Assembly (NCBI RefSeq): GCF_003946095.1
Contig: NZ_RHOD01000004.1
Span: forward strand, 1 to 64,000
Length of the DNA: 64,000 nucleotides
Direction of reading: 5' to 3'
Source of the DNA: Levilactobacillus lindianensis
Lineage (GTDB): Bacteria; Bacillota; Bacilli; Lactobacillales; Lactobacillaceae
Shown here: positions 1 to 64,000 of the stretch, one piece after another
Layout of the letters: each line of letters begins with the position of its first letter
How positions within the stretch are numbered: the first letter of the stretch is position 1
The notes under the pieces: generated by a model
Told to the model about the DNA's origin: nothing
Databases searched by the model: none
What the model saw: the letters and a program-made list of their open reading frames with translations, nothing else
Program-made: the position numbers and the translations under genes

Positions 1-2
1 CT

Positions 3-281
3 AAGGAACGCACACAGCTTTCAAAACCAGAAAACAAGGCTATCTATGGGCGTCGAAAGATTGATGTAGAGCCAATTTTTGGCAAGACGAAGGCTTATTT
101 GCATTTCCATCGCTATTCGGTACGCGGCCTAGAAAAGGTCAAAAAAGAAACTGGAATCCTCGTTCTGGCATTGAACATCCTCAAGTTAGTCTCTACTAGA
201 GAAAAATGGATTAAGAATCAAGAGCATAGAAATAAGGCACGAAACCAAAATTCGGTTTCGTGCCTTATTCTTGTTCTATAG
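3..281 (+). mobile_element. C-terminal part of an IS1182-like transposase, cut by the window edge
   Basis: An open frame enters from the left edge and stops at 281. The visible ~92 residues carry the C-terminal pattern of IS1182-family DDE transposases: a G-R-R-K-I-x-V-E-P-x-F-G-x-x-K segment followed by F-x-R-Y-x-V-R-G and an A-L-N-I-x-K end. The catalytic glutamate region is the E-P-x-F-G part. The sequence just after the stop (about 291-303) ends in a 'gtcacagcctc' string like the terminal inverted repeats of such elements, so the right end probably lies near 303. Whether the copy is intact cannot be judged because its left part is outside the window. Family is inferred from motif memory, not a search. 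Confidence 0.72.
231..269. terminator. Perfect 16-bp hairpin at the end of the transposase frame
   Basis: Arms 231-246 and 254-269 are exact reverse complements with a 7-nt loop. There is no long T-run, but short T-rich stretches flank it. It lies inside the last codons of the transposase, as often seen at IS ends, and may stop transcription entering or leaving the element. Confidence 0.6.
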
Positions 282-319
282 AGGTCAGTTATGTCACAGC
301 CTCTTCTTTGCATCTCGCA

Positions 320-1492
320 CTATTTCCCCAGATTGCCACCCTCCAAGAGGTTCCAAAGCTGAATGGCAGCCGTCTGTGACAGTTGGTTAGCACGGTAGTA
401 GTTACTGAGTAAGACTACCCCGTCCTGACCATCCTTGCTCAACAGGAAGGTCGCTTCATACCCGTAGGCTAACCCATGGCCTCTGATGTAGGTTGGGTAA
501 ACGTAGAGTCCCCCACCATACATCGACGCCGATCCGGGAACCAGCAGCACGTTGACATCCTTTTGTGGATAAACCTTCCCCAGCAACATGTTACGTTCCG
601 CTTGGAAAAGATCGTTGACCGACATGTAAACCTGCCCTGTCCCGAACTGGTAGAGCATCGAAAGCCGCGACTCCCCGTACTCGGTATCATAGGTTGGTAA
701 CACACTCCCGGTCTTGGAGTTCGTATACCCTTGAGAATAGTCCGACCGGTTCGCCATGTTGAAGACGAACCCCGAATGCTGTAAGTTGCCAGCATCAATA
801 ATATTTTGCGTGAAGTAGTCCTGTTAACTCTCACCAGAAACCTTCTGAATAATCCCGGCTAACAACATGAAGTTCACGGGTGAATAGTGCCACCGCCCGA
901 TCTTGGCGGGCTGGCTGACAACATTATTCAAGATGAACTTAATCATCTGTTGTTCGGTTCTGATCGAATTAGGAAAGGCTGTTAACACCAGTCCACTCTT
1001 CATGTCCAACATCTCGCGCAAAGTAATCTGATTGCTTCCGGCGATCTGTGGATAGTACTTGGACAAGGGATCACTGAGGGCCACTTTATTTTCCCCGACC
1101 AACTTCATCAATAGCCCTGCCGTAAAGGATTTCTGAATCGATGCTAACTGGTAAACACTATTCACGTGATTTTTCTGGCGGTTCGCCGCATCGGCGTAGC
1201 CCCAACCTTGCTGATAAATGGTCTGATTGTGGTGAACCACTAAGGCTGTCCCCACGAAACGATTGGCCTGCAAAACGGCATCGATCTGCCGTGTTGTCGC
1301 TGCCGGTGCCAGCTTCCGCTTCTTCGCAGGCACTTTTCTCTTGGGCTTGACCTTCCGAACAACCGAACTACTTGATACCTTTGGCTCTGCCTTGGTCTGT
1401 TGGGTCTGCCCATTAAACCACCAGGCTAGACCACCCCCGAGACCCAAGACGGCCGCCAAAGCTAAAATTGTCCCCCATACCTTTGCTTTCAT
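320..1492 (-). pseudogene. Serine hydrolase (beta-lactamase/PBP4-like family), interrupted by an in-frame stop
   Basis: Reading from 1492 down, a 222-codon frame ends at a TAA at 824-826, and the same frame continues without a shift to a TAG at 320-322, giving about 390 codons with one internal stop at codon 223. The first part has an N-terminal membrane anchor (residues about 8-26), a Lys/Arg-rich linker, the catalytic S-I-Q-K tetrad (Ser118, Lys121) and a Y-S-P-V-N segment near 203. The second part has the H-G-L-x-Y-G region expected of the C-terminal half. The stop falls after V-S-G-E-S, where relatives usually have an aromatic residue before Q-D-Y, so a single TAT or TAC to TAA change explains it. 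An IS end lies 17-40 bp downstream. It was probably a surface-anchored D,D-peptidase or esterase-like enzyme. Confidence 0.82.
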
Positions 1493-1526
1493 AGTTGCTC
1501 CCCCTTACTCTTTGAAAACGTGATGA

Positions 1527-2327
1527 CTAGTCTGCCGATTCCCCTAAATCTGCCAGCCAAGCGCTAATCTCATCAAGCTTAAACCCTTTACGATACAAGG
1601 CTTGTTTCGTCTTATACTGCCGTTCTGAGTGACTCAGCGCCCGATAACGGTGCCATAGCTTCTCACCCTGCTTCGCCAGGAGTGCACGCTGTTCATCCTC
1701 ATCCGGCGTGAGATCCAGGCTATCTAACATGCCATTAATCTCATCCCCACCGAAACCGCGACTCATCAGTCCTTGGCGAACTTTTTGGAGCTGATTACGC
1801 GTCGATTGGTGCTGGTAGCGCTTGGCAAGTTTGGCAGCGACGGCCGTCCCCACGGTCATCTGCTCTGCCACCGGATACTGCTTCAGAGCCTCATCGATTG
1901 GCTGTTCATCTACACCCTTCTGGCGTAAATGCTGTCGAATCACCCGTGGTCCCTTATCACTGGTGTTCATGATAGTGCGGACATAACTGGCCGCATAATG
2001 AGCATCGTCAACCAGCGCAAATTCTCGTAACTTCTGGATTGTCTGGTCAATCGTTTCTGGTGGTATTTCCAAATCTACTAGCTTATCTCGGACTTCCTTT
2101 TCAGTCCGCAACTGATGCGATAGATAATCCAGGGCCCGGTTATAGGCCTTGGCAACATCGTCGGCCGACGTCAATTGTTCCTCGAGTTCCTTATCGATCT
2201 CCATGCCCTTGTACAGACGGAAATCCACTAGGACGCTTTCACTAACCGGGAAGGCGTAATGGCCATCGACGTAAATATTATAGCGTCCTGAGCGTTTCTG
2301 AGCTTCAATCATGGTAATTTCGGCCAT
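1527..2327 (-). CDS. recX: Regulatory protein RecX
   Basis: 266 residues when started at the ATG at 2327, which has a GAAGGAA ribosome site 9 nt upstream; a GTG nine bases further up is too close to that site. RecX binds RecA filaments and limits their extension. The sequence shows the family's three-helix repeats, including an R-T-E-K-E-V-R-D-K-L segment, an A-x-Y-V-R-T segment followed by K-G-P-R-V-I-x-x-x-L-x-x-K-G-V, and a C-terminal K-x-K-Q-A-L-Y-R-K-G-F repeat. The length is typical of Lactobacillaceae RecX, which is longer than the proteobacterial form. It stands alone, 35 bp from the broken hydrolase; recA is not in the window. Confidence 0.9.
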   Translation of the reverse strand: MAEITMIEAQKRSGRYNIYVDGHYAFPVSESVLVDFRLYKGMEIDKELEEQLTSADDVAKAYNRALDYLSHQLRTEKEVRDKLVDLEIPPETIDQTIQKLREFALVDDAHYAASYVRTIMNTSDKGPRVIRQHLRQKGVDEQPIDEALKQYPVAEQMTVGTAVAAKLAKRYQHQSTRNQLQKVRQGLMSRGFGGDEINGMLDSLDLTPDEDEQRALLAKQGEKLWHRYRALSHSERQYKTKQALYRKGFKLDEISAWLADLGESAD

Positions 2328-2521
2328 TTCGATCACTTCCTTCTCTTTTATTCATAACCATTTTACCAGTTTCAAATTCAATGGGGTTCGCATAGTGGTG
2401 GATTAGTTAGTCAGTCAGCTTTTCGCCCCACACATGATTCCCTAGCGAAATGAATGTGGTCGCTTGGCCTCTAGCCTGCTATAATTAACGACAATTAAGT
2501 TTTACCGAAAGGAGTGCCACT

Positions 2522-2977
2522 ATGTTAACCGCTCACGTTGTTTACGCCACCATCACCGGGAACAATCAAGACGTCGCCGATATCGTCACCGAAGGCTTAG
2601 AGGCCCAAGGTTGCCGGGTTCAAGAAACCGAAATCTCCCAGACTGATGCCGCTGAATTCACAGACGCCGACATCTGCGTCGTCTGCGCCTATACCTATGA
2701 CGGCGGTGCCCTCCCCGAGGAAGGCCTCGACTTTTTCGAAGACCTGCCACAAGTCGACCTCAGCCACCAAGTATTCGGGGTGGCCGGCTCCGGCGACACC
2801 TTCTACGGCGACGACTTTAATATTGCCGTAGATCGGTTTGCGGCAGCCTTCAAACAGAGTGGTGCGCGTCAGGGTGCTCCCAGCGTCAAGATCGATCTGG
2901 AACCCGATCAGGCTGATATTGACCGGCTCGATGCCTTTGCCGCGCAACTCGTTGCCACCGCACAACCCTCAGCTTAA
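2522..2977 (+). CDS. Flavodoxin
   Basis: 151 residues, strongly acidic, with the phosphate-binding loop T-I-T-G-N at residues 10-14 directly after the first beta strand, an A-Y-T-Y-D-G-G loop (about 59-65) and a G-S-G-D-x-x-Y-G loop (about 88-95) that would flank the FMN isoalloxazine ring. These are the three FMN contacts of short-chain flavodoxins. The start has an AAAGGAG site 7 nt upstream, and a TATAAT box lies at 2480-2485, though the matching -35 is weak. It is a single-gene unit closed by a hairpin terminator. It should carry low-potential electrons for a partner enzyme that is not encoded here. Confidence 0.9.
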   Translation: MLTAHVVYATITGNNQDVADIVTEGLEAQGCRVQETEISQTDAAEFTDADICVVCAYTYDGGALPEEGLDFFEDLPQVDLSHQVFGVAGSGDTFYGDDFNIAVDRFAAAFKQSGARQGAPSVKIDLEPDQADIDRLDAFAAQLVATAQPSA

Positions 2978-2992
2978 TCCGATTCAGTCATT

Positions 2993-3047
2993 AGACATCA
3001 AAGGCCCGGGCTAATTGCTCTCGGACCTCTGGTGTCTTTTATTTTTT
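2993..3047 (+). terminator. Rho-independent terminator after the flavodoxin gene
   Basis: Arms starting at 2993 (agacatca) and ending at 3037 (tggtgtct) pair with one G-T wobble, with further imperfect pairing inside, followed by TTTTATTTTTT on the plus strand. It overlaps the last codons of the convergent BrkB-family gene. Confidence 0.75.
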
Positions 3048-3947
3048 CTTAATTCGATACCTCAAGATATTGGGCAGCACGGCTTGCTCCTCAAAATCGC
3101 CGACCAAGAGTTCCTGAATTGAGGCATTTAAAACCGCCCCGAACATCAGAATCATCCCGGTAAAGTCGAGCCAAAACATCAGAACAATAAATGTTCCGAT
3201 GGTCTTATAACTATCGATGTTGTGAACAAAGTACTTCACATAGAGTGAGAAGGCTTGCGATAGTAACAGCCAACCCACCGTCGCAATGAGTGCCCCCGGC
3301 CAAACGTAACGCCATTTCAGCTTAACACTCGGCACAAAGTAAAAGAGGATCATCAACACGAAGAACGTCACGCCGAAGGTTAACGGCCACTTCGCCGCAT
3401 TTACATAGGTTAAGACCTGAGTCGGCAAATGTAACAGCGGTGTGAGCTGTTCCACGGCCACCTGGCCAAAACTAAAGAAGAGCATCAGGATGAAAAGTAG
3501 TGCGATCAGCGCCACCATCCAGAAGAAAGCCCCCACGCGATTGACGATGGCATTCTGCTTCTTGGCCACCCCATAGGCTCCATTAACCGTTCGTTGAAAA
3601 GCCGCAACGGCCCGCGACGATGACCAGATTGAAACAATCACCCCGATCGACAGCACGCTCCCACTCCGATTGTTTAGGAAGGAGTGAATGATCGGTTCCA
3701 ACATGGTATAGATATTCTCAGGAACCATTGGCTCAATGCTCTCCATCACGGTCGTGGTTTCGATGTGCAAATACGGGAGAATACTGGCAACGACCAGTAG
3801 CGCTGGGAAGAGTGACAACAGCGTATAATAAGCCAACACCACCGCGGAATCGGAGACGTTTGCCATCTGGTATCGTTTGCCAATGGTTTGAATGAAGCGG
3901 CCGACAGGTGCCAGCCGAGCGCGCCACTGTTTAGCCACAGGTGCCAC
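3039..3947 (-). CDS. YihY/BrkB family inner-membrane protein
   Basis: 302 residues with about six hydrophobic segments and the YihY/BrkB-family layout: an N-terminal S-A-V-V-L-A-Y-Y-T-L-L-S-L-F-P segment (about 33-47), a W-S-S-S-R-A motif around 106-111 and a C-terminal F-x-V-L-M-F-W-L-D-F block. The family is found across bacteria and was once misnamed ribonuclease BN; its transport or envelope role is not settled. Translation could begin at GTG 3947 or at a second GTG nine bases downstream. An AAAGGAG site is very close to the first and 11 nt from the second, so the start is uncertain by three codons. The protein ends in a basic R-I-K-K-K tail. Confidence 0.85.
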   Translation of the reverse strand: MAPVAKQWRARLAPVGRFIQTIGKRYQMANVSDSAVVLAYYTLLSLFPALLVVASILPYLHIETTTVMESIEPMVPENIYTMLEPIIHSFLNNRSGSVLSIGVIVSIWSSSRAVAAFQRTVNGAYGVAKKQNAIVNRVGAFFWMVALIALLFILMLFFSFGQVAVEQLTPLLHLPTQVLTYVNAAKWPLTFGVTFFVLMILFYFVPSVKLKWRYVWPGALIATVGWLLLSQAFSLYVKYFVHNIDSYKTIGTFIVLMFWLDFTGMILMFGAVLNASIQELLVGDFEEQAVLPNILRYRIKKK

Positions 3948-3965
3948 GTCTCCTTTCGTTGTCAG

Positions 3966-4817
3966 TTAGAATGACCCATAATCCTCCGCAAACTTCAGGG
4001 TACCAATCATCTTTTCCAACGTCTTGCGGCTAAAGCGCACGCACTTGGCCTGCCGGAAAGCCTCGATGAAGGTGGCCAGATCATCATAATTTGCCACTGC
4101 GGTACAGTTATAGGCGTCATTGGGATTTAATTTGGTTTTGTTGCCCACAACCATCGAGTTAATTCGGTCATAGCGATCATAGTAGTTGTAATAGACCATG
4201 GGCTTGACAAAATCGATGATCCGGTCATTCTTGTTCTCTAATTGCCGGTGCATGGTGATTTCACTATTGATATAGCGCACCAACAACTTGGAAGAAAGTT
4301 CGGCCTGCGTCGCGGGATTACTGATCCCCGTGTGCAATGTAATCGACCGTTGTCCCCGTCCCTCCTGTTCAAGGCTCATGGTATAACCCTGTGTGAGAGA
4401 TTCATTTTCTTCCGACAGGTTCGGCAGGAAGAACCGATCGAGTCGATTCATCAGTGCCTTAGGGGTCTTCTTTTCCTTACCAGTCAAGTTCACCGCAGAA
4501 AAGTCATCGAGGCTCGTGGAGAAGATTTCTTCGGACAGGTCATGAAAAATCATCCCCCGCCAATACTTACTTTCCACGTTGATCACGCCAAAGGAAGTCA
4601 CTAGCAAGTTGTCAATTTGCATCACTCGCCAGGAATCCCCGTCGTTCATCTCCTGCGTCACCGGATTCTTCACCTTGTTGGCAAAGTGAACGTTACGCAG
4701 AATCTTATAATCAAATCGTTCATTATGCTTCAGGGCCTTTTGATGCAGGTCGCGCATAATTTCTGATAACTGTTCAGTCGTTTTAATCTCGGCTCGGTCA
4801 TATGCCGTCTCAGCCAT
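3966..4817 (-). CDS. NERD (nuclease-related) domain protein of unknown role
   Basis: 283 residues. Residues about 66-86 read M-Q-I-D-N-L-L-V-T-S-F-G-V-I-N-V-E-S-K, which matches the NERD core: an Asp (69) after a hydrophobic strand, a G-V turn, then E-S-K (82-84) in place of the usual E-x-K. That resembles the D...ExK active site of restriction-like nucleases, so DNA or RNA cleavage is possible but not shown. The remainder is unassigned, mixed alpha/beta by appearance, with no membrane segment. Its start (GGAGG, 8 nt spacing) overlaps the end of wecB by 8 bp, so the two are translationally coupled. No helicase, ATPase or methylase partner is adjacent. Confidence 0.6.
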   Translation of the reverse strand: MAETAYDRAEIKTTEQLSEIMRDLHQKALKHNERFDYKILRNVHFANKVKNPVTQEMNDGDSWRVMQIDNLLVTSFGVINVESKYWRGMIFHDLSEEIFSTSLDDFSAVNLTGKEKKTPKALMNRLDRFFLPNLSEENESLTQGYTMSLEQEGRGQRSITLHTGISNPATQAELSSKLLVRYINSEITMHRQLENKNDRIIDFVKPMVYYNYYDRYDRINSMVVGNKTKLNPNDAYNCTAVANYDDLATFIEAFRQAKCVRFSRKTLEKMIGTLKFAEDYGSF

Positions 4818-5943
4818 TTAAATTGCCTCCATTGATTTTGGTTTCAATTGCTTTCAAAATTCGTTCGGACGCATGCCCGTCCCCATAAGGGTTCTTGGCA
4901 GTTGCCATCCGTTGGTAGGCCTGTTCGTCTGTTAATAATTGTTCCATTGCTTCCGTCACACGTTGCGGATCGGTCCCCACTAATTTAAGGGTCCCGTTTT
5001 CAACCCCTTCTGGCCGTTCCGTGGTATCCCGGAGAACCAGAACTGGCTTGTTCAGCGATGGCGCTTCTTCTTGAACCCCACCGGAATCAGTCATGATGAA
5101 GAAACTCCGTGCTGCCAGGTTGTGGAAGTCCACCACATCTAGTGGATCGATCAGGTGAATGCGATCCATCCCGTCTAGCTCCTCATGAGCCGCCTGCTGG
5201 ACGACTGGACTCAGATGAACCGGATAGACCACCTCAACGTCAGGATGGGCTTCAACCTCACGACGCACGGCTTTAAAGACGGCGTGCATGGGTGCTCCCT
5301 GGTTCTCACGTCGGTGCATGGTCAGAAGAATCATGCGGTGATCCGCAGCCACTTGGTCTAAGACCGCGTGATGGTAATCTGGATCAACGGTCTGCTTCAG
5401 GGCATCGATCGCCGTATTCCCGGTAATATAAATCTGTTCTGCCGGATGCGCCTGCTTCAACAGGTTAGCCTTGGAAAGCGTGGTTGGCGCAAAGTACAGA
5501 TCACTAAGAATATCGGTCAGCTGACGATTCATTTCTTCCGGATAAGGTGAATACTTGTTCCAAGTCCGGAGTCCTGCCTCCACGTGACCCAACATCGTCT
5601 GGTGATAGAAGGCACTCACGCTCGCAGCGAAGGTGGTGGTGGTATCCCCATGAACCAGCACAATGTCCGGTTGGGCTTCCGTCAACACGTCATCGAGTTG
5701 GTTCAAGACACGTGTCGTAATGCCACTCAACGTCTGTTGGGGGCGCATAATGTTTAAGTCATAGTCCGGGGTAATCTTGAAGATGGCCAACACCTGGTCA
5801 AGCATCTCCCGGTGCTGGGCGGTTACCACCGTGATTGGGGTGAACGCGTCCGGCCGCTGTTGCATGGCCAAGATAATCGGGGCCATCTTGATGGCCTCCG
5901 GTCGGGTTCCAAACACTGTCATTACTTTAATTGGTTTCGTCAC
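4810..5943 (-). CDS. wecB: UDP-N-acetylglucosamine 2-epimerase (non-hydrolysing)
   Basis: 377 residues, interconverting UDP-GlcNAc and UDP-ManNAc for wall polysaccharide or teichoic-acid linkage units. The N-terminus has the diagnostic V-F-G-T-R-P-E-A-I-K-M-A-P, followed by V-H-G-D-T-T-T-T and the C-terminal D-S-G-G-V-Q-E-E-A loop that binds the uridine nucleotide. I chose the GTG at 5943 because GGAGG sits 7 nt upstream and the family start falls there; an in-frame upstream extension to 5994 has no ribosome site. It is followed by the NERD gene with an 8-bp overlap. A divergent glycosyltransferase lies 245 bp away, which fits a small envelope-sugar locus. Confidence 0.93.
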   Translation of the reverse strand: MTKPIKVMTVFGTRPEAIKMAPIILAMQQRPDAFTPITVVTAQHREMLDQVLAIFKITPDYDLNIMRPQQTLSGITTRVLNQLDDVLTEAQPDIVLVHGDTTTTFAASVSAFYHQTMLGHVEAGLRTWNKYSPYPEEMNRQLTDILSDLYFAPTTLSKANLLKQAHPAEQIYITGNTAIDALKQTVDPDYHHAVLDQVAADHRMILLTMHRRENQGAPMHAVFKAVRREVEAHPDVEVVYPVHLSPVVQQAAHEELDGMDRIHLIDPLDVVDFHNLAARSFFIMTDSGGVQEEAPSLNKPVLVLRDTTERPEGVENGTLKLVGTDPQRVTEAMEQLLTDEQAYQRMATAKNPYGDGHASERILKAIETKINGGNLNG

Positions 5944-6187
5944 TGCAATACCTCCAAAGTCACGTGTATTATCGTCAATTATAGCAGAAGCCACGGTCCC
6001 ATGTTATAAACTCCGTTTTTATTCTCAAATTATTCGTCGCCGGCAAAATCTTTTCTCACTGAATCCGCATTCATCGGCGAAAAGTAAGGATAGTCACCGA
6101 AAATTGGCAGACTCGTAAACAAATTTTAATGGTAAGCCTCCTATATTTGAGGTAAGATGATAGCGTTGTGTGAAAGGAATGTCTGTG

Positions 6188-7129
6188 ATGAAGAAATTGA
6201 GTCTGGTCGTTCCTTGCTATAACGAGGAGGAGTCTATACCATTATTTTACCGAACCGTTAGCAAGGTGATCACATCTATGAATACCCCTACTCCAACGGT
6301 AACGCCGGAGTATATTTTTGTGGATGATGGGTCAAGCGACCACACCTTAGATGAAATGAAAGCCTTACATGAAGAACATCCAGAGACTGTCCACTTTCGG
6401 TCATTCTCCAGAAACTTCGGTAAGGAATCAGCGTTGGCCGCGGGCCTCCAAGCCACGACAGGCGACATGGTTGCCGTTATGGACGTTGATTTACAAGATC
6501 CACCGGAGCTCTTGCCGGAAATGGTCGACCTCATTGAAAATCGGGGATATGATTGCGTGGGAACCATTCAGAAGGAACGGCGTGGTCAAAGCAAGCTACG
6601 CGCGTTCCTCTCCAGCAGCTTCTACCGTGTCATTAACTGGCTATCAGACGTTCGGATCGAACCGAATGCTCGTGATTACCGATTGATGACCCGCCAATTT
6701 GTTGATACCGTGGTATCATTGCCTGAATTCAACCGGTTCTCTAAGGGGATCTTCAGTTGGGTCGGCTATAAGACCACGTATCTGACCTACGAAAGCCAGC
6801 CCCGAGCGGCCGGGACCACCCATTGGAGTCTACGTCAACTGTTTGCCTACTCTATCGAAGGCATCATTGATTTCTCCAATGCTCCGTTGCGTCTCGCCAC
6901 TTGGGTCGGTAGCCTCTCCTTTTTACTCTCAATTCTCGGCTTAATCTTCGTGATTATCCGGGCCTTGACCGTTGGGGGATCGGTGGCCGGCTGGCCTTCC
7001 CTCGTGGTGATTCTACTCGCCATCGGTGGGATTCAGTTGTTCTGTCTAGGCATCTTAGGACAGTACATCAGCAAGATTTACCTAGAAACGAAGCACCGCC
7101 CGATGTATATCATTCGAGAAGAAAAGTAA
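6188..7129 (+). CDS. GtrB/DPM1-like family 2 glycosyltransferase (polyprenyl-phosphate sugar transferase)
   Basis: 313 residues from ATG 6188, which has AAAGGA 9 nt upstream; an upstream in-frame GTG at 6170 overlaps that site and is unlikely. The GT-A domain shows V-V-P-C-Y-N-E-E at the start, V-D-D-G-S-S-D, and D-V-D-L-Q-D-P as the metal-binding DXD equivalent. The R-D-Y-R-L-M and T-H-W-S-x-x-x-L-F-x-Y-S-I-E-G-I segments are typical of GtrB/YkoT-type enzymes. Two transmembrane helices lie near residues 225-290. It should move glucose or another sugar onto undecaprenyl phosphate for wall or teichoic acid modification. The matching flippase (GtrA) and polytopic transferase are not in the window. 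Confidence 0.88.
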   Translation: MKKLSLVVPCYNEEESIPLFYRTVSKVITSMNTPTPTVTPEYIFVDDGSSDHTLDEMKALHEEHPETVHFRSFSRNFGKESALAAGLQATTGDMVAVMDVDLQDPPELLPEMVDLIENRGYDCVGTIQKERRGQSKLRAFLSSSFYRVINWLSDVRIEPNARDYRLMTRQFVDTVVSLPEFNRFSKGIFSWVGYKTTYLTYESQPRAAGTTHWSLRQLFAYSIEGIIDFSNAPLRLATWVGSLSFLLSILGLIFVIIRALTVGGSVAGWPSLVVILLAIGGIQLFCLGILGQYISKIYLETKHRPMYIIREEK

Positions 7130-7192
7130 GCCAAGAAGCACGGGCGTAAAGATAGACGATTAGTCTGTTTCGACAATATCGCTCTCAAACGT

Positions 7193-7231
7193 AAAGGAGA
7201 TCAGGACACTTGTCCTGATCTCCTTTTTTTT
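7193..7231 (+). terminator. Rho-independent terminator after the glycosyltransferase
   Basis: Stem arms 7193-7206 and 7213-7226 are perfect complements (aaaggagatcagga / tcctgatctccttt) with a 6-nt loop and an eight-T run on the plus strand. It sits a few bases before the stop of the convergent gntP gene. Confidence 0.9.
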
Positions 7232-7232
7232 G

Positions 7233-8588
7233 TTAGTTCATAATTGTATTCATTAAGAGAACCATTAACAGGCCGACAACTGAAATAACCGTTTCGAGTG
7301 TAGTCCAGACCTGGAAGGTTTGTTTAACACTCAGGTCGAAGTATTCTGAGAACATCCAGAAACCCGCATCGTTCACGTGAGAAGCTGCCAATGACCCGGC
7401 ACCAATAGCCAAGGCAATCATGACTGGATCCGCGTTAAGCGTATGCATCAGTGGTGTAACCAGCCCGGCTGCCGTCATCCCGGAGACCGTCGCAGAGCCC
7501 AATGAGACCCGCAGGATAACCGTAATTAACCAGGCCAATAGGATTGGAGAGAACTTGGAATGCATCATTAATTCCTGCACAGCCTTCCCAACCCCACCGT
7601 CGATTAGGACTTGCTTAAAGGCAGATCCCCCGGCGATAACCATCAGAAGCATGGCAATCGACTTGATCGCATCCTCTAACGTGGCACTGATTTCCTTCAT
7701 GGTCCGACCGCGATGGAAACCCATCGACCAGATCGCAAAGAGTAAGGCAATGACCATCGCAATGACGGGGTTCCCTAACATGGAAACGACTGCATCCAAC
7801 CCTTGTGGGTTCTTAGGTGCCGCGCCCCCATCGACCGTCATTTGATAGATCGTTGCTAAGGCCATGAAAACTACTGGGAAAAGTGACGTCAAAACGGCTA
7901 ACCCAAAGCTAGGCGTTTCGTCGAGATCAAACTCCTTAACTTCACCAAAGGCGGGCAAAGATTTCTTGATCACGAATAGGTCTGGATTAAACCGGCGAAT
8001 GACCCGCGTCCAGATCGGACCGGCCACAATCACACAGGGAATTGCCACGATAATCCCAACCAAGAGCATCTCACCCACGTTGGCTCCTAAAGCCGTGGCA
8101 ACCGCTGTTGGTGAGGGTTGTGGTGGTAGGAACCCTTGCGTAGCAGATAAGGCCGCCGCCATCGAAATCCCTAAGTACAGGAAGGGCACCTCAGCCTCTA
8201 AGGCCACGGCGAACACGATTGGTGTCACCAGGACTAACCCCACCTCAAACAGTAAGGAAATCCCGATTAAGAAGGAAGCCACCACGATGGCCACCTGCAA
8301 CCGTTTTTTCCCAAAAACGTTGATCAGGGTCCGCGCAATCCGGTAAGAACCACCGGAGTCCGAGACCAACCGACCAATCATGGCTCCAAAACCAAAAACG
8401 ATGATCAGCTCGCCCATGGAGCTTCCGATACCGTTCTTGATGGAGTCAGCGATGTTGGCTGGGTTCATCCCCAGCCCCAACGCAACGAGGATTGACGTTG
8501 CGATCAGCGAAACAAAGGTATTCAACTTTACTCGAATAATCAGGAAGAGTAATAGGAGAATCCCCAAAAACAAAATGACGAACTGCAT
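7233..8588 (-). CDS. GntP family gluconate:H+ symporter (first copy)
   Basis: 451 residues, almost wholly hydrophobic, about 12 transmembrane helices. It shows the GntP hallmarks: F-G-F-G-A-M-I-G-R-L near 65-74, an F-L-P-P-Q-P-S-P-T segment near 153-161, and a C-terminal G-A-G-S-L-A-A-S-H-V-N-D-A-G-F-W-M-F block. It is clearly paralogous to the gntP at 16.1 kb: shared N-terminal and C-terminal blocks are nearly identical. This copy lacks an adjacent kinase or regulator and is followed upstream only by a universal stress protein gene, so its substrate may be gluconate or a related sugar acid. The ribosome site AGAGAGAGAA is moderate. Confidence 0.88.
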   Translation of the reverse strand: MQFVILFLGILLLLFLIIRVKLNTFVSLIATSILVALGLGMNPANIADSIKNGIGSSMGELIIVFGFGAMIGRLVSDSGGSYRIARTLINVFGKKRLQVAIVVASFLIGISLLFEVGLVLVTPIVFAVALEAEVPFLYLGISMAAALSATQGFLPPQPSPTAVATALGANVGEMLLVGIIVAIPCVIVAGPIWTRVIRRFNPDLFVIKKSLPAFGEVKEFDLDETPSFGLAVLTSLFPVVFMALATIYQMTVDGGAAPKNPQGLDAVVSMLGNPVIAMVIALLFAIWSMGFHRGRTMKEISATLEDAIKSIAMLLMVIAGGSAFKQVLIDGGVGKAVQELMMHSKFSPILLAWLITVILRVSLGSATVSGMTAAGLVTPLMHTLNADPVMIALAIGAGSLAASHVNDAGFWMFSEYFDLSVKQTFQVWTTLETVISVVGLLMVLLMNTIMN

Positions 8589-8744
8589 TATTCTCTCTCT
8601 TTTCTATGCCGAATTCTGAGGACCGAACCTGCCGTAGTCCGATCCTATTATGCATAGAGTACATTGTATGAAAAAAAGTTACGGTTTGCAAGGGCTTACG
8701 TGTATCTTATTTTCATTTGAGAGCCGCTAAACGGTGTTAATTCG

Positions 8745-9197
8745 CTAACGAACGATCATTACCGAGACGGGAGAATATTTTGCCATGTAGGCGGCCTGAC
8801 TCCCGAAGTACTTGCGGACACCCTTCTGCGAAAGTGACCCGACAACCAGTAAATCCGGTTTAACGTCAGGAATGATATTTTTCACAATGGTCTCACCGGG
8901 ATCACCTTCACCAATGACATAGCGTACTTCACTGATACCAAAGCGTTGGGCGAGATCCTGATACTTTTGTAAATGTGCTTGCAATTCAGCCCGCTGACCG
9001 TGAACATAGTCCTTACTCAAAGCTTGATAGATATTCATATTATCGGATTCCAACACGGAACAGATTACCAGCTCTGCCCCGTCAAATTTAGCCCGGTTCA
9101 TGGCGTAACGAAAGGCCAACTGTGCATCCGGGGAGTCATCCACCCCGACTAGAATGCGTGTGAACTTTTTGGGGTTCATTGACTCTGTATTTTCCAT
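8745..9197 (-). CDS. Universal stress protein, UspA family
   Basis: 150 residues from ATG 9197, which has AGGAGG 8 nt upstream; longer in-frame starts lack a site and would exceed the family length. The fold is seen as I-L-V-G-V-D-D-S near the start, then a long helix (A-x-R-Y-A-M-N-R-A), and the ATP-binding V-V-G-S-x-S-x-K-G-V-x-K-x-F-G-S-Q-A end that corresponds to the G-x2-G-x9-G-S/T loop. It is monocistronic, with a TATAAT box (rc) at 9231-9236 whose -35 is poor. USP proteins bind ATP and help cells under stress; the precise job of this one is unknown. Confidence 0.9.
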   Translation of the reverse strand: MENTESMNPKKFTRILVGVDDSPDAQLAFRYAMNRAKFDGAELVICSVLESDNMNIYQALSKDYVHGQRAELQAHLQKYQDLAQRFGISEVRYVIGEGDPGETIVKNIIPDVKPDLLVVGSLSQKGVRKYFGSQAAYMAKYSPVSVMIVR

Positions 9198-9292
9198 CGA
9201 AACTGCCTCCTCTTGGCTTAACATACTTTCATTATAATGGAAAACGGTTCCAGACGCGAAATTTTCGTGTGAAAACCGCAATTTTTCCGCAA

Positions 9293-9322
9293 CAAAAAAC
9301 CGACACCAGATTGGCATCGGTT
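9293..9322 (-). terminator. Rho-independent terminator after tRNA-Arg
   Basis: On the minus strand AACCGATGCCA pairs with TGGTGTCGGTT (two wobbles) around an ATC loop, then six T. It lies 15 bp beyond the tRNA 3' end and also precedes the universal stress protein promoter region. Confidence 0.85.
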
Positions 9323-9336
9323 AGTGACACAATGAC

Positions 9337-9409
9337 TGACCCCACCCGGGCTCGAACCGGGATCATTCGCTTAGGAGGCGAGTGCCCTATCCAGTTGTGC
9401 TATGGGGCC
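9337..9409 (-). tRNA. tRNA-Arg (anticodon CCT)
   Basis: 73 nt on the minus strand. The acceptor arm GGCCCCA pairs with TGGGGTC (one G-T) with an A discriminator; the T arm is CCCGG-TTCGAGC-CCGGG; the anticodon loop CTCCTAA gives CCT, which reads AGG. The D arm GCAC/GGGC holds one mismatch and the top pair of the anticodon stem looks unpaired, both tolerable. No CCA is encoded. It has its own terminator and no integrase nearby. Confidence 0.93.
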
Positions 9410-9464
9410 ATAAAACAGATCCATGATTTATTTTTACACGGATCTTTTTAATTGTAAAGTCTGA

Positions 9465-10805
9465 CTATTTCTGTTCGGCGTCGCGGTCACGCCATTTCTT
9501 CCGCATCCCTTTGTTCTTAGTATGCCGATTCTTGTGCTTTTTCTTCTTTTGAGCCGGAGCCGCGGAAGACTTGGTTACGGGTTTTGACGCCTGCTTGGTG
9601 GTGGTCACTGCCTTAGCAGCAACACTCCCCGGAACCTTAACCTGGGGCGTCGACCCCTGCTTTGTCGAAGCAGTCGCACTCACTGCGGCCTTAGGCGCCA
9701 TTGGCCGTTCCGTGGTCAGTCGCCGATTCCCAAAATAGATGGGAACCAACTCGTAATCGGTCTCCTTGAGGAGCTTCTTTAAGTCTCGCAGATCATGGTC
9801 ATCACCCAGACTGATCACCTGACCGGGTTCACCCATTCGACCGGTTCGACCGGCCCGATGCACGTATTCATTAACTGATTGTGGTAAATCATAGTTAATG
9901 ACAGCGGGCAACTTAGGGATGTCTAACCCACGAGCTGCAACATCGGTCGTCAAGAGCAGACGCGTCCGTCCCAGCCGGAAGTCCTGTAAGGCCTTCTCCC
10001 GCTGCACTTGACGTAGGTCACTAGTCAGACTCGTAGCCGAGACGTGGTCGTGATAGAACCGTGAGGCTGTGTGTTGTAAGGCATTGGTTTGCTTAAAGAA
10101 CACTAAGGCCCGAAAGTTTGGCATTGACAACAGGCGTTTTAACATCTGATCGCGCTTGCCCATCCCAACCTGTAAGAGGCCGTGCCGTACGGTTCCTTGC
10201 GTCTGATCTTCTGCCCGAACGTCAATCCGTTCGACGGTCTGACCAAACCACTGATCCAGTTCATGGAGAATTGGCGTGTCGGTAGCGGAGAAGAATCCGA
10301 GTTGGACATCAGCCGGTGCAGCTTGTGCAATGGCTCTAACCGTATCCAAGGTGTCCCCCGTCAACAGGTCATCGGCCTCGTCGACAATCATCAGACTCAC
10401 TAAATGTAACTTGAGCTTGCGGTCACTGACCAGATTGAGCACCCGGCCCGGTGTCCCGACGATAACTTCAGGACGCTTCTTCAGGCGTTCTGTCTGACGC
10501 TTCACGTTGGCGCCCCCGGTCAGAGCAACCACCTTCAGATCCAGTAACTTTGCCCAATCACGCATGACCCGACTCGTCTGGATGGCAAGTTCCTGTGACG
10601 GTTCCAGCACGATTAATTGAATCCCGTCACCTGGAAGGAGGTTGGCCAAGGCTGGTAAGGTAAAGGCCACGGTCTTCCCAGACCCCGTTGGTGCCAGACC
10701 TAGGACGTTATGGTCGCCAACCATGGGGTCATAGACCGCCGTTTGAATCGCGGTTGATTCGGTGTAGCCTAGGTCCTTAAAATGGGCCTCAAATTGTTTT
10801 AACAT
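9465..10805 (-). CDS. DEAD-box ATP-dependent RNA helicase
   Basis: 446 residues with all core motifs: Q-motif region near the start, motif I A-P-T-G-S-G-K-T (38-45), G-T-P-G-R (117-121), V-D-E-A-D (141-145), S-A-T (173-175), the V-A-A-R-G-L-D motif V and H-R-A-G-R-T-G-R motif VI. The C-terminal ~80 residues are a low-complexity tail rich in Lys, Ala, Thr and Ser ending in K-K-K-K-H-K-N-R-H, typical of RNA-anchoring tails in CshB-like helicases. It probably unwinds RNA during ribosome assembly or decay, especially in the cold. The AGAGGA site precedes ATG 10805 and the gene follows the oxidoreductase by 17 bp, so they may be co-transcribed. Confidence 0.92.
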   Translation of the reverse strand: MLKQFEAHFKDLGYTESTAIQTAVYDPMVGDHNVLGLAPTGSGKTVAFTLPALANLLPGDGIQLIVLEPSQELAIQTSRVMRDWAKLLDLKVVALTGGANVKRQTERLKKRPEVIVGTPGRVLNLVSDRKLKLHLVSLMIVDEADDLLTGDTLDTVRAIAQAAPADVQLGFFSATDTPILHELDQWFGQTVERIDVRAEDQTQGTVRHGLLQVGMGKRDQMLKRLLSMPNFRALVFFKQTNALQHTASRFYHDHVSATSLTSDLRQVQREKALQDFRLGRTRLLLTTDVAARGLDIPKLPAVINYDLPQSVNEYVHRAGRTGRMGEPGQVISLGDDHDLRDLKKLLKETDYELVPIYFGNRRLTTERPMAPKAAVSATASTKQGSTPQVKVPGSVAAKAVTTTKQASKPVTKSSAAPAQKKKKHKNRHTKNKGMRKKWRDRDAEQK

Positions 10806-10822
10806 ATCGTATCCTCTTTTTC

Positions 10823-11824
10823 TTAGTTTTGGTCGGCCGGAAAGCGGAGATTCCCCGCTACTCGGAGATCAAATAATACTTGGTTCACGGTTAAACTCCA
10901 GTCGAGCCAACGCCGATAGTCGGCCACATTCTGTGGGGCATCTGGATCCTGTAAGACCCGCGCGAAGTCTACCATTTCAGGAGTCATCGGGTTATCTAAC
11001 GCGGGTTGGCTGAGATTCTGTTCTTGTCCGGTGGCGTCACGGAAAAACACATGAGTCAGCTCTCCGGCACTGTCCAAGGCAATGGTGTCCTTCAGACCAT
11101 AAATTTCGGACTCCGCGGTAGAATTACTGGTCTTTCCGAAGTTAATGGCAACATCAAAGTCTGCGTAACGTAACACGGCGAGCCCCTTGCCGTCCGCTCC
11201 CGTCTCAATCAGAGTTGGGAAGTAAGCGACGGTCTCCGGTTGGCCAAACAGGGCGACCGCCAAATAGACAGGGTACACCCCGAGATCCTGTAATGCCCCA
11301 CCGGAAAATTCCGGTGTAAAGACATTAGGCCGACCACCAGCGAGGACTTGGTCGTAACGTGAGGAATACTTCATGTAGGTCAAGTTCGCCCCTTGAACGG
11401 TTGGCAAACCAGCCATTGCGCGTTCGATCTGATGGAAATTAGGGGTGTGGACGTGGCGGGCAGCTTCGAAAAATTTCACCTTAGGGTGTTGCGCCAAGGC
11501 AGCCTGAATCGCCGTCATTTCCCGACGGTTACTGAAGGCGGGCTTCTCCACAATGATAGAGATGTCTCGCTTAATGGCCTCCAAGGCTTGCGCAAAGTGC
11601 AAACTGTTTGGTGAGGCGATGTACACGACATCCAAATCAGCCTGCGCCAACATTTGAGGATAGTCCGTGTAGTTAACCTGTGCGTGGTTTCGTTCACCGA
11701 AGGCCTTAGCTGTTGCTGCCTCGCGTGAATAAATCCCGGCTAACTCGTATTGTTGACTCGCCGCAGCCGCTTCAACCAACTGCTGCGTAATCCAGTTCGT
11801 TCCAACCGTTCCTAATCGAATCAT
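10823..11824 (-). CDS. Gfo/Idh/MocA family NAD(P)-dependent oxidoreductase
   Basis: 333 residues from ATG 11824 (GGGAGG, 7 nt spacing). The Rossmann fold opens with I-R-L-G-T-V-G-T-N-W-I, a variant of G-x-G-x-x-(G/A) in which the third glycine is replaced. It continues with Y-I-A-S-P-N-S-L-H and the family's E-K-P-A (residues about 93-97), where the lysine is the usual catalytic residue; G-A-L-Q-D-L-G-V-Y-P is the substrate-side motif. The substrate, probably a sugar, polyol or diol, cannot be told from sequence. Downstream (17 bp) is the DEAD-box helicase; upstream it diverges from the DUF4828-like gene. Confidence 0.9.
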   Translation of the reverse strand: MIRLGTVGTNWITQQLVEAAAASQQYELAGIYSREAATAKAFGERNHAQVNYTDYPQMLAQADLDVVYIASPNSLHFAQALEAIKRDISIIVEKPAFSNRREMTAIQAALAQHPKVKFFEAARHVHTPNFHQIERAMAGLPTVQGANLTYMKYSSRYDQVLAGGRPNVFTPEFSGGALQDLGVYPVYLAVALFGQPETVAYFPTLIETGADGKGLAVLRYADFDVAINFGKTSNSTAESEIYGLKDTIALDSAGELTHVFFRDATGQEQNLSQPALDNPMTPEMVDFARVLQDPDAPQNVADYRRWLDWSLTVNQVLFDLRVAGNLRFPADQN

Positions 11825-11990
11825 GTCGTTACCTCCCAAGATAAGTTCTAATTAGCTTCATTTTAACAGTCACAGCGAGGCAAGCATAGCGCCATCATTA
11901 ATTTTCTTAAAATCCAAGGGAATTATGACGAGTTTTCTAGTTAAAAATGTTATATTGAAGTTAATTACTTATTCAAGGGAGGGATTACTG

Positions 11991-12362
11991 GTGAAGGGTC
12001 GGGATATCGCACTATTCGGCGTTTCACTTGTGGCTGGTTTGACCGGTGGATTTTCACTACATCGTAAGAACAAGAACCAACCGAGTGAATCGCCATTATT
12101 TTACGTCGGAACGTGGCAGTTTGTTGATCCCCATAATCATCGCCACCACCGGTTGGAAATCAGTCCTAATCTTGACGTGCAGATCGATAATCATCCCCTT
12201 AAGGTTCGGGTCAAGGACCTGGATGAACATCAGCTCACCTTCCAGGATAAATTTGGTTACCATCTGACCATCCACGCCAACGAACGCCAACCCATTTCAT
12301 TTTTCGATGAAGCCGACGACTGTACTTATGCGATGCAACCATTGCAAAAACCAACAGAATAG
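11991..12362 (+). CDS. DUF4828-like small protein with N-terminal hydrophobic segment
   Basis: 123 residues when begun at GTG 11991, which has GGGAGG 8 nt upstream; an in-frame ATG at 11925 lacks a site. Residues about 5-20 are hydrophobic (membrane anchor or signal). The rest is a compact hydrophilic domain with F-Y-V-G-T-W-Q-F near 39-46, a histidine-rich turn, L-D-V-Q-I-D-N-H-P and L-T-F-Q-D-K-F-G-Y-H-L, which recall a lipocalin-like beta fold. It resembles the DUF4828 proteins of lactobacilli; no function is known. It is a single-gene unit ending in a bidirectional terminator. Confidence 0.72.
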   Translation: MKGRDIALFGVSLVAGLTGGFSLHRKNKNQPSESPLFYVGTWQFVDPHNHRHHRLEISPNLDVQIDNHPLKVRVKDLDEHQLTFQDKFGYHLTIHANERQPISFFDEADDCTYAMQPLQKPTE

Positions 12363-12375
12363 CAGATTAGACAAT

Positions 12376-12431
12376 AAAAACGCCGTTAATCAGTCAGGCC
12401 CTGACGCCCGCTGAACTAACGACGTTTTTTC
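12376..12431. terminator. Bidirectional branched terminator
   Basis: An outer stem AAAAACG.CGTTA...TAACG.CGTTTTT encloses a second small hairpin (GTCAG/CTGAC). T-runs follow on both strands (six on plus, five on minus). It serves the convergent DUF4828-like and GH25-like genes. Confidence 0.85.
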
Positions 12432-13201
12432 TATTTACCAAAACTTTCCCAATCCTGCTTACTCCCGTTAAACACGGAACGTGAGACTGGCTGGCTCTGA
12501 TTACTCTGTGACAGCGACCCATCGGCATTGTACTCGATGAACTTAACCTCATGGCCGTGACTCTTGAGCTTGCCGCCCGCAGACCATTTTGCCTGGTTAG
12601 GTAGAACCGGATCCACGAACTGGGTCATCACCGTGTGATTGGCAAAGATAATAACCCCCTGCTGGTAACTACTACTGAGCAGGCTCACCAATTTCTTTAA
12701 CTTCTGACCCTGGTTCGCCATCCCGGAATTGTTATTGTTATATTGATCATAATAGGCAACCGACACCCGAATCGGCAACGTCCCCGTGTCCTGACCCACG
12801 GTATCCTTGAAGTGCGCATACTGTTTGGCTGCCGTCGAGGTAAAACTGAAGGTGTGTGCTACCCCTACCTGAATGTCAGCGCCCTGGCACCGTGAATAGT
12901 TATCACTGAAGTCATCGTCGGTATACGTCGCCCCCGAAGTCGCCTGCAGGTAGACAAATGCCGACTTCTGCGACAATTGCTGAAAATCCACGTAGCCACT
13001 GTCCTGATTTACGGTAACGCCGCGAATCGGATACGTGGCCAGCTGCTCCCGTTGATGACGCTGCCACTGATCCCAGCCAAAGCCCCCGGCTACAAGGATC
13101 ACCAGAATTAATAAACCGATTAACCAGCGTCGCCGACGTCGATGAGGGTGACGAAAAGTGTTGTCATAAATAGGTTGATAGTCTTTTCGTTTCACCGTCA
13201 A
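12431..13201 (-). CDS. Membrane-anchored GH25 (lysozyme-like) protein, probably catalytically dead
   Basis: 256 residues: a basic cytoplasmic start (R-R-R-R-R-W near 21-26), one transmembrane helix (about 27-45), then an extracytoplasmic domain that follows the GH25 muramidase fold: G-V-T-V-N-Q-D-S-G-Y-V-D-F, F-V-Y-L-Q-A-T-S-G, F-x-x-N-Y, A-D-I-Q-V-G-V-A-H-T-F-S-F. In active GH25 enzymes the first motif is G-x-D-V-S, the second ends A-T-E-G, and a D-x-E pair follows; here these are T, S and V-S-V-A, so the acidic catalytic residues are absent. It may bind peptidoglycan without cutting it. Translation starts at TTG 13201 or GTG 13195; the site is not decisive. Confidence 0.78.
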   Translation of the reverse strand: MTVKRKDYQPIYDNTFRHPHRRRRRWLIGLLILVILVAGGFGWDQWQRHQREQLATYPIRGVTVNQDSGYVDFQQLSQKSAFVYLQATSGATYTDDDFSDNYSRCQGADIQVGVAHTFSFTSTAAKQYAHFKDTVGQDTGTLPIRVSVAYYDQYNNNNSGMANQGQKLKKLVSLLSSSYQQGVIIFANHTVMTQFVDPVLPNQAKWSAGGKLKSHGHEVKFIEYNADGSLSQSNQSQPVSRSVFNGSKQDWESFGK

Positions 13202-13252
13202 TCACCACTCTTCCTCACCAACTAGAATTTAACTACTATTATACCATGTTGG

Positions 13253-14065
13253 TTAGGATTCATCTCGTGTGTGTTCAATCACATCGCGGACACGGGTCAA
13301 GACCGGTTGGGTCCGTGAAGAAATGCGCAAGACCGTCATCATAAAAAGACTGTCGAGAATCGTCAATTGTGAAATTAAGGAGTACATCCCTTCAGACCGA
13401 TACTTCACTTCATCCGTTAAGGAGAGGAAAGTTACGGCGGCGGCCTGCGCCAACTCGGAGCCACTGTAACTGGTGATCACGATGATAGCGACCCCATTAC
13501 GCGTGAGCTCCCGTACAATCTGTAAGGTTTCGTGGTTTCGACCAGAGTGTGAAATCACAATAGCACAGTCATCAGCGGTCATCTTTGCCGCCTGCATCAA
13601 CTGGATGTCGTAGTCGGGATGGTAGACCACATTCAGTGAGGTTCTGAGAAACTTGTGATACCCATCTAGAGCGGCAATCGAAGATCCCCCTAACCCAAAG
13701 AAGGCCAGGGTCTTGGCATTGATAATCTTCAAAACAGCCCGAGCTAAGTCGTCTTCATTTAAGGCATCATTGGTCGCCCGCAGCGAATTCACGGAGAAAC
13801 GGAATGTCTTGTTGGCGATAGTGGCCAGGGAATCTCCTTCGGCTAATTCCGGGAAGGAGCTCTGTTGTGGTGTCATAGCCGCTGCGGTGTGGGCCAAGGC
13901 CATCGTAAATTCACGATAGTTGGCGTAGTCCATCCGTTTGACGAAACGAGAAATAGTCGCCGTAGAAACATTGGATGCCGCCGCCAACTCCTTAATTGTC
14001 ATTTCACTAACCACTGCAGGATTATCTAGGGCTAATTGTGCCACTTTTTTTTCAGTCCGGGACAA
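13253..14065 (-). CDS. MurR/RpiR family regulator, likely of the gluconate genes
   Basis: The protein has an N-terminal HTH_6 domain (S-R-T-E-K-K-V-A then I-K-E-L-A-A-A-S-N-V-S-T-A-T-I-S-R-F) and a C-terminal SIS sugar-phosphate domain (F-F-G-L-G-G-S-S, I-V-I-S-H-S-G-R-N, V-I-T-S-Y-S-G-S). It diverges from gntK-gntP, so it probably senses a gluconate-derived sugar phosphate. The first permitted start is TTG 14065, giving 270 residues, but this cuts into the conserved HTH. Codons upstream to about 14113 read I-I-A-R-S-T-I-G-K-I-R-G-T-Y-D-Q, which fits the family, before a stop at 14137. No ATG, GTG or TTG exists there, so an ATT or ATC start after AAAGGGGG (14119-14126) is possible. Confidence 0.88.
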   Translation of the reverse strand: MSRTEKKVAQLALDNPAVVSEMTIKELAAASNVSTATISRFVKRMDYANYREFTMALAHTAAAMTPQQSSFPELAEGDSLATIANKTFRFSVNSLRATNDALNEDDLARAVLKIINAKTLAFFGLGGSSIAALDGYHKFLRTSLNVVYHPDYDIQLMQAAKMTADDCAIVISHSGRNHETLQIVRELTRNGVAIIVITSYSGSELAQAAAVTFLSLTDEVKYRSEGMYSLISQLTILDSLFMMTVLRISSRTQPVLTRVRDVIEHTRDES

Positions 14066-14148
14066 TTGATCATAAGTCCCGCGAATCTTGCCAATCGTTG
14101 AGCGTGCGATAATCGCAGCCCCCTTTCTGGAAAATCAAATTTTACTTT

Positions 14149-14163
14149 TGTAAACATTTTACA
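14149..14163. promoter_or_regulatory. Perfect inverted repeat TGTAAA-CAT-TTTACA
   Basis: Arms 14149-14154 and 14158-14163 are exact complements with a 3-nt centre. It lies just upstream of the regulator's coding start, in the divergent gap with gntK. It resembles a cre or RpiR operator but has 15 rather than 14 positions and no central CG, so the binding protein is open. Confidence 0.6.
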
Positions 14164-14164
14164 G

Positions 14165-14180
14165 CATTTCACTTGAAATG
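14165..14180. promoter_or_regulatory. Perfect inverted repeat CATTTCA-CT-TGAAATG overlapping the gntK -35 box
   Basis: Arms 14165-14171 and 14174-14180. A second pairing TTTCAC (14167-14172) with GTGAAA (14180-14185) overlaps it. TGAAA/TTTCA half sites are common for RpiR-type regulators, and the position over the -35 box would give repression. Confidence 0.65.
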
Positions 14181-14201
14181 TGAAACTTCTTTTCATATAA
14201 T
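14173..14201 (+). promoter_or_regulatory. Promoter of gntK-gntP
   Basis: TTGAAA at 14173-14178, exactly 17 bp, TATAAT at 14196-14201. Transcription would begin near 14208 and give a leader of about 155 nt before gntK. Confidence 0.8.
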
Positions 14202-14362
14202 GTGTTGAGTAGAGAAAATTAGAACTCATTTGATAGTCGCGGTTTGTGTAACCGCTACCTTATCCACGACGTATTCATTGCGTTTTTTCAAACGATACGT
14301 TATGGTTCAGGGTGATGACCTTCTTTTTTTCACGATAATCGCACCACGAAAGGACGAGCACT

Positions 14363-15913
14363 ATGGACTACATGATTGGGGTCGATATTGGAACGACCAG
14401 TGTCAAGACCGTATTGTATGATACAACGGGTAAGATGCAGGGCTATTCTAACAACCTCTATCCCCTCTATCAGGATGTGCCTGACATGGCCGAAGAAGAT
14501 CCAGAAGAAATCTTCTCCGCGATCATTGATGGGTTAACGACGGTTCTGCGAAAAGCAGACCTTAAGAACGGCCAGCTTCACGGCGTTTCTTTCTCCGCCG
14601 CCATGCACAGCCTAATTCTGTTAGACAGCGATCACAAACCTTTGACCCGTGCCATCACCTGGGCGGATAACCGGGCCGTTAAATACGCTGACGAACTCCG
14701 TGAAAACGGCGTTGGCAAGCAACTGTACGAAAAGACCGGGACACCTATTCACCCAATGACCCCATTGAGCAAGTTGATCTGGATTCGTAACGAACAACCA
14801 GACCTCTTCAAAAAGGCGCGTTGGTTCGTCGGCATTAAAGAGTATGTGCTCTACAAACTCTTCGGTGTCATGCAAGAAGACTACTCAATCGCTAACGCAA
14901 CAGGTCTCTTCAACATCTTTAAGATGGACTGGGACGACCAAGCCTTAGAGGTTGCAGGTATCACGCGTGATCAATTACCAAAGCTAGTCGATACTACGGA
15001 TCAAGTGACTGGCATGAAGGCCGACTACGCCGGTGTTATCGGTATCGACCCACAAACGCCATTCATCATGGGTGCCTCAGATGGTCCCCTGGCTAACTTG
15101 GGTGTTAACGCCATTAACCCGGGTGTCGTTGCCGTGACCATCGGAACTTCCGGTGCCGTACGGGTGGTCACCGACAAGCCAAAGATTGACCCTAAGGGCC
15201 GTGTATTCTGTTACTACTTATCCAAGGATCATTGGGTCGTTGGTGGTCCCGTCAACAACGGTGGGATTGTCTTCCGTTGGGTTCGTGATCAACTCTTCGC
15301 CCCAGAAAAGTTGACTGCCGAACAGATGCATGTCGATTCTTACGACCTCTTGACGGAAATTGCTTCTAAGATTCCAGCCGGTTCCGATGGTCTGATCTTC
15401 CACCCATTCTTAGGTGGCGAACGGGCCCCAATCTGGGACGCCAACGCTCGTGGATCTTTCTTCGGTTTGACGCGGACACACTCACGGGCGCACATGGTTC
15501 GTGCCGCTCTGGAAGGGATTGTTTACAACCTCTACACGGTCATGTTGGCCCTGGAAGAAGTCGTTGGCAAACCATCCAGCATCCAAGCTACCGGTGGTTT
15601 CGCCCGCTCTGCTCTCTGGCGTCAAATGTTAGCTGACATCTTTGAACAAGACGTCACGATTCCAGAAAGTCCAGAAGGAACGGCCTTAGGTGCCGCAACG
15701 CTAGGAATGTATGCTTTAGGGATGATTGACGACCTTTCAGCCGTTAAGAACTTCGTGGGTGTCACGAATGTTCACCACCCTAACCCAGAAACCTACGATG
15801 CTTACCGGGCCTTGGTTCCAATCTACATCCGCTTGAGCCGTCAGTTGCAATCCGAATACAAGAATATTGCGGAATACCAACGGACTCATGTGACAGATCT
15901 CAAGAAGAAATAA
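14363..15913 (+). CDS. gntK: Gluconokinase, FGGY family
   Basis: 516 residues, matching the FGGY-type gluconokinase of bacilli and lactobacilli (about 513). It phosphorylates D-gluconate to 6-phosphogluconate. Seen are the N-terminal phosphate loop V-D-I-G-T-T-S-V-K-T (5-14), the A-M-H-S-L-I-L-L-D substrate segment near 77-85, T-W-A-D-N-R-A (95-101), the second ATP loop V-T-I-G-T-S-G-A near 257-264 and the C-terminal A-T-G-G-F-A-R-S signature. The AAAGGA site precedes ATG 14363. The promoter and palindromes upstream and the gntP gene downstream make this a gluconate operon; a 6-phosphogluconate dehydrogenase gene is not included. Confidence 0.92.
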   Translation: MDYMIGVDIGTTSVKTVLYDTTGKMQGYSNNLYPLYQDVPDMAEEDPEEIFSAIIDGLTTVLRKADLKNGQLHGVSFSAAMHSLILLDSDHKPLTRAITWADNRAVKYADELRENGVGKQLYEKTGTPIHPMTPLSKLIWIRNEQPDLFKKARWFVGIKEYVLYKLFGVMQEDYSIANATGLFNIFKMDWDDQALEVAGITRDQLPKLVDTTDQVTGMKADYAGVIGIDPQTPFIMGASDGPLANLGVNAINPGVVAVTIGTSGAVRVVTDKPKIDPKGRVFCYYLSKDHWVVGGPVNNGGIVFRWVRDQLFAPEKLTAEQMHVDSYDLLTEIASKIPAGSDGLIFHPFLGGERAPIWDANARGSFFGLTRTHSRAHMVRAALEGIVYNLYTVMLALEEVVGKPSSIQATGGFARSALWRQMLADIFEQDVTIPESPEGTALGAATLGMYALGMIDDLSAVKNFVGVTNVHHPNPETYDAYRALVPIYIRLSRQLQSEYKNIAEYQRTHVTDLKKK

Positions 15914-15957
15914 GTTACCCACTTATCTTTTCTGAAACACCGTTAGAATTGGGTGGG

Positions 15958-15979
15958 AATTTTATCAGTCGATAAAATT
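15958..15979. repeat. Perfect 9-bp inverted repeat between gntK and gntP
   Basis: AATTTTATC (15958-15966) and GATAAAATT (15971-15979) are exact complements around AGTC. There is no T-run, so it may be an mRNA stability or processing hairpin separating gntK from gntP, or an operator for a promoter in the 175-bp gap. Confidence 0.6.
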
Positions 15980-16089
15980 TATCCTATACAAAAAGGATTC
16001 TATCGGGTAAAATGTGTTTACTATATTGATTGGTCGGTGTTTTCACAGCGGCCTTTCAAAATTTATTAGATGAAAGGGCTTACTTCCAA

Positions 16090-17448
16090 ATGGAACTTTT
16101 AGCTTTAGTCATCGGGGTTATCTTTCTATTGGTCCTCATTATTCGTTTCAAGATCAATACGTTCGTTTCCCTGATTCTGACCTCCGTCCTGACAGCCATG
16201 TTACTGGGGATGGACTTAACCAAAATCGCCGCAACCATCGAATCCGGGATTGGGAGCCAACTTGGTGAACTTTCCTTAGTCTTCGGTTTCGGAGCTATGC
16301 TGGGTCGGTTAGTTGCCGATGCCGGTGGTGCTTACATGATTGCCACGACCTTAATTGATCGTTTCGGTAAGAAACGCCTGCAACTTGCTATCATGCTTGC
16401 TTCATTTATTTTAGGGATTGCCCTCTTCTTCGAAGTTGGGATGGTCCTCTTAATTCCTATCGTCTTCGCCATTGCGGTTGAAGCCGATGTACCAATTCTC
16501 TACTTAGGGATTTCCATGGCTGCTGCCTTATCAGTTACCCACGGATTCCTGCCACCTCACCCAGCACCAGTTGCTATTTCTGCAGTGTTAGGTGCCAATG
16601 ATGGGAAAGTCTTACTCTTCGGTTTGGTTGTCGCAATTCCTGCCGCAATCATCGCCGGTCCTCTGTTCACCAAGCTCGCCCAGCGTTACGCGCCGACAGC
16701 CTTTGAACAGAAGGGTAACCTTTCTTCATTGGGTGAAGTTAAGACGTTCAAGCCTTCAGAAGCTCCTAGCTTTGGTTTATCCGTTCTGACTTCCCTCTTC
16801 CCAGTTATCTTGATGGCCATCACGACTATCTACAAGATGACTATTGACGGTGGTGCAACACCAACCAAGAACGCCAGCATGTTGGACCAAATCGTGGCCT
16901 TGATTGGTGACCCTGCGATTGCGATGTTAATCTCCCTGATCGTGGCAATGTTCACGATGGGCTGGGGTCGGAAGCGTAAGACTGCCGACATCATGGCAAC
17001 GTTGGAAAATGCCGTTAAGTCAATTGCCATGTTACTGTTAGTTATCGGTGGTGGTGGGGCCTTCAAACAAGTCCTCATCGATGGTGGTGTTGGTAAAGAA
17101 GTTGCCAAGATCTTTATCGATTCCAACATGTCCCCACTGGTCTTAGGTTGGTTAGTCGCTGTGGTTCTGCGTGTTGCCTTAGGATCCGCTACCGTGGCTT
17201 CCTTGACTGCCGCCGGAATTGTGGCCCCATTGATGGCCCAAGCCGGTGTTGACCCTGCCCTGATGGTTCTGGCCATCGGTGCTGGTTCCTTAGCTGCTTC
17301 TCACGTGAACGATGCCGGGTTCTGGATGTTCCGTGAATACTTCGATTTGACTGTTAAGCAAACTTTGAGTATTTGGACCGTCTTGGAAACCGTGATCGCC
17401 ATCGTCGGGTTAGCAATTGTTCTGCTTCTGAACATGGCTTTCCACTAA
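16090..17448 (+). CDS. gntP: GntP family gluconate:H+ symporter (operon copy)
   Basis: 452 residues from ATG 16090 (AAAGGG 11 nt upstream); the in-frame upstream extension to 16030 has no family match. It has about 12 transmembrane helices with F-G-F-G-A-M-L-G-R-L, G-F-L-P-P-H-P-A-P and the C-terminal H-V-N-D-A-G-F-W-M-F block. Gluconate uptake here feeds the kinase encoded just before it. It is the paralogue of the permease at 7.2-8.6 kb, differing for example in P-P-H-P-A-P versus P-P-Q-P-S-P at the conserved loop. A strong terminator closes the operon. Confidence 0.92.
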   Translation: MELLALVIGVIFLLVLIIRFKINTFVSLILTSVLTAMLLGMDLTKIAATIESGIGSQLGELSLVFGFGAMLGRLVADAGGAYMIATTLIDRFGKKRLQLAIMLASFILGIALFFEVGMVLLIPIVFAIAVEADVPILYLGISMAAALSVTHGFLPPHPAPVAISAVLGANDGKVLLFGLVVAIPAAIIAGPLFTKLAQRYAPTAFEQKGNLSSLGEVKTFKPSEAPSFGLSVLTSLFPVILMAITTIYKMTIDGGATPTKNASMLDQIVALIGDPAIAMLISLIVAMFTMGWGRKRKTADIMATLENAVKSIAMLLLVIGGGGAFKQVLIDGGVGKEVAKIFIDSNMSPLVLGWLVAVVLRVALGSATVASLTAAGIVAPLMAQAGVDPALMVLAIGAGSLAASHVNDAGFWMFREYFDLTVKQTLSIWTVLETVIAIVGLAIVLLLNMAFH

Positions 17449-17466
17449 ACTTAATCTTAATGAAAG

Positions 17467-17498
17467 CACCGCTGAGACTAGTCTCGGCGGTGTTTTTT
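17467..17498 (+). terminator. Rho-independent terminator of the gntKP operon
   Basis: CACCGC-T-GAGAC pairs with GTCTC-G-GCGGTG around a TA loop, followed by TTTTTT. Confidence 0.9.
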
Positions 17499-17600
17499 AT
17501 TGTCTTCTGCTCTCCTCTCAGACATTTCTAACCATCAACAAAAGAGCAACGTGCTATAATGGAAAAATCAGTCATTCGAGAGTGTAAAGGAGTTTTGATA

Positions 17601-18917
17601 TTGGCAAAGGAGTTACGCCGTGAAATCGGCACATTCACTGCTCTAGCCACCGTCATGGGAACCGTGATCGGTGGTGGGGTATTCTTCAAGACGGCCAGTG
17701 TTGTGGCCGCCAACCATTCCGCAAATATGACGCTGGTCGCTTGGATTCTGGGAGGACTTCTGACCATTTGTGCCGGGTTAACCAGTGCAGAACTGGCAGC
17801 GGCCATCCCTCGAACCGGTGGGGCCATGCGCTACCTGGAATACGCCTATGGTAAGCCCGTGGGCTTCCTCATGGGGTGGGCCCAGATGCTCGTCTACTAC
17901 CCGGCAAACATCGCCGCGCTATCGATTATCTTCGGCGTTCAGTTCGCCGCACTCTTTCACCTAGAGAGTCACTGGCAGCTACCGGTGGCCATCCTATGTG
18001 GTCTCAGTATCACACTATTGAACTTTCTCGGGGCCCGCGTTGGAGGATCTGTTCAATCGATTGCCCTAGTCTTTAAGCTCATCCCTATCGCTGTCATCGT
18101 TGTCTTTGGTCTGATGGACCCGGCTCATACGGTCCTGCAATTCTGGCCGATCACCACCGGCGATCACTTAAACTGGGGTAAAGCCTTTGCTTCTAGCCTA
18201 CTAGCAACAATGTTTGCCTATGACGGCTGGATTAGCATCGGTAATATTGCGGGGGAGATGAAACACCCTGAACGAGATCTGCCTCGAGCAATCGTGTTAG
18301 GGTTGGCACTCATCACCATCATCTACACCCTGGTCAACCTAGTCTTTCTCAAGACTTTGCCAATTGACCTGATTGCCGGTAATCAAAACGCCGCGGCTGA
18401 TGCCTCTATGCGGCTATTCGGTCAGTTTGGGGGCAAATTGGTCACCATCGGTATCCTCATCTCAGTCTATGGCGCCATTAACGGCTATACCTTAACTGGG
18501 ATGCGTGTGCCCTTCGCCATGGCCGAGGAAGACAGCCTACCCTTCTCGAAGCGTTTCCGTCAGCTCTCACGTAAGACCTACGTCCCTTACTTTGCCGGAA
18601 CGATTCAATTCTTAATTGCGCTTCTCATGATGTTCATGGGTAGCTTCGACATCCTAACGGACATGCTAGTCTTCGTCATGTGGGTCTTCAACTGTCTGAT
18701 CTTCCTAGCCGTATTTCGGCTACGACGAACAGAGCCTGAACTCAACCGACCGTACCGGGTCCCTTGGTTCCCAATCATTCCCATCGTAGCCTTGATTGGC
18801 GGCATCTTCATTTTGGTAACGACCTTAATTACCGAAACCGGATTGGCAGTCACTGGACTAGGGCTAACACTTATCGGTCTGCCAGTCTACTTCTGGCACC
18901 AAAGACATCGACAATAA
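17601..18917 (+). CDS. APC superfamily amino acid transporter, SteT/LAT-like
   Basis: 438 residues from TTG 17601, which has AAAGGAG 8 nt upstream and a start of L-R-R-E-I-G-T-F. About 12 transmembrane helices. The first helix has the APC motif M-G-T-V-I-G-G-G-V-F-F, and A-E-L-A-A-A-I-P-R-T-G-G near 73-84 is typical of the heterodimeric-exchanger-like (LAT) branch that includes the B. subtilis serine/threonine exchanger SteT; A-Y-D-G-W lies near 211-215. The exact amino acid is unknown. A single-gene unit: TATAAT at 17555-17560 and a shared bidirectional terminator behind. Confidence 0.87.
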   Translation: MAKELRREIGTFTALATVMGTVIGGGVFFKTASVVAANHSANMTLVAWILGGLLTICAGLTSAELAAAIPRTGGAMRYLEYAYGKPVGFLMGWAQMLVYYPANIAALSIIFGVQFAALFHLESHWQLPVAILCGLSITLLNFLGARVGGSVQSIALVFKLIPIAVIVVFGLMDPAHTVLQFWPITTGDHLNWGKAFASSLLATMFAYDGWISIGNIAGEMKHPERDLPRAIVLGLALITIIYTLVNLVFLKTLPIDLIAGNQNAAADASMRLFGQFGGKLVTIGILISVYGAINGYTLTGMRVPFAMAEEDSLPFSKRFRQLSRKTYVPYFAGTIQFLIALLMMFMGSFDILTDMLVFVMWVFNCLIFLAVFRLRRTEPELNRPYRVPWFPIIPIVALIGGIFILVTTLITETGLAVTGLGLTLIGLPVYFWHQRHRQ

Positions 18918-18921
18918 ACGC

Positions 18922-18960
18922 AAAAAAAATCTCCGGATACGTTATCCGGAGATTTTTTTA
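18922..18960. terminator. Bidirectional terminator between the permease and rbs operon
   Basis: Perfect 13-bp stem (18927-18939 with 18943-18955) and a 3-nt loop. Runs of seven T follow on the plus strand and eight on the minus strand. Confidence 0.93.
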
Positions 18961-18974
18961 TCGTTCACTAGAGA

Positions 18975-19931
18975 CTATTCAAACTTAGCAACGTTCTTCT
19001 TAGTAACCAAGTGAATTGGTGAAGGCGTGGCCTTTTCAACCTTTTCGCCCTTAAAGTGCTTGTAAGCAGCCTTAACAGCTAATTCCCCTTCAACCTTTGG
19101 TGATTGGGCAATGATACCGGTAATCTTACCAGACTTAACGGCCTTGAGTCCTTGTTCCCCACCATCGATGGAGACAACAACCATATCTGGGTCATTGATA
19201 GCCTTGATAGCACCTAAAGCCATTTCATCGTTTTGAGCGAAGACACCCTTAATCTTAGGGTGAGCTTGTAAGATGTTTTCAGTAGTAGACATCCCTTGCG
19301 CACGGTCAAAGTTGGCAGTTTGCTTCGTAACGATGTCTAAAGTACCCTTAACAGTGCTGTTGAAACCTTTCCCACGTTGGATAGCGGCATCGGCACCTGG
19401 CGTACCTTCAAGTTCAGCGATCTGGTCGTTCTTGCTTAACTGGCTCATCATAAACTTACCAGCCATCTTCCCGGCCAAGACGTTATCAGAAGCAACAGTC
19501 GTTAACAACTTCCCACCGTTAGACCCACGGTCACAGGCGATAACTGGAATACCAGCGTTGTTAGCATCCTTAACAGCAGTAGCAATGGCGTCAGAGTCAA
19601 CAGGGTTGATGATAATAACGTCAACCTTCTTTTGAATTAAATCTTCAACGTCGTTAGATTGCTTGGCACTGTCATTTTGAGCATCGAAAATTTGAGTTGA
19701 GCTCCCGTTTTCCTTAGCAACCTTCGTAATCCCGTCACGTACGGAAACGAAGAATGGGTTACTTAAGGTTGACAATGAAACCCCAATCTTTAAGTTCTTT
19801 TCACTCTTCTTGACAGTCTTGTTCGTCCCGAAGGATGGTGGCGTCAAGGAGACGGCTTTACATCCGGCAAGGAACATTGAGAAGCCAGCAAATACGGTCA
19901 GTAGTACGACTAAATATTTTTTCCCTTTCAT
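18975..19931 (-). CDS. rbsB: Ribose ABC transporter substrate-binding lipoprotein
   Basis: 318 residues. The N-terminus has a signal peptide with lipobox L-A-G-C (cleavage before Cys24), so it is a lipoprotein on the outer face of the membrane. The mature part is a periplasmic-binding-protein type 1 fold: K-I-G-V-S-L-S-T-L-S-N-P-F-F, then I-I-N-P-V-D-S-D-A near 109-117, C-D-R-G near 132-135 and F-A-Q-N-D-E-M-A-L-G near 227-236, all typical of RbsB. It is the last gene of rbsDACB, 14 bp after rbsC, and delivers ribose to RbsAC. Confidence 0.93.
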   Translation of the reverse strand: MKGKKYLVVLLTVFAGFSMFLAGCKAVSLTPPSFGTNKTVKKSEKNLKIGVSLSTLSNPFFVSVRDGITKVAKENGSSTQIFDAQNDSAKQSNDVEDLIQKKVDVIIINPVDSDAIATAVKDANNAGIPVIACDRGSNGGKLLTTVASDNVLAGKMAGKFMMSQLSKNDQIAELEGTPGADAAIQRGKGFNSTVKGTLDIVTKQTANFDRAQGMSTTENILQAHPKIKGVFAQNDEMALGAIKAINDPDMVVVSIDGGEQGLKAVKSGKITGIIAQSPKVEGELAVKAAYKHFKGEKVEKATPSPIHLVTKKNVAKFE

Positions 19932-19945
19932 AAGGAACCTTCCCC

Positions 19946-20923
19946 CTAAGCTTTAGCTTGTTTTCTATCGAGTAAGACGGCAACTAAGATCACGATACCT
20001 TTTACGATTTGTTGGTAGAAACTGGAGATACCCAGTAAGTTCATCCCGTTGTTCAAGACACCAATAATCAAAGCACCAATTAAAGTCCCAAACATACGAC
20101 CTTTCCCACCGGCAAGACTAGTCCCACCTAAAACAACGGCGGCGATGGCATCCATTTCGTAAGCATTCCCGGCATCAGGTTGTGCGGAAGCTAAACGTGA
20201 AGTCAAGATAGCACCGGCAACGGCTGATAAGAAACCAGCGATCGTGTAAATTAAGATAATCATCTTGTTGTTCTTAACACCAGCAACGAAGGCAGCCTTA
20301 GGGTTACCACCTAAAGCATAAGTCTTACGACCAAACGTGGTCCGGTGCAACAGAATGAAAGCACAGATGTAGAAGATAGCCATAATGTAAACTGGGAATG
20401 GAATTCCGAATAAGTAACCTTGACCAAAGAATTGGAAACCGAAGTTGTTACTCATCTTAGTCCCAGTGATTGGGTTACCTTTAGTGAAGACGTAAGTAGC
20501 ACCCCGCAAAATGGTTTGCGTTGCCAAAGTGGCGATGAATGGTGCGGCTTTCCCATAAGCGATGATAACACCGTTAATGGCACCGAAGATGGCACCAGTT
20601 AACATCCCGATTAAGAGAGACAAGATCGTTGGTACACCGGCTAATACCAGTTGAGCGGTGAAGGCACCACTCAAGGCAACGATGGCCCCAACGGATAAAT
20701 CAATCCCACCGGTTAAGATAACAAATTCCATCCCGAAGGCAATTAAAGCGTTAACTGAAACTTGACGTAATAAGTTCAGTAAGTTTAACGGATCCAAGAA
20801 CGAGAAGTTAAGTACCGAAACTAAAACAATCAATACGATTAAGGCGACCATTGGTCCTAGTTTTTTATAGAAGTCGCCAAAACTAAATTTTTTCTTTGCC
20901 TCTACTTCTGTTTGATTACTCAT
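19946..20923 (-). CDS. rbsC: Ribose ABC transporter permease
   Basis: 325 residues, about 8-10 membrane helices. It has the RbsC-type G-G-I-D-L-S-V-G-A-I-V-A-L-S segment (about 73-86) and the cytoplasmic coupling region G-G-N-P-K-A-A-F-V-A-G-V-K near 205-217, plus A-A-V-V-L-G-G-T-S-L-A-G-G-K-G near 262-276. The start overlaps the rbsA stop by 4 bp (20920-20923), so translation is coupled. It forms the membrane channel with RbsA energising transport. Confidence 0.93.
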   Translation of the reverse strand: MSNQTEVEAKKKFSFGDFYKKLGPMVALIVLIVLVSVLNFSFLDPLNLLNLLRQVSVNALIAFGMEFVILTGGIDLSVGAIVALSGAFTAQLVLAGVPTILSLLIGMLTGAIFGAINGVIIAYGKAAPFIATLATQTILRGATYVFTKGNPITGTKMSNNFGFQFFGQGYLFGIPFPVYIMAIFYICAFILLHRTTFGRKTYALGGNPKAAFVAGVKNNKMIILIYTIAGFLSAVAGAILTSRLASAQPDAGNAYEMDAIAAVVLGGTSLAGGKGRMFGTLIGALIIGVLNNGMNLLGISSFYQQIVKGIVILVAVLLDRKQAKA

Positions 20924-22404
20924 TCGTTTTTCCCTCCTGTTGCTAACGTCATAATACTTTCTTGCGTAGCATCCTTAGTATCGACGACATCCATCAGGTG
21001 ACCTTCGTAGACCACCGCAATCTTGTCAGAGAAACCAAGCACTTCATCCAAGTCACTCGAAACCATAATAATAGCTGTTCCACGATCGGTTAATTCGTTC
21101 ATGAGGTCATAGATTTCACGCTTGGCACCAACGTCGACACCACGAGTTGGTTCATCCAAAATCAGGACTTGCGAACCAGATCCAACCCACTTAGCCAAGA
21201 CAACCTTCTGTTGGTTACCACCAGAGAGGCTACCTGCTTCATCATCACGACCGTTAGCCTTAACATTCAGGCGTTTCAGTAACATGTCAACGAAGTCTTT
21301 GTCGGCCTTTTCGTCGATTAAACCGTGCTTGGAGAACCCATCGATACTTGGCAAGTCAATGTTGTCAGCTAGCGTTGCATCGAGGATTAAACCTTCCGTC
21401 TTCCGGTCTTCAGTTAAGAACCCAACGTTATGACTGATAGCATCGTTAGGATTCTTAATGGTCAGTTCCTTACCGTCAACCTTGATGGTCCCGGCATCCA
21501 ACTTGTCAATCCCGAAGATGGCCCGCATAATTTCAGTACGGCCGGCACCCATCAAGCCTGAGAAGGCCAGAACTTCACCGGAACGAACTGAGAAACTGAC
21601 ATCTTTAAACTTGTCATTCGTCAAACCAGAAACTTCCAACATGGTCTTACCAAACTTAGGATGACGTTCTGGATAGAAGTCTCCCATGTCCCGACCAACC
21701 ATGTCATGGACGATTTGCTTAACGTTGGTATCGGCCGTGTTGTACGTGTTAATGGTTAAACCATCACGCATTACGGTAACGCGGTCGGCAATTTCAAACA
21801 ATTCTTCCATTCGGTGAGAGATGTAAATCAAACCAACACCTTGGTCACGAAGCTTACGGATAACAACGAATAACTTTTGAATTTCATCTTGCGTCAAAGC
21901 CGCCGTTGGTTCGTCCATGATGATGATTTTGGCATCGGTCATCAATGACTTGGCGATTTCAATCATTTGTTGTTGCCCAACTGACAATTCACCAATCGGC
22001 TGTGAGAAGTCAACCTTCATGTCCAATTGATCCAAGGCCTTTTGTGCAATCGTTTTCATTTTGGCATTATCAATCAAGCCAAAACCTTTTTTGATTTCCT
22101 TGTTCAAGAACATGTTATCCAGAACTGGCATTTCACCAAAGTTGTTCATTTCTTGGTGAATGAATGCGATTCCGTGATGTTCAGCTTCCAACGCGTTGTC
22201 GAAGTGGGTTTCCTTGCCATCAACCAAAATAGTCCCGCTATTTGGTTCCAGCAACCCGGTAAGAATGTTCATCATCGTCGACTTACCAGCACCATTTTCG
22301 CCCATGAGCGCGTGAACCTCGCCGCCCTTCACGGAGAAATTGACATCTTTTAAAACTTCGTTAGAACCGAATGATTTTGAGATATGCTGCATATCAATTT
22401 GCAT
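20920..22404 (-). CDS. rbsA: Ribose ABC transporter ATP-binding protein (two ATPase domains)
   Basis: 494 residues. The first nucleotide-binding domain has Walker A G-E-N-G-A-G-K-S-T (34-42), signature L-S-V-G-Q-Q-Q near 139-145 and Walker B I-I-I-M-D-E-P-T. The second has a degenerate Walker A (G-L-M-G-A-G-R-T-E near 286-294), signature L-S-G-G-N-Q-Q-K and Walker B L-I-L-D-E-P-T-R-G-V-D. The pattern of a good first and degenerate second P-loop is normal for sugar ABC ATPases of the CUT2 class. It lies 31 bp after rbsD and overlaps rbsC by 4 bp. Confidence 0.94.
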   Translation of the reverse strand: MQIDMQHISKSFGSNEVLKDVNFSVKGGEVHALMGENGAGKSTMMNILTGLLEPNSGTILVDGKETHFDNALEAEHHGIAFIHQEMNNFGEMPVLDNMFLNKEIKKGFGLIDNAKMKTIAQKALDQLDMKVDFSQPIGELSVGQQQMIEIAKSLMTDAKIIIMDEPTAALTQDEIQKLFVVIRKLRDQGVGLIYISHRMEELFEIADRVTVMRDGLTINTYNTADTNVKQIVHDMVGRDMGDFYPERHPKFGKTMLEVSGLTNDKFKDVSFSVRSGEVLAFSGLMGAGRTEIMRAIFGIDKLDAGTIKVDGKELTIKNPNDAISHNVGFLTEDRKTEGLILDATLADNIDLPSIDGFSKHGLIDEKADKDFVDMLLKRLNVKANGRDDEAGSLSGGNQQKVVLAKWVGSGSQVLILDEPTRGVDVGAKREIYDLMNELTDRGTAIIMVSSDLDEVLGFSDKIAVVYEGHLMDVVDTKDATQESIMTLATGGKNE

Positions 22405-22435
22405 TTACGCCAAACCTCCTTTTGCAAGTCGCAGC

Positions 22436-22831
22436 TTAAAACGTTACGCCGCTTTCCAATATAATGTTTGAGAACGGTGTCATTTCGCCTGTACGGACGA
22501 ATGCGTGGCACTTACTCAAGTCCTGCTTCATTTGATCATGTGGGATGAACTTAACATCGACATCCGGTAATAATTGCTGAACCGCTGATAATTGGTCCGG
22601 ATTTTCGGTCTTCATCTCTTCTGCCAAATAAATGCGTTGTACCTGTAACTCAGCTAAGACATTCTTTAGTACGTCTAAGAAACTTGGAAGTTGCTTAGTC
22701 ACTGCTAAATCAATCTTTTCGGTTCCCTTCGGAACTGGCATTCCGGCATCACCGATAGCCAACGTGTCGAAGTGTCCCATTTGGGAGATGACCCGTGACA
22801 AATCAGAATTAATAACTGTTGTCTTCTTCAT
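22436..22831 (-). CDS. rbsD: D-ribose pyranase
   Basis: 131 residues from ATG 22831; an upstream in-frame GTG would overlap the AAAGGTGG ribosome site. RbsD speeds conversion of beta-D-ribopyranose to ribofuranose, the form used by ribokinase. It has the family's [15 protein letters not shown] start with catalytic His20-equivalent, I-G-D-A-G-M-P-V-P near 28-36 and the end F-V-R-T-G-E[15 protein letters not shown]. First gene of rbsDACB. No ribokinase or RbsR gene accompanies it. Confidence 0.94.
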
Positions 22832-22875
22832 TCCTGCCTTATCCACCTTTCAGAACACTTGCAGATTCTACATAA

Positions 22876-22891
22876 GGTAAATGGTTTTACC
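22876..22891. promoter_or_regulatory. LacI-type operator, site 1 of the rbs operon
   Basis: GGTAAA-TGGT-TTTACC, an exact 6-bp inverted repeat. It lies in the rbs leader, about 45 bp upstream of rbsD and about 65 bp downstream of the predicted transcription start. It is similar to site 2, suggesting the same LacI-family repressor, probably RbsR. Confidence 0.7.
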
Positions 22892-22931
22892 TACGCCACT
22901 ACATCACGCGGCATGAATCGAGAAACCGTTC

Positions 22932-22945
22932 GTAAAACCGTTTAC
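22932..22945. promoter_or_regulatory. LacI-type operator, site 2 of the rbs operon
   Basis: GTAAA-ACCG-TTTAC, an exact 5-bp inverted repeat with near-central CG, typical of LacI-family sites. A related half site (AAACCGTT) sits at 22924-22931. It covers about +12 to +25 of the predicted transcript. Confidence 0.72.
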
Positions 22946-22963
22946 ATTATTTCTACAAGACCT

Positions 22964-22992
22964 AAGATACCACAAAAGAAAAGCGCTTTCAA
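22964..22992 (-). promoter_or_regulatory. Promoter of rbsDACB with a cre-like site over the -35 box
   Basis: On the minus strand TTGAAA (22992-22987), 17 bp, TATCTT (22969-22964). Positions 22978-22991 (plus strand GAAAAGCGCTTTCA) form a near-perfect catabolite-responsive element that overlaps the -35 box, so CcpA binding would block transcription when glucose is present. Confidence 0.78.
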
Positions 22993-23011
22993 TAAAAATT
23001 CATAAGTTTTT

Positions 23012-23044
23012 CAAAAAAAAACGCGCATCCCTGGGATGCGCGTT
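23012..23044 (-). terminator. Rho-independent terminator of gshA
   Basis: AACGCGCATCC and GGATGCGCGTT pair exactly around a 3-nt loop, with eight or more T following on the minus strand. Confidence 0.93.
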
Positions 23045-23064
23045 CTAATCATTCTAATACTATT

Positions 23065-24585
23065 TTAATAGTGTAAAGGTGCTGGCAACGCCGGTAGATC
23101 AGGGAATAGATGCCGTAACTTGATCTCTGGATTAGCATCCTGAGTGTCTCGTTCCTGAAGAACCTGGGTGACGCCATTAAATGTAAACATTAGTAAATCG
23201 TCACCCTCCTCATCGCGAACTTGAAAGAACTTCACACCGAGTTGCAAAGCCGTCATGACAAATCGCTGGGTCTGATCACTGACCTGCTTCAAACGAGGCA
23301 ATAGTGGCTTGGCCGCAATCCGTTGACGGTGCCAATCGGCCGCAATCTGCCGGCCATAAGCCATGAGACTCCCATCTTGTAGGTGAGCGACCATCTTGGC
23401 AGCCGGCGTTAACTCGGGATGAGTCAACACTTCTTCGAGATCGTCAATGACCGATGACTGTTCTGCATGAATCTGGAGTTGATCGGTCATCTCTCGCAAT
23501 TCCTGGAAGACACGTTCCCCATCGGTCTGGTATTGCGTCGGTGCCAACGGATTTTCCAAAGCCACCCGCTGATTTCGCGTCAAGGCCTCGCTAAGTTGCT
23601 GCTCCAGATCTTGCGTTGGCAACGGTTGCGTTAAGAGATAAATCATGAAGACCTTTAAGAAGTACAGGGCATGCCGACTAACCCCATTGGGGGTAAACGG
23701 CGTGTTATCAAAGTCCCGTAATTCCAGGTAACGAATACCACCGGCGAGGTAGTCTCGCTGATTTGCCTGTCCTCTGAGCCGTACAGGCCCGTAGAACTCG
23801 TGCGCAGAGAAATAGGTACCATTGTCTATCAAGCGCTGAAGCTGGTTTAGATGCGCTTCTAAGGACGTATACGTCACCTGCTCATCTGGGCGGTTCACAA
23901 AACCGAAACGACTGTTGCGAATACTCCGCACCGGTTGGGCTAATTCTGCTGGCATGGGGTCAAAGAACCCCTGTTCAGCCACGGGACTGGCCCCAAATAA
24001 GTAGGTCAATAACCACTGGTAGCGCACAAAGTTCTGCGCTAACCGGAAGTACAGGGCATTCTTAAAAGCCACAATAGACGTAAATTCCTGGGTGTAGTGG
24101 CTGAATAACCGATGCAAAACTGGATCTGGCAGGCTGTAATTCACATGCACGCCAGTCAGACTCCCATGTTGTAGGCCATACTTCTTCACGAGATAGGACC
24201 GGTACGGCCGAATAGCCGGTCGATCAAAATGATCGGCTAGAAACTGCCAGTCAGTCTCATCCATCTTGGGGGGCGTACTAAACGGCCAGATGCGATCGTC
24301 CCCTTCTAAGGAGCGGTAAGCCACCGTTTGCAAGGTATCTAACTGGTCTAGCGTCCCTCCAATATTGGGATTAGGGTCCGTAATGATTTCGAGTTGGCTT
24401 TCAGTAAAGTCCGTTTGAAAATAAGGGTGGAAGGTCCGAGAACCTAAGGCACTGGGATGGGGACGACGACTCAGCCGACCATGCGGATCGATTCGTTGTT
24501 CTTCAACTTCCACACCGATTAAACTGTGATACAACTGTTCTGCTAAATTTTCTTCACGAATAACCGCTAATAGATTTTCTAACAT
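23065..24585 (-). CDS. gshA: Glutamate--cysteine ligase
   Basis: 506 residues. The protein resembles the glutamate-cysteine ligase half (about 500 residues) of the GshF/GshAB type: I-G-V-E-V-E-E-Q-R (22-30) with metal-binding acids, F-Q-T-D-F-T-E-S-Q-L-E-I-I-T-D near 55-69, G-V-H-V-N-Y-S near 142-148, and Y-L-E-L-R-D-F-D-N-T-P near 287-297. The usual C-terminal ATP-grasp glutathione synthetase half is missing, so the product should be gamma-glutamylcysteine unless a separate synthetase exists elsewhere. The ATG has an AGGGGA site. Single-gene unit. Confidence 0.88.
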   Translation of the reverse strand: MLENLLAVIREENLAEQLYHSLIGVEVEEQRIDPHGRLSRRPHPSALGSRTFHPYFQTDFTESQLEIITDPNPNIGGTLDQLDTLQTVAYRSLEGDDRIWPFSTPPKMDETDWQFLADHFDRPAIRPYRSYLVKKYGLQHGSLTGVHVNYSLPDPVLHRLFSHYTQEFTSIVAFKNALYFRLAQNFVRYQWLLTYLFGASPVAEQGFFDPMPAELAQPVRSIRNSRFGFVNRPDEQVTYTSLEAHLNQLQRLIDNGTYFSAHEFYGPVRLRGQANQRDYLAGGIRYLELRDFDNTPFTPNGVSRHALYFLKVFMIYLLTQPLPTQDLEQQLSEALTRNQRVALENPLAPTQYQTDGERVFQELREMTDQLQIHAEQSSVIDDLEEVLTHPELTPAAKMVAHLQDGSLMAYGRQIAADWHRQRIAAKPLLPRLKQVSDQTQRFVMTALQLGVKFFQVRDEEGDDLLMFTFNGVTQVLQERDTQDANPEIKLRHLFPDLPALPAPLHY

Positions 24586-24614
24586 GGCGGTAACATCCCC
24601 TGACCTTAGACTTG

Positions 24615-24632
24615 GTTTACTAAAGTGTAAAC
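24615..24632. promoter_or_regulatory. Inverted repeat GTTTAC-N6-GTAAAC upstream of gshA
   Basis: Exact 6-bp arms at 24615-24620 and 24627-24632, about 30 bp before the gshA start. It could be an operator or a 5' leader hairpin. The regulator cannot be told from the window. Confidence 0.5.
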
Positions 24633-24715
24633 AAAAATGGCGGCGCTGTCACTGATATTGTTCCCTTTTATTCATTAAATTTTTGTAAATCACACTAACC
24701 ATTAAATCAGATACC

Positions 24716-24746
24716 AAAAAGGTGTCTGAACCCACGTCCAGACACC
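24716..24746 (-). terminator. Rho-independent terminator after rlmCD
   Basis: GGTGTCTG (24721-24728) pairs with CAGACACC (24739-24746) around a 10-nt loop; five T follow on the minus strand. It ends the long pcrA-to-rlmCD gene block. Confidence 0.88.
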
Positions 24747-24764
24747 CGGTGATAACTTTAAAAC

Positions 24765-26132
24765 TTACTTCTTAACTAAAACCGTGACACTTTCCACGTG
24801 TGGCGTTTGTGGGAATTGGTCGACTGGCTGGATTGCCCCGTCGATATCATAGCCGAGTTCTTGGAACCGGACCACGTCACGAACCAACGTAGCAGGGTTA
24901 CAGCTGACATAGACAACCTTCTTAGGACCCATCTTAGCGGTGGAATCGATCAGGCTTTCGGCCAGACCCTTACGTGGAGGATCAACCACCACAACGTCGG
25001 GCTTGATGCCGTCTTCTTGCCACTTCGCCATTTGTGACTCGGCCTTAGCAACTTCGAAGGTCACATTGCTCAGGTGGTTCTTCTGAGCGTTAACCTTGGC
25101 ATCTTCAATGGCTTCTGGCACCACATCAACTCCGTAGACTTGCTTGGCGTGCTTAGCCAGTGCTAATGAAATCGTCCCGATTCCACAATAGGCATCGATT
25201 ACGGTTTCTTCACCCGTCAAACCGGCCTTGTCGATGGCCATTTGGTACAGCTTTTCAGTCTGTTGGGGATTGACTTGATAGAATGACCGCGCTGAAATGG
25301 CGAAGGTCAATCCTAACAGGCTGTCCTCAATGGTTGGCTTGCCGTACAGCGTCCGCGTCACGTTACCCATGATGACATTCGTCTTCTTGGCATTAACGTT
25401 CAGGACGATGCTAGTCACTTCTGGCAAAGCCTTGTGAATCTGATCGACCAATTGGGCCTGACTTGGAATCTTCTGTGTCCGGCTAACCAGCACAATCATC
25501 ATTTCGTGACTGTAGTAACCTCGACGAACCATGATCGTTCGTAAGACACCCTTGTCACTGATTTCATCGTAAGCGGGAATCTCAAACTGACGAAGCAAGT
25601 CGCGGACCTTGACGATGGCCGCGTCGATGGCTGGGTCTTGAATGTAGAAGTCCGTCAATGGAATGAGGTCATGGCTGTGTTGCCGGTAGAAGCCGGTCTC
25701 CAATTGTCCCTTAACCTTGCGAACCGGCACTTGAGCCTTGTTCCGGTATTGGGTTGGGTTAGCCATCCCCAGCGTTGGGGCAACTTCCACCTCAACGTGG
25801 GCCTTGCTGAAGAGTTCCGCAATCTGGTGTTGCTTGAACGTCAGTTGGGCGGGGTAAGCCAGGTGTTGCAATGGCGCAATCCCAGTCTGGCGGTACGTCT
25901 TGTCGACATCCTTCACCCGGTCAGGAGATTCCGTCTTCCAAGTCACGGCGCGGGCAAAACCATAGTGGCTCTGAACCTTCGTTACTTGAATCGTGAGTTC
26001 TTCACCTGGTAAGGCGTTTTCGATAAACAGAGGGAAATCATCAACCTTGGCGACACCCATCCCCTGATAAGTTAAATCAGCAATGGTGACGTCGAGGCGT
26101 TCGTTCTTTGTTACGGGTGCTTTAGTTTTCAT
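24765..26132 (-). CDS. rlmD: 23S rRNA (uracil-C5)-methyltransferase, RlmD/RlmCD type
   Basis: 455 residues. An N-terminal TRAM RNA-binding domain (about 10-70) is followed by the SAM-dependent domain with D-A-Y-C-G-I-G-T-I-S near 313-322, D-P-P-R-K-G-L and the catalytic V-S-C-N-P-A-T-L-V-R-D. It methylates uracil at 23S positions 747 and/or 1939; Gram-positive RlmCD does both. The four cysteines that hold a 4Fe-4S cluster in E. coli RumA are absent: the C-G-G-C-Q region reads T-G-I-A-P-L-Q here. That cluster-free form is common in lactobacilli as far as I recall. It is the last gene of the gat-dgkB block. Confidence 0.91.
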   Translation of the reverse strand: MKTKAPVTKNERLDVTIADLTYQGMGVAKVDDFPLFIENALPGEELTIQVTKVQSHYGFARAVTWKTESPDRVKDVDKTYRQTGIAPLQHLAYPAQLTFKQHQIAELFSKAHVEVEVAPTLGMANPTQYRNKAQVPVRKVKGQLETGFYRQHSHDLIPLTDFYIQDPAIDAAIVKVRDLLRQFEIPAYDEISDKGVLRTIMVRRGYYSHEMMIVLVSRTQKIPSQAQLVDQIHKALPEVTSIVLNVNAKKTNVIMGNVTRTLYGKPTIEDSLLGLTFAISARSFYQVNPQQTEKLYQMAIDKAGLTGEETVIDAYCGIGTISLALAKHAKQVYGVDVVPEAIEDAKVNAQKNHLSNVTFEVAKAESQMAKWQEDGIKPDVVVVDPPRKGLAESLIDSTAKMGPKKVVYVSCNPATLVRDVVRFQELGYDIDGAIQPVDQFPQTPHVESVTVLVKK

Positions 26133-26150
26133 TCGTTCTCCTTAATGAGA

Positions 26151-26188
26151 AAGGGATCTTGCCCTGAAAATGCCGTGCAAAATCCCTT
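26151..26188 (-). terminator. Hairpin between dgkB and rlmCD (weak terminator or attenuator)
   Basis: AAGGGAT/ATCCCTT arms with an inner TTGC/GCAA pairing; on the minus strand TTTCTC follows, so T-richness is poor. It probably lowers or tunes read-through into rlmCD. Confidence 0.5.
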
Positions 26189-26195
26189 CAGTATC

Positions 26196-27212
26196 TTAAT
26201 CTTCCGTTGGTGTCGTTGATCCGTCAGGCAAGCTTTCCACTTGCTTGACAAATTTTTCTTCGGCCTCAAGGACCTCCGGTGATTCACTGGTAACCGCTGC
26301 ATCCGGAATATCGTCGAGATTGGCGTACATTTCGATGTGTTGGGCCAGGTTAGTGAACTTCATGGGAGCATCGCCACCATATTCACCGTCCAGGTTAATC
26401 ATCATGCGGTCTTCTACCGGCCGCGCGATGACCTTGCTGGTCTTCTTATAAATAATGTGGGGATCGTTGATGTGCTTCCCGCCGTTTAAGACGAGACCCA
26501 TCAACCGCAGAATTTCCGGCATGCTGGCCGTCTTCACGATAATCATCGTGAATTTACCATCATCCAAGGCGGCGTCGGGCACAATCTGCTCGAAGCCTCC
26601 GATGGAGTTGGTCAGCGCCAAAAGAAACATCGACGCCTTCCCCCGGAAGTGACCATCGTCATAGGTCAAGTCCATATCAATCGGCTTGATCCGGGGCAAC
26701 AACTCGGCCCCCTTCAACAGATAGGCCAGGTAGCCGAAGATCGACTTGAGGTTGGACGGCACGTCGTAGGTTAGCTCGGTCAATAGACCCCCACCTGCGA
26801 TGTTAATAAAGTAGGTTTCGCCCGCTTGACCGATGTCCATCTTGATGGTTTGGTTCTTCAAAACGACCTTGGCTGCGGCCAACGGGTCCTCACGTGGAAT
26901 GTGTAGGGCTCGGGCGTAGTCATTGGTGGTTCCGGCCGGAATGATGGCCATCTTCGGACGATGGGGTAACCCAGCAATCCCGTTCACAACCTGGTTGATG
27001 GTCCCATCACCACCGGCGGCCACAATGAGTTCAAACCCGGCCTTAGCGGCGCGCGTTGCCTCACTCTGTGCCGAATCCGGGGCGGCAGTTGTTGCGTATG
27101 CACTGGTCTCATAACCGGCCTGTTCAAACACCGCCAGAATATCAATCAGATCTTTTTTTAATGCCTCACGTCCTGAGGTTGGATTGTAGATCACCCTTGC
27201 CCGTTTACGCAT
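26196..27212 (-). CDS. dgkB: Diacylglycerol kinase (soluble, DgkB type)
   Basis: 338 residues with the lipid/diacylglycerol kinase catalytic domain: A-R-V-I-Y-N-P-T-S-G-R at the start, A-A-G-G-D-G-T-I-N-Q-V-V-N-G near 65-78 (nucleotide-binding G-G-D-G-T) and P-A-G-T-T-N-D-Y-A-R near 96-105. DgkB phosphorylates diacylglycerol released during lipoteichoic acid synthesis and returns it to phospholipid. The end of the protein is an acidic tail rich in Glu and Pro. It lies 18 bp after gatB in the conserved gatCAB-dgkB-rlmCD order. Confidence 0.93.
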   Translation of the reverse strand: MRKRARVIYNPTSGREALKKDLIDILAVFEQAGYETSAYATTAAPDSAQSEATRAAKAGFELIVAAGGDGTINQVVNGIAGLPHRPKMAIIPAGTTNDYARALHIPREDPLAAAKVVLKNQTIKMDIGQAGETYFINIAGGGLLTELTYDVPSNLKSIFGYLAYLLKGAELLPRIKPIDMDLTYDDGHFRGKASMFLLALTNSIGGFEQIVPDAALDDGKFTMIIVKTASMPEILRLMGLVLNGGKHINDPHIIYKKTSKVIARPVEDRMMINLDGEYGGDAPMKFTNLAQHIEMYANLDDIPDAAVTSESPEVLEAEEKFVKQVESLPDGSTTPTED

Positions 27213-27230
27213 GCTGTGCCTCCATTGTTC

Positions 27231-28652
27231 TTATTGCTTTAAGGCTGTCATCAGTAACTGATTAACAACCTGCGGGTTAGCTTGTCCGTGGGTTTGTTTC
27301 ATGATTTGACCGACCAGGTAGCCAACGGCCCGTTTCTTCCCGTTGTTAAAGTCTTCAATCGATTGTGGGTTAGCGTCCAAGACGTCATCAATAATCGGTT
27401 GTAACTTAGCTGGATCAGACAATTGAACCAGACCGTGGGCTTCGACGTAAGCCTTAGGTTCTTCACCGGCCGTAATGGCCTTGAAGACCTTCTTGGCCAT
27501 CTTGCTGGAAATGGTCCCATCTGAAATCAGATTGATCATGCCAGCCAGGTTAGCTGGGGTCAGCTTCGTGGCTTGTAAGTCAACGTGATTGTCGTTCAGG
27601 AAGGCGTTAACGTCCCCTTGCAGATAGTTAGCGGCCATCTTAGGGTCAGCCTTCAGCGCCACAGTTGCGTCGAAGAAGTCTGACATTTCCTTGGTTTGGG
27701 TGATAACCATGGCGTCATAATCCGTCAAGCCAAGTTCGTTAACGTAACGTTCCCGCCGCTTGGTTGGCATTTCTGGCATGGCATCCCCGAGTTCCTTGAT
27801 CCAGTCATCACTGATGTTCAGTGCTGGCAGATCGGGTTCTGGGAAGTACCGGTAATCATCGGCACCGGCCTTGACCCGCATCAGGATCGTCTCACCGGTC
27901 TTTTCGTCGAACCGCCGAGTTTCCTGTTGTACAGCACCACCGGCCATCAAGACCTGCTGCTGCCGCTTTTCTTCGTACTCCAGCCCCCGTTGGACATAGT
28001 TGAAGGAGTTCAAGTTCTTTAGTTCGGTCTTGGTCCCAAACTTTTCTTGGCCCACGGGACGGACGGAAATGTTAACGTCAACCCGCATGGACCCTTCTTC
28101 CATCTTCACGTCGGAAATCCCGGTAAATTGGATCCGTTGACGCAAAGCTTCCAGGTAGGCATAGGCTTCAGCTGGTGAAGCAATGTCCGGCTTGGAAACA
28201 ATTTCAATCAAAGGCGTCCCCTGCCGGTTCAAATCGACATAAGAATGATCGCGTTCGTGGGTGTTCTTCCCGGCATCTTCTTCGATATGCATCTCGGAGA
28301 TCCCGATCTTTTTCTTCACTCCGTCCACGTCAACTTCAACCCAGCCATCGTGACCGATGGGCTTGTCGGATTGCGTAATTTGGTAGGCCTTCGGGTTATC
28401 CGGATAAAAGTAATTCTTCCGGTCGAAGTGAGTGTGCTGTTCCACGGTCGCATGGAGCGCCAAAGCGGCGATAATCCCATCGGCAACAACACCCTTGTTA
28501 GTCGTTGGTAATACCCCAGGGTATCCCCAATCGATGACGTTGGTGTTGGCGTTAGGATCGGCCCCGTAGGCAACTGGTGATGGGCTAAAGATCTTTGAAT
28601 GAGTCTTTAACTCAATGTGGACTTCAAGTCCAATAGTCGTTTCAAAGTTCAT
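27231..28652 (-). CDS. gatB: Asp-tRNA(Asn)/Glu-tRNA(Gln) amidotransferase subunit B
   Basis: 473 residues. Starts [15 protein letters not shown] and contains [16 protein letters not shown] and [15 protein letters not shown], all diagnostic of GatB, with the helical tRNA-binding tail at the C-terminus. It phosphorylates the misacylated tRNA's side chain and receives ammonia from GatA. Its ATG overlaps the last base of gatA (28652), so the two are coupled. Confidence 0.96.
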
Positions 28653-30121
28653 TAGTTTTGACCTCCTAACGTTGGCAATTGGGTGTGGAAGTCCGTGCTC
28701 TGTTCGAACGCGTATCCGGCCCGGTAAAGCGTGCTTTCGTCAAATGGCCGGCCGATCAATTGCATCCCGACAGGTAAGCCATTGCTGAATCCGGCTGGCA
28801 AGGAAAGTCCTGGCAATCCGGCTAAGTTAACGGGAATCGTCAAGACGTCATTCATGTACATGGTGATTGGATCCTTGATTTCGTCACCCAAACCAAAGGC
28901 TGGTGTTGGGGCAACGGGACCCATAATGAAGTCATGATCCTTCAAGATAGCCTTGAAGTCATTCATGATCACCGTCCGAACCTTGGCGGCCTTCAAGAAG
29001 TAGGCATCGTAGAACCCAGCGGACAGTGAGAACGTCCCCAACATAATCCGGCGCTTAACTTCGTCGCCAAACCCTTCGGAACGAGACTTCACGTAAACAT
29101 CTTCCAAGTTCTGAACATCCTGTGCGCGGTACCCATAACGAATCCCATCGAACCGTTGCAGGTTAGAAGAGGCTTCAGAGGACGCAATGATGTAGTAGGC
29201 TGCAACCCCGTACTTATTGTGTGGTAAGGAAACTTCGTCAACCGTGGCCCCTAACTTGCGGTAGGTGTCAGCGGCAGCCAGAATAGCCGTCTTGACGTCA
29301 TCACTGACCCCATCGGCCAAGTATTCCTTAGGCAAGCCAATCCGCAAGCCGTTGACACTAGTCGCATCGTTTAAATCGGCGGCAAAATCAGGAACAGCTT
29401 GCGTTGAACTGGTTAGATCGTGGTCATCATGGCCGGCAATGGCACTCAATACCGTAGCATTGTCTTTAACCCCATGAGTCAAGGGGCCAATTTGGTCCAA
29501 ACTTGACCCAAAGGCAATCAGGCCCCAACGAGACACCCGACCATACGTTGGCTTGATACCAACGATGCCGTTAAATGAAGCGGGTTGCCGAATCGAACCA
29601 CCGGTATCGGAACCCAATGCGACTGGCACTTGACCAGAAGCAACGGCAGCCGCCGAGCCACCGGAAGATCCACCGGGAACCTTGGTTTGATCCCAGGCGT
29701 TCTTGGTTGGCTTGAAAGCTGAGTTTTCAGTCGAGCCACCCATGGCAAACTCATCCAGGTTGGTCTTCCCGACCGTAATCATTTGTGCAGCGGCTAATTT
29801 TTCAGTCACCGTAGCATCGTAGACGGGGTTGAAGTCTCCCAACATCTTGGAGGCAGCGGTCGTCGTTAATCCCTTGGTAACAATATTATCTTTTAAAGCC
29901 ACGGGAATTCCGGCCAATGGCTGGTCATCACTGATACCGGCCTCATCAATCTTAGCGGCCTGAGCCAAGGCGGCGTCTTCATTGAGGTTTAAGAAGGCGT
30001 CAATCTTGGTATCCGTGTCCTTGATATTGTCGAGTGTCGCTTGGGTTAATTCCTTAGCACTGACCTTTTTGGCAACCAGGTCGGCGTGGAGGCTAGCGAG
30101 ATCTTGGTTAAAGTAGTTCAT
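28652..30121 (-). CDS. gatA: Asp-tRNA(Asn)/Glu-tRNA(Gln) amidotransferase subunit A
   Basis: 489 residues, amidase-signature family. The catalytic triad is visible: Lys77 in A-L-K-D-N, the cis-Ser at 152 in P-G-G-S-S-G-G-S and the nucleophile Ser176 in D-T-G-G-S-I-R-Q-P. It hydrolyses glutamine and passes ammonia to GatB. It starts immediately after gatC stops (30121/30122). Confidence 0.96.
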
Positions 30122-30433
30122 CTATTCATTATCCTCGCTTTCATCGATGATGGCTGGTACCTTGATGAAGCCGCGGGCAGCGTCCGGCGCGTTCTTTAAC
30201 AGCGCCTCACTTTGTCCCCAGTTATCGGCGACATCTTCACGCATCACATTTAATTGGTCAGAAACACTACTGGTTGCTTCGACACCGGTCGTATCGACTT
30301 CACTCAGTGTCTCAAACAGGCCAATAATGTCGTCGAGTTGGGGCGTAAACGCGTCCAACTGGGCATCCGTAAATTCAAGTTTTGCCAATCCGGCAACGTG
30401 TTGAACTTGTTCTCGAGTAATTCGATTAGCCAT
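30122..30433 (-). CDS. gatC: Asp-tRNA(Asn)/Glu-tRNA(Gln) amidotransferase subunit C
   Basis: 103 residues from ATG 30433, with GAGGGA 6 nt upstream. The start M-A-N-R-I-T-R-E-Q-V-Q-H-V-A-x-L-A-K-L and the helical V-D-T-x-G-V-E-A-T-S region are characteristic. GatC wraps around GatA and stabilises the heterotrimer. First gene of the gatCAB-dgkB-rlmCD unit, with its own promoter upstream. Confidence 0.94.
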   Translation of the reverse strand: MANRITREQVQHVAGLAKLEFTDAQLDAFTPQLDDIIGLFETLSEVDTTGVEATSSVSDQLNVMREDVADNWGQSEALLKNAPDAARGFIKVPAIIDESEDNE

Positions 30434-30506
30434 CAATTATCCCTCTTTCTAATTTATCCGCATTCACCATTTACCTTCTAAAATCCAAAGATAAACATAC
30501 ATTGCC

Positions 30507-30533
30507 ATTTTACCATATATCCACGTCAGACAA
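30507..30533 (-). promoter_or_regulatory. Likely promoter of the gat operon
   Basis: On the minus strand TTGTCT (30533-30528), 15 bp, TAAAAT (30512-30507). The spacer is shorter than ideal. It lies between the camS terminator and gatC. Confidence 0.5.
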
Positions 30534-30544
30534 AGGATAATGAC

Positions 30545-30579
30545 AAAAAATCGGTAACCGTTCAACTGACGGCCACCGA
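30545..30579 (-). terminator. Rho-independent terminator after camS
   Basis: TCGGT (30551-30555) pairs with ACCGA (30575-30579) and the inner CCGT with ACGG; six T follow on the minus strand. It closes pcrA-ligA-camS. Confidence 0.82.
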
Positions 30580-30591
30580 CTCGCAATCTGT

Positions 30592-33809
<3,218 letters not shown>

Positions 33810-33816
33810 TTAACTT

Positions 33817-36081
33817 CTAGTCATCCACACGTTTGATCGGGGCAAACGCTGCTAAGAGCCGCTTGACACCCTGTTCTGGAAAGGCAATATCGAGTTCGGC
33901 ATCTTCACCGGTGCCGTTAACCTTAACCACCGTTCCGATACCCCACTTCTTGTGGCTGGCCTTGTCACCGACACCCCAGGTTACCTTACCGGCACCGGTC
34001 CCACCAGATTCACTGACCCGACCGGTCTTGCCATGATAGGGATTAGCAACGGCACTGGCCGTTCGCCGTTCAAACGGCAGGTCCCGGCGACTGGGCGTCA
34101 AGCCGGACTTCGTTTCGCTGTAATCCAGGTGGAGTAGTTCTGGTTCGATTTCGGTAATAAAGCGAGATTGCGGATTCGTCTGTCGCCGACCGTATAGCAT
34201 TCTGGAGTAAGCGTTCGTCAAATAGAGTTTCGTCTGCGCTCGTGTGATCCCCACGTAAGCCAGCCGACGTTCTTCTTCAAGTTCGTCGTCTTCGAGCATC
34301 GCTCTAGACAACGGGAAGATCCCCTCTTCCAGTCCCATCAGAAAGATTACTGGGAATTCCAATCCCTTGGCGGCGTGTAAGGTCATCAACGTGACTTCGG
34401 CGGGTTCTTCCTCCACATCGTCTTGCGCGGAGACCAGCGCCAGATCGGCTAGGAACTCAACCAAACGGTCTTCATCCTCGTCGTGATCGGCGTTGTCCCA
34501 ATCCGTATCAAACTTTTGCGTGACGGATAAGAATTCCTCAATGTTTTCGATGCGCGTTTCGGCTTCCAAAGACTTGGAGGCCTTCAGGGCCTTCATGTAG
34601 CCTGTCTCGTCTAAAATTTGACTGGTAATATCCGAAACCCTGCTGGTAATGGCAGCCGCTTGAATGGCCTTGATGGTCAATCCAAACTTTTCCATTGAAT
34701 TACGGATACGTGTCCCGAGGTTGTTGGCGAGACTGATATTCTGCGTGGCTTCGAGCTCCGTCCAATCATTGAACTCGGCGAACTCTCGTAGCTTGGTCAG
34801 ACTCGTTGCCCCGATCCCCCGCTTGGGCTCGTTGATGATTCGTTCGAGACTCATGGAGTCGGCCGGATTGGCAACCAACGTTAGGTAAGCCAAGACGTCT
34901 CTGATTTCCTTACGGTCGTAGAACTTGTGGCCCCCGACCATGGTGTAAGGAATGTTAGCCTTAACCAGTGTTTCTTCGATCACTCGGGATTGCGCGTTGG
35001 TCCGGTACAGGATGGCAAAGTCCCCGTAATCATGATGATTCTGGTTACGCTCCTCTTGAATCTTAGAGACCACATAGTGTGCTTCGTCATTTTCATTTTG
35101 TCCCCGATAGTAGGAGATTTTATCGCCCTCGGGATTCTCGGTCCACAGATCCTTCTTCTTTCGGTTAACGTTCTTCTGAATCACGTCGTTAGCGGCCTGT
35201 AAGATGGTCTTGGTTGACCGATAGTTCTGCTCCAACAACGTTACGTGGGCGCTGGGGTAGTCATGTTCAAAGTTCAGGATATTTTCCATGTTGGCTCCCC
35301 GCCAACCATAGATACTTTGGTCCCCATCCCCGACGACACAGAGATTGCCGTGCTTCTTAGCCAGCATGTTCACCAGCGTGTACTGTGCATCGTTGGTATC
35401 TTGGTATTCATCGACGTGGATGTACTGGAACTTTTCTTGGTAATACCCTAAGACGTCAGCACTTTCCTTAAACAGCTTGATAGTCAACATGATCAGATCA
35501 TCGAAGTCCATGGCTTGGTTGGCCTTTAGTTCCCGTTGGTAGTTCTCATAAACATTCGAGACGGTTTCCTCGAAGGGATTACCCGCGGCCGCCCGCATCA
35601 TCGCCGGCGTCTGTAACGCATTCTTAGCGTTCGAAATCGCCCCTAAGACAGAGCGGGGATCGAACTTTTTCACATCCAAATTCAACTCTTGTAAGACCCG
35701 CTTAACTAGGGTCCGCTGCTCGCCGGGATCGGCGATCGTGAAGGCGCGGTTATACCCAAGCTTATCGGCATCGCGGCGCAAGATCCGGACACACAACGCA
35801 TGGAAAGTGGAGACCCACACGTCACGACCGTCGGGGCCTAGGAGCTTAGCCACCCGTTCACGCATTTCCTTAGCGGCTTTATTCGTAAAGGTAATCGCCA
35901 GAATCCGCCAAGGCATCACATTATTGTGTTCAATGAGATATGCCACTCGGTGCGTCAATACTCGGGTCTTGCCACTACCGGCACCCGCCAATACCAACAG
36001 GGGTCCCTCCGTCTGGAGAACGGCCTCCGTCTGCTTATCATTCATGCCAGTTAACAATTCTTCTCCTGCCACCGTGAACAC
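33817..36081 (-). CDS. pcrA: UvrD/PcrA-type ATP-dependent DNA helicase
   Basis: 754 residues, superfamily 1A helicase. Walker A G-A-G-S-G-K-T at 33-39, motif II V-D-E-Y-Q-D near 217-222, D-Q-S-I-Y-G-W-R-G-A (III), L-E-Q-N-Y-R-S (IV) and V-G-I-T-R-A (VI). The C-terminal tail carries a small basic domain that in PcrA contacts RNA polymerase or the ribosome. Start uncertain: the GTG at 36081 follows GAGAGG by only 3 nt, while a second GTG at 36072 is 12 nt away. The promoter is an extended -10 box at about 36108. Confidence 0.96.
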   Translation of the reverse strand: MFTVAGEELLTGMNDKQTEAVLQTEGPLLVLAGAGSGKTRVLTHRVAYLIEHNNVMPWRILAITFTNKAAKEMRERVAKLLGPDGRDVWVSTFHALCVRILRRDADKLGYNRAFTIADPGEQRTLVKRVLQELNLDVKKFDPRSVLGAISNAKNALQTPAMMRAAAGNPFEETVSNVYENYQRELKANQAMDFDDLIMLTIKLFKESADVLGYYQEKFQYIHVDEYQDTNDAQYTLVNMLAKKHGNLCVVGDGDQSIYGWRGANMENILNFEHDYPSAHVTLLEQNYRSTKTILQAANDVIQKNVNRKKKDLWTENPEGDKISYYRGQNENDEAHYVVSKIQEERNQNHHDYGDFAILYRTNAQSRVIEETLVKANIPYTMVGGHKFYDRKEIRDVLAYLTLVANPADSMSLERIINEPKRGIGATSLTKLREFAEFNDWTELEATQNISLANNLGTRIRNSMEKFGLTIKAIQAAAITSRVSDITSQILDETGYMKALKASKSLEAETRIENIEEFLSVTQKFDTDWDNADHDEDEDRLVEFLADLALVSAQDDVEEEPAEVTLMTLHAAKGLEFPVIFLMGLEEGIFPLSRAMLEDDELEEERRLAYVGITRAQTKLYLTNAYSRMLYGRRQTNPQSRFITEIEPELLHLDYSETKSGLTPSRRDLPFERRTASAVANPYHGKTGRVSESGGTGAGKVTWGVGDKASHKKWGIGTVVKVNGTGEDAELDIAFPEQGVKRLLAAFAPIKRVDD

Positions 36082-36107
36082 AATCCTCTCTGTAATTAGT
36101 CTTGACC

Positions 36108-36116
36108 ATTATAGCA
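36108..36116 (-). promoter_or_regulatory. Extended -10 box for pcrA-ligA-camS
   Basis: On the minus strand TGCTATAAT (36116-36108), a TGn extended -10. The -35 region is poor, as often with extended -10 promoters. It is about 30 bp before the pcrA start. Confidence 0.6.
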
Positions 36117-36175
36117 AAAAAACATACGTTCTGCGAGGTGAACCCCCTTAGTTTACCAGGTCGTTTTTGCCCATG

Positions 36176-36204
36176 AAAAAGGGTCGAGACCGCTGCCTCG
36201 ACCC
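36176..36204 (-). terminator. Rho-independent terminator after the PurK-like gene
   Basis: GGGTCGAG (36181-36188) pairs exactly with CTCGACCC (36197-36204); five T follow on the minus strand. Confidence 0.9.
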
Positions 36205-36248
36205 CCCTCTTATTCGGGTCATTCGACAACCCTTAAAGAAGTTCTAAA

Positions 36249-37388
36249 TTAAGATTCAGCCGGCGTGTTCCAGATTCCGGTATCATCCAATTGATCTAAT
36301 ATCGTTTTGACGGATTCACCCTGAACCGAGATGTGACCCATGGCCTCATCTGACGCCTGCTTCTTCAGGTGATAGAAGGTGAAGTGCCAGTTAGACTTTA
36401 ACTGCCACTGCGTACGAATAGCCGAAAGCTGATCGTTAGTAAAGGCCGCCGTGACCGCCGGTGTCAGAATCTCTGGGGTAGCCAGTGGTAAGCCAGCGAT
36501 TGCCCGCAGGTGCTGTTCGAACTCATTTACGGTAGCGGACGCGTCAAAGATGTAGCCCGTCTCACTTGGGGCTGGCACAATCTTCTTGACGTAAATAGCG
36601 CCACTGCTCGTTAGGTAAAAGGAGACCTCAAAGACCCCGACGTAGCTCACGTGCTTGGCTACCTCATTGGCAATCCGGTGAATTTCACTCGCAACTGCGT
36701 CGTCAACCTGGGCAGGTACCCAAGTCTTCACCGGTCGGTCGGACACAGAGGCCGTTTCTGTAATTGGAAAGTCCTGCTGATTGCCGTCTTGATCCCGGGC
36801 CACCACGATCGAGTATTCCCGATCATAGGCGATTTGAGATTCCAGGATGTAAGTCCCCCAGTCCAAGAGACCGGCGGCTTTTGCAATGTCCGTTTGTGTC
36901 TTAATCACAAGTTCTCTGCCGTGTGACCATTCCTTTTGAATAGGCTTCAACACACAGGGATACCCAATGGAATTGACGGATTGGTAAACGTCATCCAGGT
37001 TGATGATCGTGGCATATGGCGCGATGTTTACATTGAGTTGTTCGAAGAAGGCTCGTTCAAGCAACCGGTCTTGCATCATTTCCAGCATATCCGTTCCCTG
37101 AGGAATCCGCGTAAACTGGGCCAAGAACTTCACAACATCGGTGCTGACCTGTTCGGAATCATAAACGATGGCCGCACAACTCTCGGCAAAGTGCTGGAGT
37201 TTATCGTGATCCTTGCGCGTCCCCACTGCCTTAAAATCGGCCAGTTGTAGCGCCTCACTGGTTTCATCGGGACCGTAAGCCCCCACGCGTAACCCCATCT
37301 TTCGCGCCGTTGTCACCAACATTGCTGCGTTGGCGCTATTTCCAATCACACCAATTGTATCTCCCGGATATAAGACCGTGTTCGCCAA
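36249..37388 (-). CDS. PurK-like ATP-grasp protein with a degenerate signature
   Basis: 379 residues. It resembles N5-carboxyaminoimidazole ribonucleotide synthase: an N-terminal preATP-grasp fold (I-G-V-I-G-N-S-A-N-A in place of G-I-I-G-G-G-Q-L-G), an ATP-grasp core with C-V-L-K-P near 145-149, V-F-E-V-S-F-Y near 249-255 and a C-terminal beta domain. The usual N-E-I-A-P-R-P-H-N-S-G-H is V-K-K-I-V-P-A-P-S-E-T-G-Y here, so the Arg and the Asn-Ser pair are lost, and no purE or other purine gene is nearby. The position upstream of pcrA is seen in other lactobacilli as I recall. Function is uncertain; a different carboxylate-amine ligation is possible. Confidence 0.75.
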   Translation of the reverse strand: MANTVLYPGDTIGVIGNSANAAMLVTTARKMGLRVGAYGPDETSEALQLADFKAVGTRKDHDKLQHFAESCAAIVYDSEQVSTDVVKFLAQFTRIPQGTDMLEMMQDRLLERAFFEQLNVNIAPYATIINLDDVYQSVNSIGYPCVLKPIQKEWSHGRELVIKTQTDIAKAAGLLDWGTYILESQIAYDREYSIVVARDQDGNQQDFPITETASVSDRPVKTWVPAQVDDAVASEIHRIANEVAKHVSYVGVFEVSFYLTSSGAIYVKKIVPAPSETGYIFDASATVNEFEQHLRAIAGLPLATPEILTPAVTAAFTNDQLSAIRTQWQLKSNWHFTFYHLKKQASDEAMGHISVQGESVKTILDQLDDTGIWNTPAES

Positions 37389-37525
37389 TTTGCTCCCTAC
37401 TTTCTGACTTAATATTATCTAAACAATGATCACTGTGACTAAATCACGATACCAGCGTGTGGTCTCGTGTTCAGTCCTTCACTATAAGTTTAAAGTTTGC
37501 TTACCAATTACACAAGTACCCACCA

Positions 37526-38101
37526 TTAATCTTGGGCAAATTGGACCTCGTTATGTTCAAATGAAGCGATGCTAGCCAGTGCTTCCAACTGAATGCCAGC
37601 ATCCACAACTAACTGATGCCCCTTCTGGAAACGCTTCTCAATCACGACACCGACACCGGCCACCGAAATCTGAGCCGTCTCGGCAATATCCAAGAGCCCT
37701 TGGACCGCCTGACCATTTGCCAAAAAATCATCAATAATGAGGACCCGATCCGTCGCCTTCAAGAACCGCCGATCGATTGAAATGTCGTTGTTCACACGCT
37801 TGGTATAGGAATAAACCTTGGCCGTGTAGAGATGGTCCGTCAGTGTGAGACTCTTATGCTTCCGGGCAAAGATAACGGGCACGTTGAGGTGTAGCCCCGC
37901 CATCACTGCCGGCGCAATTCCAGAAGACTCAACCGTCAGAATTTTGGTAATCCCAGCATCGGCGAACCGACGGGCAAACTCCACCCCCAGTTCATTCATG
38001 AGTTGTGGGTCAATCTGATGATTTAAGAAATTATCCACCTTGAGAACGTCACCTGGCAACACCGTGCCGTCACGTCGAATTCGATCTTCTAGAATTTTCA
38101 T
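37526..38101 (-). CDS. xpt: Xanthine phosphoribosyltransferase
   Basis: 191 residues, type I phosphoribosyltransferase. The start [11 protein letters not shown] is diagnostic of Xpt, with [10 protein letters not shown] near 58-67 and the PRPP loop [12 protein letters not shown] near 119-130. It salvages xanthine to XMP. A candidate start at 38101 follows a weak site. It is 89 bp after menA on the same strand, without a purine riboswitch that I can recognise between them. Confidence 0.94.
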
Positions 38102-38190
38102 TTTTTTGCGGCCTCCATCAGTTGTTTTGTTTACATTCTACCCGATTGAACCTTAAAAAAACAACGATGGCACGCCACATTTTAGCAGGC

Positions 38191-39099
38191 TTAACCGAAA
38201 AATAATCCAATCACTTCGGCAAGCACCGTCGATCCCGCCAGAATTGCCAAGTTTCGAACGGCCAGAATAAAGGTTTGTTTCTTAACCTGAACGGCAAAGA
38301 AGTCGCGAACATTACGATAAACTAAGGGAATACTCAGTAAGGCTAACAACGACCATCTAGGTAAATCACCGACAGCCACCGCCCCCACGAACGCCAGATA
38401 ACCCACGACATAAAAGGCCGCAAATAAGATGAGTGACCCACGCTTACCCAAATAGTAAACAATGGTTCGTCGCTTCAAGGCGAGGTCTTCTTTCGCATCA
38501 CAAATGTTGTTTGCCAGAAGCAAGGCCGCAATCGCGGTCACCGCAATGCCAGAAGCCAACAAAACGCGGCCAGCGAGTGACCAAGACAGTCCCCCACGCT
38601 GATAGACGTTGAGGTAGACCGTAATCAGCGTGATCAGATAGCCCATGGTAAAGCCGGCAAAAAATTCCCCAGTTGGCGTGCCGGATAATGGTCGGGGTCC
38701 CCCAGCGTAAAGATACCCAACTAAGAAACACCCAACCCCCATGACTAGGAGAGGCCACCCGGTGATCCAGACCAGCCAAAGGCCCAGTACCCCAGCGATG
38801 ACGACAAAGGTTGCCATCAGACCGAAGACCCGCGCCATTCGCAGGTGTTGAACGCCAATGATATTTGTCTCACGTTTCCACCGTTCGGCCTGAGTCCCGG
38901 CATGACGGTAATCCTGGTAGTTATCATTGATATCAACAGCCATGTTAAAGAGAAACATCGCCACAAAGAAAACCCCGGTCACATCCCAATTAACGTGATT
39001 AAAGTTAAAAGCGACGAAGATTAACCCTAACAAAAACGGCCAAACCGACGCAATTTTAGCTTTAATCTCGACTAATTCTAAAAAGTTTTTGACAGTCAC
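38191..39099 (-). CDS. menA: 1,4-dihydroxy-2-naphthoate polyprenyltransferase
   Basis: 302 residues, UbiA superfamily, about 8-9 membrane helices. The first Asp-rich motif D-I-N-D-N-Y-Q-D-Y near 56-64 and the second N-N-I-C-D-A-K-E-D near 196-204 bind Mg-diphosphate. MenA joins dihydroxynaphthoate to a polyprenyl chain to make demethylmenaquinone. It diverges from a polyprenyl synthase and lies beside cydABCD, so it belongs to a respiratory block; men genes for DHNA are not in the window. Confidence 0.91.
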   Translation of the reverse strand: MTVKNFLELVEIKAKIASVWPFLLGLIFVAFNFNHVNWDVTGVFFVAMFLFNMAVDINDNYQDYRHAGTQAERWKRETNIIGVQHLRMARVFGLMATFVVIAGVLGLWLVWITGWPLLVMGVGCFLVGYLYAGGPRPLSGTPTGEFFAGFTMGYLITLITVYLNVYQRGGLSWSLAGRVLLASGIAVTAIAALLLANNICDAKEDLALKRRTIVYYLGKRGSLILFAAFYVVGYLAFVGAVAVGDLPRWSLLALLSIPLVYRNVRDFFAVQVKKQTFILAVRNLAILAGSTVLAEVIGLFFG

Positions 39100-39145
39100 A
39101 CAAATCCCCCCGAATGTCTTTTCTAAATTCGATGATAACCTTTAT

Positions 39146-39174
39146 TTGACAACGTTTCCACTTGTCGGTAAGAT
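39146..39174 (+). promoter_or_regulatory. Promoter of the polyprenyl synthase gene
   Basis: TTGACA (39146-39151), exactly 17 bp, TAAGAT (39169-39174). One of the best sigma-A-type matches in the window. Confidence 0.82.
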
Positions 39175-39205
39175 AAATTTTAATGGGTACATAGTGAGGT
39201 GCAGT

Positions 39206-40183
39206 ATGGATCAACAACTTTGGCGGCGATTCCCTTCAGTGGCGCCGCAGTTAAATGACTTGCAGGCCTACTTACTGGCTGCCATTCAACTCGACAATCA
39301 ACCAATTCATCACAAGATTATCAGTCTGTTAACATCCGGTGGCAAGCTTCTCCGCCCCGGATATTTTTACTTATTTGCCGCCTTCGGCCAACCCGTGGAT
39401 TCGCACGCGCTTCAAGCCGGCGCAGCAGCCCTCGAGATTCTCCACGTTGGAACCCTGATTCACGATGACGTGATCGACGAATCCCCTACCCGTCGTGGTG
39501 TCCGGACCATTCAAATGAAATACGGTCAACGTAATGCAATTTATGCCGGGGACTTCATGTTCACGGTTTACTTTAACCAGGTCTTGAAATCCACTAGCGA
39601 CCGAACGCTGGTCCAAGACCACGTTGATTCGATGCACCGTATCCTGCAAGGGGAACTTCATCAAATGGATCTGAACTACCGCGAAGATATCAGCCAAGCG
39701 AGCTATTTGAAAGAGATTGCGGGGAAGACAGCCGAACTCTTCGCGCTGAGTTGTTACCAGGGGGCCGCCTTAAGCCACGCGCCTCAAGTGGTCCGTTCAC
39801 ACGCCCGTGAGATTGGGCTTGCCATTGGCAGTGCCTACCAAATTTTAGATGATATTCTCGATTACACCGGTGATCCGAAGAAGACGCGTAAGCCGGTCCT
39901 TGAGGATCTCCGCTCCGGGGTTTATTCACTTCCGTTAATCTTAGCGATGTCTCAGGCTCCAAAAGATTTTCATCGGCTATTGAAAAAGCGCCACGAGATG
40001 ACCGAAGCAGATATTGTCGCAGTTCAACAACTGGTCACCCAGCACGGTGGCGTCACGGCCGCTAAGGCTTTGGCAACCCAGTTCACGGAACAAGCGCTCG
40101 CTGCCATTCAGGCGTTGCCGGTTGGAACGGCCCGCGATGATCTCGCCAAATTGACAACACTGTTGTTGCAACGTGACCATTAA
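39206..40183 (+). CDS. Long-chain polyprenyl diphosphate synthase (menaquinone side chain)
   Basis: 325 residues from ATG 39206 (GTGAGGTG site); the 39-codon in-frame upstream extension has no family match and contains the promoter. The first Asp-rich motif H-D-D-V-I-D (86-91) and the second L-D-D-I-L-D-Y (214-220) bind Mg-diphosphate, with R-R-G (97-99) and G-G-K-L-L-R-P (45-51) for the allylic substrate. The length suits a heptaprenyl-type HepT or IspB rather than a farnesyl synthase. It diverges from menA and would supply its side chain; HepS-type partners are not visible, so the enzyme may be homodimeric. Confidence 0.88.
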   Translation: MDQQLWRRFPSVAPQLNDLQAYLLAAIQLDNQPIHHKIISLLTSGGKLLRPGYFYLFAAFGQPVDSHALQAGAAALEILHVGTLIHDDVIDESPTRRGVRTIQMKYGQRNAIYAGDFMFTVYFNQVLKSTSDRTLVQDHVDSMHRILQGELHQMDLNYREDISQASYLKEIAGKTAELFALSCYQGAALSHAPQVVRSHAREIGLAIGSAYQILDDILDYTGDPKKTRKPVLEDLRSGVYSLPLILAMSQAPKDFHRLLKKRHEMTEADIVAVQQLVTQHGGVTAAKALATQFTEQALAAIQALPVGTARDDLAKLTTLLLQRDH

Positions 40184-40327
40184 AATTGCTTTGTAATCAG
40201 GCTAGATCCTGTTGGCCACCTACGACTTTGAGCGGCCGTTACTGAATCAAAACGACAAATTGCGGCCAGTCATATCTAAGTTTGAACAGGCTGAAATAGG
40301 TTTGTTAAAAATCATCGATCAATCTAA

Positions 40328-40378
40328 AAATCCCTCTTGATCTAACCATTTCTGGTTAAACCAAGAGGGATTTTTTAT
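40328..40378. terminator. Bidirectional terminator between the prenyl synthase and cydC
   Basis: Outer arms AAATCCCTCTTG and CAAGAGGGATTT are exact and an inner AACCA/TGGTT hairpin is nested; T-runs follow on both strands. Confidence 0.92.
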
Positions 40379-42121
40379 TTAATCATGATGGCCCCGGTCC
40401 AAGTCGTAGAGGGACCGGAAACGGGCGTTGTCGCGATAAAGTTCCGCGGGCGTCCCTTGCATATCGAACTTACCATCTTCGATGAAGCGAACCTGATCGA
40501 CGTGATTAATCCCAGCCAAATGGTGGGTAACCCAGATAATTGTCTTGTCCTTGAGCACGTCGAAAACCGTATCCAATAAATGCTGTTCCGTGATTGGATC
40601 TAGGCTGACGGTCGGTTCATCTAAGATGATGATAGGAGCATCTTGTAGCAAGATACGAGCCAGTGATAAACGTTGTCGCTCCCCACCGGAGAATCGGCTA
40701 CCGGCCTCTTGCACTTGGGTCTCGTATCCCATGGGCAACCGAGAGATCAGGTCATCCAACTCCACGGCCTTGATGGCCGCTCGGACCTGTTCGTCAGTTG
40801 CATTCAAGTTCCCCAAGCGAACGTTGTTCATGACGGTCGTATTGAAGAGGTATGGCTGTTGGTCCAGAACGCCAAAGAGTTGCGCCCGTTGCTGCTGTAA
40901 GGCCGCCACTGGGACCCCATTGAGCTGGACCGTTCCTCGCGTTGGGGCTTCATCCCCCAGAATTAATTTCAACAACGTGCTCTTCCCGGTGCCACTGGGC
41001 CCCAGCAAGGCTAACTTTTCACCAGTGTGAACTGTCAGTGACAAATCACGGAGAACCTGACGCTTGGCTTCGGCATACTGGAAGTCAACGTGATCAATGG
41101 CTAACGTCTCAAAGCCAGCGATGGTCTTCTGAGAAATCTGCTTCGGTTCAGACTCATCCAACGCATTCACCCGTTGAATGGAATCCCGATAGACCGGCCA
41201 CTCACTGACCCCCTGGCTCATATCGGCAAAGGGTTCCACCGTTGGAAAGAGGGCTAACCCAAAGGCAGCGACCCAGTTGGCCTGCGCCTGACTACCGGTA
41301 AATGTCAGTCCAGCCCACCAGACGATGAGGATGACCGCCGTCCCGAAGATCACCTGAATCGCAAAGTTACGCCACCATTGAAAGTGATGATCATGCCGCC
41401 GTAACGCCGCAATCTGGTCGATCGGAGCTTCTTGTTGATCCAGAAAGTCCTGCCGTCGACCGGAAATTAACCAGTCCCCTAATCCTAAAACGGAGTCGGT
41501 CAATTGCGTGTAGAAGCCCCGTTGAATCTGCCGGGCTTGGAATTCTCGCCGACCGTTTACTGCGACCGACATTAGAGGCATGACCATAACAATAACCCCC
41601 AGCAAGACTAACATTAGCAGGCCAAACGCCCAGTTGAAGTAGCCGATGCCGATAACGACAAACAGGTACAGCAACCAACCAATCACTAATGGAAAGACGG
41701 TTCGTAGATAGAGATTCTCAATATGATTGATGTCTTCGGCCAGAATGCTCAGGACATCCCCCGTTTGATGCGTCTGGCGAATGGCGACCGCTTGCTTTTC
41801 CACGGCCTGGTACAGTCGCTTACGAAAGTCTGAAACGATCCGTAAGACCCAGTTATGACTAGTCAACCGCTCCGCGTAACGGAAGGCTGGCCGCCCGATC
41901 CCAAAGGCGCGTGCCAAAACAATCGGAACGTAAATCATCAAAATATTATAGGGATGGGTTGCCGCCCGGCTAATCAAATAGCCCGAGTTAAACATCAGCG
42001 CCCCACCACAGAAGAACGTCATGAACCCTAAGAAAAGCACCAAAGCCAATAGCTTACGATAGCGGCGTAGATACGGCATAACCCAGTGATCGTGCTTAAA
42101 TGTTGCAAAGAAGCCTTTCAT
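40379..42121 (-). CDS. cydC: CydC-type heterodimeric ABC transporter subunit (cytochrome bd assembly)
   Basis: 580 residues: an N-terminal six-helix membrane domain (about 1-310) and a C-terminal ATPase with Walker A G-P-S-G-T-G-K-S-T near 374-382, signature F-S-G-G-E-R-Q-R near 478-485 and Walker B I-I-I-L-D-E-P. CydCD exports cysteine/glutathione, or heme in newer work, and is needed for cytochrome bd maturation. The start overlaps the end of cydD by 4 bp. A bidirectional terminator ends the operon. Confidence 0.93.
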   Translation of the reverse strand: MKGFFATFKHDHWVMPYLRRYRKLLALVLFLGFMTFFCGGALMFNSGYLISRAATHPYNILMIYVPIVLARAFGIGRPAFRYAERLTSHNWVLRIVSDFRKRLYQAVEKQAVAIRQTHQTGDVLSILAEDINHIENLYLRTVFPLVIGWLLYLFVVIGIGYFNWAFGLLMLVLLGVIVMVMPLMSVAVNGRREFQARQIQRGFYTQLTDSVLGLGDWLISGRRQDFLDQQEAPIDQIAALRRHDHHFQWWRNFAIQVIFGTAVILIVWWAGLTFTGSQAQANWVAAFGLALFPTVEPFADMSQGVSEWPVYRDSIQRVNALDESEPKQISQKTIAGFETLAIDHVDFQYAEAKRQVLRDLSLTVHTGEKLALLGPSGTGKSTLLKLILGDEAPTRGTVQLNGVPVAALQQQRAQLFGVLDQQPYLFNTTVMNNVRLGNLNATDEQVRAAIKAVELDDLISRLPMGYETQVQEAGSRFSGGERQRLSLARILLQDAPIIILDEPTVSLDPITEQHLLDTVFDVLKDKTIIWVTHHLAGINHVDQVRFIEDGKFDMQGTPAELYRDNARFRSLYDLDRGHHD

Positions 42122-43854
42122 TTCACCGTCGCCCCTTCCATCTCTGACCGTAATCTGACATAGGCCCCGTTTTTCTCCTGCAATTCCGCGGGTGTCCCCT
42201 GTTCAACAACCCGGCCGTGATCCATGACCAGAATATAATCCATTTCATTCATCCAATGTAGACGGTGGGTCGCGAAGAAGACCAGATGGTGGTCAAAGAC
42301 CGGCATCATTGTTTGCTTCAAACCCACTTCGGTCTCAATATCCAAGTGCGCCGTGGGTTCATCAAGCAACAACACCCGCCGCGAGTCGTCCAGAAAGGCT
42401 CGGGCCAACGCAATTCGTTGTGCCTGACCACCACTGACGCCCCGTGAACCCTCACCAATCGCCGTCTCAAGTCCGGCAGGAAGCGTCGCAACCCAATCGC
42501 TCAGACCAGCCTTGGCCACGGCCGATTGAACAGCCACTTCACTGGCTTCGGGATCATAAAAAGTAATGTTTTCTCGGAGGCTGGCGTGAAACAAATAAGG
42601 CGCCTGCGGAATGTACACAAAACTCCGCTGCCAGGCCTGTTGGTCCAAATGAGGTACCGCAATCCCCCGGACCGTAATTTGGCCGTCCTGGGGGCTGAGA
42701 AAGCCACCTAGGGTGTTAATCAGCGTCGACTTCCCCGAACCAGATGCCCCAATGATGCCGACCTTCTGAAATCCCTTAATCTCAAAATTAATATCTTGGA
42801 GGGTGGCCTGTTGCGAATCACCATACTTAACGTTCACGTGATCGAAAGTTAAGGTGTCCTGATCTTCCCAAACCGGGTCGCGTAGTGGTAACAAGTCACG
42901 ATCCTTAGGTGTCGCCCGTTGTAAGATATCCAGAACTGCCGTTAAAGCATTCTTCCCGTTTAAGGTAGCGTGATAGTCGTTGGCAAAATTGCGAATTGGC
43001 GCAAAGTAATCTGGCGCAAGGGTCAAAATAATTAAGGCTGGCAACAGTTGAATCGTCCCATTCATCAAACCAAATCCTAGAAATACCGCAATAATGGCAA
43101 TTGACAAGGTGGTAAAGAAATCCAAGGCAAAGGTTGAGGTCATCGCAATCGTCAGCGTTGCCATGGTTTTCTTCCGATAGTCTTCACTGACCTGATAGAC
43201 GTTATCCGCATAAGCCCTATTCAAGCCCAGCTGTTTCAGGGTTGGCAGGCCGCGTAGGGTATCCACAAAGTGATTGGATAACCGTTGATAACCGGCATAC
43301 TGCCGGTCGGCCTTTGCCTGGGCCGCTAAACCCAAGATAATCATGAAGAAGATAATTAAGGGATAGATCGCTAAAAGGAACAGTGCTTCTTCCCACTTGA
43401 TAAAAGCAATATAAATCAAAATTAACCACGGCGTAATCCCCAGATCCAGAACCTTGCCGATAATCATCATGAGATAGGTTTGAATCTTGTCGATCCCTTC
43501 CAACCCCATGGTCACCACGTTCCCGGTTCCCTTCTCTGCGACGACACTCGGTCCCAGATCAAACAGTTTTGCCATAAATTGCTGGCGTAAAGTTTTCGTG
43601 GTCGTTTCCACGAATGGATACAGTAGCCAATTTTTTGATAGCGTTAACAAGTGTCGGGCTAAAAAAACGACACCAAAAAGGGCCAGCGGCATCACAATTG
43701 TTCGAATCCCCTTTAACTGCCAGAGATTGACGATGGCTTGTGATAAATACTTGGCCTGCAGGATAATCATCCCTGCCTGAATCAGAGTCAAAACCGCCAT
43801 AATCAGTGCGGCTGGCTTTACTCCAGGAAACTTAAACACCCGTTGATCAATCAA
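42118..43854 (-). CDS. cydD: CydD-type heterodimeric ABC transporter subunit (cytochrome bd assembly)
   Basis: 578 residues from TTG 43854, which has GAGGGGG 8 nt upstream; a longer in-frame reading to 43896 has no site. Six membrane helices, then an ATPase with Walker A G-A-S-G-S-G-K-S-T, signature V-S-G-G-Q-A-Q-R-I-A and L-L-L-D-E-P-T-A-H-L-D. It pairs with CydC (4-bp overlap). A 209-bp gap with a terminator separates it from cydB, so it probably has its own promoter. Confidence 0.92.
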   Translation of the reverse strand: MIDQRVFKFPGVKPAALIMAVLTLIQAGMIILQAKYLSQAIVNLWQLKGIRTIVMPLALFGVVFLARHLLTLSKNWLLYPFVETTTKTLRQQFMAKLFDLGPSVVAEKGTGNVVTMGLEGIDKIQTYLMMIIGKVLDLGITPWLILIYIAFIKWEEALFLLAIYPLIIFFMIILGLAAQAKADRQYAGYQRLSNHFVDTLRGLPTLKQLGLNRAYADNVYQVSEDYRKKTMATLTIAMTSTFALDFFTTLSIAIIAVFLGFGLMNGTIQLLPALIILTLAPDYFAPIRNFANDYHATLNGKNALTAVLDILQRATPKDRDLLPLRDPVWEDQDTLTFDHVNVKYGDSQQATLQDINFEIKGFQKVGIIGASGSGKSTLINTLGGFLSPQDGQITVRGIAVPHLDQQAWQRSFVYIPQAPYLFHASLRENITFYDPEASEVAVQSAVAKAGLSDWVATLPAGLETAIGEGSRGVSGGQAQRIALARAFLDDSRRVLLLDEPTAHLDIETEVGLKQTMMPVFDHHLVFFATHRLHWMNEMDYILVMDHGRVVEQGTPAELQEKNGAYVRLRSEMEGATVK

Positions 43855-44016
43855 AACAAACGCCCCCTCGTAACAAGTGATAACTCTTACTGTCATGATA
43901 CAGCTTTCACCGATATTTATCGAGTTAGAGTGCGCCAGCAGGCATTTCGGTGGTACGGCTTATCTCAGCCACTTGCCCTCTGACACACGTTTCGCCAAGA
44001 TGCACCTAGAGACAAC

Positions 44017-44044
44017 AAAAGAGATGTGACCGAAATCACATCTC
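44017..44044 (-). terminator. Rho-independent terminator between cydB and cydD
   Basis: GAGATGTGA pairs exactly with TCACATCTC (44021-44029, 44036-44044) around a 6-nt loop; four T follow on the minus strand. It divides cydAB from cydDC. Confidence 0.82.
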
Positions 44045-44063
44045 CTTAACTTAACCGATAACC

Positions 44064-45074
44064 TTAAGCACTTTGCTTTGGTGAAGCCAACCGCTTGTAG
44101 AAGACCCAGTAACTCCAAATGAAGTAAACCAGGACAATCGGCAAAATACTAAAGGCTAAAATCGTCATCAATTTTAACGTGTACGGCGAACTTGACGAGT
44201 TCTTAATGAGTAATGAGAAGGCCGAGTTGTTGGCAATCATGACCCGTGGGAACAAGCCATTGAAGATGAGCACTACAACACTAATCAATGACAGCCCACT
44301 GCCGATAAATGATAGCCATTCGTGGTTTCCTAACACGCCCCAGTAAGCCAGGACAGTGAAGACCACTAAGGCCACCACAATCGCCGTCGTGGTCAATGGC
44401 TTCTTGTCAAAGAAGTCCGTGGAGAAGAACAGCAAGATGGCAAAGACTACTTCACCGGCAAATAGAACAGGATACAGAATCTTATTCCAAGATAAAGCCC
44501 GTTCTCGTAACTCGCCAGCTGTCTTCAACCGAATGAAGTTTAACCCGTGAACCAGGCAGAGGACCGTCACAGCCACCCCACCAACCACGGAGAATAGGTT
44601 GACGTAATCCAAGAAGTGCGCGGTCATGTCACCATTCTTGTCGATGGGCATCCCCGCAATCATTGAGGTAAAGAGTAACCCGAAGAGGAAAGCCGCACAG
44701 AGACTCCCGATGGTCCCAGCCCAGCCCCAGAAGTTCCGCCATTTAGCGGTTTCCATGTTGGCCCGGAATTCAAACGAGACCCCCCGGAAAATCAAAGCGG
44801 CTAGGATGAAAAACAGAATCAAATAGTAGCCTGAGAATAATGTGGCATACCACATTGGGAATGAGGCGAACATCGCCCCACCAGCCGTAATTAACCAAAC
44901 TTCGTTACCATCCCAGTGAGGTCCAATGGTCCGAATGACCACGTCCTCTTCAGCATCGTTACGCGCAAAGCTCTTAATCAGCATTCCCACACCGAAGTCA
45001 AAACCTTCAAGGAAGAAGAACCCACTGAAAAGCACTCCAATGAGGATAAACCAGAGTAATTGTAAGTTAGTCAT
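44064..45074 (-). CDS. cydB: Cytochrome bd quinol oxidase subunit II
   Basis: 336 residues from ATG 45074, which follows GAAGGGGG; upstream readings lack a site. About eight membrane helices with L-E-G-F-D-F-G-V-G-M near 23-32 and I-G-P-H-W-D-G-N-E-V-W near 50-60, both diagnostic. CydB supports the heme-bearing CydA. The start overlaps the end of cydA by 8 bp. Function requires heme, which most lactobacilli take from outside. Confidence 0.95.
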   Translation of the reverse strand: MTNLQLLWFILIGVLFSGFFFLEGFDFGVGMLIKSFARNDAEEDVVIRTIGPHWDGNEVWLITAGGAMFASFPMWYATLFSGYYLILFFILAALIFRGVSFEFRANMETAKWRNFWGWAGTIGSLCAAFLFGLLFTSMIAGMPIDKNGDMTAHFLDYVNLFSVVGGVAVTVLCLVHGLNFIRLKTAGELRERALSWNKILYPVLFAGEVVFAILLFFSTDFFDKKPLTTTAIVVALVVFTVLAYWGVLGNHEWLSFIGSGLSLISVVVLIFNGLFPRVMIANNSAFSLLIKNSSSSPYTLKLMTILAFSILPIVLVYFIWSYWVFYKRLASPKQSA

Positions 45075-46518
45075 GGTTGAACGCCCCCTTCGAATATGGG
45101 TCAATCTCCTTGTCACCTGCTGCATAACCGTCGGTATTAGCGGCATCAGGACCCGCCTTCAACGTTCGGTGACACAGAACAACCATGACAAGTCCCATAC
45201 CGGCAAACATCAGGAAGTAAACAATATTAGACGTCAGTAGCGAGGCCACTGAAACGTTTGGTGAGACGGCATCCGCGATCGTTAACAGCCCATAAACAAC
45301 CCATGGGTAACGACCAAATTCGGTGACAAACCAACCCGCGGTGTTGACCACGAATGGTAACCACAGACACAGCCCCAAGATGTACAGGAACCAGCGTTGT
45401 TTCATAATGGCTTGTGACTTCTTACGGTTCATAATTAAACCAACGACGGCCAACAGGGCAAATAAGGCCCCCGCTCCAGCCATGATCCGGAAGCTCCAGA
45501 ACAAGGTCTTGGTTGGCACGTAATAGTTCATGTCATTACCAAATTTCTTATCATACTTGGCATGTAATTCTTTATTGACTTTATTCATGCCTTTGACGGT
45601 CCCAGTCGTCTTGTGGTAACTCAATAAGTTCAAGACATAAGGAACATCGACTGACCAGGTAGACTTATGATTCTTAGTATCAAAGCCTCCAACGGCCGTC
45701 CATTCCCCTTTGTTCGTGGAATCCTTGTACAACCCTTCCATAGCAGCGAATGTCATAGGATGGTTGTTAATTAAGTAACGGGTCTGTAAGTCCCCACTGG
45801 CAATGGAACCCAGGGAGAAGATAAGCCCAATAATCAAGGCAACATTGAGTGACTTCCGGTAGAAGGTCACGTGGTCACGCTTGAGTAATCGCCATGCTGA
45901 ACAGCCGGCAATAACGAAGGCTGCGGTCACGAAGGCCCCGAAGATCACGTGAGGAAATTCGTTCCACAGTTGTGGGTTACCTAACACCTTTGAAAAGCTG
46001 ACCATCTGAACGTGACCCGTCTGCTTGTTAATGATGTAACCCAATGGGTTTTGCATAAAGCTGTTGGCCGCCAGAATCCATAGAGCGGAAAGTGAAGACC
46101 CGAACATGACTAACCAAATAAAGAGTGTGTGGATCCACTTGTTAAAGCGACCCCAGGTGAACATCCAAACACCGATGAATGTTGATTCGATAAAGAACGC
46201 TGCAAGGGCTTCAATGGCCAGTGGTGCACCGAAGATGTCCCCCATAAACCGTGAGTATTCCGACCAATTCATCCCGAATTGGAATTCTTGAATAATCCCG
46301 GTCACAACCCCAACGGCAAAACTATACAGGAACATTTTGCCCCAGAACTGTGCCATGCGTTTGTAATCCTGGTCACCCTTGATCGCATACATGGTTTCCA
46401 TGACCGCGACGACAAAGGCCAACCCGATTGAAAATGGAACGAAGAAGAAGTGAAAGACAGTGGTCATTCCAAATTGAAATCGCGCGAGGCCCAGGATATC
46501 CAGACCTAGATTTAGCAT
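45067..46518 (-). CDS. cydA: Cytochrome bd quinol oxidase subunit I
   Basis: 483 residues, about nine membrane helices. The start has A-R-F-Q-F-G-M-T-T-V-F-H-F with His23 as a heme ligand equivalent, then E-F-Q-F-G-M-N-W near 78-85 and F-G-R-Y-P-W-V-V-Y-G near 399-408. It oxidises menaquinol and reduces oxygen to water without pumping protons. The ribosome site GGGGAGG precedes ATG 46518, and a promoter with a co-centred nested palindrome lies upstream. First gene of cydAB. Confidence 0.96.
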   Translation of the reverse strand: MLNLGLDILGLARFQFGMTTVFHFFFVPFSIGLAFVVAVMETMYAIKGDQDYKRMAQFWGKMFLYSFAVGVVTGIIQEFQFGMNWSEYSRFMGDIFGAPLAIEALAAFFIESTFIGVWMFTWGRFNKWIHTLFIWLVMFGSSLSALWILAANSFMQNPLGYIINKQTGHVQMVSFSKVLGNPQLWNEFPHVIFGAFVTAAFVIAGCSAWRLLKRDHVTFYRKSLNVALIIGLIFSLGSIASGDLQTRYLINNHPMTFAAMEGLYKDSTNKGEWTAVGGFDTKNHKSTWSVDVPYVLNLLSYHKTTGTVKGMNKVNKELHAKYDKKFGNDMNYYVPTKTLFWSFRIMAGAGALFALLAVVGLIMNRKKSQAIMKQRWFLYILGLCLWLPFVVNTAGWFVTEFGRYPWVVYGLLTIADAVSPNVSVASLLTSNIVYFLMFAGMGLVMVVLCHRTLKAGPDAANTDGYAAGDKEIDPYSKGAFNHD

Positions 46519-46574
46519 TTTTCCAACCTCCCCAAACGTTTTTGGTGTGAATAAATAATTGCTATCCTGGTTTC

Positions 46575-46603
46575 ATTATATCGAGTGATAAGTCAACTTT
46601 CAA
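46575..46603 (-). promoter_or_regulatory. Promoter of cydAB
   Basis: On the minus strand TTGAAA (46603-46598), exactly 17 bp, TATAAT (46580-46575). The -35 lies inside the left arm of the palindrome at 46595-46630. Confidence 0.82.
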
Positions 46604-46630
46604 TGATTGACCATCAATATACTGAAAGTT
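46595..46630. promoter_or_regulatory. Nested palindrome at the cydA promoter
   Basis: Outer arms AACTTTCA (46595-46602) and TGAAAGTT (46623-46630) are exact complements. An inner exact repeat ATTGA-CCA-TCAAT (46606-46618) shares the same centre within half a base. The 36-bp figure covers the -35 box and upstream DNA, so it is a likely operator. It does not match the Rex consensus. Confidence 0.7.
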
Positions 46631-46805
46631 AATGGCTAATACTCGAAATAAGTCTGTGGATTGTTCGTTAACTTTCGTAACACTTTGGAGGATCTGTGCT
46701 ATTCGTTGCCAGATTTTTATTAGCGGTTCGTGAAATTATGTTCAAAAACCAGGGGATCTCGTGCTAGAATGAAAGTAAGTACAAGGTATGAGGAGGTTTT
46801 TCACT

Positions 46806-47753
46806 ATGACAGAACGAATTCTTGCCTTACAACCATTAACCACTGAACAACGGGACCGGCTAGCCAAGACGAACGTCGATATTATTGACGCCGCCGACTG
46901 GAAGTCCGCCGAACCCATCTCAATTATCTTTGGTTGGGACCCAGAAGTGGGCCCTGCCGCACTGATGGCACCCAACAACCAAGTTCGCTGGATTCAAACT
47001 ACCAGCGCTGGGATAGATTATTTACCACTTGATTGGATTCGCGCACATGACATTGCCGTCACCAATGCCAGCGGGGCCTTTTCACCGGCCATCGCTGAAT
47101 CGACTCTCGGTTATCTGCTTTACTTCTTACGTGGCTTTAACGAAGCCGTTAAGAACCAAGCAGGCCATTTCTGGCAACGGCCACTGCGAAGTGACTTGGC
47201 CATGATTGGTAGTCAAACCATCGTTATTTATGGAACCGGTAGCATCGGTCAAGCGATTGCTAAGCTCCTGAATGGCTTTGGCAATCAACCAATTGGGGTT
47301 AACCGGACTGGTCATGACGTACTAGGATTCCAGTCGGCCGTCGCCTTAGCTGATGATAGCTCGGTCATTAAAGATGCTGATATTATCATCAATGCGATGC
47401 CCGCAACCACCAAGACCGTGGGCTACTTCAACGAAAGCTTCTTCAAGCAACTCGACGGTCTCCGGATCTTCGTCAACGTGGGCCGTGGTAAGTCCGTGGA
47501 TGAAAAGGCCTTAATGAATGCGTTGCTTTATCAAAACGTCCTTCACGTCGCCTTAGACGTCTTCGAGACGGAACCTCTACCAAAAGAATCTCGTCTCTGG
47601 GACTACCCCAACGTCTTGATCACGCCGCATCAAACCGGATTCGCCAAGGATGACGAAAAACCAATCTTCGACATGTTCATGACGAACCTGCAAGGCTGGC
47701 TGAATGAGGGTAAGTTAACCGTCAACGTCACCGACCCCACCCAAGGCTACTAA
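46806..47753 (+). CDS. D-isomer-specific 2-hydroxyacid dehydrogenase family protein
   Basis: 315 residues from ATG 46806 (GAGGAGG, 9 nt spacing). The NAD-binding fold has Y-G-T-G-S-I-G-Q (141-148 region), followed by the catalytic Arg in N-V-G-R-G, Glu in D-V-F-E-T-E-P-L and His in T-P-H-Q-T-G. It most resembles the hydroxypyruvate/phosphonate-type D-2-hydroxyacid dehydrogenases of lactobacilli; the preferred 2-keto acid is unknown. A TAGAAT box lies at 46765-46770. Divergent from cydA, monocistronic, with a terminator behind. Confidence 0.9.
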   Translation: MTERILALQPLTTEQRDRLAKTNVDIIDAADWKSAEPISIIFGWDPEVGPAALMAPNNQVRWIQTTSAGIDYLPLDWIRAHDIAVTNASGAFSPAIAESTLGYLLYFLRGFNEAVKNQAGHFWQRPLRSDLAMIGSQTIVIYGTGSIGQAIAKLLNGFGNQPIGVNRTGHDVLGFQSAVALADDSSVIKDADIIINAMPATTKTVGYFNESFFKQLDGLRIFVNVGRGKSVDEKALMNALLYQNVLHVALDVFETEPLPKESRLWDYPNVLITPHQTGFAKDDEKPIFDMFMTNLQGWLNEGKLTVNVTDPTQGY

Positions 47754-47772
47754 AAACATTAGCAACTAAAAT

Positions 47773-47812
47773 AAGCGCCCCCTTCACCAATTGGTGGAGG
47801 AGGCGCTTTTCA
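47773..47812 (+). terminator. Rho-independent terminator after the dehydrogenase
   Basis: AAGCGCC...GGCGCTT arms (47773-47779, 47802-47808) with inner pairing around a CCAATTGG loop; TTTT-C-A follows. Confidence 0.82.
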
Positions 47813-47987
47813 GTTCGTTCTCTAGACCCTCTGTCACTCATAGAACTGGCGGCTTAAGCACAGCACTAGCGGATCATCTGACGACTTGGCAAGCAGCTGG
47901 CTAAATGCTTCAGTAAATGTCGTTAAGGCCAATGGTGAGGCCTATCGTAGCAGCTTCTTTGACGGTATTTAAACCAACCCGTTGTTT

Positions 47988-49055
47988 CTAGTACCCGTTA
48001 CCTGAACCACCGGTATTGCTACTACCAGTGTTCGCACTACCGGTAGACTCCGTGGCCGTACTGGTCGTCCCCGTCGTCGAATCAATCTGGGCAATCGTCC
48101 CCGTTGACTTATGACTCAAACTCAAGCCAGCCCGAATGTAGTCCGTCACCCGCTGAAGTTCGGTCTTCGTCATCACTTCCATACTCTGACCGTCTAAGGT
48201 TTCACCAGTCCCCTGCAAGTGAGTGGTCTTGATGTCCTTCGTTGCCGACAGGTAGTCCTTGGCCAACGCCGTCAGATCGTTAAAGGTTAAGTCGGTCTGG
48301 GTCTGCTCGGTCAACGAACTCACAAAACTCTGGTTCAACAAGGTAGAAATAGACCCGGACTTGCGAAGTAAAGCCATGATGACTTTACGTTGCCGCGTCT
48401 GACGGCCGTAATCCCCTTGCGGATCGTCGTCACGCATCCGAGAGTAAGCCAAGGCTTTCTTTCCGTTCATGTGGGTCTGCACACCCTTCTCAAAGGTGTA
48501 ACCACCATAACTAAAGCTCAACGTTGGCGTCAGAGTCACCCCGCCAACTTCATCAATAATCTTTTTCATGCCACCCATGTTGATAATGGCATAGAAATCA
48601 ATGGGCACATTCAACATCTGTTGCACAGTGGTAATGGCCGTCTTAGACTTTCCGTAAGCGTAGGCCGAATTAATCTTGGAAAGACCATAACTTTCGTAGC
48701 CAGGAATGGTCACCGCCGTATCCCGTGGGATACTGGTAATCGTTGTCTTATCGGTCTTCGGATTAATCGTGACGACCATCATACTATCGGTTCGCCCGGC
48801 AAAGGTTCGACCAAGCGCGCCGGTATCGGTCCCCATCAAAAGAATCGAAATCGGTTTCTTAGTCTTCAATTGTTCATCAACATTCCGGAGTTTAGTCACG
48901 CCAGAAGGTTTGTAGGAACTCTTAACAGTTTCTTTTAAGCTCCGATAGCGATGCATGCCGTAAGCTGTTCCTCCCACTAAGAGCGCGAGGATCACGGTTA
49001 AAATGATATTTCGAATGGGATGATGTTTTTTCATCGGTCGTTGTCGTTTCTGCAT
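47988..49055 (-). CDS. LytR-CpsA-Psr (LCP) family wall polymer ligase
   Basis: 355 residues from ATG 49055; SD AAAGGTGG is 13 nt upstream. The longer start at 49091 (12 extra residues) has no site, so the start is uncertain. A single N-terminal membrane helix (about 15-35) is followed by the LCP domain: I-L-L-M-G-T-D-T-G near 72-80, a R-T-D-S-M-M-V-V-T-I-N-P segment near 90-101, and M-R-D-D-D-P-x-G-D-Y-G-R-x-x-R-Q with the pyrophosphate-binding arginines. The last ~30 residues are Ser/Thr/Gly-rich and probably a flexible wall-spanning tail. LCP enzymes attach teichoic acids or polysaccharide to peptidoglycan. Confidence 0.9.
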   Translation of the reverse strand: MQKRQRPMKKHHPIRNIILTVILALLVGGTAYGMHRYRSLKETVKSSYKPSGVTKLRNVDEQLKTKKPISILLMGTDTGALGRTFAGRTDSMMVVTINPKTDKTTITSIPRDTAVTIPGYESYGLSKINSAYAYGKSKTAITTVQQMLNVPIDFYAIINMGGMKKIIDEVGGVTLTPTLSFSYGGYTFEKGVQTHMNGKKALAYSRMRDDDPQGDYGRQTRQRKVIMALLRKSGSISTLLNQSFVSSLTEQTQTDLTFNDLTALAKDYLSATKDIKTTHLQGTGETLDGQSMEVMTKTELQRVTDYIRAGLSLSHKSTGTIAQIDSTTGTTSTATESTGSANTGSSNTGGSGNGY

Positions 49056-49184
49056 GGTATTCGTTAAACCACCTTTCATCCACCTACTCATTTACTAGAT
49101 GGGGTTAATTTGTTCTCGTATTAATCGACTTAACTATTATAAGGAGCTTTGCTTAACACTTCCTAAGGACGCCCCAATCTTTAC

Positions 49185-49226
49185 CAAAAAGCAAGGGGTT
49201 ACCGGCTAAGCAGTAAGTCCCTTGCT
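49185..49226 (-). terminator. Rho-independent terminator after the amino acid permease
   Basis: AGCAAGGG and CCCTTGCT pair exactly (49190-49197, 49219-49226) around a 21-nt loop; five T follow on the minus strand. Confidence 0.8.
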
Positions 49227-49239
49227 GTTTAATCTTGAT

Positions 49240-50652
49240 TTACGCTGGTGGATTTTGATCTAATTGCGATCGAACTTCACTATGATGATACCCATAGGCC
49301 GCATAGACGACGAGCCCGATGGCTACCCAAATACCAAATGCCTGCCACGTGAAGGGCTGTAGCTGCGTCATGAGGTACACGCAAGCTAGAAATGACACAA
49401 TGGGTAGAACCGGATAACCAGGCACCTTAAACGACGCGTCAAAGCCCTTAAACCGTTCGTCATGGCGGAGAAAGACGATTCCCAGTGAAACCATGGCAAA
49501 AGCTGACAATGTCCCGATATTAACCAGTTCGGCGATCTTATCAATTGGGATAAATGCGGCAAAGACACTTGCGATAATCCCGAAAATCCAGGTATTGGTC
49601 ACGGGGACATGCGTCTTAGGGTTCAGCTTGCGCAACGATTGTGGCAACAGGCCATCGCGACTGATCGCAAAGAGTAATCGCGTTCCCCCGTAAGACATGA
49701 CAATGAGCACCGTGGTCATCCCCACGATCGCTCCAAATGAGATAACGCCGGCCGCCCAATTCTGGTGAATGAGGCTGAGGGCTAAGGCTACGGGATCGGC
49801 CACGCCTAATTTGCTATAGTGAACGACTCCTACCAAGACGGCTGAGAGGCTGATGTAGAGCACCGCAGCCACCAGTAACGATGAGATAATCCCAATTGGC
49901 ATGTTCCGTTTGGGATTCTTCACTTCTTCACTGGCTGTGGAGACGGCATCGAAGCCAATGTAGGCATAAAATGCCACCGCAGCTCCTTTGAAGACCCCAT
50001 GGACTCCAAATGGCAAGAACGGCCGGTAGTTGGCTGGTTTAACGTAGAAGACCGCAATGCCGATAAATAACAGAATCACGAGAATTTTAACAATGACCAT
50101 GATGTTATTAATACGGGCAGACTCCCGAATCCCCTTCGAGAGAAGCCAAGCCACTAGTAAAGTGATCGCCAAGGCCACAATATCGATGCCGCCACCCCTC
50201 ACACCGGCAGTTCCAGCGGCCGCCTGTAAGTATGGCGGCAGGGTCAGACCGAAGCCCCCTATAAGATTCTGAAAGTACGACGACCAACTAACAGCAACCG
50301 AAGAAACTGCAAAAAGGTATTCGGAAATCAACGCCCACCCGAGGATCCAGGCCAGAAACTCGCCAAAAACGGCGTAGACATAAGTGTAGGCACTTCCGGC
50401 TAAAGGAATCGTTGATGAAAATTCAGAGTAACACAGGGCGGCCATGGCACAGACAATGACAGCAATTAGGTAGGAAAGCATGACACCCGGTCCCGTATAG
50501 TTGGCGGCAATCAGTCCAGGGGTAATGAAGATCCCAGAACCCACGATGGCGCCAATCCCCATTGTTGTCAGACTAAACGCCGTCAGCGTCTTCTCTAATC
50601 CTGTTTTCTTGTACAGATCCGTCTGAACCTGTTTCTTGATAAATAGGTGCAC
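49240..50652 (-). CDS. APC superfamily amino acid permease, cationic amino acid transporter (CAT)-like
   Basis: 470 residues, about 12-13 membrane helices. Motifs T-T-M-G-I-G-A-I-V-G-S-G-I-F near 29-42, C-Y-S-E-F-S-S-T-I-P-L-A-G-S-A-Y-T-Y near 73-90 and F-Y-A-Y-I-G-F-D-A-V-S-T-A-S-E-E-V-K-N-P near 228-247 are those of YfnA/BcaP-type CAT permeases. These usually carry branched-chain or basic amino acids; the substrate is not known. A single-gene unit with AGGAGG-type site before GTG 50652. Confidence 0.9.
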   Translation of the reverse strand: MHLFIKKQVQTDLYKKTGLEKTLTAFSLTTMGIGAIVGSGIFITPGLIAANYTGPGVMLSYLIAVIVCAMAALCYSEFSSTIPLAGSAYTYVYAVFGEFLAWILGWALISEYLFAVSSVAVSWSSYFQNLIGGFGLTLPPYLQAAAGTAGVRGGGIDIVALAITLLVAWLLSKGIRESARINNIMVIVKILVILLFIGIAVFYVKPANYRPFLPFGVHGVFKGAAVAFYAYIGFDAVSTASEEVKNPKRNMPIGIISSLLVAAVLYISLSAVLVGVVHYSKLGVADPVALALSLIHQNWAAGVISFGAIVGMTTVLIVMSYGGTRLLFAISRDGLLPQSLRKLNPKTHVPVTNTWIFGIIASVFAAFIPIDKIAELVNIGTLSAFAMVSLGIVFLRHDERFKGFDASFKVPGYPVLPIVSFLACVYLMTQLQPFTWQAFGIWVAIGLVVYAAYGYHHSEVRSQLDQNPPA

Positions 50653-50771
50653 GGGCGCAGCCTCCTTTTATGAGTAAATGATGAGATTTCGATGAAGCCA
50701 ATTGTAATAGTGTAATTTTTTTTGGCCCAAATGTCAATAGAAATTTGCCACCAGCCGATCGCGGCCACATT

Positions 50772-50796
50772 AAAAGAGGCCCAGCAGTGCCAGGCC
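50772..50796 (-). terminator. Rho-independent terminator after ktrA
   Basis: GGCCTGGC pairs with GCTGGGCC (two wobbles) around ACT on the minus strand, then TCTTTTA. Confidence 0.72.
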
Positions 50797-50813
50797 CCTT
50801 CGGGTGAACCTTC

Positions 50814-51476
50814 TTATTTTTTGAGTGTGGCGTCGAGTTCTTCGACACTGTCGATTGGCCCCACTACCGTTAGAACGTCGTGTAGTCGCACAACATCGGT
50901 CGGCTGGGGAGAAATATTGATGTCTTGCCCGTGTTGAATGGCAATCACCGTCAAGTCAAAACGTTGCCGCAGGTTTAGCTTGATCAGATCCTGGTCGACG
51001 AAGGTTGGATCGGTAATCACCAGCTCGGCCAGCGTATACTTGTCACTCAAATCGATAAAATTCAGAATGTGATTTGACAGGAGCTTACGGACAATACCGT
51101 GGCCCATGTCACGTTCTGGAAAGACAACCTGGTCGGCCCCAACTCGCTTTAAGACGCGGCCGTGGTCATTGGTTTCGGCCTTGGCAATCACCTTTTTAGC
51201 GCCGAGTTCCTTGGTCAGCATGGTGGTCAGAATACTGGCTTCCATATTATTCCCAATTCCCACGATGACGTAGTCAAAGGTGTCGATGTTGAGGCCCCGC
51301 AGAACGTCCTCATCACGGGTATCCGCAATCAGCGTCTGAGTGGCAATCTCCATCACTTCATTGACTGGTTCCTCGCGAACATCGACGGCCAACACGTCTT
51401 GATTAGTCTCCGCCAACGTTTCAACCACGCTCTGGCCAAATCGTCCGAGGCCCAACACTGCAAAACTCTTCTTCAT
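50814..51476 (-). CDS. ktrA: Potassium channel regulatory subunit KtrA/TrkA (RCK)
   Basis: 220 residues, with an N-terminal RCK-N Rossmann fold (G-L-G-R-F-G at 9-14, A-V-D-V-R-E near 33-38) and a C-terminal RCK-C domain near 135-220. It binds ATP/ADP or c-di-AMP and gates the membrane channel. AAGGAG lies 8 nt before ATG 51476, and the start is 13 bp after the ktrB stop, so the two are co-transcribed. Confidence 0.92.
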   Translation of the reverse strand: MKKSFAVLGLGRFGQSVVETLAETNQDVLAVDVREEPVNEVMEIATQTLIADTRDEDVLRGLNIDTFDYVIVGIGNNMEASILTTMLTKELGAKKVIAKAETNDHGRVLKRVGADQVVFPERDMGHGIVRKLLSNHILNFIDLSDKYTLAELVITDPTFVDQDLIKLNLRQRFDLTVIAIQHGQDINISPQPTDVVRLHDVLTVVGPIDSVEELDATLKK

Positions 51477-51488
51477 CGTTTCGACTCC

Positions 51489-52853
51489 TTAACCAATTAG
51501 AATATTTTCTTCCGGATAGCGAATCAGGTTCTGTTTAACTTGTCGCTTGGACAGAGAGTACAAGGTGGTAAAGATCCCGACTCGACCAATAAACATCAGT
51601 AGCATAATGACCACTTTACCAATGAGCGTGAGATGGGGCGTCAGCCCTAAACTAAGGCCCACAGTTCCAAAAGCCGACAACACCTCAAACACAATGTACT
51701 CCAAACCGTAGCGAGACGGAATTTTCTCCGTTTGCGTGAGAATCAACGTCGCTAGGGCAATGACGACACTCGCCATGAAAATCAATAGGAGGGCTCGACT
51801 CACGTTAGATTGACTGAAACGCCGGTGGGCAAACTCCGCGTCCTTTTTGCCCCGAAGTTGCGCGATACTTTGGATCATCAAAACCCCAAAAGTCGTGGTC
51901 TTAATTCCCCCGGCAGTCGACCCAGGCGTCCCCCCAATAAACATCAAAATCATAATCAGGAAGATACTCCCGGCATGCAGACTGTCGGTTGGCAGTGAAA
52001 TCAGGCCAGCCGTTCGGGGCGTCACACTTAGAAAGAGAGTGTTCACGGTGCGGTTAACCCAGGACGTTCCTGCCGGTAACCAATGCAGATTACGTTCCGT
52101 CACCAACAGCATCAAGAAACCCACGATGAAGAGAGAAATAGTCGTTGTTAACGTCAATTTGGAGTTCAGTGTCAAGCGATGGCGTTCGTGATAGAGTAAG
52201 AGGTCTCGCCAGACCAGAAATCCTAGTCCCCCAGCGATAATCAAAATCGTCGTGACCAGGAGCAAGTAAGAATCATTTCGGAAACTCATGAGACTGTTCC
52301 CAAAGACATCGAAACCAGCATTACAAAAGGACATCACCGCGTGGTAACCAGAAACGTACAACCCTCGGCCCCAACCGAATCTTGGAACCAGATCGAGAGC
52401 AAAGAGCCCCATCCCCAGCAGCTGAAATAACGCGGACAATCCGATCACATAGCGCATCACACTCTTCGTATCGTGAAGGTTCTCCAGGTTCAAGGATTCC
52501 TTAACCATGAGCTGGGTGGAGAGATTCAGGTTACGGCGCATCACGTTAAACAGCAGTACCGCGAAGGTCATGTAGCCCAACGCCCCAATTTCCGCGATAA
52601 CCATGATGACCACCTGACCGAACGTGGTCCAGTTGGCTGCCGTATTCACCACCGTCAGGCCCGTGATACAAGTTGCCGAGGTCGCCGTAAAGAGGACGTC
52701 GATAAATGACGTCCCCTGCCCACTACGGGTCGCGATCGGTAAGCTCAGAAGCACCGTTCCAATTAAAATAATCAGTAGGAACCCCGCCACCATTTTCTTC
52801 GATAACGTATCAAAGAAAATCGAATAAAGTTTTGAATGTTGTATTTTGTCCAT
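51489..52853 (-). CDS. ktrB: Potassium uptake channel subunit KtrB/TrkH
   Basis: 454 residues in four M1-P-M2-type repeats. The selectivity-filter glycines are visible, for example T-S-A-T-C-I-T-G-L near 53-61, C-N-A-G-F-D near 171-176, T-P-R-T-A-G near 290-295 and F-G-T-V-G-L near 404-409. It forms the potassium-conducting pore that KtrA controls. First gene of the ktrBA unit; the 5' gap holds the CAP-gene terminator and no riboswitch I can recognise. Confidence 0.93.
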   Translation of the reverse strand: MDKIQHSKLYSIFFDTLSKKMVAGFLLIILIGTVLLSLPIATRSGQGTSFIDVLFTATSATCITGLTVVNTAANWTTFGQVVIMVIAEIGALGYMTFAVLLFNVMRRNLNLSTQLMVKESLNLENLHDTKSVMRYVIGLSALFQLLGMGLFALDLVPRFGWGRGLYVSGYHAVMSFCNAGFDVFGNSLMSFRNDSYLLLVTTILIIAGGLGFLVWRDLLLYHERHRLTLNSKLTLTTTISLFIVGFLMLLVTERNLHWLPAGTSWVNRTVNTLFLSVTPRTAGLISLPTDSLHAGSIFLIMILMFIGGTPGSTAGGIKTTTFGVLMIQSIAQLRGKKDAEFAHRRFSQSNVSRALLLIFMASVVIALATLILTQTEKIPSRYGLEYIVFEVLSAFGTVGLSLGLTPHLTLIGKVVIMLLMFIGRVGIFTTLYSLSKRQVKQNLIRYPEENILIG

Positions 52854-52956
52854 AAACGCCCTTATCCCGTCTAACTATACTTATTCTTAAGTCTAAAACA
52901 TCCCTAGAGGGAACACAACACCCTTACCGGAGAATTCTAGGGTTAGCGTTGATACC

Positions 52957-52997
52957 AAAAAAGCACCGCTAATTCAGTTATAGAATTAGCGGTGCTT
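52957..52997 (-). terminator. Rho-independent terminator after the CAP gene
   Basis: Perfect 15-bp stem (52961-52975 with 52983-52997) and a 7-nt loop; six T follow on the minus strand. Confidence 0.94.
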
Positions 52998-53036
52998 CGG
53001 ATGTCACCATCCAGTTAGTTAACATCATTGTTGAAA

Positions 53037-53825
53037 TTAGTCTTTATGGGACAGGATCGCAAATTCATAAAGCTCTTGGCCGTGCTGCATCCCACCAAAA
53101 CCAACCTTGGTTTGCTTGGGATTCATCAAATGCGGGATGGCGCCAATGTCACGCCATCTGTCGGTAATCCGCATCCATGAAAGAATTGTTCCTTGCCCCC
53201 ACTGCGATCCATTTTCATAGGCAATAATTGGCACCGATCTAGGCGCAATATAGCCATCGTAAATCCACCCAGCATGGGGCGTGTTTTCGACATTGCCCTT
53301 AAAGGACTTGCCTTCTTTGCGCATCCGATCCACATTCTTCTGGGCAATCTTATCCAGCTTGGCATCTTCCTTCAGCGGTGCAACGCCATTCTCGGCCCGA
53401 AATTTATTGAGTTCCTTCACAGCGTTTCGCCGGTAGGCTTTCACACTATACTTACCATAAACCCACTGATTATAAACATACTTTGTCGCGACGTAACCCT
53501 TCGTCTTGCCATTTTTGGACTTTAAGTAATTGTAGGTAACCTTCTTGCCATTGGCCTGACGAATCTTAACTTTCTTCGTCGCGTAGAACTTCGTATATAA
53601 GTACTTGGTCATGTGGTGATTCTTCCGTGTCAACTTCGTGTTTGAATACATCCAACTCCCAGTGACGTGAACCTTTTTCTTCGATTTATAAGTGGTTGAT
53701 TTCAAAACCTTTGCCGCTTTAGACTTGGCAAAGGCCGTGTCCGATCCGGTCGTTATCGTGGTGAACCCCATGGCAGTTACACTGAGAACCGTGAGTGCCG
53801 AAATCATCATCTTTTTCGCTTTCAT
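53037..53825 (-). CDS. Secreted CAP (SCP/PR1) domain protein
   Basis: 262 residues. A signal peptide ends near A-F-A (residues about 31-34). Residues ~35-125 form a Lys/Tyr-rich region with two imperfect repeats, each centred on K-K-V-x-V or K-V-K-I-R, ending in V-A-T-K-Y-V-Y; it looks like a wall-binding SH3-like or SLAP-like segment. The C-terminal part is the CAP domain: N-A-V-K-E-L-N-K-F-R-A-E-N-G near 133-146, L-D-K-I-A-Q-K-N-V-D-R near 157-167, and H-A-G-W near 186-189. CAP proteins in Firmicutes are extracellular with varied roles. It diverges from the XRE gene across a 429-bp gap. Confidence 0.83.
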   Translation of the reverse strand: MKAKKMMISALTVLSVTAMGFTTITTGSDTAFAKSKAAKVLKSTTYKSKKKVHVTGSWMYSNTKLTRKNHHMTKYLYTKFYATKKVKIRQANGKKVTYNYLKSKNGKTKGYVATKYVYNQWVYGKYSVKAYRRNAVKELNKFRAENGVAPLKEDAKLDKIAQKNVDRMRKEGKSFKGNVENTPHAGWIYDGYIAPRSVPIIAYENGSQWGQGTILSWMRITDRWRDIGAIPHLMNPKQTKVGFGGMQHGQELYEFAILSHKD

Positions 53826-54254
53826 CCGTGATACCCTCCATTTACGTTAAATGAATCAAAACTAGCGATACCTGTCACGAAATAGTTAATGCCTCTATCA
53901 CTTTGCTTTCTGTAGTTGTGAACTGGGTTCCACCAAGCGTTCGGGACTCACTCACGAATTAGGTTGAACGGCTTCCTTGACCCCTCACCACGTGCTAAAT
54001 TCCAACCCTTAGCACGTTTATCGCCAAAGAACTTCACCCCTTAATCGAACACACCCCCTTAAAGAAAGGAAACAGCGATCGACCATTTTGACTCCTTAAT
54101 TCATCAAAATGTTTGCTGTCCAAAAATATATCTTAAACTGATACTTCATATGTTTAATATTATCAATAAATCACGGAAAAATCAATATTACATGTACCTA
54201 ATACATGTAATTTAGTTACAAGTTTTTGCTACCCTAAATGGAGGGTGAAAACTC
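53826..54254. other. 429-bp gene-free region between the CAP and XRE genes
   Basis: No open frame or RNA gene is convincing. It is divergent, so it must hold both promoters. AT-rich from about 54100 onward, with the 10-bp palindrome at 54187-54211 the only clear structure. An 8-bp repeat 'agcacgt'/'acgtgct' pair lies at 53991-54020 (ACGTGCTAAA...TTAGCACGT), a possible hairpin. Confidence 0.6.
54187..54211. promoter_or_regulatory. Perfect palindrome upstream of the XRE gene
   Basis: ATTACATGTA (54187-54196), a CCTAA spacer, TACATGTAAT (54202-54211). Exact 10-bp arms. It lies 44 bp upstream of the XRE start, in the position of an autoregulatory operator for the XRE protein. Confidence 0.75.
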
Positions 54255-54566
54255 ATGACTGTACAATTCTTTGGCGAGCGGTTAAAAGCCGTCCGCAAGC
54301 ACAAGCGTTTAACGCAACTAGAACTATCTCAAAGGCTTGAGGTCAGCAAGGGAACGATTTCAGCCTATGAACAAGGCTTGTCCTATCCCTCAATTGAAAC
54401 ACTGACCAAGATCTGTGATGTCTTAGACACATCATCAGATTATTTGCTTGGCCGAACCGATGATTTACCCTTTAGTCTTGGCGGATTGACCGACGAACAA
54501 GTCGAAAGTGTCTTACAGTTCGTGGCCTTAATTGAGCGCGCCAACGAGATTATCGACAAAGCATAG
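54255..54566 (+). CDS. XRE family transcriptional regulator
   Basis: 103 residues from ATG 54255 (GGAGGGTG site). The Cro/C1-type HTH covers residues about 8-62: L-K-A-V-R-K-H-K-R-L-T-Q-L-E-L-S-Q-R-L-E-V-S-K-G-T-I-S-A-Y-E-Q-G, then L-S-Y-P-S-I-E-T-L-T-K-I-C-D-V-L-D-T-S-x-D-Y-L-L-G-R. The rest is a short helical C-terminus with no ligand domain. No toxin partner gene is adjacent. It probably represses itself and perhaps the divergent CAP gene through the palindrome. Terminator directly behind. Confidence 0.9.
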   Translation: MTVQFFGERLKAVRKHKRLTQLELSQRLEVSKGTISAYEQGLSYPSIETLTKICDVLDTSSDYLLGRTDDLPFSLGGLTDEQVESVLQFVALIERANEIIDKA

Positions 54567-54574
54567 ACCAATGT

Positions 54575-54613
54575 AACAGGCTGTCCTCTATCAGAAGACC
54601 AGCCTGTTTTTTT
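54575..54613 (+). terminator. Rho-independent terminator after the XRE gene
   Basis: AACAGGCTG pairs with CAGCCTGTT around a bulged loop; seven T follow. Confidence 0.85.
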
Positions 54614-54646
54614 ATGACCTAGTATGCGCAACAGTCTGCCGTTGTA

Positions 54647-54679
54647 CAAAAAAAGCCCCCACCATAATGGTGAGAGCTT
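54647..54679 (-). terminator. Rho-independent terminator after rpsI
   Basis: On the minus strand AAGCTCTCACCA pairs fully with TGGTGGGGGCTT (with G-T wobbles) around TTA, then seven T. Confidence 0.92.
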
Positions 54680-54703
54680 TCCCAAATAGATAATATCGAA
54701 ATA

Positions 54704-55096
54704 TTAACGCTTTGAGAATTGGGAAGCTTTCCGGGCCTTCTTGAGACCTGGCTTCTTCCGTTCCTTCATCCGTGGGTCACGAGTCAAAAGACCCGCACGC
54801 TTCAGCGGACCACGGAAGTCTGGGTCAACTTCGAGCAATGCCCGAGCGATCCCATGACGAGTTGCACCGGCTTGACCGGAGAAACCGCCACCGTGAACAG
54901 TAACTAATGCATCATAGTTACCAAGCGTTTCCGTAACGTTGAATGGTTGTAAAACAACTTCACGAATGCTAGCAAATGGGATGTAATCCTCAATTGCCTT
55001 CTTGTTCATAACAATCTTACCTGAGCCTGGTACTAAACGCACCCGAGCAGAGGAGTTTTTACGACGGCCAGTGCCGCGATATTGAACTTGTGCCAT
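54704..55096 (-). CDS. rpsI: 30S ribosomal protein S9
   Basis: 130 residues, normal for S9. Starts [18 protein letters not shown] and ends in the basic [11 protein letters not shown] tail that reaches the P-site tRNA. It lies 13 bp after rplM in the canonical rplM-rpsI pair. Confidence 0.98.
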
Positions 55097-55109
55097 GTTG
55101 GTTTCCTCC

Positions 55110-55553
55110 TTAGATTAGGTTAGTGATGTCTAATACTTCCGGCTTTTGGGCTTCGTGCTTGTGGTCTTCACCAGCGTACACATGAAGCTTCAATGCCATC
55201 TGATGACCTAAGGAGTTCTTAGGAAGCATACCTTGGACAGAAGTTTCGATCAATTTTTCTGGGTTTTGAGCCCGGAAGTTACCGGCAGTGCGAGACTTCA
55301 AGCCACCTGGGAAACCAGTGTGGTGATAGTAAATCTTGCCAGCTGCCTTACGGCCAGTCAAAGCAATCTTGCTTGCGTTGATAACGATTACGTTGTCACC
55401 AGTGTCCACGTTAGGGGTGAACGTTGGCTTGTTCTTACCACGTAATACTGAAGCAACGACTGAAGCAAGACGTCCTAAACTAACGTCGGTTGCATCAACG
55501 ATGTACCATTTGCGGTTAATATCGTTGGGTTTTGCCATATAAGTTGTACGCAC
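55110..55553 (-). CDS. rplM: 50S ribosomal protein L13
   Basis: 147 residues from GTG 55553, which has GAGGA 7 nt upstream; a longer in-frame reading to 55646 runs through the promoter and leader. Starts R-T-T-Y-M-A-K-P and has the family's R-K-W-Y-I-V-D-A and S-L-G-H-Q-M motifs. First gene of the rplM-rpsI unit with its own promoter and a candidate L13 leader. Confidence 0.97.
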
Positions 55554-55576
55554 GTTATATTCCTCCATAAATCTGA

Positions 55577-55624
55577 GTTTGTCTGACACCAAGTAAACTT
55601 TCCGGGGCTTATCGTGGGGCAAAC
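55577..55624 (-). ncRNA. Candidate L13 ribosomal protein leader (autoregulatory 5' UTR structure)
   Basis: On the minus strand GTTTG (55624-55620) pairs with CAAAC (55581-55577), enclosing CCCC...GGTGTC elements that can form inner pairs. It lies between the promoter at 55638-55666 and the GTG start at 55553, where Firmicutes carry the L13 leader (Rfam L13_leader) bound by L13 itself. Match to the family rests on position and closing stem, not on a covariance model. Confidence 0.55.
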
Positions 55625-55637
55625 AATACCAACAACC

Positions 55638-55666
55638 ATAATACAAAGTTTTCGCCCTAAAGTCAA
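55638..55666 (-). promoter_or_regulatory. Promoter of rplM-rpsI
   Basis: On the minus strand TTGACT (55666-55661), exactly 17 bp, TATTAT (55643-55638). The expected start near 55631 gives a leader of about 78 nt. Confidence 0.83.
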
Positions 55667-55690
55667 TGATTGTTTATGCCCTCAGCAAAA

Positions 55691-56488
55691 TTAACGCTGT
55701 CTTTGCGGCAATTTTGTCGGATGTTTTGGGTCTTCTCCTTGATAATACACATGTTTTAAGTAGAGGCCTGCCGCGGGTACGGTTCGCCGCGCCTGCTTGC
55801 GATCCTTAACTTGATAAAGACGACGGATATCGTGAACCGGCCGAGTACCGGAACCAATTTCAACCAATACCCCCACCATGATCCGAACCTGATTATACAT
55901 AAAGCCATTCCCATAGAATTCGAAGACTAGCTCGTGGTTCGCCTCATCAATGTGGCAGGTTGCTTCATAGATAGTCCGCACGAAGGTTCGTGTCTGCGCC
56001 CCTGAGGCCACAAAGCTGGTAAAATCATGCTCTCCGACGAGATCACTCAAGGCCTGATTAATCTTATCTAAATCGACTGGGAACTTCCAGTGCCCCGTAT
56101 AATTGCGTTTAAAGGGGTTTCGAAATTCTCCCATGTCCATGCGATATAAATAGCGTTTACCGGACACATCATAACGCGCATGAAAAGTCGCTGGGACAAT
56201 CTCGACGCGTCGAACTTCCATATCCATTGGTAACATGCTATTGAGGCCCTTACGCATGCTCTCTTCTGGAATGGTAAAGGGAAAGTCAAAGTGCACGACC
56301 TGAGCTAAGGCGTGGACGCCAGCATCCGTCCTCCCCGACCCGTAGACGAGGATCTTGGGGTCGGGATTCTTGGCCATCTTGTTAATGACCTGAGTCAAGA
56401 CACTCTCAACCGTTCGTCGATCTGGTTGCCGTTGAAATCCGGCAAAATTTGTTCCATCATACATCAAAGTAATTTTATAACGTGGCAT
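55691..56488 (-). CDS. truA: tRNA pseudouridine(38-40) synthase
   Basis: 265 residues from ATG 56488 (TAGGAGG, 4 nt spacing). Starts P-R-Y-K-I-T-L-M-Y-D-G-T-N-F-A-G-F-Q-R-Q; the catalytic Asp55 is in G-S-G-R-T-D-A-G-V-H-A. It modifies uridines 38-40 of the anticodon arm. It follows ecfT by 8 bp and stays within the conserved ecf-truA-rplM order, though rplM has its own promoter. Confidence 0.96.
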   Translation of the reverse strand: MPRYKITLMYDGTNFAGFQRQPDRRTVESVLTQVINKMAKNPDPKILVYGSGRTDAGVHALAQVVHFDFPFTIPEESMRKGLNSMLPMDMEVRRVEIVPATFHARYDVSGKRYLYRMDMGEFRNPFKRNYTGHWKFPVDLDKINQALSDLVGEHDFTSFVASGAQTRTFVRTIYEATCHIDEANHELVFEFYGNGFMYNQVRIMVGVLVEIGSGTRPVHDIRRLYQVKDRKQARRTVPAAGLYLKHVYYQGEDPKHPTKLPQRQR

Positions 56489-56496
56489 GTTTCCTC

Positions 56497-57297
56497 CTAC
56501 CAACGACGTGTTGCTAACATGGCCGCTACGACCATGAGAAAAACAAGCCAGGTCATCGTATCCCGCCGTTGCCAAGTTAAAATACGATATTGACTGCGAT
56601 GCTCACTGTCACGGTACCCGCGAGCCTCCATGGCTGTCGATAAATCTTCTGCGCGATTAAAAGCACTCATAAATAAGGGCACCATTAAGGGGATAAAGGA
56701 CTTGGCCTGTTTGATCAGACCACCTTCCCCGAAATCCACGCCCCGGGCCCGCTGCGCATTCATAATCTTCGTGGCTTCATCCATTAACGTGGGGACAAAT
56801 CGTAAAGCAATTGCCAACATCATCGCCAATGTATCCACCGGAATACGAACCCAACGCAATGGCTTCATCAATGAGGACAACCCCGTCGCAATATCCAGGG
56901 GCTGTGTTGACAGGGTCAACAACGTGGACATCATGATAATTAATAAGAAACGAATGAAAATCACACCTGAATTCACTAGACCGGCTTGCGTAATATTAAG
57001 AATAGTCCAGTGAAAATAAACGTGCCCCCCAGCCGGACTGAACAGTAGCTGCACCACTACGGTGAAGGCAATCAGCCACAGCATGGGCCGGAGTCCTTTG
57101 AGAAAGAACCCCAAACTGATCTTAGACGACAAGATGGCCGCTAGGGTAAACCCAACCAGAATGGCATAGCTCAACCATGAGTTGGCTAAGAACACCACGA
57201 TGAGATAACAAAAGCTCAATAGGAGCTTTGATCGGGGATCCAGGCGATGGACAATGGAATTTAGGGGTAAGTAACGCCCAAAGATAAAATTAGTCAT
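56497..57297 (-). CDS. ecfT: Energy-coupling factor transporter transmembrane protein EcfT
   Basis: 266 residues, about five to six membrane helices. Two A-R-G motifs that touch the ATPases are visible: A-Q-R-A-R-G near 186-191 and A-M-E-A-R-G-Y near 225-231. EcfT links the ATPases to exchangeable vitamin-binding S components, which are elsewhere. The start overlaps the ecfA2 stop by 8 bp. Confidence 0.95.
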
Positions 57298-58162
57298 GTT
57301 TGGCCCCCGTTCCCGGCCACTGTCGAACCAATTGATCCGCCAACTGATCGGCGGTTAGCGGAAGCTGGTCCCACTTCACGCCTCGTTCACCGAGACGTTG
57401 GGCAAACTTCGCCGCTCGAGGAACCGCAATGTCACTGCTCTGAACCCAGGCGGGGTCACTGAAGACCTCCTGAGGGGTCGCACAGGTCAGCAACTTGCCA
57501 GCCTGCATCACAGCCACTTCATCGGCATAGGTGGCCACGTCCTCCATCTGGTGTGTCACCAGGATGATAGTGAGGCCCTGTTCCTGATGGAGCCGATTAA
57601 ATAACGTCATCATTTCCAAGCGACCTTGAGGATCGAGTCCTGCGGTGGGTTCATCTAGAATCAAAACCTTGGGTTGCATCGCGAGCACTCCAGCAATCGC
57701 CACGCGACGCATCTGTCCTCCCGACAACTCGAACGGAGAGCGCTTGGCAAAACTCTCGTCTAAACCGACCGTTCTCAACATCTCTAAGGCACGTTGATTT
57801 GCCTCGGCTTCACTCACACCAAAGTTCTGCGGACCAAACGCGATATCTCGCTGAATGGTCTCCTCAAATAACTGGCTTTCTGGAAATTGGAAAACCATGC
57901 CCACATGCCGACGCAAAGGTTTCAAATCGGCGTTAGTCGTCTGCGGCGTAATCGTGAAGCCATCCACGGTGATTTTCCCCGTGGTTGGTTTCAGGAGCGC
58001 ATTGATCTGCTGAATCAGTGTAGACTTGCCGCTCCCCGTATGACCAATAATGGCCAGATAACCATGGTCAGGAACGGTAAAGGAAATATCACTCAGTGCG
58101 GGGGTCGCCATCGGCGTGCCAGCCTGATAGGTGTACCCTACGTGTTCGAAAGTGATTGCCAC
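57290..58162 (-). CDS. ecfA2: Energy-coupling factor ATPase EcfA2
   Basis: 290 residues when begun at GTG 58162, which has GGAGG 7 nt upstream; the ATG six bases further up (58168) is too close to that site. Walker [10 protein letters not shown] near 39-47, signature L-S-G-G-Q-M-R-R near 143-150, Walker [12 protein letters not shown]. With EcfA1 and EcfT it powers group II ECF vitamin uptake. It overlaps ecfA1 by 25 bp. Confidence 0.94.
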
Positions 58163-58977
58163 AACCATTCCTCCATTTCTGTCGTCGTTTGATAACCCGT
58201 GGGAACCGTAATTCCCCGATCTTGTAAGGCTTGTTTTAATTTAGCAGTAAATGGGACATCTAATCCCAAATGAACCAGACGCTCACCCTGAGCGAAGATT
58301 TCCGCGGGTTTAGCTTCTTCCACGAGCTTACCGTCATCAATTACCAATATCCGGTCAGCACTGGCAGCTTCGTCAATATCATGGGTGATGGAGATGACCG
58401 TCAGATGCTTCTCTTCTCGGAGACGTTGAACCAAGGCCAACATGTCACGACGACCTTGCGGATCCAGCATGCTGGTTGCCTCATCCAGAATCAGAATATC
58501 CGGTGCAATCGCCACAATTCCGGCTAAAGCCACCCGTTGTTTCTGGCCCCCAGACAAGGCCCCTGGTTCGCGCTGTGCGAACGCCTGCATGCCCACCTCA
58601 TCGAGAGCCGCTTTAACCCTTGGAACCATCTCAGCACGCGAAATCTGCCGATTCTCGAGGCCAAAGGCCACATCGTCTTCTACCGTGGCCCCAACGAACT
58701 GATTATCCGGATTCTGGAAGATCATGCCGATCTTCTCCCGAACTTCCCAAACCGTTTCCGGCGTTAGTTGAATGCCCCCCACGACGACCGTCCCCTCACT
58801 GAAGGGCAAGAGACCATCGACGGCTCTCGCCAGAGTGGACTTTCCACTCCCGTTATGGCCAACCAGCGCTAACCACTCCCCCGCTCTCACGGTGAAGCTG
58901 ATATCATCCAAAGCTGGCCGTCCATCAGTGTCCTGATAACGGTAACTCAAATGTTGTACATCAATAATATTTTCCAT
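58138..58977 (-). CDS. ecfA1: Energy-coupling factor ATPase EcfA1
   Basis: 279 residues from ATG 58977, the family start ([14 protein letters not shown]); the AAGGAGA site is 13 nt upstream, a little far, and the in-frame upstream reading is not conserved. Walker [10 protein letters not shown] near 40-48, signature L-S-G-G-Q-K-Q-R near 143-150, Walker [13 protein letters not shown]. First of ecfA1-ecfA2-ecfT-truA. Confidence 0.94.
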
Positions 58978-59302
58978 CAGCGCTGTCGATTCTCCTTTTG
59001 AAAAGTCACCCGTAATTATACCAAATATCTCGTCATTTACGAAACTTTCGGGTTCTTTTACCACCAGGAGAAACAAGTAGCCGCCAACCAATCAATGGCC
59101 TATGTGATCAACCTATCTCAAATTTTAGGCACAAAAAAAATCACTAACAAACCAGCGGCGCTGAGGCAATTGCCCCCATTCAAGCTAGACTCGGAAAAAA
59201 TCCATCATCATAACGCTCTATACCACATGATCCTAGTGATTAATTTGTAACCGTGAGCCGTTTAAGGGACAACTCACCCTTTGACCATTAACTAATTAAC
59301 AA
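58978..59302. other. 325-bp gene-free region between rplQ and ecfA1
   Basis: No gene or RNA is convincing. On the minus strand it must hold the end of the rplQ transcript and perhaps an ecf promoter. An AT-rich exact repeat CTAATT-AAC-AATTAG (59292-59306) overlaps the rplQ stop, and T8 (minus) lies at 59133-59140 without a strong stem, so the rplQ terminator is unclear. Confidence 0.5.
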
Positions 59303-59686
59303 TTAGTCAACGAATTCTAAGATAGCCATTGCGGCACCATCACCACGACGAGGCATCGTCTTTAAGATACGCGTGTAACCACCTTTACGGTCTGCGTACT
59401 TAGGTGCTAATTCGCTGAATACCTTTTGTAAAGCATTGGTAACAACAACATCGTCGCCATCTTCTTTAACATCTGCAACAACGTTACGGATGAAAGCAGC
59501 AGCTTGTCGACGAGCATGTAAATCGCCTTGCTTACCTAAAGTAATCATTTGGTCAGCCGTTTTGCGAACTTCTTTAGCACGTGCTTCAGTCGTTTCGATG
59601 CGGCCGTTTAAGATTAAACTAGTAGTCAAATCACGTAACAATGCGCGACGTTGTGAACTAGTCCGTTGTAATTTACGGTAACTCAT
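59303..59686 (-). CDS. rplQ: 50S ribosomal protein L17
   Basis: 127 residues, the usual Firmicutes length. Starts [20 protein letters not shown] with [10 protein letters not shown] near 36-45. It lies 30 bp after rpoA, the standard order. Confidence 0.98.
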
Positions 59687-59716
59687 AACCAGAAACCCTC
59701 CTTTGAGTGTCTAAAA

Positions 59717-60667
59717 TTAGTCTTCCTTCCGAAGTGACAAACCTAAGTCAGCTAACTTAGCTTTAACTTCTTCGAGGGACTTGCGACCCAAGTTACGAAC
59801 CTTCATCATGTCTGCTTCAGTCTTATTAGTCAATTCTTGAACCGTGTTGATACCAGCACGCTTCAAACAGTTGTAAGAACGTACGGACAAGTCGAGCTCT
59901 TCGATGGTCATCTCAAGCATCTTTTCCTTGTGCGTCTCTTCTTTTTCAACCATGATTTCCGCATTCTTAGCTTCGTCAGTCAAGTCGACAAACATTGCCA
60001 AATGTTCGGTTAAGATCTTTGCAGCCAGAGCAATGGCTTCGCTTGGATTAATTGAACCGTTTGTCCAAACATCCAGGGTCAATTTATCGTAGTCAGCCCG
60101 TTGGCCAACCCGTGCATTCTCTACTTGGTAGTTAACCCGTTCGATAGGGGTATAAATGGAATCAACGGCTAAGACACCAATTGGCATGTCCGTGTTGCGA
60201 GTCTTATTCTCGTCAGCAGAAACATAACCCCGGCCCTTATCCGCCGTCATCCGCATATGGAACGTTGCCCCATCGGCAACCGTAGCAATGTACAGATCTG
60301 GGTTTAAAACGTCAACGTCCGCACCTGCAACGATGTCACCGGCAGTGACCTGTGCTGGTCCTTTAACGTTGATTTCCATGGATTCTTCTTGTTCGTCAGA
60401 ACCGTTGAGCTTCAGCGCAATCTTCTTAACATTCAAGATGATTTGCGTGACGTCTTCAACAACCCCTTCGATAGTTGAAAATTCATGTAAAACCCCGTCG
60501 ATTTGAATGCTGGTAACAGCTGCACCAGGTAATGATGAAAGCAGAATTCGACGTAAGGAATTACCAAGCGTTGTCCCGTAACCACGTTCCAACGGTTCGA
60601 CAATGAACTTACCATAGTTACTACTTTCGTCAATTTTATGAATGTTAGGCTTTTCAAATTCAATCAT
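59717..60667 (-). CDS. rpoA: DNA-directed RNA polymerase subunit alpha
   Basis: 316 residues. The N-terminal assembly domain starts M-I-E-F-E-K-P-N with [13 protein letters not shown] near 38-50; a linker rich in Glu joins it to the C-terminal domain with [15 protein letters not shown] and the [10 protein letters not shown] helix that touches UP elements and activators. It is preceded by rpsK, 87 bp. Confidence 0.98.
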
Positions 60668-60754
60668 TCTTATCGTTTACCCCTTTCAAACCGCGTTGAG
60701 CTTCTATAAGTCAATCCCATCATGAAGGTTGCCCTCATTAATGAAACGCTCACG

Positions 60755-61144
60755 TTAAACCCGACGGCGCTTTGGAGGACGAGTCCCATTATGAGGCACT
60801 GGCGTAACATCGCGAATAGCGGTGATTTCGATACCAGCAGCTTGGATGGCCCGGATAGCAGCTTCACGTCCTGAACCAGGACCCTTAACAGCAACTTCTA
60901 CGGACTTGACACCGTGTTCCATTGAGGACTTAGCAGCGGCTTCAGCAGCCATTTGCGCAGCAAATGGTGTTGACTTCCGACTACCCTTAAAGCCCAAGGC
61001 ACCAGCTGATGACCAAGCAATGGCGTTCCCTTGAACGTCAGTGATCATAACTAATGTGTTGTTAAACGTAGCATGAATGTGTGCAACACCGGCTTCAATA
61101 TTCTTCTTGACCCGACGCTTGCGACTAGTTTTTCTAGTAGCCAT
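60755..61144 (-). CDS. rpsK: 30S ribosomal protein S11
   Basis: 129 residues. Contains [10 protein letters not shown] and the [11 protein letters not shown] end, both strongly conserved. S11 forms the platform with S18. 17 bp after rpsM. Confidence 0.98.
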
Positions 61145-61161
61145 AAAGTGATAACCCTCCT

Positions 61162-61527
61162 TTACTTCTTCTTACCGGCAACGGAAACGGCTTTACCCTT
61201 CCGAGTGCGGGCATTGTTTTTAGTGTGTTGACCGCGAACAGGTAATCCGCGACGGTGACGCATTCCACGGTAAGAACCAATTTCTTGTAGGTTCTTGATG
61301 TTCAGCGTAACCTCACGCCGTAAGTCACCTTCAACTTTGTAGTTGTCGACTTCGGCACGGATCTTGTCTTCTTGGTCGGGAGTTAAATCACGAACCCGAA
61401 CGTCTTCAGAGACACCGGCAGCAGCAACGATCTTGTGAGCCGTGTTGATACCAATCCCAAAAATGTAAGTTAAACCATAAGCGATTCGCTTATCACGTGG
61501 TAAATCCACTCCAGCAATACGTGGCAT
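61162..61527 (-). CDS. rpsM: 30S ribosomal protein S13
   Basis: 121 residues. Starts [14 protein letters not shown] and has the [17 protein letters not shown] segment before the basic tail that contacts tRNA. 26 bp after rpmJ. Confidence 0.98.
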
Positions 61528-61553
61528 TAAATGTACACCTCCTATAAATTGAA

Positions 61554-61673
61554 TTACTTACCCTGGCGTTGTTTGTGCTTAGGGTTGGCTGAGCAAATAA
61601 TCATAACTCGGCCTTTACGCTTGATAACCTTGCAGTGTTCGCACATTGGCTTAACTGATGGTCTTACTTTCAT
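61554..61673 (-). CDS. rpmJ: 50S ribosomal protein L36
   Basis: 39 residues. Starts [11 protein letters not shown] with the zinc ligands Cys11, Cys14, Cys27 and His33 intact, so this is the zinc-binding form. Between infA and rpsM, as expected. Confidence 0.96.
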
Positions 61674-61703
61674 GAATATCCCTCCTACATCTGTCCAAAC
61701 CGA

Positions 61704-61922
61704 TTACTTGAAACGATAAGTAATCCGGCCTTTAGACAAGTCATACGGTGACATTTCAACAGTTACTCGGTCACCAGGCAGAATCCGGATGTAATGCATC
61801 CGAATCTTACCGGAGACATGAGCAAGAATCTCATGACCGTTTTCTAATTCGACTCGAAACATTGCATTAGGTAATGTTTCGGTAACTTTACCTTCGATTT
61901 CGATGACATCGCTTTTCGCCAC
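61704..61922 (-). CDS. infA: Translation initiation factor IF-1
   Basis: 72 residues, S1-type OB fold. Reads [12 protein letters not shown] at the start, [14 protein letters not shown] and the R-I-T-Y-R-F-K end. IF-1 fills the A site during initiation. AGGGAGG-type site before ATG 61922; 162 bp gap to adk. Confidence 0.98.
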
Positions 61923-62084
61923 GAAAGTACCTCCCTTTTAATTGCGTGCATACACACGTAAAAGCGGTCGGGCCGCGGATGCGGCACCCACCTAGCACCT
62001 GTGAATTGCGACATCGCGCCATTTACAGGCTAAACCTGAATAAGTCTACCATAATTCTTACGATGACGCAAGAACTACCTCGGC

Positions 62085-62744
62085 CTACAGGTTCTTCAAG
62101 ATCTTTTCAATGTCGACGTAAACGTCATCGATATCTCGATTACCATCAACCGTAAACAAGAGGTTCTTCTTCGTGTAGTATTCAACTAAAGGCGTATTAG
62201 CCTTTAAGTTAACTGCTAAACGATTCTTAACCGTTTCCGGCTTGTCGTCTTCACGTTGGTAAAAGTCATGGTGACCACAAACATCACAAGTTCCTTCAAC
62301 CTTAGGGTTGTTGTAGAGCTTGTGGTAAGTCGCCCCACAATTCCGGCAAATGTAACGACCAGAGAGTCGTTCGATTAGAACATCCGGTTCGACGTGAATG
62401 TTAATCACGGCGTTGATGGTCCGGTCCAGTTCTGGGCCAAAGCTATCTAAAGCTTCGGCTTGAACAATGGAACGGGGGAACCCATCCAACATGAACCCCT
62501 TAGCCGTATCGGCTTCGGCCAACCGTTCCTTGACGATGCCATTAGTGACTTCGTCAGGAACCAGTTCACCTTTGTCGATGTAGGTCTTAGCGGCCAAGCC
62601 CATCTTCGTTTCGTTCTTCATTGCCGCGCGGAAGATATCTCCCGTTGAGATGTGTGGCAAATGGAACTCATCGATGATCTTTTGGGCTTGTGTCCCCTTA
62701 CCGGCACCCGGTAAGCCCATGAGAATTAAATTCATTGCTGTCAT
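62085..62744 (-). CDS. adk: Adenylate kinase
   Basis: 219 residues from ATG 62744 (AAGGAG, 7 nt spacing); alternatives at 62750 and 62735 lie within three codons. P-loop [14 protein letters not shown] near 87-91 and a four-cysteine zinc lid, C-R-N-C and C-D-V-C near 130-153, as in Gram-positive Adk. It balances AMP, ADP and ATP. In the canonical secY-adk-infA order. Confidence 0.97.
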
Positions 62745-62786
62745 GTTCATGCTCCTTACTTCGAAATTATTCGCCTTAAAAACACA

Positions 62787-62818
62787 AGCAGGTGTGCTAA
62801 GAGATCAACACACCCGCT
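62787..62818 (-). terminator. Hairpin between secY and adk (possible attenuator)
   Basis: Arms 62787-62796 and 62809-62818 pair over 10 bp with one wobble and a 12-nt loop; the minus strand then reads TGTGTTTTT. It could partly stop transcription of secY before adk. Confidence 0.5.
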
Positions 62819-62827
62819 GGAAACTCA

Positions 62828-64000
62828 TTAAGCTGGTTCTGGATCTTGGATAAAGCCAACGTATTCGCGCTTCATCATCAATCCGTCAACTTGGCGCATG
62901 GTTTCAATGGCAACCCCAACCACGATTAAGAGGCTGGTACCACCCAAACCAATTGACTCATCTAAGTCCCAAAGGTTTTGGGCTAATAACGGAATTAAGG
63001 AAATGAATCCAAGGAACAAGGCCCCAACAGTGCTGAGACGCATAAGTAAGTTGGAAACATATGACTGCGTTTCATGTCCTGGCCAAACGCCTGGAATGTA
63101 GCTCCCCTGCTTCTGCAGGTTCTCAGCTAACTTTTCAGGGTTAACCTGAACAAACGCATAGAAGAACGTGAACACAACGATCAGAACGGTGTACAAAATG
63201 GCACCATCCAAGGTTTGCATGTTGAAGATGTTCGACAGTGTTTGATACCAGCCATCACTGGAGTGCGTGTTTTGGAACGCCATCAAAATAGTTTGAGGCG
63301 TAGCAATAAACGAACTAGCAAAGATAACTGGGATAACACCAGCAACGTTAACCTTCAATGGAAGGTAGCTACTATCTGGCGAACCAGATACCCGCCGCGT
63401 GTACTGCATTGGTACTCGACGTTCCGCCTGTTGAACCCACGTTGTAAACGTAACGATCATCAGAACTAAAACAATCAAGCCCAGGATAAACAGAACACTC
63501 TTCCACATGTCACCACTGGCAATGTCGACAAAATAAGTTTTGTAAAGTTTGTAGACGGAGTTAGGGGTCCGAGCAATGATACCCGCAAAGATAATCATTG
63601 AGATCCCATTACCTAACCCACGGTCGGTAATCATGTCACCCATCCAGGTGGTCAACATCGTCCCACCGGTCAGGATTAACCCAATCGACAGGTACGTTGT
63701 GACACTCGGGTTCTGGACCAGCTTCAGTGAACTTAAAGCACTGAAACCAGCCGTGATCCCGATAGACTGAACGAAAGCGAGAAAAATCGCCAAATATCGT
63801 GTGGCTTGGTTTAACTTCCGACGACCAACATCACCCTGCTTACTCCATTCAACGAAGCGCGGTACGATGTCCATTTGTAACAATTGAATAACGATTTGTG
63901 CCGTGATGTAAGGTGAGACCCCCATCGCAAAGATGGAGTAGTTACTCAACCCACCACCACTAAAAGTATCTAGAATACTAACCAACCCAGAAGACGCGAC
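62828..64000 (-). CDS. secY: Preprotein translocase subunit SecY (N-terminus outside the window)
   Basis: About 391 residues visible; the frame is open to the right edge and the sequence just before the first visible Met continues V-A-S-S-G-L, so the start lies beyond 64000. SecY is ~430 residues, so about 40 are missing. Ten membrane helices in full form; visible are the plug-region F-A-M-G-V-S-P-Y-I-T-A-Q near 27-38 and the C5 loop with R-R-V-P-M-Q-Y near 193-199. It is the channel of the Sec system. A 10-bp hairpin separates it from adk. Confidence 0.96.
   Translation of the reverse strand, partial: VASSGLVSILDTFSGGGLSNYSIFAMGVSPYITAQIVIQLLQMDIVPRFVEWSKQGDVGRRKLNQATRYLAIFLAFVQSIGITAGFSALSSLKLVQNPSVTTYLSIGLILTGGTMLTTWMGDMITDRGLGNGISMIIFAGIIARTPNSVYKLYKTYFVDIASGDMWKSVLFILGLIVLVLMIVTFTTWVQQAERRVPMQYTRRVSGSPDSSYLPLKVNVAGVIPVIFASSFIATPQTILMAFQNTHSSDGWYQTLSNIFNMQTLDGAILYTVLIVVFTFFYAFVQVNPEKLAENLQKQGSYIPGVWPGHETQSYVSNLLMRLSTVGALFLGFISLIPLLAQNLWDLDESIGLGGTSLLIVVGVAIETMRQVDGLMMKREYVGFIQDPEPA

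Follow-up and report, generated by a model that had tools for sequence, protein, structure and literature searches.

Which DNA element, and which regulator, governs the promoter of the cytochrome bd oxidase genes in Levilactobacillus lindianensis? The window analyzed here, a stretch of 64,000 nucleotides, carries on its minus strand the gene cydA for cytochrome bd oxidase subunit I (45067-46518, ATG at 46518), followed by cydB (44064-45146; TIGR00203 above cut-off) and by two cydCD-type ABC transporter genes, coding for a cydD-type subunit (42118-43896; TIGR02857 above cut-off) and a cydC-type subunit (40379-42121; TIGR02868 above cut-off). The listed cydB reading frame overlaps the end of cydA and its true start is probably located further in. 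A gene of the D-2-hydroxyacid dehydrogenase family is transcribed divergently on the plus strand (46788-47753). Among named records, the closest CydA proteins are those of L. humaensis (99%) and then of L. senmaizukei and L. tangyuanensis (92%). The cydA promoter is composed of the -35 box TTGAAA (46598-46603, minus strand), a 17-bp spacer, and the -10 box TATAAT (46575-46580, minus strand), giving 11 of 12 matches, and the two boxes display 84% and 100% identity, respectively, in Levilactobacillus.

The nested palindrome at the cydA promoter

An earlier note had drawn attention to a nested palindrome at 46595-46630, said to share one centre and to cover the -35 box, and had suggested that it might be an oxygen-, heme- or redox-responsive operator not described for cyd genes in lactobacilli. 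The palindrome, which has no strand assignment, is real and lineage-specific. Its outer 8-bp arms, AACTTTCA (46595-46602) and TGAAAGTT (46623-46630), repeat each other exactly in inverted orientation at the reported spacing of 20 bp, and the inner ATTGA-CCA-TCAAT repeat is present with its arms at 46606-46610 and 46614-46618. The centres nearly coincide, although with the outer one at 46612.5 and the inner one at 46612.0 they lie half a base apart, and coverage of the -35 box amounts to five of its bases being overlapped by one outer arm (46595-46602). When the 269-bp intergenic region was shuffled, 12% of the shuffles contained a comparable 8-bp dyad and 0.1% (P = 0.001) one that also enclosed a 5-bp dyad, and three nested dyads of this kind are found in the 64-kb window versus none in six block shuffles. 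Because of these shuffle rates and the three nested dyads in the window, the palindrome is mildly unusual, and it was chosen after the fact.

A phylogenetic footprint was obtained by aligning the cydA upstream regions of 36 Levilactobacillus species. Full pairing of the outer arms is maintained in 4 of the 36 and full pairing of the inner arms in one, L. lindianensis itself, and the arms reach 65-76% identity over the 36 species. If the palindrome served as operator for a not yet described regulator responding to oxygen, heme or redox state, its overlap with the -35 box, its rarity in shuffled intergenic sequence and the retention of the outer arms in the four closest genomes would be accounted for. 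However, all four of these genomes encode CydA proteins at least 98.5% identical, in three of them the inner arms no longer pair fully, outer pairing elsewhere drops to 0-6 of 8 positions, and one arm coincides in part with the -35 box, whose conservation has a separate cause. We consider such an operator very improbable and, as the repeat is not conserved in close relatives, which the earlier note itself had named as refuting, the candidate was rejected. Judged from these alignments, the palindrome is a species-level accident without an established role.

A conserved 14-bp dyad between the -35 and -10 boxes

From the same footprint it is evident that other elements are conserved, namely the -10 box, a 14-bp dyad, the leader that separates the promoter from the start codon, and a distal block some 180 bp ahead of that codon. 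The leader GATAGCAATTATTTATTCACACCAAAA (46540-46566, minus strand) has a mean identity of 85% over the 36 species; in it, AGCAATTATTTATTYACAC followed by AACGTTTGGGGAGG is near-invariant, beyond what a ribosome-binding site needs. The dyad TTATCACTCGATAT (46578-46591, minus strand) sits between the -35 box (46603-46598) and the -10 box (46580-46575), overlapping three -10 bases, and differs from the consensus TTATCRNNYGATAA by one mismatch at the final base. Its mean identity over the 36 species is 99%, versus about 47% in a nearby background stretch, and its distance to the -10 box at cydA is fixed throughout Levilactobacillus. The idea of a heme- or redox-responsive cydA operator undescribed in lactobacilli fails for the flagged palindrome but is supported for this different, putative FhtR-type heme operator, which is located just outside of it and is absent from the earlier note.

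CydA was searched in 151 Lactobacillaceae genomes and the upstream regions were then read. The cydA dyad recurs in 9 of 24 sampled genera, and the view that it is specific for Levilactobacillus was rejected when this wider search of the family found the same dyad in other genera. In Secundilactobacillus and Lactiplantibacillus, cydA is preceded by the same 14 bp as in Levilactobacillus, in Companilactobacillus by the variant TAATCATATGATAA, and in Leuconostoc, Convivina and genus g39 by the perfect-consensus form TTATCRNGTGATAA. Shuffled sequences yielded 0.001 exact and 0.015 one-mismatch matches to TTATCRNNYGATAA per sequence and, when compared with its reversed control in 22 genomes, TTATCRNNYGATAA was enriched in most genomes from outside Levilactobacillus (11 versus 0 in g39). 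Regulon work was done by pattern searches. A Levilactobacillus regulon defined by the exact 13-mer TTATCASTYGATA was discarded, with only cydA clearly recurring and the other matches being chance-like, and a literature search for TTATCAAGTGATAA matched no paper.

Regulators known to act on cytochrome bd operons were also considered. In other Gram-positives, cyd genes are subject to regulation by Rex, and CcpA and ResD likewise exert transcriptional control of the operon there, although through other sequences and in response to other signals (NADH/NAD+, carbon and oxygen, respectively). That Rex or CcpA controls cydA through the repeats described here would be in line with the cre-like sites that 13 of 36 species carry ahead of cydA, versus a rate of 0.9% in shuffles. 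However, the window species has no cre site, Rex-like matches are scattered and carry 2-4 mismatches, and both the flagged repeat and the dyad are unlike either consensus. For the Rex operator TTGTGAANNNNTTCACAA, the best match in the window species has 4 mismatches and none is found at the flagged site, as the earlier note had stated, or at the dyad. Rex was rejected as cydA regulator for lack of convincing sites in the consensus scan and CcpA as explanation due to its sites being restricted to 13 of 36 species and absent from the window species; the scans for both leave the dyad unexplained and we assign hardly any probability to this reading. CcpA may act additionally at cydA in some species (cre-like sites in L006, L008, L009, L010, L012, L017, L020, L021, L023, L026, L027, L033 and L035).

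A candidate FhtR-type regulator

In Enterococcus faecalis, the heme efflux genes hrtBA are kept under repression by FhtR, a heme sensor of the TetR family (Saillant et al., 2021; PMC7858072). EMSA and mutation established its binding to two 14-nt palindromes in the -35/-10 region of hrtBA, P1 TTATCAATCGATAA and P2 TTATCGATTGATAA, and heme bound via Tyr132 releases it from DNA (PMC7858072). The consensus TTATCRNNYGATAA, which was defined after seeing the data, yet before this paper came up, covers both published operators.

Homologs were sought with a Vagococcus TetR gene as query, which adjoins hrtBA and has two dyad sites. The L. lindianensis genome contains a sole match to it, full length with 32% identity and an E-value of 1.9e-23 (C34:87033-87614), in a gene for a protein of 199 amino acids (G000:C34:87018-87617, minus strand) on the window's own contig, about 40 kb away. 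The alignment, made with the Vagococcus protein in place of E. faecalis FhtR, covers residues 6-196 of the former, and in the cited literature enterococcal proteins with less than 40% identity are regarded only as potential FhtR orthologs. Among the genome's 14 TetR proteins the homolog gives the best TetR_N match (PF00440, E 1.7e-18). At the column of Vagococcus Tyr132, tyrosine is present throughout the FhtR set (32 of 32 sequences) and, among the 13 other TetR proteins of the genome, in one; this number, counted along the Vagococcus protein, is that of the published heme ligand of E. faecalis FhtR. A PDB sequence search returned mostly TetR DNA-binding-domain matches and no named FhtR.

The system of the window species resembles FhtR-hrtBA of E. 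faecalis (PMC7858072) in the 14-nt palindrome TTATCRNNYGATAA in the -35/-10 region, in a TetR-family regulator with tyrosine at the position of residue 132, and in the lack of an operator at the regulator gene itself. It differs in that the putative conserved target is cydABCD, probably together with ndh, and not hrtBA, in that a single operator copy is present at cydA versus two at E. faecalis hrtBA, and in that the regulator, only about 32% identical to the Vagococcus homolog, is encoded between a clp-type ATPase gene and rpoB (neighbours named from reading the sequence) and not beside hrtBA. As no operator was found near the homolog's own gene in the window species, the link between regulator and operator rests on co-occurrence.

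In 70 genomes that have cydA and an upstream region that could be read, an operator was scored when at most one mismatch to the consensus was present. Operator and homolog occur together in 27 genomes, the homolog only in 6, the operator only in none, and neither in 37 (Fisher p = 6e-14), these genomes being phylogenetically non-independent and the homolog cut-off having been set after seeing the data. Counted by genera, the respective numbers are 9, 2, 0 and 13 (p = 4e-5). Admitting weaker homologs to E <= 1e-10 gives 27 genomes with both, 10 with the homolog only, none with the operator only and 33 with neither, four genomes having moved out of the last class into the second. Two of the six genomes with only the homolog possess a two-mismatch form of the dyad at the same position, and genera g19 and g6 have the homolog without a clear cydA site.

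Heme-responsive repression of heme efflux by a TetR-family protein is also known from HrtR-hrtRBA of Lactococcus lactis, and FhtR shows no significant identity to HrtR (PMC7858072). As in that system, hrtBA-like genes of the L. lindianensis genome (L302, G000:C65) have an HrtR-like TetR gene directly upstream, and no TTATCRNNYGATAA site was found near hrtBA-like genes in the examined Levilactobacillus genomes. Their own HrtR-like TetR gene and the missing FhtR-type site suggest that these genomes may possess two heme-sensing TetR proteins with separate targets.

Dyads at other genes and a proposed model for heme control of respiration

In all 30 Levilactobacillus species examined (30/30), a one-base variant of the dyad, TTTTCRNNYGATAA, is located just upstream of the -10 box of ndh, the NDH-2 gene, at a distance to the -10 box that differs from cydA. 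In many species the ndh promoters (L351-L380) also contain, further upstream, a GTGAA stretch, a Rex-like half site. Dyads were found upstream of hrtBA, encoding an HrtB-type permease and an ATPase, in three genera (Lactiplantibacillus, g24 and g3), with two copies in G076 and in Vagococcus, and upstream of katA, the gene for heme catalase, in two genera (g7 and g39). For katA, site and homolog occur together in 4 genomes, the homolog only in 6, the site only in none and neither in 24 (p = 0.0045), so that 6 of 10 katA genes in FhtR-positive genomes are without a site; in E. faecalis, transcription of katA is not induced by heme (PMC7858072). Genes for FhtR homologs themselves are preceded by dyads, three exact ones in G089 and one each in G077, G134, G073 and G105. 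The three TTATCRNNYGATAA sites of G089 (L341) are in tandem directly upstream of the homolog gene, and they likely serve autoregulation, unlike the constitutive fhtR of E. faecalis. The dyad-bearing genes named so far serve in using and handling heme.

Other exact matches were observed. Outside of cydA, the L. lindianensis genome contains two exact TTATCRNNYGATAA matches versus one control match and, given these numbers, neither is claimed as a target. One is located 354 bp upstream of a nox gene and the other (15962) lies within the window at the gene for a GntP-type permease, where TTATCAGTCGATAA occurs exactly at 15962-15975, 54 bp upstream of the reading frame, probably by chance. Several surface-protein genes of g39 and g7, whose products have a signal of the KxYKxGKxW type, carry an exact TTATCRNNYGATAA 90-260 bp upstream (L238, L239, L242, L249, L253 and L275).

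The conserved spacer could in principle reflect a property of the promoter itself, for instance DNA shape or an extended -10, rather than operator function, and a dyad situated almost wholly between -35 and -10 at a fixed distance to the -10 box of cydA would be compatible with that. This is nevertheless highly improbable in view of the ndh variant at another -10 distance, the variable position of the dyad at hrtBA, katA and fhtR, and the way in which the dyad tracks the regulator gene. A binding site for another protein, for example a different TetR or an oxygen/redox sensor of the Crp-Fnr type, with a convergent match to FhtR operators, deserves more consideration. Different regulators use recurring short palindromes, boxes of the PrfA type share the 14-bp, N2-centred geometry of the dyad, and nox genes occur near some dyad sites. 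However, the dyad matches two EMSA-proven FhtR operators, zero operator-positive genomes are without the homolog, and operators lie upstream of some of the homologs themselves, all of which makes a different binding protein rather unlikely.

We therefore favor an FhtR-type repressor that probably blocks cydABCD until it binds heme. From sequence comparison we infer DNA binding, heme binding and the direction of control for the FhtR homolog; a dyad across the spacer and the -10 box fits repression. In the absence of heme, the apo-repressor would cover the spacer together with the upstream end of the -10 box, RNA polymerase would be excluded and cydABCD would be off. Heme entering the cell would bind to the conserved tyrosine, the repressor would be released and the heme-dependent oxidase would be made. 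In Levilactobacillus, ndh for the type II NADH dehydrogenase would probably be under the same control. Control of cyd or ndh by FhtR was not found in the literature searched.

The distal block of the footprint corresponds to a second dyad, TAACACATTNNNNAATGTGTTA, present in the window as a degenerate copy (46678-46699, minus strand) about 181 bp upstream of cydA and matching neither the Rex nor the CcpA consensus. Exact ACACATTNNNNAATGTGT sites in Levilactobacillus occur at cydA, at nox and in a few other places, with zero matches to the reversed control pattern. The nox site belongs to an NADH oxidase gene that is divergent from a dipeptidase-like gene, and L. lindianensis has an exact copy there (L401 1501-1518).

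In its widest form, the proposal is that in much of the Lactobacillaceae an FhtR-type sensor directly gates aerobic respiration (cydABCD, and ndh in Levilactobacillus) and, depending on the genus, heme catalase and heme efflux, with heme as the on-switch where it comes from outside, and that a second operator, TAACACATTNNNNAATGTGTTA, co-controls cydA and NADH oxidase in Levilactobacillus; this statement as a whole could equally well prove right or wrong. Many lactic acid bacteria respire only when supplied with heme, and heme combined with menaquinone has a stimulating effect on Lactobacillus brevis (PMC2696406). How oxidase expression is tied to heme found no answer in the literature searched, and a specific operator and regulator make this question directly testable, which may be of use for starter cultures grown under respiration. 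If true, the proposal would extend FhtR from a regulator of enterococcal heme efflux to one that governs respiration in a far broader range of bacteria.
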